DNA of 38,688 bases from Bacteroidota bacterium (lineage in GTDB: Bacteria; Bacteroidota; Bacteroidia; Chitinophagales; UBA8649), in assembly GCA_002862745.1 (NCBI GenBank), contig PKDX01000014.1:1-38688 (forward strand), given 5' to 3'. Shown one piece after another: positions 1-38,688 of this stretch. The notes under the pieces were generated by a model. It was not told where the DNA came from. It searched no databases and worked only from the letters and a program-made list of their open reading frames with translations. Both the position numbers and the translations under genes were made by a program. Position 1 is the stretch's first letter. The number at the start of each line of letters is the position of its first letter.

Positions 1-396
1 TACTCCGATGCAACGGCTGAAGCAATTGATACCGAGATCAGAGCCATCATTGATCGCCAATATGATCGGGTCAAAAACTTGCTAGTCTCTAAACGGGAGC
101 AACTTAATACGGTGGCCCAGGAACTTCTTAAAAATGAAATGATATACCGTGACCGGGTCGCGGAGCTCATCGGCGAAAGTCCATTTGCCGAAGAGGCTAC
201 GGAAAATCTTACAAAGGAACCCGAGGACGACTCAAATGAGCAAAAAGAAAAGCAGCAGGGCACAGAAGGTGAGGTTGGAACATTAAACTTTTCAAAAGAA
301 GCTCAGGATGGAGTTTCTGCGCCAGTAGACCAAAACGATCAGGCCAAAAGCCAACAGTCGGAGCGCGGCAAAGAGCCAAGCTCTAAGGAAGAATAA
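1..396 (+). CDS. ftsH: ATP-dependent zinc metalloprotease FtsH, C-terminal end (partial)
   Basis: The reading frame is open from the first base and ends at a TAA at 394-396, so only about 131 C-terminal residues are present. The first part (YSDATAEAIDTEIRAII, then a segment with KNLLVSKREQLNTVAQELL and IYRDRVAELIGESPF) matches the helical end of the FtsH M41 peptidase domain. FtsH is a membrane-anchored AAA+ protease that degrades membrane and short-lived cytosolic proteins; its AAA and zinc-binding HExxH parts lie outside the window. The last 75 residues or so form a hydrophilic tail rich in E, K, Q, D and S, without predicted structure. The LUD-domain gene follows 67 bases downstream on the same strand. 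The identity rests on the C-terminal pattern alone. Confidence 0.8.
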   Translation, partial: YSDATAEAIDTEIRAIIDRQYDRVKNLLVSKREQLNTVAQELLKNEMIYRDRVAELIGESPFAEEATENLTKEPEDDSNEQKEKQQGTEGEVGTLNFSKEAQDGVSAPVDQNDQAKSQQSERGKEPSSKEE

Positions 397-463
397 CTTT
401 CAGGCTAAGAGTTTTCTAAAAAATTGGAATATTACTAGATTTAGGGCATAGCCATTACTCGCC

Positions 464-982
464 ATGTCCATTTCAAAAAGTAAGTCCATAGCTTTTGCCG
501 AAACCTTTACTAAACATGGGGGGTTTTTTGTCTACAACGCTTCTAGAAAAGAAGCTTCGAGTTCCCTGCGAGACATGCTCCAGGTAAAAAAGTCAGTCGA
601 CTGCATCTGTATGGATTATGAGAGTGAGCAAACGCTTCTATCCGTAGACCCTCGTTGGCCTATTCGACGGAGTTATCTAGAAAGAGCGAGTTGCGTTTTA
701 ACGGCCTGTTCTTCGCTTATTGTAGAGGGAGGCATGGTTTTACTCGACGAGTCGAAAGGAAAGCTACTAGGCTTGCCTACTATGCCGGATATGTTAATCA
801 TAGTTGCATTTCACAATCAATGTGTATCACTGGATGATAGCGATTTCGAGGAGCCAAAACCCAATTCTTTTCTAATGGATTTAAGTGGTGGAAAGGCCTT
901 AATGGAGTTCGGTTTTTCTAATATTTATCTCTCACATATTCCTAAAGAGGTCTATCTTTTCTTTATTGATGAAGCCAATTGA
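464..982 (+). CDS. LUD-domain (LutC/YkgG-like) protein
   Basis: A 172-residue protein without signal peptide or membrane segment. The central part (ASCVLTACSSLIVEGGMVLL, then a GLPTMPDMLIIVA stretch) resembles the core of the LUD domain of LutB/LutC lactate-utilisation proteins, whose family pattern is a 'GCEALIAETGTIVL'-like strand followed by 'P..HIVVA'. No LutA or LutB partner and no iron-sulfur cluster motif is present, so a role in lactate oxidation is not implied. From memory, single-domain LUD proteins next to ftsH are common in Bacteroidota; their function is unknown. The ATG at 464 is the first good start. The last 14 bases overlap lpxH, suggesting co-translation. Several usually conserved positions are replaced, so the family call is moderate. 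Confidence 0.6.
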   Translation: MSISKSKSIAFAETFTKHGGFFVYNASRKEASSSLRDMLQVKKSVDCICMDYESEQTLLSVDPRWPIRRSYLERASCVLTACSSLIVEGGMVLLDESKGKLLGLPTMPDMLIIVAFHNQCVSLDDSDFEEPKPNSFLMDLSGGKALMEFGFSNIYLSHIPKEVYLFFIDEAN

Positions 983-1748
983 TATACAACATCGAGGCAA
1001 TAATTCTATATATTTTGTCTCTGACCTCCACCTTGGCCTTCCCGACATTGAAACAAGCCATAATCGAGAACGCTTGTTTATTCAGTGGCTGTCATCCATT
1101 GAATCCCAGTGTGATGCCCTTTGCATTGTAGGGGATTTGTTTGATGTCTGGTTTGAATATAAAAGGGTAGTGCCAAGAGGGCATGTTCGAGTGCTAGGCG
1201 CTTTAGCGAGATTATCAGACAAGGGCATTCCTATTTACTTTTTTAAAGGAAATCATGATGCTTGGTTGAGGGGATATCTCGAAGAGGAAATCGGAGCCAT
1301 TGTTATCGATGATTGTCAAGTGTTTTCTTATCGAGAGCGCCTTGCTTTTGTTACGCATGGTGATGGAAAGGGTCCTGAGGATTTGGGCTACAAGCGATTA
1401 AAAAAGGTCTTTCGCAATCCCTTTTTGTTTAGGTTGTTTAGTCTGATTCACCCGAACGTAGGCCTTCGAATTGCTACACGATTTTCAAGGGGAAGTCGAA
1501 AAAAGCAGGAACACCTTCGATTAAGCCCAAAAACGGTAGAAGCTCGAATCCATTGGCATGTTCAATATTGTGAGCGAAAACAGAAAGAATTTCCTGTTGA
1601 CTTTTATGTTATGGGACACCATCACTTTTCGACGACTAAGTCATTAGCCAATGGGGCATCGTACATCAATCTAGGTGCTTGGTTTGACCAGCCTTTATGC
1701 GGTATTTGGAACAATGAGGGATTAGCCCCAAGCCCTGTCGGTCAATAG
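969..1748 (+). CDS. lpxH: UDP-2,3-diacylglucosamine diphosphatase (LpxH-type)
   Basis: A 259-residue calcineurin-like metallophosphoesterase. The metal-binding motifs occur in the expected order: SDLHLG (about residue 18), GDLFDVW (55), GNHD (95), THGDG (128) and GHHH (216). LpxH cleaves UDP-2,3-diacylglucosamine to lipid X and UMP, the fourth step of lipid A synthesis, at the cytoplasmic face of the inner membrane. Length and the DVWFEY sequence after the second motif fit LpxH rather than a generic phosphoesterase. A TTG codon lies one codon upstream (966), but the ATG at 969 is preferred. The gene overlaps the LUD gene by 14 bases and is probably co-transcribed with it. Related Bacteroidota proteins are sometimes annotated only as metallophosphatases. 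Confidence 0.85.
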   Translation: MKPIDIQHRGNNSIYFVSDLHLGLPDIETSHNRERLFIQWLSSIESQCDALCIVGDLFDVWFEYKRVVPRGHVRVLGALARLSDKGIPIYFFKGNHDAWLRGYLEEEIGAIVIDDCQVFSYRERLAFVTHGDGKGPEDLGYKRLKKVFRNPFLFRLFSLIHPNVGLRIATRFSRGSRKKQEHLRLSPKTVEARIHWHVQYCERKQKEFPVDFYVMGHHHFSTTKSLANGASYINLGAWFDQPLCGIWNNEGLAPSPVGQ

Positions 1749-1756
1749 GTCTTTTT

Positions 1757-1773
1757 ACGCATTGCAAATGCGT
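1757..1773. repeat. Short perfect inverted repeat upstream of the secreted T9SS protein
   Basis: ACGCATT, a 3-base spacer GCA, then AATGCGT: seven-base arms just after the lpxH stop. There is no T-run immediately downstream on the plus strand, so it is not a typical terminator. It contains the TTG that could serve as the -33 element of the next promoter, so it may be an operator or chance. Confidence 0.35.
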
Positions 1774-1792
1774 GACATTTTACGTATCTTCA
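1762..1792 (+). promoter_or_regulatory. Candidate Bacteroidota-type promoter (TTG, 20 bases, TATCTTCA)
   Basis: TTG at 1762-1764 is separated by 20 bases from TATCTTCA at 1785-1792, close to the Bacteroidota -33/-7 pattern (TTTG ... TAnnTTTG). The signal-peptide start ATG lies 30 bases beyond the -7 box. The upstream gene ends at 1748, so an independent promoter is needed here or read-through must occur. Confidence 0.45.
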
Positions 1793-1822
1793 CACGCATA
1801 TATTAACTATTCAGACACAATT

Positions 1823-4159
1823 ATGAAAAAACTATTAACTCTATTGTTTGGCGCTTTTGCTGTAGCAAGTGTTCAAGCCCAAACGGTATTCTACTCAGAA
1901 AACTTTAATTCGGGAACTATAAACTCCGCACCAAATGGATTTACAGTAGTTAATAATGACGCTTGCGCAAACAACGATCCAATCTCTTTTAGCAATGGTA
2001 GTTGGGTTGTATATGTTCCTCCTGGAAGCACAGATACTTGTGCCGCTGCGGAATCATGGTCTGGTGCCTCAACTCCTAGTTGTACCGTTGATGATTGGTT
2101 GATTACTCCAGCAATTGATTTGTCGGCTGCAACACTCCCTAAGCTCAAATTTAGGGCACAATCTGCCCAAGGAGTGGGTGCAGTAGATGCTAATGGAAAT
2201 CCCGCTGAATTCCCGGAGAGTTATGATATTTTGATTTCTACCACCGGGAACAATGCTCCTGCAGATTTCACAAATACTGCTCTATCAATAGCGGCAGAAT
2301 TTGATGCTTGGACTCAACGCGAAGCTGATTTATCAGCTTATGCGGGTCAGACTATATATATTGCCTTTCGCTTAACCTCAACGGACGCAGTGAGGCTTTA
2401 TATTGACGACCTCTCAGTTGAAGAGGCTGATCCTTTTGACCTTCAATTGGTTTCATTCCAATCGGATGCAACTCCTCAGGTTACAGCTTTAAATGCCAAC
2501 ACGAATTATGCAGTTCTTGACTATTCAGGAACAAGTTTGTTTAGTGCATCTGTCACGGTGGAAAACACCGGTCAAAATCCAGTGGACTCAGTATCTGTAA
2601 ACTACTTTATAGTTGACGATATTAATGCGCCAACGGCTGGTTCGACTGTAACAAAAGATTTTGCTCTAAGTCCCTCGCTAGCTGTGGGTGCGCAGGCTAC
2701 GTTAACTTTAGATCCTGTCGGTCTAGATACTCTATTTCCAACTCTAGCTACTAATCAAGCGCTAGATATATATATCGAGTTAGACTCCACACAATTTAAC
2801 CCATCGGTTACAGAGGCTGATGCTTTCTTTTCATTTTTGATTAATCCTAGGGAGGCTTACACGATACCATATTCTTCATCGTTTGAATGGGTTACAGGGA
2901 CCTCGCTTTCTTTTGAACATGCTGATTGGGGTTGGAAATTTATAGATGCTAATGCAGATGGCGATGGCAGCTATGTTGCTGGATTTTCAAACTTTGCAAG
3001 TTATGATGGTGATTATCACGTATTCTCTTCTTTAGTTATTCCAAACTCGCTGACGACTGGAGATGCGGGTGATTATTTTGAAACGCCTGAACTTTCTTTA
3101 GCGTCAGGAGATTATGTTGTTAGCCTGTATGGCAAGCCTCTTGGAAGTCAAGGCAGTGTGGTTACAGGTTCAATGACAGTTGAACTTGTGAGTGGATCAG
3201 GAAATACCACCAATATTGGAACTTTTACAACAGGTCAAGATACTTTGAACTGGAATCTTAATTCAGGAGTAGTTACTGTTCCATCTAATGCAAATGATTG
3301 GAAAATTAGATTTACAAATCCAGGCGGAGGGTTTGGTAGTTGGGACCTGATGACACTTAGTCAACTCTCTGCACCTGTTGCTTCTGGGGCAATTACAGGA
3401 ACCGATGAGATAAACCCGTTTGTTGAGTACTGCGACGGAAATGTTATTCTTTCGAATAGTTCAACGGCTAATGGTGGAACGTGTACAGTAGATTGGGGTG
3501 ATGGAAGTGCAACAGCTACTATCGCTTCTGGTGCTTCATTACAGCACAACTATGCTTCTAACGGAACGTATACTGTAACATTAACAGCTACTAATCCTGC
3601 AGGAAATGATCAAGTAACGTTTGACATCCTTGTAACGGATCCTCCTGCTCTTGATGCATCATTTATTATTGTTGATCAAGGAAATGGTAATGTGTCGATC
3701 ACTCTTGAGAATTCATTCCCATGTGGTGGTGCGCAAACTACCGTAAACTGGGGTGATGGTACATCAAACAACTTGACAAGCCACACGTACACGGCTGACG
3801 GTGACTACACGATTACGGTAACGATTCAAACAGCTACTGATATTGCACAGTCTACAGGATCAGTAACAATCACAGGGTTAGGCACAGCTATTGGTGAGCT
3901 AAGCCTTGAAGATGCTATGACTGTAATACCTTCTCCAGCAGTAAGCGATGTAAATGTATCCTTCAGCTTATTCAGTGCTCAGGATGTAACAATGACGATT
4001 TCAACGATTGAAGGTCGCATTGTAGAATCAAGAATCATTGAGTCGGCGAAGACAGTTAACGAGGCCTTTGATGTTCGAAGCCTTGATAACGGAATCTACA
4101 TGATTAATGTATCTACAGAAACAGGCTCAACAAACGCTTCGTTTGTAGTATCGCACTAA
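1823..4159 (+). CDS. Secreted T9SS cargo protein with choice-of-anchor-J-like and two PKD domains
   Basis: A 778-residue exported protein. The ATG at 1823 starts a clean signal peptide (MKKLLTLLFGAFAVASVQAQ); the frame is open back to 1772, but that extension would bury the signal and overlap the promoter. After the signal comes a segment with FYSENFNSGTINSAPNGFTV and DDWLITPAIDLS (about residues 20-200), typical of 'choice-of-anchor J'/cleaved-adhesin jelly-roll domains. Two PKD-like beta domains follow at about 520-608 and 609-690, each with a WGDG motif. The C-terminal 85 residues (VIPSPAVSDVNVSFSL ... LDNGIYMINV) are a type A T9SS sorting domain, which directs export across the outer membrane and is normally cleaved. 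No catalytic motif is seen; an adhesin or carbohydrate-binding role is likely. A strong terminator follows. Confidence 0.85.
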   Translation: MKKLLTLLFGAFAVASVQAQTVFYSENFNSGTINSAPNGFTVVNNDACANNDPISFSNGSWVVYVPPGSTDTCAAAESWSGASTPSCTVDDWLITPAIDLSAATLPKLKFRAQSAQGVGAVDANGNPAEFPESYDILISTTGNNAPADFTNTALSIAAEFDAWTQREADLSAYAGQTIYIAFRLTSTDAVRLYIDDLSVEEADPFDLQLVSFQSDATPQVTALNANTNYAVLDYSGTSLFSASVTVENTGQNPVDSVSVNYFIVDDINAPTAGSTVTKDFALSPSLAVGAQATLTLDPVGLDTLFPTLATNQALDIYIELDSTQFNPSVTEADAFFSFLINPREAYTIPYSSSFEWVTGTSLSFEHADWGWKFIDANADGDGSYVAGFSNFASYDGDYHVFSSLVIPNSLTTGDAGDYFETPELSLASGDYVVSLYGKPLGSQGSVVTGSMTVELVSGSGNTTNIGTFTTGQDTLNWNLNSGVVTVPSNANDWKIRFTNPGGGFGSWDLMTLSQLSAPVASGAITGTDEINPFVEYCDGNVILSNSSTANGGTCTVDWGDGSATATIASGASLQHNYASNGTYTVTLTATNPAGNDQVTFDILVTDPPALDASFIIVDQGNGNVSITLENSFPCGGAQTTVNWGDGTSNNLTSHTYTADGDYTITVTIQTATDIAQSTGSVTITGLGTAIGELSLEDAMTVIPSPAVSDVNVSFSLFSAQDVTMTISTIEGRIVESRIIESAKTVNEAFDVRSLDNGIYMINVSTETGSTNASFVVSH

Positions 4160-4183
4160 TCTTAACGTAATGTCTGAAAGAAA

Positions 4184-4209
4184 GGCTCCGCATTGCGGGG
4201 CCTTTTTTT
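4184..4209 (+). terminator. Rho-independent terminator after the T9SS cargo gene
   Basis: GGCTCCGC, loop ATT, GCGGGGCC forms an eight-base-pair stem with one G-U pair, followed by seven T (4203-4209). An A-rich stretch before the stem lets it be read weakly on the other strand too. It separates the secreted protein from polA. Confidence 0.9.
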
Positions 4210-4238
4210 ATTTTCAAGATTAGGCAAGAAGAAACTCT

Positions 4239-7019
4239 ATGGCGGATAATCGACCTCGTTTATTTTTATTGGATGCATATGCTTTAATCTATAGAGCGTA
4301 TTATGCATTTATTCGCAATCCCATTACGAATTCCAAAGGGGTAAATACCTCAGCAGCCTATGGCTTTACAGCAACCTTGAACGATTTGATTGAGCGGGAG
4401 AAGCCGACCCATTTGGCCGTTGTATTTGATGCAGAAGGTGAGACGGATAGAGCCTCTGAGTTTGCCTACTATAAAGCCAATCGAGATGCGATGCCGGAAG
4501 ATATCCGAAATTCCTTGCAGTCTATACGAGATATTATTCAGGGCTTTAACATTCCGATTTTAGAATTGCCTGGATATGAAGCTGACGATGTCATAGGAAC
4601 ACTTGCTAAGCAAAAAGAGGGGGAGTTTGATGTTTTTATGGTTACTCCGGATAAAGATTTCGGTCAATTAGTTTCTGAACACATCTTTATGTACAAGCCT
4701 AGCCGACAGGGCAAGGGGCATGAGGTATTGGGCATTCCAGAAGTATGCGCCCGTTGGGAGATTAATGATCCCCTTCAAGTCATTGATATTTTAGCCATGA
4801 TGGGGGATGCCGTGGACAACATTCCGGGAATAACTGGGGTAGGTGAGAAGACGGCCATCAAATTGCTCAAGCAGTTTGGCAGCCTAGAATCCCTATTGGA
4901 AAACACAGATCAGGTAAAGGGCAAGTTGCGCGAAAAAATAGAAAACTGTCACCAACAGGCGCTGGATAGCAAGTTTTTAGCGACGATTATTACAGATGCA
5001 CCGATAACTGCAGATAATGATGCCTTGAAACTAGACCCTGTAAGCAAGGAGGCACTAACCCCAATCTTTCAGGAGCTGGAGTTTAGAAATCTAGCCATGA
5101 AAATTCTCGGTTCGGAGTATTCAATGGTAAGTAGTCCTTCAAACAAATCAACGAATCCCAACCAAATGGACCTGTTTTCCGCTAATCAGGCTACGGAAGA
5201 GAAAACCATTCACCGACAAGCTTTTTCAGAAAACTATTCGCTGTTAAAAGACGAGGATATTCCGAGTCTTATCACATCAATTCAGGCAAAAAAACAATTT
5301 GCCTTTGATACGGAGACCACAGGCCTTAATGTGCGTGAGGCGGAAATTGTAGGCATTAGTTTTGCTTGGGATAAGGGATATGGCGCCTATTATCCATTGA
5401 GCGAACAGGCTGAAGAGGCCAAAAAACAGCTGGCTCAATTTGCCGTATTATTTCAGGACGCTTCTCTAGTCAAAGTAGCCCAGAATATCAAGTTTGACAC
5501 GCATATCCTATCGCGTTATGGTATTGAAGTAGCGCCTCCATTTAAGGACACTATGTTGGAGCACTATCTTTTGGAGCCCGACCGGCGCCATGGCATTAAC
5601 CGACTCTCAGAGGCGTATTTACAGTACGCCATGCAGCCCATAGAAGAGCTTATCGGCAAGAAAGGAAAACATCAAAAAACGTTCAGAGAGGTTGAGCTGT
5701 CGGCGGCTAAGGATTACGCCGTAGAAGATGCTGACATTGCCTTGCAATTGCATAAGGCGTTTTCACCTAAGCTGGCTTCAGCGGAGTTGACTTCATTGTA
5801 TGATAGCGTCGAGCTTCCGTTAGTGCCTGTTTTACGCCGCATGGAAGGAGAGGGCATTAATCTAGACACCGCCTTCTTGGCACAATACAGCACGGAGCTT
5901 ACAAGCGACATCCTTGAAGTAAAGACCAATATTTTTCATCAAGCGGGCCAAGAATTTAATCTTGATTCTCCAAAGCAACTAGGAGAGATTCTTTTTGGTT
6001 CTATGGGTATTCCCTATAAAGGCCAAAAGACGAAAACAGGTCAATTTAAAACAGGGGAGGATGTGCTTTCTTCGTACCGAAAGGACTACCCTGTGATGGA
6101 GGATATAATGACCTATAGGGAGCTGAGCAAGCTCAAGTCCACATATGTCGATGCTTTACCTCAGCTTGTGAGTCCAAAGACGGGCCGTATACATACCACC
6201 TTTAATCAGGCCGTGGCGGCAACGGGTCGCTTAAGCTCTAATGAGCCCAATCTTCAAAACATTCCGATACGGACTGAGCGAGGTCGCAGAGTCCGACAAG
6301 CCTTTATCCCAAGAGATGCAAACCATTGGCTATTATCGGCTGACTACTCTCAAGTAGAGCTGCGACTAGTAGCTCACATGGCTAAGGAAGAATCTATGCT
6401 TGACGCTTTTGCTCAGGGAAAAGACATTCACAGTGAGACAGCCGCCCTTGTGTTCCAAGTGCCGGTATCGGAGGTCACTCGAGAAATGCGAAGCCATGCA
6501 AAAACGGTAAACTTTGGAATTATCTATGGTGTCACGGCTTTTGGATTAAGTCAACAAACAAGTCTTAGCCGTTCGGAAAGTAAGGAGATTATTGAGCAAT
6601 ACTTTGTAGCCTATCCTGGTATTCGAAAGTATATGGATGACAATGTGGCCTTTGCTAGGGAGCACGGATACGTAAAAACGCTGAAGGGTAGGCGACGCTA
6701 TCTGCGAGACATTGATTCACGCAATGCGGGATTACGAGGTCATGCAGAGCGTAATGCAATTAATGCCCCGGTTCAGGGTTCAGCAGCGGATTTAATCAAA
6801 CTGGCTATGATTGATATCGACCGCTTGTTAATGGAAAGAAAGCTTCAGTCAAAAATGCTGCTCCAAGTGCACGACGAATTGGTGTTTGACGTGCCATCAG
6901 CAGAACGAGAAGAAGTTGAAGAGCTCGTTAAAGAGGCTATGCAGAACGCAATGCCAGGTTTAGATGTTCCTTTACAAGCGGACTTGGGATGGGGAAGGCA
7001 TTGGTTGGAAGCTCATTAG
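4239..7019 (+). CDS. polA: DNA polymerase I
   Basis: A 926-residue family A polymerase with all three domains. The 5'-3' exonuclease has LFLLDAYALIYRAYYAF near the start, YEADDVIGTLA (about 112), VTPDKDFGQL (134) and the helix-hairpin-helix region GDAVDNIPGITGVGEKTA (188). The 3'-5' exonuclease is intact: DTETTGL (356), QNIKFDTH and YAVEDADIAL (492). The polymerase domain has motif A SADYSQVELR (700), motif B RSHAKTVNFGIIYG (751) and motif C LQVHDELVFD (875). Pol I removes RNA primers, fills gaps and acts in excision repair. The phenylalanine in KTVNFGIIYG is the residue of E. coli-type enzymes that discriminate against dideoxynucleotides. The ATG at 4239 lies 29 bases after the terminator T-run. 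recR follows after 21 bases, probably in one repair operon. Confidence 0.97.
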   Translation: MADNRPRLFLLDAYALIYRAYYAFIRNPITNSKGVNTSAAYGFTATLNDLIEREKPTHLAVVFDAEGETDRASEFAYYKANRDAMPEDIRNSLQSIRDIIQGFNIPILELPGYEADDVIGTLAKQKEGEFDVFMVTPDKDFGQLVSEHIFMYKPSRQGKGHEVLGIPEVCARWEINDPLQVIDILAMMGDAVDNIPGITGVGEKTAIKLLKQFGSLESLLENTDQVKGKLREKIENCHQQALDSKFLATIITDAPITADNDALKLDPVSKEALTPIFQELEFRNLAMKILGSEYSMVSSPSNKSTNPNQMDLFSANQATEEKTIHRQAFSENYSLLKDEDIPSLITSIQAKKQFAFDTETTGLNVREAEIVGISFAWDKGYGAYYPLSEQAEEAKKQLAQFAVLFQDASLVKVAQNIKFDTHILSRYGIEVAPPFKDTMLEHYLLEPDRRHGINRLSEAYLQYAMQPIEELIGKKGKHQKTFREVELSAAKDYAVEDADIALQLHKAFSPKLASAELTSLYDSVELPLVPVLRRMEGEGINLDTAFLAQYSTELTSDILEVKTNIFHQAGQEFNLDSPKQLGEILFGSMGIPYKGQKTKTGQFKTGEDVLSSYRKDYPVMEDIMTYRELSKLKSTYVDALPQLVSPKTGRIHTTFNQAVAATGRLSSNEPNLQNIPIRTERGRRVRQAFIPRDANHWLLSADYSQVELRLVAHMAKEESMLDAFAQGKDIHSETAALVFQVPVSEVTREMRSHAKTVNFGIIYGVTAFGLSQQTSLSRSESKEIIEQYFVAYPGIRKYMDDNVAFAREHGYVKTLKGRRRYLRDIDSRNAGLRGHAERNAINAPVQGSAADLIKLAMIDIDRLLMERKLQSKMLLQVHDELVFDVPSAEREEVEELVKEAMQNAMPGLDVPLQADLGWGRHWLEAH

Positions 7020-7040
7020 TAATAGATACAGCAAGCGTAC

Positions 7041-7661
7041 ATGGCATATAGATTATCACAGACCATTGAAGAGGCAGTACAGGCCTTTAAAAAACTTCCA
7101 GGAATTGGCGAGAAAACCGCTATGCGCTTAGTGCTTGCTACGTTGGAACAGTCTTCCAATGACGTCGACCAATTTGCCCAAGCCCTGCACAACCTAAAGA
7201 CAAAACTCAAGAAGTGTTCGGTTTGTCATTCTTTTGCGGATGAGGAATTGTGCTCAATTTGTGCGGATAACAAAAGAGACAAGACGACCCTATGTGTTGT
7301 GGAGTCAATACGCGATATTGTGGCCATAGAAAGCACCCAAACCTATCACGGTGTCTATCATGTGCTAGGAGGGCTTATTTCGCCTATGCAAGGCATAGGT
7401 CCGGAAGATTTGACCTTTTCAAGCCTCTTTAATCGCATCAAAAGTGATGAAGTAAAAGAGGTCATCATGGCACTAAACCCCAATATGGAGGGGGATACGA
7501 CAACATTTTATATCAGTCGTCAATTAGATCTCAAGTCCATTTCGTTAACCTCACTATCCCGAGGGATAAGTTTTGGTGGAGAATTAGAGTTTGCTGATGC
7601 TATGACATTAAGCCGGTCTCTAGCTGCAAGACAGCCTTTTGATCGTTACCTCTCTCGATAG
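7041..7661 (+). CDS. recR: Recombination mediator protein RecR
   Basis: A 206-residue protein of normal RecR length. It has the N-terminal helix-hairpin-helix FKKLPGIGEKTAMRLV (about residues 16-31), a C4 zinc finger (CSVC ... CSIC, about 58-77) and a Toprim domain (CVVESIRDIVAIE, then MEGDTTTFYI). RecR works with RecO (and RecF) to load RecA onto SSB-coated single strands at gaps. The gene starts 21 bases after polA on the same strand, so the two are probably co-expressed as a repair unit. It is convergent with the histidine kinase gene, 13 bases away, with no clear terminator between them. Confidence 0.96.
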   Translation: MAYRLSQTIEEAVQAFKKLPGIGEKTAMRLVLATLEQSSNDVDQFAQALHNLKTKLKKCSVCHSFADEELCSICADNKRDKTTLCVVESIRDIVAIESTQTYHGVYHVLGGLISPMQGIGPEDLTFSSLFNRIKSDEVKEVIMALNPNMEGDTTTFYISRQLDLKSISLTSLSRGISFGGELEFADAMTLSRSLAARQPFDRYLSR

Positions 7662-7674
7662 TCATTCTAGGCTA

Positions 7675-8736
7675 TTACTCCAAATGCTTCTTAGTAGACA
7701 GCGTAAATCCAAATGTTGTCCCGATATCAAGACTAGACCGCACATGAATCTTTTCTTTATGAGCCTCTACAATATGCTTACAAATGGAGAGCCCTAAACC
7801 GGTTCCTCCGTGGCCCCTTGAGCGGGCCTTGTCTACTCGATAAAACCGTTCAAAGAGTCTCGCGAGGTGTTCGCTGGCTATACCAGGGCCATTATCGCTC
7901 ACCTCAATGAGAAGTTTGTCCTCTACGTCGTAGAATCCAATTTTAGTTAAACCATTCTCATGGCCGTACTTGATGGAGTTATTAACAAGGTTGGACAGCA
8001 CGTGATGAATGTGCTTTCGGTCGGCGAAAACTTTGCGTTGAAAGCCTGCATCTTCTTTAATGACAAGTTCAATGTTTTTTTTGCTGGCTAACAACTCCTG
8101 TTCATCCATTACCTGTTTAGTAAGATCGGTGATGTCAAAAGGCTTTATGTCAAGTTGCGTGGCATCTGCCTCATATTGGTTGAGCATGATAAGATCCTCC
8201 ACAATATTGGCTAATCGGTCGAGATTTCGGGTTGCTTTTTCCAAGTATTTCATGTTGACCCCTCGATCTTCTACTCCCCCATCCAAAAGGGTTTCAATAT
8301 AGCCTTGGGCATTAAAGATGGGGGTCTTGAGCTCGTGGGACACGTTACCGATAAACTCTTTTCGAAAGGTCTCCATTCGCTTGAGCGCTTTAATTTCTGA
8401 CTGCTTACTTGTGCTATATCGCCGCACTTCTTCCTCAACGGCTTGTAAAAAGTCGTCTTCTTCTTGAAGGGCACCCTCTTTTAGCTCTTTTCCGCCTTTT
8501 TCGGTGCTTACTAGCTTATAGAGAATTTTAATTCTGCGATAAATAAAATAATCAACTAAGTAGTGTGCGATGGGGAAGGTAGTGACCAAAAGGATAATAG
8601 GAATTAGGATCATGTAGGTTTGAAAAGCCCATCCATCAACCATGGCCTCTGCGCATAATGCGATGGCTGATATTGCCGCGACAGCAAAGCTAATAAGCAG
8701 CGATACCTGCCGCAGTTTTAAATTTTTAAACGCCAT
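7675..8736 (-). CDS. PhoR-like sensor histidine kinase
   Basis: A 353-residue membrane kinase. Two hydrophobic segments lie near the N-terminus (about 9-30 and 36-58) with almost no periplasmic loop, followed by a HAMP-like linker. The HisKA box FIGNVSHELKTPIFNAQGY has the phospho-accepting histidine near residue 134. The ATPase domain has the N box LSNLVNNSIKYG, then VSDNGPGIASEHL, an FERFYRVD segment and GHGGTGLGLSI. The short sensor part and the 'FERFYRVDKARSR' style resemble the PhoR/ResE group, so the signal is probably sensed through partners or in the membrane. It overlaps the regulator gene by one base (TAATG), showing translational coupling. Phosphate sensing is inferred from family resemblance and a nearby TTAAC repeat. 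Confidence 0.85.
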   Translation of the reverse strand: MAFKNLKLRQVSLLISFAVAAISAIALCAEAMVDGWAFQTYMILIPIILLVTTFPIAHYLVDYFIYRRIKILYKLVSTEKGGKELKEGALQEEDDFLQAVEEEVRRYSTSKQSEIKALKRMETFRKEFIGNVSHELKTPIFNAQGYIETLLDGGVEDRGVNMKYLEKATRNLDRLANIVEDLIMLNQYEADATQLDIKPFDITDLTKQVMDEQELLASKKNIELVIKEDAGFQRKVFADRKHIHHVLSNLVNNSIKYGHENGLTKIGFYDVEDKLLIEVSDNGPGIASEHLARLFERFYRVDKARSRGHGGTGLGLSICKHIVEAHKEKIHVRSSLDIGTTFGFTLSTKKHLE

Positions 8737-9422
8737 TAGCTTCCAAACTTGTAGCCTACGCCTTTAATGGTTAAAAACAAGTCAGGGTTGAATTTTTCTC
8801 GGAGTTTGCGGATATGCACGTCGATGGTACGATCGACCACAATGGTGTCAGTACCCCATACTTGCGCTAAAATTTCCTCTCGAGTAAACACTCTACCTGG
8901 TTTCGACATGAGTAGTCTGAGTAGTCTGTACTCTTTTTTGGGTAGGCTGTAGACTTTTTCTTTATAGGTAACAAGACGTTTTTCGGTGTCTATAGAAATG
9001 CCATTGGCTTCTATAGATTCCATGCTGTTTCCGTTCTGTAAACGTCGGAGTAAACTTTGAACTTTTTTGACAAGCAATCTTGGTTTTACAGGTTTAGGGA
9101 TGTAATCATCTGCGCCTACGTCAAAAGCGGCAATCTGACTGTAATCCTCATGCCTGGCGGTTAAAAAGGTTATAATGGAATGTTGAAGATCACGAATTTG
9201 TCTTAGCTCACGGCAAGCTTCTATCCCATCCATTTGAGGCATCATAACGTCGAGAATAATCAAGTCTGGAATATATTTTTTTGCCGCATCAATAGCCTCA
9301 AGGCCGTTATGTGCGGTTTGCACCTCATAGCCTTCGCGCTCGAGGTTATACTTTAGAAATTCGAGCACATCCACTTCATCATCTACGATGAGGACTTTAA
9401 TCTTATTGCTTGGACTTATCAT
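8736..9422 (-). CDS. OmpR/PhoB-family response regulator
   Basis: A 228-residue two-domain regulator. The receiver domain has VLIVDDEVDVLEFL at the start, phospho-acceptor Asp in LIILDVMMPQMDG (about residue 58) and the lysine in DDYIPKPVKPRLL (about 110). The C-terminal winged helix (LPKKEYRLLRLLMSKPGRVF, ending TIKGVGYKFG) is the Trans_reg_C DNA-binding domain, which binds direct repeats as dimers. It is the first gene of a minus-strand pair with the kinase and is divergent from the beta-helix lipoprotein gene. The shared intergenic region has TTAAC repeats with an 11-bp period, as expected for this family. PhoB identity is plausible but not proven; a PhoP- or ResD-like role is the alternative. 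Confidence 0.88.
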   Translation of the reverse strand: MISPSNKIKVLIVDDEVDVLEFLKYNLEREGYEVQTAHNGLEAIDAAKKYIPDLIILDVMMPQMDGIEACRELRQIRDLQHSIITFLTARHEDYSQIAAFDVGADDYIPKPVKPRLLVKKVQSLLRRLQNGNSMESIEANGISIDTEKRLVTYKEKVYSLPKKEYRLLRLLMSKPGRVFTREEILAQVWGTDTIVVDRTIDVHIRKLREKFNPDLFLTIKGVGYKFGS

Positions 9423-9455
9423 GGCTTGAATGTATGCAAAATCAATTACAACTTT

Positions 9456-9531
9456 TTAACGGTCTATTTATCCTTTACAAGCCCATTCAAAGGTTAACCA
9501 TTTCTTAACATTGAGATTTCTCGGAGTTAAA
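9456..9531. promoter_or_regulatory. Pho-box-like TTAAC direct repeats between the regulator and the lipoprotein gene
   Basis: TTAAC at 9494-9498 and TTAAC at 9505-9509 are exactly 11 bp apart. A weaker TTAAA at 9527-9531 is in the same phase. Another TTAAC at 9456-9460 lies closer to the regulator start, with a degenerate TTTAT 11 bp further. PhoB/OmpR-family dimers bind 11-bp-period direct repeats, and the cyanobacterial Pho box has the same CTTAACC core. The strongest pair sits 60-75 bases before the lipoprotein ATG. Confidence 0.45.
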
Positions 9532-9568
9532 GTCAATAGTATTCTTTTGCAACATCAATACAACACTT

Positions 9569-10825
9569 ATGAAAAAATTATTCAACTCAATTTTCCTTTT
9601 TGCTCTCACAGGGGGCTTACTCTTTTTAACTTCCTGTGGAGAAGATGACGGGGGATCAACAACACCTCCAGTCACTCCAGGTACTGAAACAGTAGTCGTT
9701 TCAGGATTTATTAGCCAAAATACAACATGGACAGCGGACAACATGTATGAATTAGCTGGTTATGTGGTTGTTGATTCTGGTGCTACCCTTACTATCGAGG
9801 CAGGTACTGTAATCAAAGCACGTACAGGATCAGGTGCAGCTTCTTCAGCGTTAGTTGTAGCTCGCAACGGAATGATTAATGCACAGGGTTCAGCTACTTC
9901 CCCGATTATCTTTACGTCAGTATTAGATGATATTCAACCAGGTGAATTAGTGGGTTCTTCTCTTTCTGTTGATGATGCTGGACTTTGGGGTGGTGTTATC
10001 ATTCTTGGTAATGCTCCAGTGTCTACAGGTTCAGGTGATACAGAAGGACAAATTGAGGGAATTCCTTCGGATTACACCTTTGGTCGTTACGGAGGAAGTG
10101 ATGCGGCAGACAACAGCGGTGTTTTCTCTTATGTATCGATTCGCCACAACGGAACAGAAATTGCTCCTGACTCAGAAATCCAAGGTCTAACGACAGGTGG
10201 TGTTGGATCAGGTACGCAAATTGATCATATTGAAATTGTAGCATCTGATGATGATGGTGTAGAGTTTTTCGGAGGTGCACACGATATCACACACCTTCTT
10301 GTAGTAAACCACGCTGATGACGGAATCGACTTAGATCAAAACTATGCTGGAACGATTTCAAACTTCTTTGTAACACATACAGGAGGTAAAGGATCAAACG
10401 CTGGATTTGAATTTGATGGTCCAGAAGGTTCTACTTATACAACAGGAAAGTATACTGTTCAAAATGGTACGCTCAAAAATACTGGAGGCCCAGGACGTGC
10501 AATGACACTAAAATCAGGTTCTCAAGGAGATATCTCAGGAGTATGGGTTACTGGATACGGCGAATTTGTAACGGTTGAAGGAGGTTCAGCCAATGGAAAT
10601 TTTGCTGCTGGTGATCTAACGGTTTCTGGTTGTGAGTTTAACTCAGCAGACATCTCAGACCTTTCTATGGGCGCTATCGTTCCAGAAGGAGCTGACTCTG
10701 CAGCGAGTATTGCTTCATTTGCAGCGGCGAATGCCACTGCGGCTGCACCTGGTAGTTCAGGGGCAACAACTTCCGAATTTGATGGTTGGACTTGGGGCGC
10801 TTCGGCAGGATTAGTTCAGAACTAA
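9569..10825 (+). CDS. Secreted beta-helix lipoprotein paired with a TonB receptor
   Basis: A 418-residue lipoprotein precursor: MKKLFNSIFLFALTGGLLFL is followed by the lipobox LTSC (cysteine near residue 23) and an acidic GEDDGG sequence typical of surface-exposed Bacteroidota lipoproteins. The rest is glycine- and beta-rich: ATLTIEAGTVIKAR, LWGGVIILGNAPV, EGIPSDYTFGRYGG, SDDDGVEFFGGAHDIT, DDGIDLDQNYAGTI, GFEFDGPEGSTYTTG. This is the pattern of a right-handed parallel beta-helix family that I recall as frequent beside TonB receptors in Flavobacteriia, sometimes misnamed 'multidrug transporter'. The many Asp/Gly turns suggest ligand or metal binding. It probably presents a substrate to the receptor encoded 75 bases downstream. 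Putative PhoB-type repeats lie upstream, with a weak -7 element TTCTTTTG at 9542-9549. The substrate is unknown. Confidence 0.75.
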   Translation: MKKLFNSIFLFALTGGLLFLTSCGEDDGGSTTPPVTPGTETVVVSGFISQNTTWTADNMYELAGYVVVDSGATLTIEAGTVIKARTGSGAASSALVVARNGMINAQGSATSPIIFTSVLDDIQPGELVGSSLSVDDAGLWGGVIILGNAPVSTGSGDTEGQIEGIPSDYTFGRYGGSDAADNSGVFSYVSIRHNGTEIAPDSEIQGLTTGGVGSGTQIDHIEIVASDDDGVEFFGGAHDITHLLVVNHADDGIDLDQNYAGTISNFFVTHTGGKGSNAGFEFDGPEGSTYTTGKYTVQNGTLKNTGGPGRAMTLKSGSQGDISGVWVTGYGEFVTVEGGSANGNFAAGDLTVSGCEFNSADISDLSMGAIVPEGADSAASIASFAAANATAAAPGSSGATTSEFDGWTWGASAGLVQN

Positions 10826-10851
10826 TAATAAAACTGATAATTAAAAATTAG

Positions 10852-10885
10852 ACAACCTCTTGCCGGTAAAATGGCAAGGGGTTGT
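10852..10885 (+). promoter_or_regulatory. Intercistronic 13-bp hairpin before the TonB receptor
   Basis: ACAACCTCTTGCC (10852-10864) pairs with GGCAAGGGGTTGT (10873-10885) over 13 positions with one U-G pair and an eight-base loop. No T-run follows, and the receptor ATG is only 14 bases beyond. It is therefore more likely an mRNA-stabilising or attenuating structure between the lipoprotein and receptor cistrons than a full terminator. The upstream TTG start codons of the receptor frame (10882, 10885) lie in or beside the stem, supporting the ATG at 10900. Confidence 0.6.
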
Positions 10886-10899
10886 TGTGTACAAAGGGT

Positions 10900-13767
10900 A
10901 TGATGAAATACGTATTTACTGCGCTCACATTTTTTCTTGCTTTAGCGTCGGTTGCCCAAGCTGAGGATCCAGAAAAAGGCCTTCTCCGAGGAACGGTCAT
11001 CGACGATGATTTTGGTGAGCCAGTGATGTATGCTGAAGTGCGTGTGGAAGGGTTAGACGTCAGTACCTTAACTGACCTTGATGGGCAATATAGTCTTGAG
11101 TTAGCTCCAGGCACCTATACTTTGTCTGTTGAATTTTTGGGTTATGCCAAACAAGTGATTAGTGAAGTGGTTGTTAAGGAGGGAGGCACAGAGTTATTGG
11201 ATGTCCGCCTTACCGAGGAGTCAGAAGTCATTACTGAAGTTGTCGTAACTGCAACCCAAAGCAGAAATAATGAGACGGCCTTGCTCACCATTCAAAGAAA
11301 GTCTGCTGTTGTACTCGATGGCGTCTCGGCTCAAAGTATCAGTCGAATTGGGGATAGTGATGCAGGTCAGGCCATCCAACGCGTTCCAGGTGTGTCTGTC
11401 GAAGGAGGAAAGTACATCTACGTGCGTGGCATAGGAGATCGCTATACAAAGACTACGCTGAACGGAATGGATATTCCTGGCCTCGATCCCGATAGAAATA
11501 CCGTGCAAATGGATGTTTTCCCAACGTCTCTTATTGATAACATCATTGTTCGCAAAACCTTCGCACCCAATATGCCGGGCGACTTCTCAGGTGGGGTGGT
11601 TGATATTGCAACAAAGGCATTTCCAGACAAAGAGCAGTTTAACGTGAAGCTTGGCCTTGGCTACAATACCAATACAAGCTTTAACAAAAACTTTTTGACC
11701 TATGATGGCGGTAAGCTTGATTGGTTGGGAATTGATGATGGCAGTCGTGCCTTACCGAGCGGCTATGACTACACGGATATTAATGGTTATCCAACCGCTA
11801 TTCAAGAGATTCAAGAAGATCCAAGCATCGAAGCGTTTACTAGAGAATTTAATCCGACCCTTGGCGTTCGAAGTGCTCCGGCTTTTTTAAATACGTCGCT
11901 TAGCACGAGCTATGGAAACCAATATCAGCTCGGTGAATCCAATCAAAATCTCGGCTTTATAACGGGATTCTCTTATCAGAATAATAATCAGCACTTTGAT
12001 GTCGCACGCTATGGGGAGTATTTTAAGTCACGTGATGCTAATTCATATGAGTTAGATGATGAGCAGTACAGAAGCTCACAAGGCCCGTTGAGTCAAAACA
12101 ATGTGTTGTGGAGCGGGTTAGTTGGCTTTGCATTAAAAGGTCAAAAGCACCGCTTGAATACCCAGTTATTCCATACTCAAAATGGGGAAAAAAGTGCATC
12201 CACTCGCTTTCAAGTGGATGGTTGGGATGACCAGGAAAGTGACTTTACGACTTTGACTTATTCTCAGCGGTCAATCACTAATTTCCTTGTAGGAGGCAAG
12301 TCGACATTTAATCGCCTTGAGTTGGAATATAAAAATGCGCTAACATGGTCTGAGATTATCGACCCTGATTTACGTACGACATCTCTTGAAGTAACAGGGG
12401 GAGCGATTCCAGCCCTGAGTGGAGGAGGGGGCTCTGGCTCAGACCGCCTCTGGAGGGACTTGTCCGAATTCAACGAAACATTTCGCATGGACGGAACCTA
12501 CCTCTTTTCACAATGGGGAGGTTTAGAAAGTAAGTTTCAGTTTGGTGTGAGCAATACTTACAAGGTTCGTGATTTTGTAACGACTCGTGCTGAGCACATT
12601 TACCAAGGCTTAATTCCTAATGGAGATCCAAATACCATCTTAAGCGATGATTTAATCTGGACAGCGGGTACTCCACTAACAGATACAACAACCATTATCC
12701 GTGCGCTTCAGGAAAAGCAAAATACGTACAATGGTCGCATCAACGTTTTAGGCGCCTATGTAATGAATGAATTGCCATTAGGTCGCAGAATGCGTGTTAT
12801 CTATGGAGTGCGCATGGAGAAGGCGACAAATTGGTATACAGGGGAACCAAGTCAACCCCTTTTAGCGCCTATTCCTTACTATGATGACGAAAAAGTGCTT
12901 AACGAACTAAACTTCTTGCCCTCGGTTAATTGGATTTATGAGTTGGCGAGCAACATGAACCTTAGAGCATCCTATAGCCGTACTGTGGTACGACCAAGCT
13001 TTAAGGAGATTTCTCTTGCTGAGATTTTTGATCCCCTTACTGAAACCACCTTTATTGGAAACATTGAAGTTCAACAAACGGACATCGACAACTATGACCT
13101 GCGGTGGGAGTCCTTCTTTGGTCGCGGTGAGATGGTTTCATTGTCTGGTTTCTATAAGCGATTTACCAATCCTATTGAATTGGTGAGCGTCTCGGAATTC
13201 GGTCCTCGAGAGATTACGCCAAGAAACGTTGACGAAGCCTTTTTGCTTGGAGCAGAAATTGAGTTGCGTAAGAACTTTGCCTTCATTCACCCTGCATTAG
13301 AGAATTTAGCCTTTACAGGAAATGCATCATACATCAAAAGCCAAACTTTGTATACCGATGCAGAATACGCGACACTCTTAGCGAATGCTAAGCGAGGAGA
13401 AGATATTTCTCGGGAGCGTGTAATGTTTGGTCAATCACCTTTTTTAGTGAATGTAGGACTAGGCTACCGCGATACAGAAAAAGGATTTGATGCTATTGTA
13501 TCCTACAATGTGCAAGGAAAGCGTTTAGTACTTCTCGGTATTGATCGAGTACCCAATGTATACGAGCAGCCATTTAATAACCTTAAGGTTAAAATCGCAC
13601 AGAGCTTCGGAGAGGACGATCGCTTTAAGTTAAGCGCAAGTGCTTCCAATCTGCTGAATGATGACCGTGCCCGTCAGTACGAGGTCTTTCAGGGAGATCC
13701 TGGAATCTTCTCGCAAACACGCGCTGGACGAACGTTTAAGTTGAGCTTCGCGTATACGCTGCAGTAA
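10900..13767 (+). CDS. TonB-dependent outer membrane receptor with carboxypeptidase-like N-terminal domain
   Basis: About 955 residues from the ATG at 10900 (a second ATG follows at 10903). The signal peptide is MMKYVFTALTFFLALASVAQ. A carboxypeptidase-regulatory-like beta domain follows (GLLRGTVIDDDFGEPVMYAE to about residue 110), then the plug domain (ISRIGDSDAGQAIQRVPGVS, YIYVRGIGDRYTKTTLNGM, DIATKAFP; about 115-260) and a long 22-strand-type barrel ending in RTFKLSFAYTL, with the terminal aromatic signal of outer membrane proteins. Such receptors take up ligands with energy from TonB/ExbBD. There is no SusD-type partner; the beta-helix lipoprotein just upstream fills that position. A hairpin between the two genes may adjust their relative expression. 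The substrate cannot be read from sequence. Confidence 0.93.
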   Translation: MMKYVFTALTFFLALASVAQAEDPEKGLLRGTVIDDDFGEPVMYAEVRVEGLDVSTLTDLDGQYSLELAPGTYTLSVEFLGYAKQVISEVVVKEGGTELLDVRLTEESEVITEVVVTATQSRNNETALLTIQRKSAVVLDGVSAQSISRIGDSDAGQAIQRVPGVSVEGGKYIYVRGIGDRYTKTTLNGMDIPGLDPDRNTVQMDVFPTSLIDNIIVRKTFAPNMPGDFSGGVVDIATKAFPDKEQFNVKLGLGYNTNTSFNKNFLTYDGGKLDWLGIDDGSRALPSGYDYTDINGYPTAIQEIQEDPSIEAFTREFNPTLGVRSAPAFLNTSLSTSYGNQYQLGESNQNLGFITGFSYQNNNQHFDVARYGEYFKSRDANSYELDDEQYRSSQGPLSQNNVLWSGLVGFALKGQKHRLNTQLFHTQNGEKSASTRFQVDGWDDQESDFTTLTYSQRSITNFLVGGKSTFNRLELEYKNALTWSEIIDPDLRTTSLEVTGGAIPALSGGGGSGSDRLWRDLSEFNETFRMDGTYLFSQWGGLESKFQFGVSNTYKVRDFVTTRAEHIYQGLIPNGDPNTILSDDLIWTAGTPLTDTTTIIRALQEKQNTYNGRINVLGAYVMNELPLGRRMRVIYGVRMEKATNWYTGEPSQPLLAPIPYYDDEKVLNELNFLPSVNWIYELASNMNLRASYSRTVVRPSFKEISLAEIFDPLTETTFIGNIEVQQTDIDNYDLRWESFFGRGEMVSLSGFYKRFTNPIELVSVSEFGPREITPRNVDEAFLLGAEIELRKNFAFIHPALENLAFTGNASYIKSQTLYTDAEYATLLANAKRGEDISRERVMFGQSPFLVNVGLGYRDTEKGFDAIVSYNVQGKRLVLLGIDRVPNVYEQPFNNLKVKIAQSFGEDDRFKLSASASNLLNDDRARQYEVFQGDPGIFSQTRAGRTFKLSFAYTLQ

Positions 13768-13790
13768 GAATTAGGTTGTTTTAGAGCTAC

Positions 13791-14723
13791 TTACAGCGCA
13801 ATTTTACTTTGTAAATATTCAGCCCAGATCGAGGTGACAATTTCTCCTGCGGGCAGAATTTGATCCATATAGCCACTTACTTGACCAATCTCAAGTTCTC
13901 CTTCTTGGAGGTCACCTAATTTCATTCCTTTTTTAGAGCGGCCTTTACCAAGAAGTTGCTCGAGTTCTTCGGGACTTGCTCCGCGCTCTTCGGCTTCTTT
14001 AACCTGCTCTTGAAACTTGCTTTTTAATAGCCTTACTGGCGTCACAGCCTTTAGTCTTAACTCGGTATCTCCTTCATCGGCATTGCATACCGCTTGTTTG
14101 AAATTCATGTGCGCACTTGACTCTTCACTTAACACAAAGCGCGAACCGATCTGAACGCCACTGGCACCAAGAGCTATCGCAGCAAGCATGCCTCGCCCAC
14201 AACGTATTCCTCCGGCAGATATCACAGGAATGTTTACTGAATCGGCTATAGCAGGCGTTAAAACAAAGGTGGTGGTTTCCTCTCGGCCATTGTGTCCTCC
14301 CGCTTCAAATCCTTCCGCGACAATGGCATCGACTCCAGCCGCTTCAGCTTTAAGGGCAAAGCGCACACTGCTTACCACATGAATGACTTTGATTCCGTGG
14401 GATTGCAGCTTTTTTGTCCAAGTTTTGGGGTTCCCTGCTGAGGTAATGACAATAGGCACCTTGTAGTCGATTATATGCTGAACATGCTGTTCAATATCAG
14501 GATAGAGTAAGGGAAGGTTAACTGCAAAGGGCATTTGAGTAGCTTTTGTACAGGCCTTGAGGTTTTCTTCAAGTTCATCAGGATACATGCCCCCTGAACC
14601 AATTACGCCTAAGCCTCCCGCATTGGATACTGCTGCGGCAAGGGGCCAATCCGAGCACCAAATCATGCCGGCTTGGATGATGGGATACTTTATTTTCAAT
14701 AACTGGGTTAAGGAGTTTTCCAT
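13791..14723 (-). CDS. Nitronate monooxygenase family flavoprotein
   Basis: A 310-residue FMN-dependent TIM-barrel protein. Family signatures are LLKIKYPIIQAGMIWCSDW at the N-terminus, AVSNAGGLGVIGSGGM, the catalytic-region motif VAEGFEAGGHNG (about residues 135-146), PVISAGGIRCGRGMLAAIALG and GVQIGSRFVLSEES. The family oxidises alkyl nitronates such as propionate-3-nitronate; related proteins include the enoyl-ACP reductase FabK, so fatty acid synthesis is a possible alternative role. The C-terminal part has a Lys/Glu-rich helical insert (EQVKEAEERGASPEELEQLL). The ATG at 14723 gives the usual family N-terminus. It is convergent with the TonB receptor gene (23 bases between) and divergent from msrA. 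A run of six C directly precedes the start codon and joins an out-of-frame upstream reading frame. Confidence 0.85.
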   Translation of the reverse strand: MENSLTQLLKIKYPIIQAGMIWCSDWPLAAAVSNAGGLGVIGSGGMYPDELEENLKACTKATQMPFAVNLPLLYPDIEQHVQHIIDYKVPIVITSAGNPKTWTKKLQSHGIKVIHVVSSVRFALKAEAAGVDAIVAEGFEAGGHNGREETTTFVLTPAIADSVNIPVISAGGIRCGRGMLAAIALGASGVQIGSRFVLSEESSAHMNFKQAVCNADEGDTELRLKAVTPVRLLKSKFQEQVKEAEERGASPEELEQLLGKGRSKKGMKLGDLQEGELEIGQVSGYMDQILPAGEIVTSIWAEYLQSKIAL

Positions 14724-14820
14724 AGGGGGGCTTGGGATTAACGGCTTTGAGGTCTTTTTCTAAGGTATGGCTTTCTATTGACTTAACGTCTTCTCTTGCC
14801 AGAGGTGGAATGGGCAACAT
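14724..14820 (-). other. Upstream short reading frame ending in a C6 run before the nitronate monooxygenase start
   Basis: On the minus strand an ATG at 14820 opens a frame beginning MLPIPPLAREDVKSIESH that runs for 32 codons to CCCCCC (14730-14725), then continues out of frame inside the monooxygenase gene to 14578. A one-base change in the C6 run would fuse it to the enzyme's N-terminus. It could be a leader peptide, a remnant, a sequencing indel or chance. Family members usually start at the ATG at 14723, so no extension is required. Confidence 0.2.
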
Positions 14821-14859
14821 TTTAAACCATTAGGGCGTTCTTTTCAAGAGAATATTTGT

Positions 14860-15543
14860 ATGCAGGCGTTTATGAAAAGTTGGAGATTATGGATATTGGG
14901 ACTGTTATGTTCTGTTCAAGGTTGTGCTTTTAGTGCGCAAGGGGAAGAGGGGGTCTATGAGGTAAAAAAGGATAAGTCAAACAAAGAAATTATGGAGTCA
15001 ACGAAGGCATTAGATACGGCAACATTTGGAGGAGGTTGTTTTTGGTGTACTGAGGCAATTTTTCAGTCGATTGAAGGGGTAGAGCAAGTAGCTTCTGGAT
15101 ATAGCGGTGGTCGCTCTGCAAATCCTTCGTATGAGGCAGTATGCAGTGGTATGACAGGCCATGCCGAAGTCATTCAAATTGTTTTTGACCCATCCGTTAT
15201 TCGTTATGAGAAGCTCTTAGAAGTCTTTTTTGAAACGCATGACCCTACCACGCTTAATCAACAGGGAGCCGATAAGGGAACGCAGTATAGATCGGTGGTG
15301 TTTTACCATAGCGAGAATCAAAAACATGTGACCGAATCGGTTATAAAACAATTAACAGCAGAAGGGATATGGCCTAATCCAATCGTTACGGAAGTGAGTC
15401 CCATAACGACCTTTTACAAAGCGGAATCCTATCATCAGGATTACTATCGCTTAAATGGACGCTCCAATGGGTATTGTCAAATTGTAATCAACCCAAAACT
15501 GGCAAAATTTAGAAAGGTATTTAGTGATATTTTAAAAGAGTAA
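14860..15543 (+). CDS. msrA: Peptide methionine sulfoxide reductase MsrA, lipoprotein form
   Basis: A 227-residue MsrA with an export signal. The catalytic core begins TATFGGGCFWCTEAIFQSIE, with the reactive cysteine in GCFW at about residue 61, and continues with GYSGG, GHAEVIQI, FFETHDPTTLNQQGADKGTQ, QYRSVVF and YHQDYYRLN, all standard MsrA positions. MsrA reduces methionine-S-sulfoxide in proteins using thioredoxin-type donors. The N-terminus (LWILGLLCSVQGC) carries a lipobox, so the protein is probably anchored in the envelope as a lipoprotein and repairs periplasmic or surface proteins. Starts at 14860 and 14872 are both possible; a TAnnTTTG-like AATATTTG at 14851-14858 favours the second ATG or a very short leader. 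The reductant may come through DsbD-like proteins encoded elsewhere in the window. Confidence 0.93.
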   Translation: MQAFMKSWRLWILGLLCSVQGCAFSAQGEEGVYEVKKDKSNKEIMESTKALDTATFGGGCFWCTEAIFQSIEGVEQVASGYSGGRSANPSYEAVCSGMTGHAEVIQIVFDPSVIRYEKLLEVFFETHDPTTLNQQGADKGTQYRSVVFYHSENQKHVTESVIKQLTAEGIWPNPIVTEVSPITTFYKAESYHQDYYRLNGRSNGYCQIVINPKLAKFRKVFSDILKE

Positions 15544-15586
15544 TGTTAACACCGCGTATTTTTTAGGCTTTTTAACTGAGTAACCC

Positions 15587-15594
15587 TATCTTCT
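15587..15594 (+). promoter_or_regulatory. Candidate -7 box (TATCTTCT) before the TPR/LytS kinase
   Basis: TATCTTCT resembles TAnnTTTG and lies 18 bases before the GTG start of the kinase gene. The same TATCTT hexamer precedes several other genes in the window. No clear -33 TTG is seen. Confidence 0.3.
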
Positions 15595-15612
15595 AAGTTA
15601 ATCTATTGGGAA

Positions 15613-17265
15613 GTGGTACTCGAAGGGAGTCGAATTAAAACATTAACTACACTTGAGCTTAAGGAGGGATTCGGGAGAAATTTCTATTCGGACCTTTCCC
15701 TAGCATCAAAGTACCTCGATGGTATTCTTGAACAACTCAAGGACCCCAAGGATGCTTTCACGATTTCTGAACTTCGGTATAACGAAGCATCCTATTATAT
15801 GATGGCCTTTGATTTTAAGGCGTCGAACAAGGCTTCTCTTCTGGCTCTAGAATACGCTATTAAGGATGGGGACAAGGAAATGATAGGGATGTGTTATGGC
15901 CTGCGAGGCAGTCTCTTGCGTTATCTCAATTTAGTAGGCCTTTCCATTTCTTCCTATAATCAGAGCTTGGCTTATGCTCAATCCCACCGCAGAAAGGCCT
16001 CTTCGTTAAATGGCTTAGGCGTGGTTTGGACCGTTTTGGGCGATCATAATAAAGCAGAGGAAAAGTATAAGGCGACACTTGACATCCTGGAGAAGAATGG
16101 TGAAGAGTGGAGTCCTTACTACATTTTATGTGCCTTTAATCTTGCTCACCATTACTTAGCTCAAGGGCAGGGCACATCCTTTGCTGAAAAGGTAAGGCAG
16201 CATTACATAGAGATGATAAACCTTGACGCATCGAACATTCACACCTTTGCGCGATTCTATCATTTATTGGCTAAAATCTGCATGCATAATGAAGCGTGGC
16301 AGGATGCAATTACGTATGCTAAAAGCGCGCTGTATTTGATAGAGGAAGGCAATATGCCATGGGATAATACAAGGTTTAGGCTGCTTATGGGTAAGGCTGC
16401 TATGGCATTGGGCGATGTTGAATTTGTACAAAAGACATTGGCGCCGGTGCATGGGCGTCAGGAAACAGCCCTACCACACTTTCACTTAGACTACCTAAAA
16501 CTTTCCATGTATTGTGGTTTTTCTGAAGGAGAAATTTCAGCGCGATTTAGCCAAGCCAAGCATAGGTTGCAGTTGATTCAAAGTGAAGTCTTAGAAACAA
16601 GTAAAGCCTTACTTATGGACTTATCTGCTCCAAGCCAGAGTAAGTCTACTGCCTTTAAAAAGTCTAAAGACCTTAAAGTCAATGTTTCCTTTCTAGATAC
16701 ACACTTTTTAAGTAATGCCCTAGCTTCGGTGCAGCATTACATTTTGAAGTCAGACTCCATTACTGGAGGAATTTATGTAGGTCAATTTAGTGAGTATATC
16801 CGTCAACTGATGTATGCCGCAAGGGATGCCGAGATTTATGTAGAGCAGGAGATCGCCCTGATTGAGGCCTATCTCAAGCTGGAGGCACAGCGCCTTGGCT
16901 TTACCTACAAGATTCATATCAAAGACGAACAGGAGAGTTTTTCCACACGGTATATCCCTAGTCTAATTGTTCATCCCATTGTAGAGAATGCGATTAAGCA
17001 TGCGATGGGTCCCAATGGAGGAAGTCATATTGATGTGCACTTTAGAAGCTGCAATGATCGTTCACTTTATGTACATGTTGTAGATAATGGTCCTGGCCTA
17101 AGTAAGCTCATTTTGCAAATCTACGATCAGAGCCGTGGAGTAGGCAATGAGCTGATTCGGGAAAGAATACGAATCTATGAGGAGCATGGCTCTTGGAATA
17201 TATCCTTACACCGAAGAGAACTTGAACAAGGACTACACGTAACCTTCAACTTTAACAAATCCTAA
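15613..17265 (+). CDS. Cytosolic TPR sensor kinase of the LytS/YehU type
   Basis: A 550-residue protein without signal peptide or membrane segment. The first 320 residues or so are helical repeats of TPR character (for example KASSLNGLGVVWTVLGDHNK then AEEKYKATLDIL). The kinase part has the His_kinase box FLDTHFLSNALASVQHYIL, where the phospho-accepting histidine is near residue 364, followed by EIALIEAYLKLEAQRLGFTY and an ATPase domain with VHPIVENAIKHAM (about 456) and VVDNGPGL (490). The usual LytS sequence is INPHFLFNSL; here the N-P pair before His is replaced by D-T. It is followed after 7 bases by the LytTR regulator, so the two form a two-component pair. The start is a GTG; no in-frame ATG exists upstream before a stop. 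Stimulus unknown; TPRs suggest binding of a peptide or protein. Confidence 0.82.
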   Translation: MVLEGSRIKTLTTLELKEGFGRNFYSDLSLASKYLDGILEQLKDPKDAFTISELRYNEASYYMMAFDFKASNKASLLALEYAIKDGDKEMIGMCYGLRGSLLRYLNLVGLSISSYNQSLAYAQSHRRKASSLNGLGVVWTVLGDHNKAEEKYKATLDILEKNGEEWSPYYILCAFNLAHHYLAQGQGTSFAEKVRQHYIEMINLDASNIHTFARFYHLLAKICMHNEAWQDAITYAKSALYLIEEGNMPWDNTRFRLLMGKAAMALGDVEFVQKTLAPVHGRQETALPHFHLDYLKLSMYCGFSEGEISARFSQAKHRLQLIQSEVLETSKALLMDLSAPSQSKSTAFKKSKDLKVNVSFLDTHFLSNALASVQHYILKSDSITGGIYVGQFSEYIRQLMYAARDAEIYVEQEIALIEAYLKLEAQRLGFTYKIHIKDEQESFSTRYIPSLIVHPIVENAIKHAMGPNGGSHIDVHFRSCNDRSLYVHVVDNGPGLSKLILQIYDQSRGVGNELIRERIRIYEEHGSWNISLHRRELEQGLHVTFNFNKS

Positions 17266-17272
17266 ATCCATC

Positions 17273-17983
17273 TTGGAAGAGTGCTTAAAAATATTAGTTG
17301 TTGAAGATTCAATAGAAGCTGCAGAGTCCTTGGAGATCTTATCAAAAGTAGTTGATGAAGATATCCAGTTTGTCTATCATGCCATGTCGATTCGAGAGGC
17401 CCTCCAAGAAATACCCAAGCAGTCGTTCAATGTGCTTGTTCTTGATGTTACCCTCCCGGATGGATCTGGGTTTGATTTGTTAGAGCAATTAGGTCCTATA
17501 TCCTATCCAGTAATCATCATGACAGGTGATGATACATCGGCCATCAAGGCCATTAGACATCGAGTTTTTGACTATTGGGTAAAGCCAGTAAAAATTGAAG
17601 ATTTAAAGCAAACTTATCATAAGCTTAATGACTACCACTTTTTGGACCCAATGAAGGGAAAGCTCTTAGTCAAGCATAAAGGGGTAAGTGAAATCATTCC
17701 ATTCCAAGATATCCTTTACGTCAAAGCGGAAAGCAATTATGCTAGAATCATATTGAATTCAGGCAGAGACATTCTGGTGGTTCGGACACTTAAGTCCATT
17801 GAAGAAAGCCTCCCAATTCATGCATTTTTCCGCCCGCACAATAGCTATATTATTGCAACAGCGGCAATCAAAAAGTTTCATTCCGCTGAGTCAAAGGTAG
17901 AGCTTGCTAAAGAAGTAAAAATCCCCGTTAGCCGAAGTAGAAAGAAGGCCCTCCTCGAGGTTTTTAGTAGACTAAAGAGTTAG
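17273..17983 (+). CDS. LytTR-family response regulator
   Basis: A 236-residue regulator with an N-terminal receiver domain (KILVVEDSIEAAESL; phospho-acceptor Asp in VLVLDVTLPDGSG near residue 58; lysine in DYWVKPVK near 104) and a C-terminal LytTR DNA-binding domain (ILYVKAESNYARIILNSG, VVRTLKSIEESLP, FFRPHNSYIIA, about 140-235). LytTR proteins bind pairs of short direct repeats and activate transcription. The frame is open into the kinase gene and has no ATG near the expected N-terminus, so TTG at 17273 is the best start, 7 bases after the kinase stop. Its stop codon overlaps the minus-strand repeat-protein gene by four bases (TTAG). Targets are unknown; adjacent small peptide genes are natural candidates. 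Confidence 0.85.
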   Translation: MEECLKILVVEDSIEAAESLEILSKVVDEDIQFVYHAMSIREALQEIPKQSFNVLVLDVTLPDGSGFDLLEQLGPISYPVIIMTGDDTSAIKAIRHRVFDYWVKPVKIEDLKQTYHKLNDYHFLDPMKGKLLVKHKGVSEIIPFQDILYVKAESNYARIILNSGRDILVVRTLKSIEESLPIHAFFRPHNSYIIATAAIKKFHSAESKVELAKEVKIPVSRSRKKALLEVFSRLKS

Positions 17984-18342
17984 CAGCCTTCTCCATAGTC
18001 GACGTACTTGATGGTAAAGTCCTCTCCGTAGTCGACAAATTTGACCGAGTAGTCTTCTCCGTACTCGACAAACTTCCATAGTCCTTCATTATCTTCTCCG
18101 TAATCGACGGTTTTTACAGCAAGATCCTCACCATAGTCCACTATTTTAACTTGATAGTCCTCTCCGTAGTCTACGACTTTTATTTCACCATAGACATGGC
18201 AGTGCGAGGGAAGTACAGATGCTTCCTTTACTTCCTTTGGAGCAGCGTCGTTATCGCTTGGGGAGTTCATAAAGGCATAGGTAGAAAGGCTAATACTTCC
18301 TAACGCAAGGATACCCACGGCATAGATGATTCTTTTTTTCAT
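17980..18342 (-). CDS. Small secreted VDYGED-repeat protein, probable 7(1) septoil knot domain
   Basis: A 120-residue protein with signal peptide (MKKRIIYAVGILALGSISLS) and a spacer of about 25 residues. The rest is a cap (CHVYGE) plus six 11-residue repeats whose core is VDYGED: KVVDYGED, KIVDYGED, KTVDYGED, KFVEYGED, KFVDYGED and KYVDYGEG, with a three-residue insert between the third and fourth. One Cys lies just before the first unit and one ends the protein, so a disulfide could close the array. The pattern matches my memory of the '7(1) septoil knot' family of small Bacteroidota proteins predicted to form a seven-crossing knot; this was not tested. Function unknown. It lies convergent to the LytTR regulator (four-base overlap) and divergent from a TPR kinase, with a perfect palindrome in that promoter region. 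Confidence 0.75.
   Translation of the reverse strand: MKKRIIYAVGILALGSISLSTYAFMNSPSDNDAAPKEVKEASVLPSHCHVYGEIKVVDYGEDYQVKIVDYGEDLAVKTVDYGEDNEGLWKFVEYGEDYSVKFVDYGEDFTIKYVDYGEGC
17993..18180 (-). repeat. 33-bp tandem coding repeats (VDYGED units)
   Basis: Copies of a YGE-V-DY coding block (plus-strand pattern tcCgtAgTCgAC) begin near 17993, 18026, 18059, 18101, 18134 and 18167. Spacing is 33, 33, 42, 33 and 33 bases, always a multiple of three. Copies differ mainly at third positions, so the protein repeat is selected rather than recently duplicated. Confidence 0.8.
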
Positions 18343-18355
18343 AATCGGATTTATA

Positions 18356-18363
18356 GTAAGATA
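18356..18363 (-). promoter_or_regulatory. Candidate -7 box (TATCTTAC) for the septoil-like gene
   Basis: On the minus strand TATCTTAC precedes the ATG at 18342 by 13 bases and shares the TATCTT hexamer seen before other genes here. A -33 element is not evident. Confidence 0.3.
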
Positions 18364-18390
18364 CTACAGATTGGTGAACTTTTGGAGAGT

Positions 18391-18403
18391 TAGAATAATT
18401 CTA
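18391..18403. promoter_or_regulatory. 13-base perfect palindrome TAGAAT-A-ATTCTA
   Basis: A perfect palindrome around a central A, in the 123-bp divergent region between the VDYGED-repeat gene and the TPR/HisKA kinase gene. It lies about 28 bases upstream of the candidate -7 box for the minus-strand gene, a suitable place for an operator. No other copy was noticed in nearby intergenic regions. Confidence 0.35.
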
Positions 18404-18465
18404 GCGAATAGTGTAACGAATGTCAAGAATTTACGTATATCCTTTTTTAATCATGTGTTTGATTT

Positions 18466-20247
18466 ATGGCAAATGTGCTGAACATCCATAGTAATAGTGC
18501 GTTACTCGATCGCTTACGAGACGAGGTAGAGGCGATTATTGTCGCAGATCAAGTAGAGGGGCTTAAAAAAAGCAAAGCCTACCATAGAGCAGCCGAAAAG
18601 GCAGCTGATGCCATGCATCAAGCTCTTGCTCTAAAGTATATTGCCTTTTGTTTCTTTCATAAACGTGAGCTGGACAAAGCACTGTCATTTGGAAACAGTG
18701 CAAAGGAAGTGGCTCATCAGAATGGCTTACCTGGGATAGTTCAATCTATGTTGAGTTTTACAGGAATGGTTTTACGTCACCTTGGCCGGATAGAGGAGAG
18801 TATACAAATTTTAACAGAGGCCGTATCGTATCCCGGTGATTCTCCTGAAGTTCTAGCGGGTTCTTACAACAATTTGGCAGTCATATACGATACAAAAGAA
18901 GAGTTTGACAAAGCTTTAAAGTTTTATAAGAAGGCTTTACAACACATGGAAGACAAAGCCTCCCCAAACTATCCATTCATCTTAGGAAATATTGGTAGAT
19001 GCCTGTTGAGCTTAAAAGATTACAACGAATCTAAGATAATGCTCGATGAGTCATTGTTGCTTAGTCAAAAGTGTAACAATACAATTGCTGAATCAAGAAG
19101 TCATCAATATTTAGGGCTTTATCATTTTGAACTAAAAGAATTTGCTCATTGCAGATCTCATTTGGAAGAAGCTCTTAGGTTGGTAAACAAAGCTGGACAC
19201 ATTATTGATAAACTGAGGATCTCTTTTCATTTGTCACATGTTTATGAGCATACAGACCAAATTGCCCAAGCGGAGGAGTTGATAAAGGAATCATTAGAAG
19301 TCTGTAAGGAGCTTCAACCAATTCATAAAGAGTTAGTCATTAAAAGAGCTCTTGACTTTTATCAAAACCAGGGGAAGCCTATTATTGCCCTAGGTCACGC
19401 CAAAGACTTGTTAGAAATCGTAGGAGCTCGAGAAATTGATAAGCGTGAACGCCGAATTTCTGAACTTCAAATGCAATTTGAATCCAAGGAAAAAGATCGG
19501 GAGATCGAAACGCTGCAACGTGAGCGCAACCATCAAGAAGCTCTACTAGCCCAAGCCCGCCTAACCGAAGAAGCCAATATTAAGTTAGAAAAAGCCAACG
19601 AAGAGTTGCGCCAATTTACCTACGCCGTATCTCATGATTTGAAAGAGCCCATCCGACAGGTAAAAAACTATGCCCAAATAGCATTAATGCCAATCAAGGA
19701 TAAACTTTCACCTAAAGAGGCAACGATGGTGCAGTTTGTCTTAGACGGTTCCCATCGTGCCCACCAAATGATTGACGATTTGTATTCCTTTGCTACTGTA
19801 GGCGAAGGGGAACAGCAAAAAGAAGAAATCAGTCTTCTGAAACTTGCTCAAGATAGCGTAGTAGACTTGGCAGATAAGATAAAGGCATCTGGAGCCGAAA
19901 TAATTCTAAAAGTGTTGCCCACAGTTAGTGGACATGAGAGTATGCTTCGTCAACTCTTTTTAAACCTTATATCGAATGCGCTCAAGTTTGCGCATCCTGA
20001 TCGAAAGTTGAGGATAACGATAGATACAGATGCAGATGGTGCGGTAGTAATTGCCGACAACGGGCAGGGTATACCTGTGGAAGCCCAAAACAAAATATTC
20101 TCTTTATTCCAGCAAGTCGACCGGCAAAAAGAGGGCAGTGGAATAGGGCTAGCCCTATGCGCAAAGATTATGCAAAAGCATAATGGACAAATCGCTGTGA
20201 CCAGTAACGGCCACAGCGGCACATCTTTTAGATTAATTTTTTCTTAG
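18466..20247 (+). CDS. Cytosolic TPR sensor histidine kinase (HisKA type)
   Basis: A 593-residue protein without membrane segments. Residues 30-300 or so are TPR repeats (AGSYNNLAVIYDTKEEFDKA, then LKFYKKALQHMED; SRSHQYLGLYHFELKEFAHC). A coiled coil follows (about 325-385, SELQMQFESKEKDREIETLQ), then the HisKA box LRQFTYAVSHDLKEPIRQVK with His near residue 390. The ATPase domain contains LFLNLISNALKFAHP, VIADNGQGIPVEAQNKIFSL and GSGIGLALCAKIMQKHNG. Such soluble TPR kinases in Bacteroidota usually act through separate regulators; none is encoded directly beside it except the LytTR gene further upstream. Its upstream region is shared with the VDYGED-repeat gene, and its stop codon overlaps the stop of the GG-leader peptide gene on the other strand (TTAG). 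Confidence 0.87.
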   Translation: MANVLNIHSNSALLDRLRDEVEAIIVADQVEGLKKSKAYHRAAEKAADAMHQALALKYIAFCFFHKRELDKALSFGNSAKEVAHQNGLPGIVQSMLSFTGMVLRHLGRIEESIQILTEAVSYPGDSPEVLAGSYNNLAVIYDTKEEFDKALKFYKKALQHMEDKASPNYPFILGNIGRCLLSLKDYNESKIMLDESLLLSQKCNNTIAESRSHQYLGLYHFELKEFAHCRSHLEEALRLVNKAGHIIDKLRISFHLSHVYEHTDQIAQAEELIKESLEVCKELQPIHKELVIKRALDFYQNQGKPIIALGHAKDLLEIVGAREIDKRERRISELQMQFESKEKDREIETLQRERNHQEALLAQARLTEEANIKLEKANEELRQFTYAVSHDLKEPIRQVKNYAQIALMPIKDKLSPKEATMVQFVLDGSHRAHQMIDDLYSFATVGEGEQQKEEISLLKLAQDSVVDLADKIKASGAEIILKVLPTVSGHESMLRQLFLNLISNALKFAHPDRKLRITIDTDADGAVVIADNGQGIPVEAQNKIFSLFQQVDRQKEGSGIGLALCAKIMQKHNGQIAVTSNGHSGTSFRLIFS

Positions 20248-20426
20248 CGTGTAGCAAAAGAATTGAAAGCCAATTCCGGCTGGTCAAAGGCTTCAATTGT
20301 AACTTTTGATGCTTTAACCTTGGTCATTTTAACTGAAGGTTGGTCAAAGGCCTCAATTGTAGTTTTACCTCCTTTTAAAGCTTTTGACGCTTGATCGTTT
20401 AACGGAATGAATGTTTTCTTTTTCAT
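20244..20426 (-). CDS. 60-residue peptide with GG-type leader and two TIEAFDQP repeats
   Basis: The protein begins MKKKTFIPLNDQASKALKGG, which looks like a short charged leader ending in a double glycine, the cleavage site of peptides exported by peptidase-containing ABC transporters or used as RiPP precursors. The rest is two 20-residue repeats, KTTIEAFDQPSVK... and KVTIEAFDQPELA.... The repeated blocks keep protein identity while differing at synonymous positions, which supports real coding. I do not recognise the family. No maturation enzyme or transporter is encoded nearby. It is preceded by an AT-rich region with a TATATTTA -7-like element (read on the minus strand). It faces the TPR/HisKA kinase gene tail to tail with a four-base overlap. 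A small non-exported protein is the alternative. Confidence 0.6.
   Translation of the reverse strand: MKKKTFIPLNDQASKALKGGKTTIEAFDQPSVKMTKVKASKVTIEAFDQPELAFNSFATR
20281..20366 (-). repeat. Two coding direct repeats with 60-bp period
   Basis: The blocks at 20281-20306 and 20341-20366 start tggtcaaaggcttcaattgt and tggtcaaaggcctcaattgt, differing by one base over the first 20. They encode the TIEAFDQP blocks of the minus-strand peptide. Confidence 0.8.
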
Positions 20427-20548
20427 AATTTCTAGTTTTCAACATAAATATATATAAAAAAAATTAATACATAAAACACTGAAAATGAATAAAGTAATTA
20501 TTTAAAGGCCAGAGTTATCCACATTTATGCACGCCAAAAGCAATTCCG

Positions 20549-20556
20549 TATCTTCG
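20549..20556 (+). promoter_or_regulatory. Candidate -7 box (TATCTTCG) directly before the G10-tract gene
   Basis: TATCTTCG ends four bases before the ATG at 20561. If functional, transcription would start at or next to the start codon, giving a leaderless or nearly leaderless message for the secreted protein and the run of genes behind it. A TTTATG at 20524-20529 could act as a weak -33 element. Confidence 0.4.
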
Positions 20557-20560
20557 AAAC

Positions 20561-22006
20561 ATGGCAAATCAGCACATAGTGAGCTTATGGTGTTGGATAC
20601 TCCTTGTATTCACACTTGGGGGGGGGGTATCAGCCCAAGATGTAACGGTTTCTCGAGAGATACGCTTGAATACTAAAATGCCTCGATTTAAGCTTTTGGG
20701 AAAGACGGGCGCGGGTTATGTAGCCTTGCGTTATGGAGAAAGCCAAATGGTGTTTGATTTGTACAACAATCGTCTAAACCTGAAGCGCTCTCAAACCGTC
20801 AAGCTCAATCAAGCAATTTATGAAGATGCCTTTGTTGATGCCGAGGGGGGATGGGTTCTGCTTCACCGATCAACTAAAGATTCTTCAACCCTAGCTGCTG
20901 TTCGCCTAAATAATCAGTTGCAATTGCAAAATGAGATAAATGTTACGCTGGATGCAATACCTCAGAGCAGACGGAGCCCAGATGGGCGATACAAGGTGTA
21001 TCAGTCCGAATATGGTAATGCCTATGTTGTGCTCCGAAGTGCCAGCAATAGCAGCCAGTTAGAACAGGTAACTATCTATGACCAGAGATTTGAGTCGATC
21101 GCTTCATATTCAATCATAATGAACCCTGAGGATAGGTTCAATCAAATTTTAATTACCCAGTCAGGGGACGTCTATCTTTTGTTCACAGAAAACAGTGATA
21201 ACCCAAAGCCCTTTATTCTCTACCTAGCCGCTGAGGGCTCAACTTCCCTAGTCCGACACAATGTCCCTATGGAGGCATTTCCTTATCATCCTGGAAAGAT
21301 CAAGTATGATGCAATGCAGGATAAACTCATTTTTGCAAGCCTTTACTCGGATCGGAAGGAGGATGAAAATTATGGCGCTACAGGATTGATTCACGGCTAT
21401 TTTGATGGGCAATATTGGGATCTCGAAGAGGAGGAATTTTCTCACAATATGCTAACCGATTTAACGGGACAGGCACTCCGGCAAAGCGATAACCGCTTGA
21501 AAACCTATTATGTCAATCGCATTATTCCTAGTGCGTTAGATTCATCCTATACCTTACTAATGGAATCCTTCTACTCCGAAGAGGAACAAGTCTTTGTCCC
21601 ATCGGTTTTTGCTACGACGACCCTGTCAAACTATCGAACCGTGGAGCTCTATTATTACAATGACATCATTGCCTTGCAGCGCTCTCCCTATTACGAGGTA
21701 GACGACTATGCGATTCTGCGCAAAAGCCAGCTTTCAGAAAACGATAATGGTCGATATTCTGGTATTTTTCTAATGAATCGCCGAAAGGAGCTTAGCTTAT
21801 TGTATACCGATGCAATATCGCTTGATGGAAACTACAATCGCTTCGTACTCACAGGGGAAAACGTAGCCAAAGAGAGTCTGTTTAATCTGGGCCAAAAGGA
21901 GGTGCTTCCACTTACTAAATTAGCCCAGCAGACTGCGGTTAATGAATGTATCATGCCGAGCTATGTCAACAATAAAATGAAGCTCCTAAAAATTACTTGG
22001 TTTTGA
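20561..22006 (+). CDS. Secreted protein of unknown function with G10 tract in its signal peptide
   Basis: A 481-residue exported protein: MANQHIVSLWCWILLVFTLG, then GGVSAQ with a predicted cleavage after SAQ. The mature part has no recognised domain. It is rich in beta-type segments with repeated Y/D/S patterns (YVALRYGESQMVFDLYNN, GGWVLLHRSTKDSSTLAAV, GDVYLLFTENSDNPKPFILY), suggesting a beta-propeller or similar fold of about six blades. There is no T9SS sorting domain. Codons 20-23 are read from ten consecutive G residues, so a one-base slip would truncate the protein at its start. The stop overlaps the following membrane-protein gene, and the five genes to 26415 could be one operon. I do not recognise the family. 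Confidence 0.75.
   Translation: MANQHIVSLWCWILLVFTLGGGVSAQDVTVSREIRLNTKMPRFKLLGKTGAGYVALRYGESQMVFDLYNNRLNLKRSQTVKLNQAIYEDAFVDAEGGWVLLHRSTKDSSTLAAVRLNNQLQLQNEINVTLDAIPQSRRSPDGRYKVYQSEYGNAYVVLRSASNSSQLEQVTIYDQRFESIASYSIIMNPEDRFNQILITQSGDVYLLFTENSDNPKPFILYLAAEGSTSLVRHNVPMEAFPYHPGKIKYDAMQDKLIFASLYSDRKEDENYGATGLIHGYFDGQYWDLEEEEFSHNMLTDLTGQALRQSDNRLKTYYVNRIIPSALDSSYTLLMESFYSEEEQVFVPSVFATTTLSNYRTVELYYYNDIIALQRSPYYEVDDYAILRKSQLSENDNGRYSGIFLMNRRKELSLLYTDAISLDGNYNRFVLTGENVAKESLFNLGQKEVLPLTKLAQQTAVNECIMPSYVNNKMKLLKITWF
20618..20627. repeat. Homopolymer G10 tract inside the coding region
   Basis: Ten consecutive G residues encode Gly-Gly-Gly and the first base of Val in the signal peptide of the secreted protein. 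No other G or C run this long was seen in the window. Tracts of this length slip readily during replication. Confidence 0.95.
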
Positions 22007-22986
22007 TTTTTAGCTCATTTAAAAAGCCAGATTTATCGAAATCCTTGCTTGTACTTTTGATCTGTAAGGTGGTCTATGTCTTAGTCGCTATTCTTGGTTC
22101 TAAGGATTGGACAGGCTGGGCGTTTCAAGGCTTTTTTACCTATGATGTATCGAACTGGTATGTTCTATCCTTGCTTTTGGGTTTGGTCATGCAAATGATC
22201 ATTATGTGGCGAATTGACGATTGGATGTATACCATTGGTTGTTATCAGGGAACGCGACACACCGCTCTTTGGTTTGCTTTTTTAGTATTGCATGCACACC
22301 CCGTGCTATCTCATGCGAGTGCCTTTCTTGCATTAATCCTATTGATGGTGCTCTTTTTAGAAGGGAACTTTACCTTGAGCAAAAAGGATTTTAGGCTCAA
22401 CTACACAGCAAACCATGGGATCTTAATGGGTTTGATGGCTTGGGTACATGTTCTTCTTTTTCCGGTGTTAATGGTAGGTTACAGTCCGAGATTGCAAGAG
22501 AGTCGTGAGCGCTTTCGCCATACCCTAGTCCTTCTGTTTTTTGGGTGTTTAGTTTGGGGAATTCTAGAATCAATTCCCTTGATTAAAAAAGGTTTTTTTT
22601 CCTTGGATGTATTTACTGGTCACGGTTTACCTTTATTTCATCTATCCGGTGGTGGTGTTTTCACGTGGACTCCATCCTTAGTTATTATGATAGGGTGTGG
22701 TATACTAGCGCTATTTTCCATAATCCTTAAGGAAATTCCCCAACAGCGCTTTCGCCATGTTTTACGTAACATACTTTTTGTATATGGCTTACTTGTTGGT
22801 TTGATTGGGATGCGACCTCATGATGAAACGGCCTTGTTTTTGCTCCTAGCACCCGCATTAATCATCATTCTTGTACGAGGATTTGAGCAGATCAAAAACC
22901 GCGTTTTCTTTGAAATGGTTAGTATCCTGTGGTTTGGAACAATTCTCCTCGATTTACTAGGGGTTTTTGTACTTTTCGACTTATAA
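22003..22986 (+). CDS. Multi-pass inner membrane protein, DUF6427-like
   Basis: About 327 residues starting at a TTG that overlaps the TGA of the previous gene; another TTG lies two codons upstream at 21997. The N-terminus MIFSSFKKPDLSKSLLVLL resembles the start of the Bacteroidota DUF6427 family. Around nine to ten hydrophobic segments follow (for example VVYVLVAILG, YVLSLLLGLVMQMIIMW, AFLALILLMVLFL, LVIMIGCGILALFSIIL, ALIIILVRGF, WFGTILLDLLGVFVLFDL). The motif GMRPHDETALFLLLAPAL near residue 270 is the most polar conserved-looking stretch. Function unknown. It lies 15 bases before purQ; from memory, DUF6427 genes are often beside nucleotide metabolism genes, which agrees but proves nothing. 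Confidence 0.65.
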   Translation: MIFSSFKKPDLSKSLLVLLICKVVYVLVAILGSKDWTGWAFQGFFTYDVSNWYVLSLLLGLVMQMIIMWRIDDWMYTIGCYQGTRHTALWFAFLVLHAHPVLSHASAFLALILLMVLFLEGNFTLSKKDFRLNYTANHGILMGLMAWVHVLLFPVLMVGYSPRLQESRERFRHTLVLLFFGCLVWGILESIPLIKKGFFSLDVFTGHGLPLFHLSGGGVFTWTPSLVIMIGCGILALFSIILKEIPQQRFRHVLRNILFVYGLLVGLIGMRPHDETALFLLLAPALIIILVRGFEQIKNRVFFEMVSILWFGTILLDLLGVFVLFDL

Positions 22987-23001
22987 CTAATTCAAGGAAT
23001 T

Positions 23002-23709
23002 GTGCGAATAGGAATAGTAGTTTTTCCAGGTTCAAATTGTGATCGCGATGCAGCCCATGCTATGGAGCAATTGGGTCATGAAGTAGCAATGCTTTGGCAC
23101 AAGGATGCGGCAATTGCAGACTTCACTCCAGAGGATTGTATCATCCTTCCCGGAGGATTTAGTTTTGGTGACTACCTCCGTTCGGGAGCTATCGCAAGGT
23201 TTTCTCCAATAGTTGACGCGATCAAACAGCACGCAGAGACCGGGGGAAAGGTTCTTGGAATATGCAACGGCTTTCAAGTGTTGTGTGAAATGGGCCTTTT
23301 GCCAGGTGCACTAGCACGAAATAATAATCAGCGTTTCTCATGTAAGGATGTATACCTCAAAGTCGAGTCGACAACTTCTGCACTAACGCATGGCCTACAA
23401 GGGGGTGAGGTGTTGAGAATACCGATTGCTCACGCAGAAGGACGCTATGTCATATCGCAGTCAGGGCTACAGGAATTGAGGGATAATAATCAAATTGTAG
23501 TTCGCTATTGTAATGCCGACGGCCAAATTGACCATGCATCTAATCCGAACGGCTCTATGGATGATATCGCAGGGGTATCCAACATGCAAGGTAATGTAGT
23601 CGGCCTTATGCCGCATCCAGAGCGCGCAGCAGAAAATGTTTTAGGTAATGCGGATGGAAAGGTGTTACTAGAATGCTTATCCCAATCACTTGATGTAATG
23701 CACGCATAG
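23002..23709 (+). CDS. purQ: Phosphoribosylformylglycinamidine synthase, glutaminase subunit PurQ
   Basis: A 235-residue class I glutamine amidotransferase. MRIGIVVFPGSNCDRDAAHA is the PurQ N-terminus; the nucleophile cysteine is in LGICNGFQVL (about residue 88) and the His-Glu pair in LMPHPERA (about 206). PurQ supplies ammonia from glutamine to PurL for the conversion of FGAR to FGAM in purine synthesis. The small size means the organism uses the three-part PurQ/PurL/PurS enzyme, but neither purL nor purS is nearby. The start is GTG; no in-frame ATG is close upstream. The dsbD-family gene starts two bases after its stop, so the two are almost certainly co-transcribed although functionally unrelated. 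Confidence 0.95.
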   Translation: MRIGIVVFPGSNCDRDAAHAMEQLGHEVAMLWHKDAAIADFTPEDCIILPGGFSFGDYLRSGAIARFSPIVDAIKQHAETGGKVLGICNGFQVLCEMGLLPGALARNNNQRFSCKDVYLKVESTTSALTHGLQGGEVLRIPIAHAEGRYVISQSGLQELRDNNQIVVRYCNADGQIDHASNPNGSMDDIAGVSNMQGNVVGLMPHPERAAENVLGNADGKVLLECLSQSLDVMHA

Positions 23710-23711
23710 CT

Positions 23712-25922
23712 ATGGAAACATCAAGAATTCGACAGGTATTTTTTGTATACTTTCTGTGTGCTTTTGGGAGCCTCTTCGCTCAGTTTGGAGACAATCCTGT
23801 GACATGGGATGTGGAGATTGTTCAGGGGGAAGGCAATGAATATGAAATACGATTTGAAGCTTCTATAGCGGAAGGTTGGTATATCTACAGCCAAGATAAC
23901 GACCCCAACGCAGGGCCTATTCCAACTACGATCGAGTTTAATGAAAATGCTGACATTGCATTAGAGGGAGGGATTGTCGAAGAATCAAGTCATCTCAAGG
24001 AAGGTCTCGATCCGATATGGAATCAGGTGATTAAAAAATACAGTGATGAGGTGACCTTCGTACAGTCCTTTACCGTATTAGAATCAACTTCTATTGAAGG
24101 GTATTATGAATACATGACGTGTAATGATGAGTCGTGTATGCCACCAGAATATGTGGAGTTTAGCCTTGATGTCGATTTTCCAGATGAAGGCTCGGAAACG
24201 GATTCAACAGCCGACGAAAATCTAGATCAGGACACGGTAGCCGTAGATAGCATGTCTAACTCGATGGCGGATAGTATCCCGACAGGCTTAGATAGCCTTA
24301 GCGGGCAGGCGTCCGATGAGGTCACTGAAGAAAATACGGCGTCAAGGAGTTCAACAAGGTCTGTAGACGATGAGGAGACGGACTGTGCTAAGGAGTTTCG
24401 AGCCAAGTATGAATTAAATCTTGGTAAGAAGGGGCAGAATAACCAAAAGAAAGATAAGAGCGACGGGGGTATTTGGACATTGTTTCTATTGGGCTTTGGT
24501 GGCGGTCTTTTAGCCTTGCTCACGCCTTGTGTTTTTCCTATGATTCCTCTAACCGTTACCTTTTTTACCAAGGGTGATGGAGGCAAAGGATCAGGATGGC
24601 TGCAAGCGGCATTGTATGGTTTCTTTATCACGCTGGTTTATTTACTCATTAGCTTACCATTTCATCTGATAGATGGGCTTAATCCCAACATTCTCAATGA
24701 AATCTCTACAAGCCCAGCGTTAAATATTTTCTTCTTTGTTGTCTTTGTCTTTTTTGCCATATCCTTCTTTGGTGCCTTTGAAATCACCTTACCACCATCT
24801 CTTGCGAATCGCGTGAGCAATGCCGAACAATTTGGAGGTGTAATCGGGACATTTTTTATGGCGCTAACGCTCTGTATTGTTTCTTTTTCTTGCACTGGAC
24901 CAATTTTAGGATCAGCCATTGTAACTGCACTTTCCTCTCAGGGCGGGGCAGTAGAACTTACGATGGCTATGTTGGGCTTTGGTTTAGCCCTAGCCTTGCC
25001 GTTCACGCTCTTTGCTGCTTTCCCAAGTTTGCTCAACAAACTGCCAAGAAGCGGAGGTTGGATGAAAGACTTTAAAGTGATTTTAGGCTTTGCCGAACTC
25101 GCCCTAGCACTTAAATTTTTATCCAATGCTGATCTTGTTTTACAGCTAGGCCTTCTGAAGTATGAACTGTTTATCATTGCTTGGGCTATCATTAGCATAT
25201 TGGCAATGGCGTATCTTTTTGGTTGGTTGTCTAAGAAGACAATGTTTAAGAAACCTTCAAGAATAAAAGGGGTTTTTGCCAGTCTTTTTTTGGTTTTTGC
25301 ATGCTACCTTATGATGGGTCTGTCTGTTGATAGTTCTACAGGGCGCTATAAACCTAGAACCATGCTCTCCGGCTTCCCCCCTCCTGTATGTTACAGTTAT
25401 TTAGGTTGTGAAGAGAATAAATCAGATAGTGAGGAGAAGGAGATTACTGAGTTTAAAAACAATATAGTGGATGCAAAGGCTCAGGCAGAAATGCTAGGTC
25501 GACCTATGCTGTTTGATTTCACAGGTCACGCGTGTGTTAACTGTCGTAAAGTTGAGGAGCAGATTTGGACGGATCAACGGGTTCATAAGCTTATAGAAGA
25601 AAACTTTATTCTTACTTCTCTCTATGTTGACGAGCGCACAATTCTTTCTAAAGAGGAACAATGTGTTGTAACGATTAATGGCCAAGATAAACTCATTCGC
25701 ACAGAAGGAGACATCTGGGCAACGGTACAAGCCATAAACTTCCGGTCAGTGACCCAACCGCTCTATGTGATTTTAGCACCTGATGAAACGCAGCTGACGC
25801 CTGCTGTGGGGTATTCCGAGGTAAATACGGTCGAAAAGTATAAGGAATTCTTAGAAGACGGCCTTGAGGCTTTTGAGCAATGGAAGGAAGAGCAGAAGGA
25901 GGTAGAGGATGGCGAAAAGTAA
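23712..25922 (+). CDS. dsbD: DsbD-family thiol:disulfide interchange protein
   Basis: A 736-residue three-domain protein. After a signal peptide, the N-terminal DsbD-alpha-like domain (about 25-155) has IAEGWYIYSQDNDP and the cysteine pair in MTCNDESCMPP. A Ser/Asp/Glu-rich linker (about 157-225) is followed by the membrane domain (about 245-545) with the two redox cysteines in LLTPCVFPMIPLTV (270) and VSFSCTGPILGSA (389). The C-terminal thioredoxin-like domain has FDFTGHACVNCRKVEEQIW, a CxxC at about 608-611. DsbD carries electrons from cytosolic thioredoxin to periplasmic proteins such as disulfide isomerases and cytochrome c maturation factors, and may feed envelope MsrA. It overlaps the next gene, a second DsbD-alpha-like domain, by 14 bases. 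Confidence 0.93.
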   Translation: METSRIRQVFFVYFLCAFGSLFAQFGDNPVTWDVEIVQGEGNEYEIRFEASIAEGWYIYSQDNDPNAGPIPTTIEFNENADIALEGGIVEESSHLKEGLDPIWNQVIKKYSDEVTFVQSFTVLESTSIEGYYEYMTCNDESCMPPEYVEFSLDVDFPDEGSETDSTADENLDQDTVAVDSMSNSMADSIPTGLDSLSGQASDEVTEENTASRSSTRSVDDEETDCAKEFRAKYELNLGKKGQNNQKKDKSDGGIWTLFLLGFGGGLLALLTPCVFPMIPLTVTFFTKGDGGKGSGWLQAALYGFFITLVYLLISLPFHLIDGLNPNILNEISTSPALNIFFFVVFVFFAISFFGAFEITLPPSLANRVSNAEQFGGVIGTFFMALTLCIVSFSCTGPILGSAIVTALSSQGGAVELTMAMLGFGLALALPFTLFAAFPSLLNKLPRSGGWMKDFKVILGFAELALALKFLSNADLVLQLGLLKYELFIIAWAIISILAMAYLFGWLSKKTMFKKPSRIKGVFASLFLVFACYLMMGLSVDSSTGRYKPRTMLSGFPPPVCYSYLGCEENKSDSEEKEITEFKNNIVDAKAQAEMLGRPMLFDFTGHACVNCRKVEEQIWTDQRVHKLIEENFILTSLYVDERTILSKEEQCVVTINGQDKLIRTEGDIWATVQAINFRSVTQPLYVILAPDETQLTPAVGYSEVNTVEKYKEFLEDGLEAFEQWKEEQKEVEDGEK

Positions 25923-26415
25923 TCGCGTTATTTTGATAATTGTGATGCTAGGCTCCCTCCGCATGGGTGTACCTGCGCTATATGGCCAATCAACAAAACC
26001 AGAGGCTGAGGCACACGTAGACTTGGTTAAGTGGTCCTCAGCTATGAAGTATGTTTCGACCGATAGCCTAGAAATCACTTTTCATGTAGAACTTGCTCCT
26101 GGGTGGGCAATCTATAGCCAATATCAGCAGGGCACAGGCCCTCTTCCCACGTCGATAAATGTATTGAATGTGCCGCAGGTGTCATTTAGTGAGCAAAGTG
26201 CCTTTGGGTCAGATGGCTACGATTCCATATGGGATTTACCCATAAAGAAGTTTGTAAACGAAGTATCTTTTATCTCATCTCCTTTTGTTCTTCCATTGGA
26301 ACAACCGATTACTACCTCCGTAAAGGGACACTACGAATTTATGATATGCGACAGCATGCAGTGTTTACCTCCGGAGTGGGTAGACTTTGAGATACAAATT
26401 CCAGGTCAGGAATAG
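25909..26415 (+). CDS. Stand-alone DsbD-alpha (DsbD N-terminal) domain protein
   Basis: A 168-residue exported protein whose signal is NRVILIIVMLGSLRMGVPAL followed by YGQ. The mature part is a paralogue of the DsbD N-terminal domain encoded just upstream: LAPGWAIYSQYQQGTGPLPT, SIWDLPIKKFVNEVSF and GHYEFMICDSMQCLPPEWVD correspond segment by segment to the dsbD product, including the CxxxxxC pair. It lacks membrane and thioredoxin domains, so it probably receives electrons from the DsbD membrane domain and passes them to a periplasmic partner. The start overlaps dsbD by 14 bases and is preceded by an AAGGAGG, a strong Shine-Dalgarno-like match that also lies in the dsbD coding sequence. Duplication of the alpha domain is the likely origin. 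Confidence 0.85.
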   Translation: MAKSNRVILIIVMLGSLRMGVPALYGQSTKPEAEAHVDLVKWSSAMKYVSTDSLEITFHVELAPGWAIYSQYQQGTGPLPTSINVLNVPQVSFSEQSAFGSDGYDSIWDLPIKKFVNEVSFISSPFVLPLEQPITTSVKGHYEFMICDSMQCLPPEWVDFEIQIPGQE

Positions 26416-26432
26416 AAAAATGTTGCGATAAA

Positions 26433-26555
26433 CTATCGATGGATGCCTTGGCCCATTGATTTATTGGTTCCGCGACAATTTTTAGATGAGTAACAACTCG
26501 TAACCGTAAGACCGACTACAAGAATCAGGGCAACATAAGTTAAAAAGCGTTTCAT
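26433..26555 (-). CDS. Small 40-residue lipoprotein
   Basis: A short minus-strand gene not seen by length-based calling. It begins MKRFLTYVALILVVGLTVTS followed by CYSSKNCRGT and ends KSMGQGIHR. The N-terminal basic residues, hydrophobic core and LTVTSC lipobox make a complete type II signal, leaving a 20-residue mature lipopeptide with a second cysteine and a basic, Gly-rich end. It is 66 bases downstream of the topoisomerase IV A gene on the same strand and convergent with the DsbD-alpha gene (17 bases between stops). A small inverted repeat TCTTTC/GAAAGA (about 26561-26579) lies upstream of its start. Function unknown; similar tiny lipoproteins are common in Bacteroidota. Confidence 0.7.
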   Translation of the reverse strand: MKRFLTYVALILVVGLTVTSCYSSKNCRGTNKSMGQGIHR

Positions 26556-26621
26556 AGGATTCTTTCTTTAGTGAAAGATACACAGCATTATTAAAACGAA
26601 GCGTATAATGAAGGCACTAGC

Positions 26622-29240
26622 CTAAAAATCTAAGGTTAAGTTTCCTCCGACTTGGGGTGATTTCTTTTTGGCAAGCGCCTTATTCTTCTCTGGCAAGGGC
26701 TGTTCCTCCTTAGGACTTTCTAAGGCTGGACTAACATCAACAACTTTTCCTCGTCTAGGATCGTTTGTAAACTTGTTTCCTTGTGACTTCCATCCTTTAA
26801 CATCAATAAAGCTGCTTAGGGCGATGACCTCCTCTGTCTTTTCCTTTGCACTACCCTTCAGTACGGTAATTTTTACTTGAGGCTCAGGGTGGAGGCTAAC
26901 AAATAGGAGTTTGGATGACGCGTGTTCCCCAATAAAGTTGAATAATTGATCATCGGTCTTTGTTTCGATATGGAAGCGTTTAACATATTCCGTTTTGCTC
27001 GATCCATCGAGATAGACTGCCGTAACTACATCCGACGGCTGCCACTTATATATGTGAGCAATGCCCGACAGGGGTAGTTTTTTGTTTACCTCGGGATGAA
27101 AGGTCTCGTAGCAGCCATTTTGGTGCACAACGACTACCTTGTCTGAGGTGTCAAAACTACCAATGGCTTGTCCTCGCTCTTCGCCATTAATGCGACCTGT
27201 TGCGCTATCAAAGAAAAAGGCCTTTCCTCCAAAGGTCGAAGGGCCAATAGAGACTTGGTCAACCTTTCGGATAGGGTACTTTGTTATCACATTCCCCGCG
27301 GACATTCTTCCTTTGACGTTGATGTCGGTGAAGTTATACTCAAACTCTTTTTGACGTGCTGTACAATTCGGACTGAGTTTGATGCGAACCGTCTCAGATT
27401 CCCCATTGGGGTGCATGGCAAAATAGAGCACCTTGGCTTTGTCGCTCTTGGTAATTTGGTAGGCCTTGTCCCGCACCATGGAAGTCACAGCAAAGCGCTT
27501 CACATAGTTTTTGCCAGAAGTCAGGTCAGTATAGATTATATGATAAATCCGACGATCCTCATTTTTCTTCCATACCGCGACATACAAGATGTCTTTCCCT
27601 ACAAACTTTTTATCCTCAATGCGAGAGATAATCATACTCCCGTCCTTTTTAAAGGCAATGACATCATCAATATCAGAGCAGTCCGTGATAAAGGTGTCTT
27701 TTTTAAGCCCCATGCCTACAAAGCCTTCCTTGAGATTTGCATAGAGTTTTACATTGTTGGCAGCAACATGTTTTATCTTGATCGCTTCGAAGCTTTGTAA
27801 TTCCGTTCGTCGAACTTTGTCATTTCCGTAGGTCTTTTTGATGCGTTCAAAATAAGCGATGGTGTAGTCGGTGAGGTGGGCTAGGTGATTTTTGACTTCG
27901 GCTAGTTTCTCTTCTAAGCCATGGATAATTTCATCTGCTTTGAAGCTATCGAATTTCGAAATCCGTTTGATTTTGATTTCCGTCAGTTTAAGAATGTCAT
28001 CTTCGGTAATATCCCGCATTAGGCTGAATGCAGAGGCGCTTTTATTGATTCGAGAAGGGGTTGATACGTGTTTATGCATTCCCTGATCTATAGCGGCTAT
28101 TACAGCCTCCCATGTTTCACACTCCTCTATATCTCTATAGATTCTTTGCTCAATAAAAATCTTTTCCAAAGAAGCCAAGTGCCATTTTTGCTCGAGCTGC
28201 TCCTTTTCATTTTCCAATTCCCATTGAAGAAGGTTTTTAGTTTCCTCTACATTGAGTTTTAAGATGTCATGGACTGAAAGAAAGTGAGGCTTGTCCTCAT
28301 AAATGATGCATGCATTGGGCGCGAGTGAAACTTTACAATTGGTAAAGGCATAGAGAGCATCTATCGTTACATCAGGACTTACTCCAGCAGGTAACTCAAC
28401 TTCTATATCAACTTCTTTCGCGGTGTTATCGACAACCTTCTTAATGCGAATTTTACCCTTGTCATTGGCTTTAATAATTGAGTCTATGATGGCTTGAGTA
28501 GTCGTCCCATACGGGATTTCGCGTATGCGCAATGTTTTTTTGTCTGCAACTTCAATACGTGCTCTAACCTTGACCCGTCCACCTCTTTTTCCTGCTTGGT
28601 AGTCGCTAGCATCCATAAGTCCGCCTGTTGCAAAGTCTGGCACAAGCTTAAAGGAGCGACCTTTTAGGTGGTGAATGGCGGCTTGACAAAGCTCATTGAA
28701 ATTATGAGGTAAGATTTTAGTGGAAAGTCCTACTGCAATTCCATCTGCTCCTTGGGCAAGCAGTAAAGGAAACTTAGCGGGTAAATGAATCGGTTCTTTT
28801 TTCCTTCCGTCATAGGATAGTTGCCAATGCGTCGTATTGCCATTGAACAATACGTCAAGAGCGAACTTGGTTAGTCGTGCTTCGATATATCGGGGTGCCG
28901 CAGCAGGATCCCCCGTACGAACATCTCCCCAGTTTCCTTGACAATCAATCAGCAGGTTCTTTTGCCCAAGATTAACTAAGGCGTCACCAATCGCTGCATC
29001 ACCATGAGGGTGGTATTGCATGGTTTGACCTATGATGTTCGCCACCTTGTGGTAGCGTCCATCATCCATGGTTTTCATAGCATGAAGTATTCTGCGTTGA
29101 ACGGGCTTCATCCCATCCTTAAGCGCAGGCACTGCTCGCTCTAAAATTACATAGCTTGCGTAGTCTAAAAACCAATCTTTATACAGCCCGCTAACTTTCG
29201 AATCGGACATAGAGGTATTGGGCGCGGGATTTTCTGACAT
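26622..29240 (-). CDS. parC: DNA topoisomerase IV subunit A
   Basis: An 872-residue type IIA topoisomerase A subunit. The N-terminal breakage-reunion domain has LYKDWFLDYASYVILERAVP, ALKDGMKPVQRRILHAM, QYHPHGDAAIGDALVNLGQ and GDPAAAPRYIEARLT, where the active-site tyrosine is near residue 118. The C-terminal beta-pinwheel region lacks the GyrA box (QRRGGKG), arguing for ParC rather than GyrA. With ParE it unlinks daughter chromosomes after replication. ParE is not in the window. A Lys/Pro-rich end (EEQPLPEKNKALAKKKSP) follows the last domain. The preferred start is ATG 29240; a GTG three codons upstream (29249) is possible. A 210-codon open frame on the opposite strand is only a shadow. Confidence 0.92.
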   Translation of the reverse strand: MSENPAPNTSMSDSKVSGLYKDWFLDYASYVILERAVPALKDGMKPVQRRILHAMKTMDDGRYHKVANIIGQTMQYHPHGDAAIGDALVNLGQKNLLIDCQGNWGDVRTGDPAAAPRYIEARLTKFALDVLFNGNTTHWQLSYDGRKKEPIHLPAKFPLLLAQGADGIAVGLSTKILPHNFNELCQAAIHHLKGRSFKLVPDFATGGLMDASDYQAGKRGGRVKVRARIEVADKKTLRIREIPYGTTTQAIIDSIIKANDKGKIRIKKVVDNTAKEVDIEVELPAGVSPDVTIDALYAFTNCKVSLAPNACIIYEDKPHFLSVHDILKLNVEETKNLLQWELENEKEQLEQKWHLASLEKIFIEQRIYRDIEECETWEAVIAAIDQGMHKHVSTPSRINKSASAFSLMRDITEDDILKLTEIKIKRISKFDSFKADEIIHGLEEKLAEVKNHLAHLTDYTIAYFERIKKTYGNDKVRRTELQSFEAIKIKHVAANNVKLYANLKEGFVGMGLKKDTFITDCSDIDDVIAFKKDGSMIISRIEDKKFVGKDILYVAVWKKNEDRRIYHIIYTDLTSGKNYVKRFAVTSMVRDKAYQITKSDKAKVLYFAMHPNGESETVRIKLSPNCTARQKEFEYNFTDINVKGRMSAGNVITKYPIRKVDQVSIGPSTFGGKAFFFDSATGRINGEERGQAIGSFDTSDKVVVVHQNGCYETFHPEVNKKLPLSGIAHIYKWQPSDVVTAVYLDGSSKTEYVKRFHIETKTDDQLFNFIGEHASSKLLFVSLHPEPQVKITVLKGSAKEKTEEVIALSSFIDVKGWKSQGNKFTNDPRRGKVVDVSPALESPKEEQPLPEKNKALAKKKSPQVGGNLTLDF

Positions 29241-29251
29241 AATTCTCACTA

Positions 29252-29259
29252 TAAATGTA
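29252..29259 (-). promoter_or_regulatory. Candidate -7 box (TACATTTA) for the topoisomerase gene
   Basis: On the minus strand TACATTTA matches seven of eight positions of TAnnTTTG-type boxes, 11 bases before the ATG at 29240. A GTG alternative start at 29249 would lie almost on top of it, which favours the ATG. Confidence 0.35.
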
Positions 29260-29289
29260 GGTTCCCAATATATTTACGCGGTGAATTTT

Positions 29290-29310
29290 ATCCACTTCAT
29301 TTCTGTGGAT
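29290..29310. repeat. Inverted repeat ATCCAC-N9-GTGGAT between parC and mfd
   Basis: Six-base perfect arms at 29290-29295 and 29305-29310 in the divergent intergenic region. The left arm is part of TTATCCACT, one base from a DnaA box. It may be an operator for either gene or chance. Confidence 0.3.
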
Positions 29311-29356
29311 GCTTCAGTCAATGGCTATTAATTATACACTGTAAAGCCCCATCGGC

Positions 29357-32300
29357 GTGCAAAGAGAGGAATTGATACAACAATATCAGCAGTCATCCAT
29401 GCTGCAAGATGTGGTTTCCCATTTAACCGAGGGAGACAAGGGAAGTGCAATCCACCTTAATGATGTGCATGGTTCTTCTTTAGCCTTTATCATTGCGGCG
29501 TCTTATCAGTTGCATAAAGGAAACCATATTGTCCTCTGTCGAGATCGTGAGGAGGCGGCGTTTTTAATGCAGGATTTACAGTTTGTGCTTCCTAAAAAAG
29601 AGATTTACAGCTTTCCCTCCTCCTTTAAACAGTTAGGTCAAATTCACCAATCGGACTCAGGGAACATCCAAATGCGGACAGAGGCCATCACTCAGTTAAC
29701 GAGTAATGCCATTCAGTCCATGTTGATTGTTTCGTATCCGGATGCCCTACTCGAGCGGGTCGTTAAAAAATCAGTGCTCAAAGAGACGCGTCTGGATATT
29801 GAAGTAGGGGAGACCTTTGACATTGATTTCATGTTAGAGTTGCTTATTACGTATAATTTTGAGCGCGTCAATTTTGTATATGAGCCCGGTCAATTTTCTA
29901 TTCGCGGTGACATCATTGACATTTACTCCTTTGCGAACGCGAACCCTTATCGAATAGAAGTTTTTGATAACGAGGTTGAGAGTATTCGACTTTTTGATCC
30001 TGTGAGTCAGCGATCAGAAAAAAAGGTCCTTCGGGTTTCCATTTTGCCCAATGGTCAACAAAACTTCACAGTTGAGGAGCAAGTCTCTCTTTTCCAGGCG
30101 ATTCCTAGTAACACCACATGTTGGATTAATGATGTGGCCATGTGTTTGGAGACCGTAGACGAGGGTATGGCAAAAGCTATTGCTTGCTACGAAAAACTTG
30201 ATTTTGATGAGGAGGATTTTGATGGGGAGGATAGCATTCGCGTCCATCCTGAAAAGCGTTTTGAAACTTCTCCGCGCATCAAAGGATACCTTGAAGATAT
30301 TCACCTTGTTGAGTGGGGCAACAAGATCTATTCAAAGGCTATGGAGGTCTTCGACTTTGGCATTGACCCTCAACCTGTATTTAATCGAAATGTAGAGTTG
30401 CTGGTAGAGGATCTGCAGGCCAAAAAGGAGGCTGGGTATGAACTAATCTTGGCCACAGAACATGCCAAGCACTACAACCGGGTACAGGGTATATTACAAG
30501 ATGTCGAGGCGAATATCACCATGCATCCGCTCAATTTGGACCTGCATGGGGGCTTTGTAGATAATCAAAACAAGATTCTTGTATACACAGACCATCAGAT
30601 CTTTAGTCGCTACCATAAGGCAAACATTCGAAAAAATCGAAGTAGTAGTCGCGCACAACTGATGAAAACACTCAAAGAGTGGAAGCCAGGAGACTATGTT
30701 GTCCATATCGACCATGGTATTGGAGTGTATTCAGGATTGGAAAAGCTTGATATTGCTGGTCGTGTGCAGGAGTCCATTCGAATCATATATCAAAACAACG
30801 ATTTGCTCTATGTCAGTATTAATGCACTTCATAAAATTTCAAAGTATTCAGGCAAGGATGGTAAGAAACCCAAAATTCATCGACTAGGGTCAGATGCTTG
30901 GGCGAAAACCAAAACCAAAACCAAAAAGAAAATCAAGCAGGTTGCCTATGACTTAATCAAGTTGTACGCTCAGCGAAAAACCCAAAAAGGCTTTGCCTTT
31001 TCACCGGATACTTACTTACAGCATGAGTTGGAAGCCTCCTTTTTCTATCAGGATACTCCCGATCAAGAAAAAACAAGCCTTGAGGTAAAAAAGGACATGG
31101 AGAGCGATGTGCCCATGGATCGCTTATTATGCGGTGACGTAGGCTTTGGTAAAACAGAAGTAGCCATACGGGCAGCCTTTAAGGCGGTTACCGACAACAA
31201 ACAGGTCGCCATTCTTGTGCCCACTACCATTTTGGCCGCACAACATCACAAGACCCTCTCTGACCGACTTCGCGATTTCCCAGTGACCATTGAATATGTC
31301 AATCGCTTTCGCAGTGCGGCAGAGAAAAAGGCGATTTATGAAAAACTTGCCCAAGGTAAAATTGACATCTGTATAGGCACTCATTCCTTAGTGGGTAAAG
31401 CGGTGCAATGGAAGGATCTTGGACTTCTTATAGTCGATGAGGAACAAAAGTTTGGCGTCGGCGTCAAGGAAAAACTTAAAACTATTAAGCTCAACGTGGA
31501 TACATTAACCTTGACGGCCACACCGATTCCACGAACTCTACAGTTCAGTCTTATGGGGGCAAGGGATTTGTCTGTGATTCGAACGCCTCCTGAAAATCGT
31601 CAACCCGTGCATACCGAAGTCCATACGTTTAGTACGGAAGTCATTGCTGATGCGATACAGTTTGAGCTGTACCGAGGGGGACAAGTCTTCTTTGTCCATA
31701 ACCGCATAAAGGACATAGAGGAAATCAAGCAAATGCTTGAACGTATGTTGAGCAATGTGCGCATTGCTGTTGGTCATGGTCAAATGGAGGGTCAAGCACT
31801 TGAGCGCGTAATGGTAGACTTTGTTGATGGTCAATACGATGTCCTCTTATCGACCAACATTATTGAAACGGGATTGGATATTCCTAATGCCAATACCATT
31901 ATCATAAATGGAGCGCATATGTTTGGCTTGTCGGATTTACACCAATTGCGTGGACGGGTAGGGCGTTCGAGTCGAAAAGCCTATTGTTATTTGTTTACCC
32001 CTCCTATATCCACGCTTTCGCAAGATGCCCGATTGCGCTTAAAGACCATTGAAGAGTTTGCTGATATCGGAAGTGGTTTTAATATCGCTATGCGTGATCT
32101 AGACATTCGTGGTGCGGGCAATCTATTGGGAGGAGAGCAGAGCGGGTTTATGAACGACTTAGGTTTTCAGACCTACCACAAAATTTTAGATGAGACCATT
32201 CAAGAGCTTAAGGCCACGGAATTTGTTGAGCTCTACAAGGCAGAAATCGCTGAAAAGAGAGAATATGTCAGGGATTGTCAGATTGATACGGATCTTCCCA

Positions 32301-32737
32301 TGCACATTCCAAATGACTATGTAAACAGCGTGCCTGAACGCCTCGCTTTATACACTTCACTTAATGCACTCAAGGATAACAAAGGGCTTCAAGCGTTTTT
32401 AGAGGATGTGCAAGACCGCTTTGGAAAAGTGCCGGAAGAAGTGAAAGAGTTGTGCAACGCAATACGACTAAAATGGGTCGGAAAAACCTTAGCGCTCGAA
32501 CGAATCATAGCAAAGAAGGGTAAGCTCACCTGTTACTTCAGCTCCAATCAAAAGGCAATGTTCTATGCATCAGATGCCTTTGGCAAGGTCATGGCTTATG
32601 TAAATTCCAATCCTACTGCTATGCGCTTGAAGCAAACCGAAAAGCATTTAATTCTTATTGTAGACCAGGTCTCTACTGTTGAAGATGCCTATCAAAAACT
32701 TCGATCGATGGAGGCCTATGTATATGGGGATACTTAA
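29357..32737 (+). CDS. mfd: Transcription-repair coupling factor Mfd
   Basis: A 1126-residue protein with Mfd architecture: UvrB-like N-terminal modules (about 1-330), the RNA polymerase-interacting CarD-like domain (WKPGDYVVHIDHGIGVYSGL, about 440-460), a basic linker (KTKTKTKKKIK), and the RecG-like translocase with Walker A GDVGFGKTEVA (about 593), LIVDEEQKFGV (DEEQ box, 692), TLTATPIPRTLQFSLMGAR and LRGRVGRSSRKAYCYL. The C-terminal TRCF domain (about 985-1090, IPNDYVNSVPERLALYTSLN) is present. Mfd removes RNA polymerase stalled at DNA lesions and recruits UvrA. The best start is GTG at 29357. The stop codon overlaps the ridA stop on the other strand (TTAA). Length and motifs are complete. 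Confidence 0.97.
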   Translation: MQREELIQQYQQSSMLQDVVSHLTEGDKGSAIHLNDVHGSSLAFIIAASYQLHKGNHIVLCRDREEAAFLMQDLQFVLPKKEIYSFPSSFKQLGQIHQSDSGNIQMRTEAITQLTSNAIQSMLIVSYPDALLERVVKKSVLKETRLDIEVGETFDIDFMLELLITYNFERVNFVYEPGQFSIRGDIIDIYSFANANPYRIEVFDNEVESIRLFDPVSQRSEKKVLRVSILPNGQQNFTVEEQVSLFQAIPSNTTCWINDVAMCLETVDEGMAKAIACYEKLDFDEEDFDGEDSIRVHPEKRFETSPRIKGYLEDIHLVEWGNKIYSKAMEVFDFGIDPQPVFNRNVELLVEDLQAKKEAGYELILATEHAKHYNRVQGILQDVEANITMHPLNLDLHGGFVDNQNKILVYTDHQIFSRYHKANIRKNRSSSRAQLMKTLKEWKPGDYVVHIDHGIGVYSGLEKLDIAGRVQESIRIIYQNNDLLYVSINALHKISKYSGKDGKKPKIHRLGSDAWAKTKTKTKKKIKQVAYDLIKLYAQRKTQKGFAFSPDTYLQHELEASFFYQDTPDQEKTSLEVKKDMESDVPMDRLLCGDVGFGKTEVAIRAAFKAVTDNKQVAILVPTTILAAQHHKTLSDRLRDFPVTIEYVNRFRSAAEKKAIYEKLAQGKIDICIGTHSLVGKAVQWKDLGLLIVDEEQKFGVGVKEKLKTIKLNVDTLTLTATPIPRTLQFSLMGARDLSVIRTPPENRQPVHTEVHTFSTEVIADAIQFELYRGGQVFFVHNRIKDIEEIKQMLERMLSNVRIAVGHGQMEGQALERVMVDFVDGQYDVLLSTNIIETGLDIPNANTIIINGAHMFGLSDLHQLRGRVGRSSRKAYCYLFTPPISTLSQDARLRLKTIEEFADIGSGFNIAMRDLDIRGAGNLLGGEQSGFMNDLGFQTYHKILDETIQELKATEFVELYKAEIAEKREYVRDCQIDTDLPMHIPNDYVNSVPERLALYTSLNALKDNKGLQAFLEDVQDRFGKVPEEVKELCNAIRLKWVGKTLALERIIAKKGKLTCYFSSNQKAMFYASDAFGKVMAYVNSNPTAMRLKQTEKHLILIVDQVSTVEDAYQKLRSMEAYVYGDT

Positions 32738-33111
32738 CCTTTAAGAGCAATCATTGAGATTTCAACTTTTACATCTTTAGGAAGTCGACTAACTTCTACG
32801 GTTTCGCGCGCTGGCGCATCTTCGCCTATATAGGAGCCATAGACTGCATTAACTGCATTAAAGTCATCCATTGACTTGAGAAAAATACTGGTCTTTGCCA
32901 CATGGTCAAAGTTCATCCCCGCGGCTTCTAACACGGCCTGCAAGTTTTTCATGACTTGATGGGCTTGGTCGCTGATATCATCGCCGGCATAGTTCATCGC
33001 CCCGTCATAAGGGATTTGACCGCTTATAAATAAGGTATTTCCTGCTAAAATGGCTTGACTGTATGGCCCAATCGGTGCCGGAGCATTTGAGGTTTCAATA
33101 ACTTTTTTCAT
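32734..33111 (-). CDS. ridA: RidA family reactive intermediate deaminase
   Basis: A 125-residue YjgF/YER057c/UK114 protein. The family signatures are NAPAPIGPYSQAILAGNTLF, ISGQIPYD, the TSIFLKSMDDF segment and PARETVEVSRLPKDVKVEIS, with the conserved Arg that binds the carboxylate of substrates at about residue 103. RidA hydrolyses 2-iminobutanoate and 2-iminopropanoate formed by PLP enzymes, preventing damage to other enzymes. The Ser-Gln-Ala and Gly-Gln positions also match true RidA rather than distant subfamilies. It is convergent with mfd (four-base stop overlap) and divergent from the deacetylase-like gene with only 23 bases between start codons, so its promoter must lie partly within that neighbouring coding sequence. 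Confidence 0.93.
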   Translation of the reverse strand: MKKVIETSNAPAPIGPYSQAILAGNTLFISGQIPYDGAMNYAGDDISDQAHQVMKNLQAVLEAAGMNFDHVAKTSIFLKSMDDFNAVNAVYGSYIGEDAPARETVEVSRLPKDVKVEISMIALKG

Positions 33112-33134
33112 AGTGTATGACTTAGATTTACGTT

Positions 33135-34439
33135 GTGCAAGAAAAGATAGGCATTCATACTGATATTCAGAGCAAGGAAGTCTCCTACATATTCCATCAG
33201 ATGTTTACTGATTGGTTGGGTATGGGTTGGTCCTTTACAGATCTCTCTGGTCTGGATTCAGGCCAATATGCGTTTACGATTTCTTATGCTAAAGAGCCCA
33301 GTAGCCAAGCCGACCTATGTCTTGGTCGGAGTGATTGGTCTTTTAATGAGGAGGAATGGATGGATTCACCGCTGATATCAGCTGCTGGACTTGTGGGTTT
33401 TAAAAAAGTAGTGCAAGGCGCGCTTGGCTTTGATTTTTTTGCGACACTTTTTTTTACGTTAACCAGAAAGGAAGAAACCTACAGCTCAGATGATTGGGAT
33501 CGCCATGGACGCTTTTCCTATGAGTATTCTCTTCTTGAATCCCACCATCTTTTAGAGCGTCCCTTTTTAGAGGAATACATTCAGTTTCTTGTAGCACAAA
33601 TGACTAAAAAAGGCCTAAAGGTGGATTGTAGAAAATCTCCTCATGTGCTGACGATGGATTTGGACTTTGCTTTTGAATGGTATGCAAGACCACTTCCACT
33701 GATTTTGGCATCCCTTATCAAATCACCGAGTCGTTATCCCGGATGGAAAACCTTGCGCTCCATTCGTAAGGGGCAAAAACATGATCCGTATGATGTCATG
33801 GAGGAAATACATCAGTGGGCTGAAGCGCAGGAAGTAGACCTTCGAATTTTTCTCCCAGTAGGAAGGCGAGGTAGCATGGATCGCCATGTCGACCCATTCA
33901 ACAAAGCTTTTACATCTTGGCTTAAGCCCTGGAGTGAGGTAGTTGATTTTGGACTTCATCCAACCTATGCCTTGGGCTCTTGGGATTCACCTCGGCGGTG
34001 GGAAGTCATGGCAGCTGAAATAAAGCATTTTGAGTCTCTGGTGGATCAGCCGTGCCATCACATACGTATGCATTACTTACGATGTAGGCCCCATGAAGAT
34101 TATCCAAAATTTTCAAGCCTTGGAATACAAAATGATTGGTCGATGGGCTATGGTAATCGTCCAGGCTTTCGATCAGGAATAAGCAGACCATATCGGTTCT
34201 TTGAAGAAGATAAACCCTTTGACAAACTTCTTCGAATTCACCCTCTACCGCTTATGGATTCGACCTTTGTTTATCATAGGTCATCCAATGGTTTAGAGGA
34301 TTGGAAGCAAAAGGTGGGAGCGTATCTAGGCCATGCGGAGAACCTTGGTTATCCTTTAGTGTTTAATCTACATAACAACCTTATTGCCGACCACAATGAG
34401 TATTGGACCGCTTTTAAAAAGTCCTTAGAAAACCTATAG
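33135..34439 (+). CDS. Polysaccharide deacetylase-like protein (DUF7033-type N-terminal domain)
   Basis: A 434-residue cytosolic-looking protein without signal peptide. The layout resembles Bacteroidota proteins with an N-terminal DUF7033-like part (GLVGFKKVVQGALGFDFFAT, LFFTLTRKEETYSSDDWDRH, GRFSYEYSLL) and a C-terminal NodB/CE4-like part (HVLTMDLDFAFEW, VVDFGLHPTYALG, HIRMHYLRCRPHEDYPKFSS, LGIQNDWSMGYGNRPGFRSG, PLVFNLHNNLIADHNEYW). In the usual family the metal-binding motif is HDVD; here it is M-D-L-D, so the first histidine is missing while the Asp-x-Asp remains. It may be an inactive or altered enzyme acting on a surface glycan. The start is GTG, and a FemAB/GNAT-like gene follows after four bases, so the pair probably acts together. 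Confidence 0.65.
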   Translation: MQEKIGIHTDIQSKEVSYIFHQMFTDWLGMGWSFTDLSGLDSGQYAFTISYAKEPSSQADLCLGRSDWSFNEEEWMDSPLISAAGLVGFKKVVQGALGFDFFATLFFTLTRKEETYSSDDWDRHGRFSYEYSLLESHHLLERPFLEEYIQFLVAQMTKKGLKVDCRKSPHVLTMDLDFAFEWYARPLPLILASLIKSPSRYPGWKTLRSIRKGQKHDPYDVMEEIHQWAEAQEVDLRIFLPVGRRGSMDRHVDPFNKAFTSWLKPWSEVVDFGLHPTYALGSWDSPRRWEVMAAEIKHFESLVDQPCHHIRMHYLRCRPHEDYPKFSSLGIQNDWSMGYGNRPGFRSGISRPYRFFEEDKPFDKLLRIHPLPLMDSTFVYHRSSNGLEDWKQKVGAYLGHAENLGYPLVFNLHNNLIADHNEYWTAFKKSLENL

Positions 34440-34443
34440 TCCA

Positions 34444-35400
34444 TTGAAGAATTCATCACCAATACACACAACTTGGCGCTGGGTAAAGCGAGAGGAAATT
34501 GACGATAAACGATGGAATGGCGTGGTGCATTTCGCACCCAATGCTATGCCTTATGCCTATACGTGGTATCTCGATGCGGTAGCCATGGACTGGGAAGGTC
34601 TTATCGCAGGGGATTATGAGGCCGTTTTTCCGGTTCCCTTTCGCCAAAAGTGGGGTATATCCTACGCCTATCAACCCCCGTTTACCCAACAATTGGGGAT
34701 GTACAGCCAGCAGGGAAGTCAAGTAATCGATATTGAAGGGGCCCTCTCCTTACTTGTCGAACGTTTTCCATTAGTTGAAATTCAGCTTAACTCGGGCAAT
34801 ACAGTCCCGGATCATTTTAATATTACTTCTCGACCCAATTTTGAACTGGCTTTGAATGCGCCCTACGACGCACTTGAAGCAAAGTATTCAGGGAATCTCA
34901 AGCGCTCTCTAAAAAAAGCGGATAAGTTTACTATTCATACCACCCAAAGTATCTCTCCAGAAACGTTCACGTCGTTTTATCTGAAGCATATGCGATCTAA
35001 AGATTCTTCAATAGACCAAACGACAAAGCATACCATGCATAGGCTGATCTACAAGGCACAATCCTATGGTTTGGGAAGCATTATTGGTGCGTACCTAGAA
35101 GATGAGCTTATTGCGGCAAACTTTTTTTTATCAGGTCCTATGCGTATTATAAACCTTATGCCGGTTTCCTCACCGAAAGGAAAGGAGGTTAATGCGATGC
35201 ATGTTATTATGAATCAGTGTGTTATAAAGAATGCTGATCAGATGAAGTACCTGGATTTTGAAGGATCAGCACTGGATGGAGTCGCCCGATTTTACAAAGG
35301 TTTTGGAGCCGAAGGCAAGGAATATGCTTTTCTTAAGCATGAAGCATTGCCATTTCCTTACAGTCTTTTGCGAAAAATTTCCAAGAGAAAGTACCGTTAA
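34444..35400 (+). CDS. GNAT/FemAB-like acyl- or aminoacyltransferase
   Basis: A 318-residue soluble protein. The N-terminal half (NAMPYAYTWYLDAVAMDWEG, FPVPFRQKWGISYAYQPPFT, QQLGMYS) and the middle (YSGNLKRSLKKADKFTI, FTSFYLKHM) resemble FemAB/BioF2-like members of the GNAT fold that transfer acyl or amino-acid groups to glycans or peptides. GSIIGAYLEDELIAANFFLS and KYLDFEGSALDGVARFYKGF fit the acyl-binding and closing parts of the C-terminal GNAT domain. The start is TTG, four bases after the deacetylase-like gene, which implies coupling and suggests modification of the same surface sugar or peptide. I cannot name the substrate. The closing segment is strongly basic (LRKISKRKYR). Confidence 0.65.
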   Translation: MKNSSPIHTTWRWVKREEIDDKRWNGVVHFAPNAMPYAYTWYLDAVAMDWEGLIAGDYEAVFPVPFRQKWGISYAYQPPFTQQLGMYSQQGSQVIDIEGALSLLVERFPLVEIQLNSGNTVPDHFNITSRPNFELALNAPYDALEAKYSGNLKRSLKKADKFTIHTTQSISPETFTSFYLKHMRSKDSSIDQTTKHTMHRLIYKAQSYGLGSIIGAYLEDELIAANFFLSGPMRIINLMPVSSPKGKEVNAMHVIMNQCVIKNADQMKYLDFEGSALDGVARFYKGFGAEGKEYAFLKHEALPFPYSLLRKISKRKYR

Positions 35401-35425
35401 AACCCCATAGATAGAAAATCCTTGC

Positions 35426-35433
35426 TATCTTTA
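35426..35433 (+). promoter_or_regulatory. Candidate -7 box (TATCTTTA) before the PorP/SprF gene
   Basis: TATCTTTA matches TAnnTTTG at all but the last base and lies 19 bases before the ATG at 35453. The previous gene ends at 35400, so this fits a new transcription unit made of the PorP/SprF and SprB-like genes. Confidence 0.4.
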
Positions 35434-35452
35434 GTAGCTACCAAAATCTAGG

Positions 35453-36502
35453 ATGATGCGTCGACTTTTAATGTTTCTTTCTTTTTGTACTCTTCTCAGT
35501 ACAGCGAATTCTCAAGACATTCACTTTAGCCAGTATTACGCATCACCGCTCACCCTTAACCCTGCATTGACAGGACTCCACGGTGGAGACTTCAGAGCAG
35601 TGGTAAATTATCGAAGCCAGTGGTTTGCGATTCCTACCTTTTCGTCATGGGCCCCTTACACGACAGTTCAGGCCTCTTTTGATGCTCGCCTTTTTCCCGA
35701 AAGAATGAGAGAAAACATTCTGGGTATGGGATTAGCATTTTATAATGATGCCGCTGGAAACGGAAATTTAACAACGCGCGCAGGCTTATTTTCTCTATCC
35801 TATCATCAAGGACTTGATCGCTTTGGGCGCTCAAACCTTGGCTTAGGTCTTCAGACAGGATATGTTTCAAAGCGAGTGAATGAAGGTGATCTAATTTTTG
35901 AACAACAGTGGGATGCTGGTGCCAACGCTTTCAACCCATTGGCATTTAATGGAGAGTCTTTTCAAAATGGAAATATCAGTTATCCAGAGGTTAATGCTGG
36001 CGCTCTTTTCAGCTCCCAACCCAATGAAAAGTTTGGATACCTGTTCGGTGTAGGGGTAAATCATGTACATCAGCCCAACGAAAGTTTTTTAGGTGAAGAC
36101 AATAAGCTCAATACGCGCATCAATGCTCATGCAGCTGCGCAAATCAAGGTCGGCGACTATTCATACATCACGCCTACGGTGCTCTACATGCTTCAAGGCA
36201 ATGCTCAGCAAGCGAATGTGGGTTCTGGCTTTGAATACGAGCTTGCGGATAATGTATCCGCCTTTGCTGGAGGATGGGCTCGATTAGTAGGAGGAATCAA
36301 TGGTTTTGGAATCGATGCAATCATCGGTGTTATAGGAGTAGATGCATACAACATGCGTGCAGCGTTATCCTATGACGTAACCTTGTCGGATCTTCGCGTG
36401 CCTACAAATTCCAACGGCGCCTTAGAGTTGTCTTTGATATACACGCATAATAAGCAAGGTCCAATGGCTATTGATTATAACAGATTCTGTCCTAAGTTTT
36501 AA
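35453..36502 (+). CDS. PorP/SprF family type IX secretion-associated outer membrane protein
   Basis: A 349-residue outer membrane beta-barrel. The signal peptide is MMRRLLMFLSFCTLLSTANS, and the mature start QDIHFSQYYASPLTLNPALTG is the hallmark of PorP/SprF. Other family segments are RAVVNYRSQWFAI, GMGLAFYNDAAGNGNLTT and the C-terminal SLIYTHN region. PorP/SprF proteins assist export, anchoring or sliding of a specific T9SS cargo, typically a large SprB-like adhesin. Here the cargo candidate is the gene beginning ten bases downstream. Two adjacent ATG codons (35453 and 35456) are possible starts. The set of PorP-type proteins in a genome usually mirrors its giant adhesins, so this one is probably dedicated to its neighbour. 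Confidence 0.93.
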   Translation: MMRRLLMFLSFCTLLSTANSQDIHFSQYYASPLTLNPALTGLHGGDFRAVVNYRSQWFAIPTFSSWAPYTTVQASFDARLFPERMRENILGMGLAFYNDAAGNGNLTTRAGLFSLSYHQGLDRFGRSNLGLGLQTGYVSKRVNEGDLIFEQQWDAGANAFNPLAFNGESFQNGNISYPEVNAGALFSSQPNEKFGYLFGVGVNHVHQPNESFLGEDNKLNTRINAHAAAQIKVGDYSYITPTVLYMLQGNAQQANVGSGFEYELADNVSAFAGGWARLVGGINGFGIDAIIGVIGVDAYNMRAALSYDVTLSDLRVPTNSNGALELSLIYTHNKQGPMAIDYNRFCPKF

Positions 36503-36511
36503 GAAGGGTAC

Positions 36512-38688
36512 TTGAGAAAAATTCTACTATTTGGGCTTTTAAGTCTATTTCTATCTCTTAATATTTGTGCGCAAGCTCCAGGCTGTCCCAATATAGTTGC
36601 TGGCCCTCCAATTACCTTGCAATGCACGGATTCTTGCACGCAACTATCGTCTACCTTCTTGGCTACTGGAGAAACAACGTCCTACGGGGTTTCTTCAATT
36701 CCATATGCCCCGCCATATCCTTATGGATTAGGAACGCCAACTTCAGTTAATACGGATGACGTATGGAGTAATATCATCAGCCTTCCATTTACCTTCTGTT
36801 TTTTTGGAAACACTTATAATCAATTAACAATAGGTAGCAATGGTGTTATATCATTTGACCTTGCCTACGCTGACCCAATTTTAAATCCACATCCTATTTT
36901 ATTTGGTGAGCCATATTGCGAGTATAGTTTTACGAATTCGTTGCCAAGTTCTCTATTGCCGACCAACTCAATTATGGGGATCTACCACGACATTGACCCA
37001 TCTGTGTGCGGTACGATTCGCTACGCGAACTTGGGTAGCTATCCGTGCAGAACATTTGTTGTGAACTTTGACAATGTATGTCACTTTAGTTGTAATAATT
37101 TAGTAAGCCGCCATCAGATTGTGATTTATGAGTCTACGAATGCGATAGAGGTTTATGTAGAAAGCAAGCCAACTTGCGCCTCATGGAATTCTGGCAATGC
37201 GCTCATTGGTATCCAAAATGCAGCAGGCAATGTTTCTTACGTACCACCTAATCGAAATACAGGGCCATGGTCGGTAAATACGCCGGAGGCTTGGCGCTTT
37301 TTACCTAATGGTACGCCGAATTATAGTATAGAATGGACGGATCAAAATGGGACGGTAGTCGGCAGTGGGGCAAACGTCCAAGTATGTCCTACAACTAATG
37401 AAGTATATACTGCAGAAATTATCTATACCAATTGTGATGGGTCCGTTGTGGTCGATACCGATAATCAAGCGGTTAACTTTACGTCTGATCTTACCTTGAC
37501 TACGGTCCTTGTGGACACCAGTGATTGTGGGCAATCCAATGGCAGTGCCCAAGCTAGTGTTGTCTCTGGCGGCGGTGGAGGGGTGCAGTGGCAATGGGAC
37601 AATGGAGAGACAACAGCATTAGCTGTGAATCTTTCCGCTGGATTTCATTGTGTAACGGCTACCGACGCAAGTGGTTGTTCCGATTCCTCTTGTGTTTTCA
37701 TTCCTATTCGAGGACCCTTTATTGACTCTATGACCTCTAGTCCAGATACCTGTGTGGCTGGCGTAGGTTCAGCTACGGTAAACTTCACCGGCGGGCAAGC
37801 ACCGATAACTTTTCAATGGGATGATCCTTTGGGTCAGACAAGTCCTACGGCGGTTGGATTATCACCGGGCTTGTACGAGTTGACCCTTCGTGATGCCCTA
37901 GGCTGTGAGATACGCGATACAGTGACTATCGATAATCTTGGGGAAAGTCCTTCCCTTATCATGAGTTCTGATTCGGTAAGCTGTTTTGGAGACAGTGATG
38001 GTGTAGCCGTGGTGCAGACGCTAGGAGGTGTTCTTCCTATTACAATTCAGTGGAGCGACCCGCTAAGTCAAGGAACAGACACGGCCTCTGGTTTAGTTGC
38101 AGGTAACTACAGTGTAGTGGTTTCTAATGCCTTTGGTTGCTCGACGATTGACTCGGTGGAAGTAAGCAGTCCAGCCCTTTTAACCATCGCGGAGACAGTT
38201 ACTGATGAGACTTGTTTCGGTCTTTCGGATGGTTTGATTGAAGTAAGCGCTTCAGGAGGCTCCGGCGAGATTACATGGTCTTTAGATACCTTGACTCAAA
38301 TTGGTTCCATAGTAGAATTCGATAATTTACCTTCCGGCACATATCAAGTAACCGCGACAGATGATAATGCATGCCAGGCCAATGGAAGTTATTCTATTGC
38401 TCTAGGCACAAATATCAGCCTCAATATAGGAGGTAGTAACGTGGCCTGTCAGGGAGGAAGTGGCGGACAGATTATCGTCTCTTCTTCTGCTGCAACTGCT
38501 TTTCAGGCTCGTCTTTTGGATTCTAATGGACTTCTTCTTCAAAGTAATGTCACAGGCCTATTCAGTAATTTATCAGCCGGCACCTATCAAATTGAGTTTG
38601 TAGAAGATGGCACAGGGTGTCGAGGGGATAGTGTGTTTACCTTGTCTGAGCCATTAGCAAATAGCTACAGTGCCCAATCTGTGGCTAC
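36512..38688 (+). CDS. SprB-repeat surface adhesin, N-terminal part (partial)
   Basis: Starts at TTG 36512 (the only start candidate after the in-frame TAA at 36500) and stays open to the end of the window, 725 codons. The signal peptide is MRKILLFGLLSLFLSLNICA. An N-terminal Cys-rich globular part (about 20-330) has FCFFGNTYNQLTIGSNGVIS, MGIYHDIDPSVCGTIRYANL and NALIGIQNAAGN, resembling the N-terminal domain of many gliding-motility-associated proteins. From about residue 335 on there are SprB-like repeats, each with an initial Cys, a GG..P.T.QW.D core and an AG.Y...V.DA.GC end. These proteins usually end with a T9SS type B sorting domain, which would lie outside the window. They are motility adhesins or matrix proteins secreted through T9SS; PorP/SprF is encoded just upstream. 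Confidence 0.88.
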   Translation, partial: MRKILLFGLLSLFLSLNICAQAPGCPNIVAGPPITLQCTDSCTQLSSTFLATGETTSYGVSSIPYAPPYPYGLGTPTSVNTDDVWSNIISLPFTFCFFGNTYNQLTIGSNGVISFDLAYADPILNPHPILFGEPYCEYSFTNSLPSSLLPTNSIMGIYHDIDPSVCGTIRYANLGSYPCRTFVVNFDNVCHFSCNNLVSRHQIVIYESTNAIEVYVESKPTCASWNSGNALIGIQNAAGNVSYVPPNRNTGPWSVNTPEAWRFLPNGTPNYSIEWTDQNGTVVGSGANVQVCPTTNEVYTAEIIYTNCDGSVVVDTDNQAVNFTSDLTLTTVLVDTSDCGQSNGSAQASVVSGGGGGVQWQWDNGETTALAVNLSAGFHCVTATDASGCSDSSCVFIPIRGPFIDSMTSSPDTCVAGVGSATVNFTGGQAPITFQWDDPLGQTSPTAVGLSPGLYELTLRDALGCEIRDTVTIDNLGESPSLIMSSDSVSCFGDSDGVAVVQTLGGVLPITIQWSDPLSQGTDTASGLVAGNYSVVVSNAFGCSTIDSVEVSSPALLTIAETVTDETCFGLSDGLIEVSASGGSGEITWSLDTLTQIGSIVEFDNLPSGTYQVTATDDNACQANGSYSIALGTNISLNIGGSNVACQGGSGGQIIVSSSAATAFQARLLDSNGLLLQSNVTGLFSNLSAGTYQIEFVEDGTGCRGDSVFTLSEPLANSYSAQSVA
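37526..38449 (+). repeat. SprB-type coding repeats of about 75-78 residues
   Basis: The first cysteine codons of five repeats lie at 37526, 37751, 37982, 38213 and 38447, a spacing of 225, 231, 231 and 234 bases. The fifth repeat runs toward the window end. DNA identity between copies is low by eye, so the repeats are old. Confidence 0.7.

Follow-up and report, generated by a model that had tools for sequence, protein, structure and literature searches.

A predicted secreted six-unit repeat protein from a Bacteroidota bacterium as a member of a superfamily that includes the knotted protein UU089.1 and a phage protein family

The 7_1 topology is the most complex knot found in a protein, and it has been described from one uncharacterised Ureaplasma protein, UU089.1 (Q9PR55), together with a 5_1 homologue (PMC9278004, PMC11223836). 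For Q9PR55, a prediction of the 7_1 knot (PMC9278004) was later borne out by a crystal structure (PMC11223836), and in its homologue P73136 the 5_1 knot is a prediction (PMC9278004). The present analysis extends this set by about 60 related domains that stem from several phyla, together with a subfamily that is recognised by neither Pfam nor NCBIfam. A knotted solenoid of Brevundimonas reported in PNAS in 2026 (PMC13123833) was considered and set aside, since the available part of that report describes a 3_1 knot in another fold and taxon.

Our starting point was a window of 38,688 nucleotides from a Bacteroidota bacterium, the whole stretch of DNA that was analysed, which contains on its reverse strand an open reading frame of 120 codons (17980..18342) whose product is termed P0001. 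The original prediction had described a secreted protein composed of a cap and six repeated units with a cysteine at each end, and this layout is borne out by the reading frame, its motifs and the location of Cys48 and Cys120, with secretion being the part that we infer from the hydrophobic N-terminus. Residues 1-24 (18271..18342, reverse strand as for all features of the gene) comprise a KKR sequence followed by a hydrophobic stretch with a hydropathy maximum of 2.17, which would serve as export signal or N-terminal membrane anchor and which is modelled as a helix at residues 3-25 in a full-length AF2 run of low confidence (19 sequences, pLDDT 40). The cap LPSHCHVY (residues 44-51, 18190..18213) harbours Cys48 (codon 18199-18201) and is followed by units 1 to 3, GEIKVVDYGED (52-62, 18157..18189), YQVKIVDYGED (63-73, 18124..18156) and LAVKTVDYGED (74-84, 18091..18123), which coincide with the AF2 strands E9-13, E20-24 and E31-35. 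After the inter-unit loop NEGLW (85-89, 18076..18090), the array continues with unit 4, LWKFVEYGED (88-97, 18052..18081, strand E45-48), unit 5, YSVKFVDYGED (98-108, 18019..18051, strand E55-59), and unit 6, which extends to the C-terminal Cys120 (FTIKYVDYGEGC, 109-120, 17983..18018). The V[DE]YGE[DG] motifs start at residues 57, 68, 79, 92, 103 and 114, with spacings of 11, 11, 13, 11 and 11, and the insert between units 3 and 4 thus amounts to a net gain of two residues, not three. No DNA tandem repeat was found by TRF at 17980-18342, and the codons of the six motifs differ synonymously, thus illustrating that the repeat exists only at the level of the protein. Elsewhere in the window, TRF identified short DNA tandem repeats with periods of 22 bp (29860-29901) and 15 bp (30200-30232).

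Two further species of the genus retain the gene at 86% identity, and comparison of the mature domain in the three genomes yields dN values of 0.05-0.07 versus dS values of 0.76-1.1 (dN/dS of about 0.06). The gene is real and under strong purifying selection as a protein, and its array is not a product of chance in light of this conservation within the genus, the low dN relative to dS and the 60 distinct domains, retrieved in wider genome searches, that align with essentially no gaps. A candidate promoter of the gene (TTGACA-17-TAGAAT, 18398..18426, reverse strand) matches 11 of 12 consensus letters; as its hexamers are altered in the sister species L004, we have dropped it as a sign of a conserved regulatory region.

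The relatives share a constant layout, in which a cap is followed by two sets of three units, separated by a loop whose G and W are invariant (G87 and W89 of P0001 in the alignment of 50 sequences). A scan of genome contigs recovered 25 of them and distinguished a VDYGED type from an SFPD type. VDYGED proteins that carry a Cys at either end were found in metagenome-assembled genomes of Bacteroidota, and SFPD-type proteins of rumen Selenomonadales combine one YGED unit with SFPD units. The distribution is patchy, with 16 positives in 398 genomes of the order and 11 in 395 of the phylum. Taken alone, P0001 matched no Pfam or NCBIfam model, and weak matches of single members, including one to an NCBIfam StxB-type model (best E 0.003), were set aside as noise. 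Plasmid records contained nothing for P0001 or its DUF6150 paralogue described below, and annotated phage records nothing for three query proteins; SFPD queries do match records from Leptospira and Burkholderia. In four cases (L032, L033, L035, L038) the knot-type domain forms the C-terminus of a larger secreted protein bearing repeated W-x(n)-W-E/K-x-W segments, of which the L032 protein is unmatched in Pfam.

A relationship to UU089.1 becomes apparent at the level of the family. When its profile was compared to the PDB, 8IWA (UU089.1/Q9PR55) was the sole significant match, with E values of 7.6e-7, 4.1e-13 and 2.6e-13 over three successively better alignments, and for alignments A2 and A3 it was the only PDB sequence match under E 10. 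A fragment of UU089.1 aligned to the best SFPD relative scores 154, compared to 35 +/- 6 for shuffled and 37 for reversed sequences. The pairwise score of P0001 and UU089.1 is 34 and thus like that of shuffles, and the link between the two proteins runs via the SFPD relatives and holds at family level only. The apparent number of units is five in UU089.1 and six in the family of P0001. Residues 49-119 of P0001 also match the PHROG family phrog_6462 of unknown function (E 2.3e-16), which was repeated in a search with the whole genome. These sequence comparisons support the assignment of P0001, as a VDYGED-type member, to a superfamily containing UU089.1/Q9PR55 and phrog_6462.

The structure of the mature domain, modelled by AF2 from an alignment of 50 relatives with signal peptides removed (pLDDT 94.2, pTM 0.80), displays six short strands, one per unit, with the insert between units 3 and 4 residing in a loop. 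This agrees with the original prediction, which had placed the insert at a crossing or turn of the chain, as far as its location is concerned; a peculiarity it is not, since besides its net length of two residues it is a family-wide feature defined by the invariant G and W. In a Foldseek search with this model, the top matches are all to Q9PR55 (E 3.6e-4 to 1.2e-3, probability 0.96-1.00), and no other structures reach significance. The superposition has a TM score of 0.37 and an rmsd of about 10 A over 64 columns, and a global fold match is thus unproven. This poor agreement would fit an alignment that is shifted by a unit, as may result from five units in UU089.1 versus six in P0001, and a different winding is also possible. 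A search of BFVD for related folds returned nothing significant. The low TM score, together with profile scores that are inflated by repeats and the failure of P0001 by itself to match UU089.1, could be taken to suggest an ordinary short beta solenoid without a knot, whose likeness to UU089.1 would reflect convergence of low-complexity repeats. We consider this unlikely, as 8IWA stands alone among PDB sequence matches (A2, A3), since UU089.1 falls to background scores once shuffled or reversed, since the model draws no beta-solenoid matches in Foldseek, and since the partnership of cap and C-terminal cysteines described below would be hard to accommodate on a linear solenoid. The proposed membership in the septoil-knot family thus finds support in the profile match to 8IWA (E 2.6e-13) and in Q9PR55 being listed first by Foldseek (TM 0.37).

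At the level of profiles, the relatives match 8IWA, and the Pfam model PF19647 did not match P0001. PF19647 is listed as DUF6150, and none of the profile libraries searched uses the name '7(1) septoil knot'. A DUF6150 protein with 13-residue VDYESQAD units, in which three units are followed by a GLW loop and another three, is encoded in the same genome (L028, G000:C10:57159-57443), and each of the three genomes from the genus has such a protein. The comparison of DUF6150 with the profile of the P0001 family resulted in a moderate match (E 1.7e-4, probability 49), and two hybrids (L054, L055) contain one SQAD-type, DUF6150-like unit amid SFPD-type units. DUF6150 and the P0001 family are probably related, but separate families. 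One DUF6150 member (L103) has its loop preceded by only two units and followed by three, constituting a natural variant in unit number that might carry a simpler knot.

The distribution of cysteines, tallied in 64 domain sequences, adds a feature that had not been part of the original prediction. In VDYGED-type members, a Cys in the cap is always accompanied by one at the C-terminus (17/17), and in SFPD-type members by one in the inter-unit loop (28/28). Cysteines are absent from all seven members that lack a hydrophobic N-terminus; L049, L051 and L053 possess an N-terminal hydrophobic stretch, yet are devoid of Cys, and the Selenomonadales/rumen group has one. On a tree constructed with cysteines masked, each arrangement forms a cluster, which implies few independent events, and p-values for co-occurrence thus do not constitute independent evidence. 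The fixed pairs predict a disulfide-closed ring in exported members, and the ability of the cap to partner with either loop or C-terminus is the pattern expected of a ring that is traversed in two circuits.

We thus envision an architecture where the chain would round a compact beta ring twice, with three short strands per circuit; the first circuit would finish at the G-x-W loop and the second at the C-terminus. The interlacing of both circuits would generate a two-strand torus knot, and outside the cytoplasm a bond between Cys48 and Cys120 would close the ring into a rigid and protease-resistant body. The conserved residues V, D, G and W look structural, and the most probable mode of action of the protein is binding within the envelope rather than catalysis. 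The best joint explanation of our results, to which we assign a probability of roughly 0.7, is thus that of an exported domain of the Q9PR55/phrog_6462 superfamily, which forms a disulfide-closed two-circuit ring, acts as a binder in the envelope and stands outside the pathway of the flanking kinases.

The last part of this explanation concerns the genomic neighbourhood. The gene is located between a LytS/LytTR pair and a TPR/HisKA kinase, an arrangement that had been noted from the start and that was confirmed by domain matches. The pair consists of a LytS-like TPR/His_kinase/HATPase kinase (15613..17265, forward strand) and a response regulator with LytTR domain (17273..17983, forward strand), which is convergent with the gene of P0001 and overlaps it by 4 bp (17980-17983). 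On the other side, a TPR/HisKA/HATPase kinase (18466..20247, forward strand) is divergent, separated by a gap of 123 bp. From this position, P0001 had been proposed to be a ligand, output or reporter of the signalling system, for which the shared intergenic region would be suggestive, as would be the LytS-like/LytTR pair that adjoins the gene in each of the three genomes from the genus and the HisKA kinase that lies beyond it in two, with the contig of the third ending first. This synteny is uninformative with respect to function since flanking genes such as MsrA are equally syntenic. No similar kinases were found near the 14 VDYGED homologues outside of the genus, and in a tblastn search of all homologue loci outside the genus, with the three signalling proteins as queries, a weak HATPase match at the edge of L082 was the only hit. 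The neighbours are instead RecQ and an M16 peptidase, an APC permease, Dus, MsrB or urocanase, as named by eye from sequence, and kinases with TPR or LytTR domains thus recur next to homologues within the genus only. Conversely, two genomes of a sister genus contain a related LytS-like/LytTR/TPR-kinase cluster, with LytTR proteins that are 35-37% identical, and a gene of the P0001 family was not found in either. The proposed role in kinase signalling is thus not supported and appears very improbable. Most likely, the gene came to adjoin the kinases in this lineage and then stayed, and we judge the three signalling genes as incidental neighbours, with a genus-specific link being possible given the synteny in three genomes. 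With respect to other genes of the region, MsrA is found near the gene in the window and MsrB near the homologue at L009. A reading frame of 60 codons (20244-20426, reverse strand; MKKKTFIPLNDQASKALKGG...), convergent with the HisKA kinase, contains two copies of TIEAFDQP and an ALKGG motif and looks like a leader-peptide-type small protein; a copy of 67% identity is present in G053 (C19:3756-3920) and none in G027.

A first functional lead for the family is provided by its phage-borne secreted members, which are repeatedly found among baseplate-hub genes. In a plasmid-borne prophage-like region of Leptospira weilii, the relative WP_249739392.1, which contains an export signal and the cap-loop Cys pair, is encoded in a run of tape measure, tail protein X and baseplate genes, where its reading frame and the baseplate J gene share 4 bp. 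This gene order is conserved in nine IMG/VR prophage contigs, and the tail modules of Leptospira prophages (L140 4911-5225; L141-L149, L156) encode a secreted relative of the SFPD type immediately ahead of baseplate J, between this gene and a W-position gene. In phages of Bacteroidota type (L152, L154, L158, host inferred), a secreted relative is inserted on the opposite strand between the baseplate-hub genes phrog_4930 and phrog_5233. Isolated genes for secreted proteins that run against a surrounding tail operon are typical of lysogenic conversion. Further phage-borne relatives include one upstream of a portal-like gene, which was named by eye and has no PHROG match (L151), and a Cys-free one adjoining the gene of the terminase small subunit (L057/L060). 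A few genes upstream of the relative in L151, a small lipoprotein-like reading frame (3345-3692) contains five CxGYGYxVxYTxRG repeats.

Two accounts of these observations have to be weighed. In the first, the domain would serve to exclude phages, as a knot located in the envelope that blocks the tail-mediated entry of DNA and that is borne by prophages and here by the chromosome. Such a function would resemble that of the unrelated Ltp (PMC3952083), which, as far as the accessible part of its description goes, offers a precedent, and it would account for the secreted members within tail modules, the Cys-free member beside a terminase gene and the patchy distribution in order and phylum. Less compatible with it are that no PADLOC-DB model matches P0001, that the inspected neighbours of the gene in the window (kinases, MsrA) belong to the chromosome, with no phage gene found beside it, that some members are cytoplasmic and that a Leptospira member could instead be a part of the virion or its assembly, and we thus regard phage exclusion as a tentative proposal. 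In the second account, the fold would be an inert scaffold that has been recruited as a structural or tail-assembly part in phages and, unrelated to this role, as a structural filler of the envelope in bacteria. The operon position and the 4-bp overlap with gpJ in Leptospira would be in line with such a role, as would the occurrence as C-terminal module of larger secreted W-rich repeat proteins (L032-L035, L038). The export signals of phage-borne members are unusual for virion proteins and the Bacteroidota-type phages place the gene on the strand opposite to the tail operon, and this second account appears doubtful to us as well. For P0001 itself, the leading candidate role would be to interfere with the entry of phages or to serve some other envelope function related to phages, which we propose with reservation from its phage-borne relatives in baseplate gene clusters. 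In a stronger version, which appears unlikely, exported members would be covalently closed torus knots, of rank 7_1 or higher in view of the six units, whose phage-borne copies in baseplate gene clusters act as blockers of entry at the envelope. If true, this would define the first function for the most complex protein knot family and provide a natural series of knots that differ in their closure point. The alternative Cys pairs predict where the ends of the chain meet, and together with the additional domains and the recurrent position among baseplate genes they make the function of the family concretely testable.

The described features of P0001 can finally be compared to those of known systems. 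As in UU089.1/Q9PR55 (PDB 8IWA, 8IWB, 8JRM), where tandem units of the V-x-S-F-P-D type are interrupted by a loop, the P0001 family consists of tandem units on both sides of a loop; in contrast to UU089.1, P0001 contains VDYGED in place of the SFPD turns and has a predicted export signal and a predicted Cys clamp. DUF6150 shares the order of three units, G-x-W loop and three units (alignments A3, A4), but each of its units (VDYESQAD) is longer by two residues. The same cap, six units and loop are found in phrog_6462, although in its phage members the units are of the SFPD type and the Cys pair is mostly that of cap and loop, whereas P0001 is encoded on the chromosome and would be closed between cap and C-terminus. 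With Ltp, the exported superinfection-exclusion lipoprotein of phage TP-J34, the relatives share, by analogy alone, the property of being phage-encoded and exported (PMC3952083), and a sequence relation to the P0001 family is not detectable. Superinfection exclusion of the Ltp kind would offer the most economical reading of the phage-borne members.
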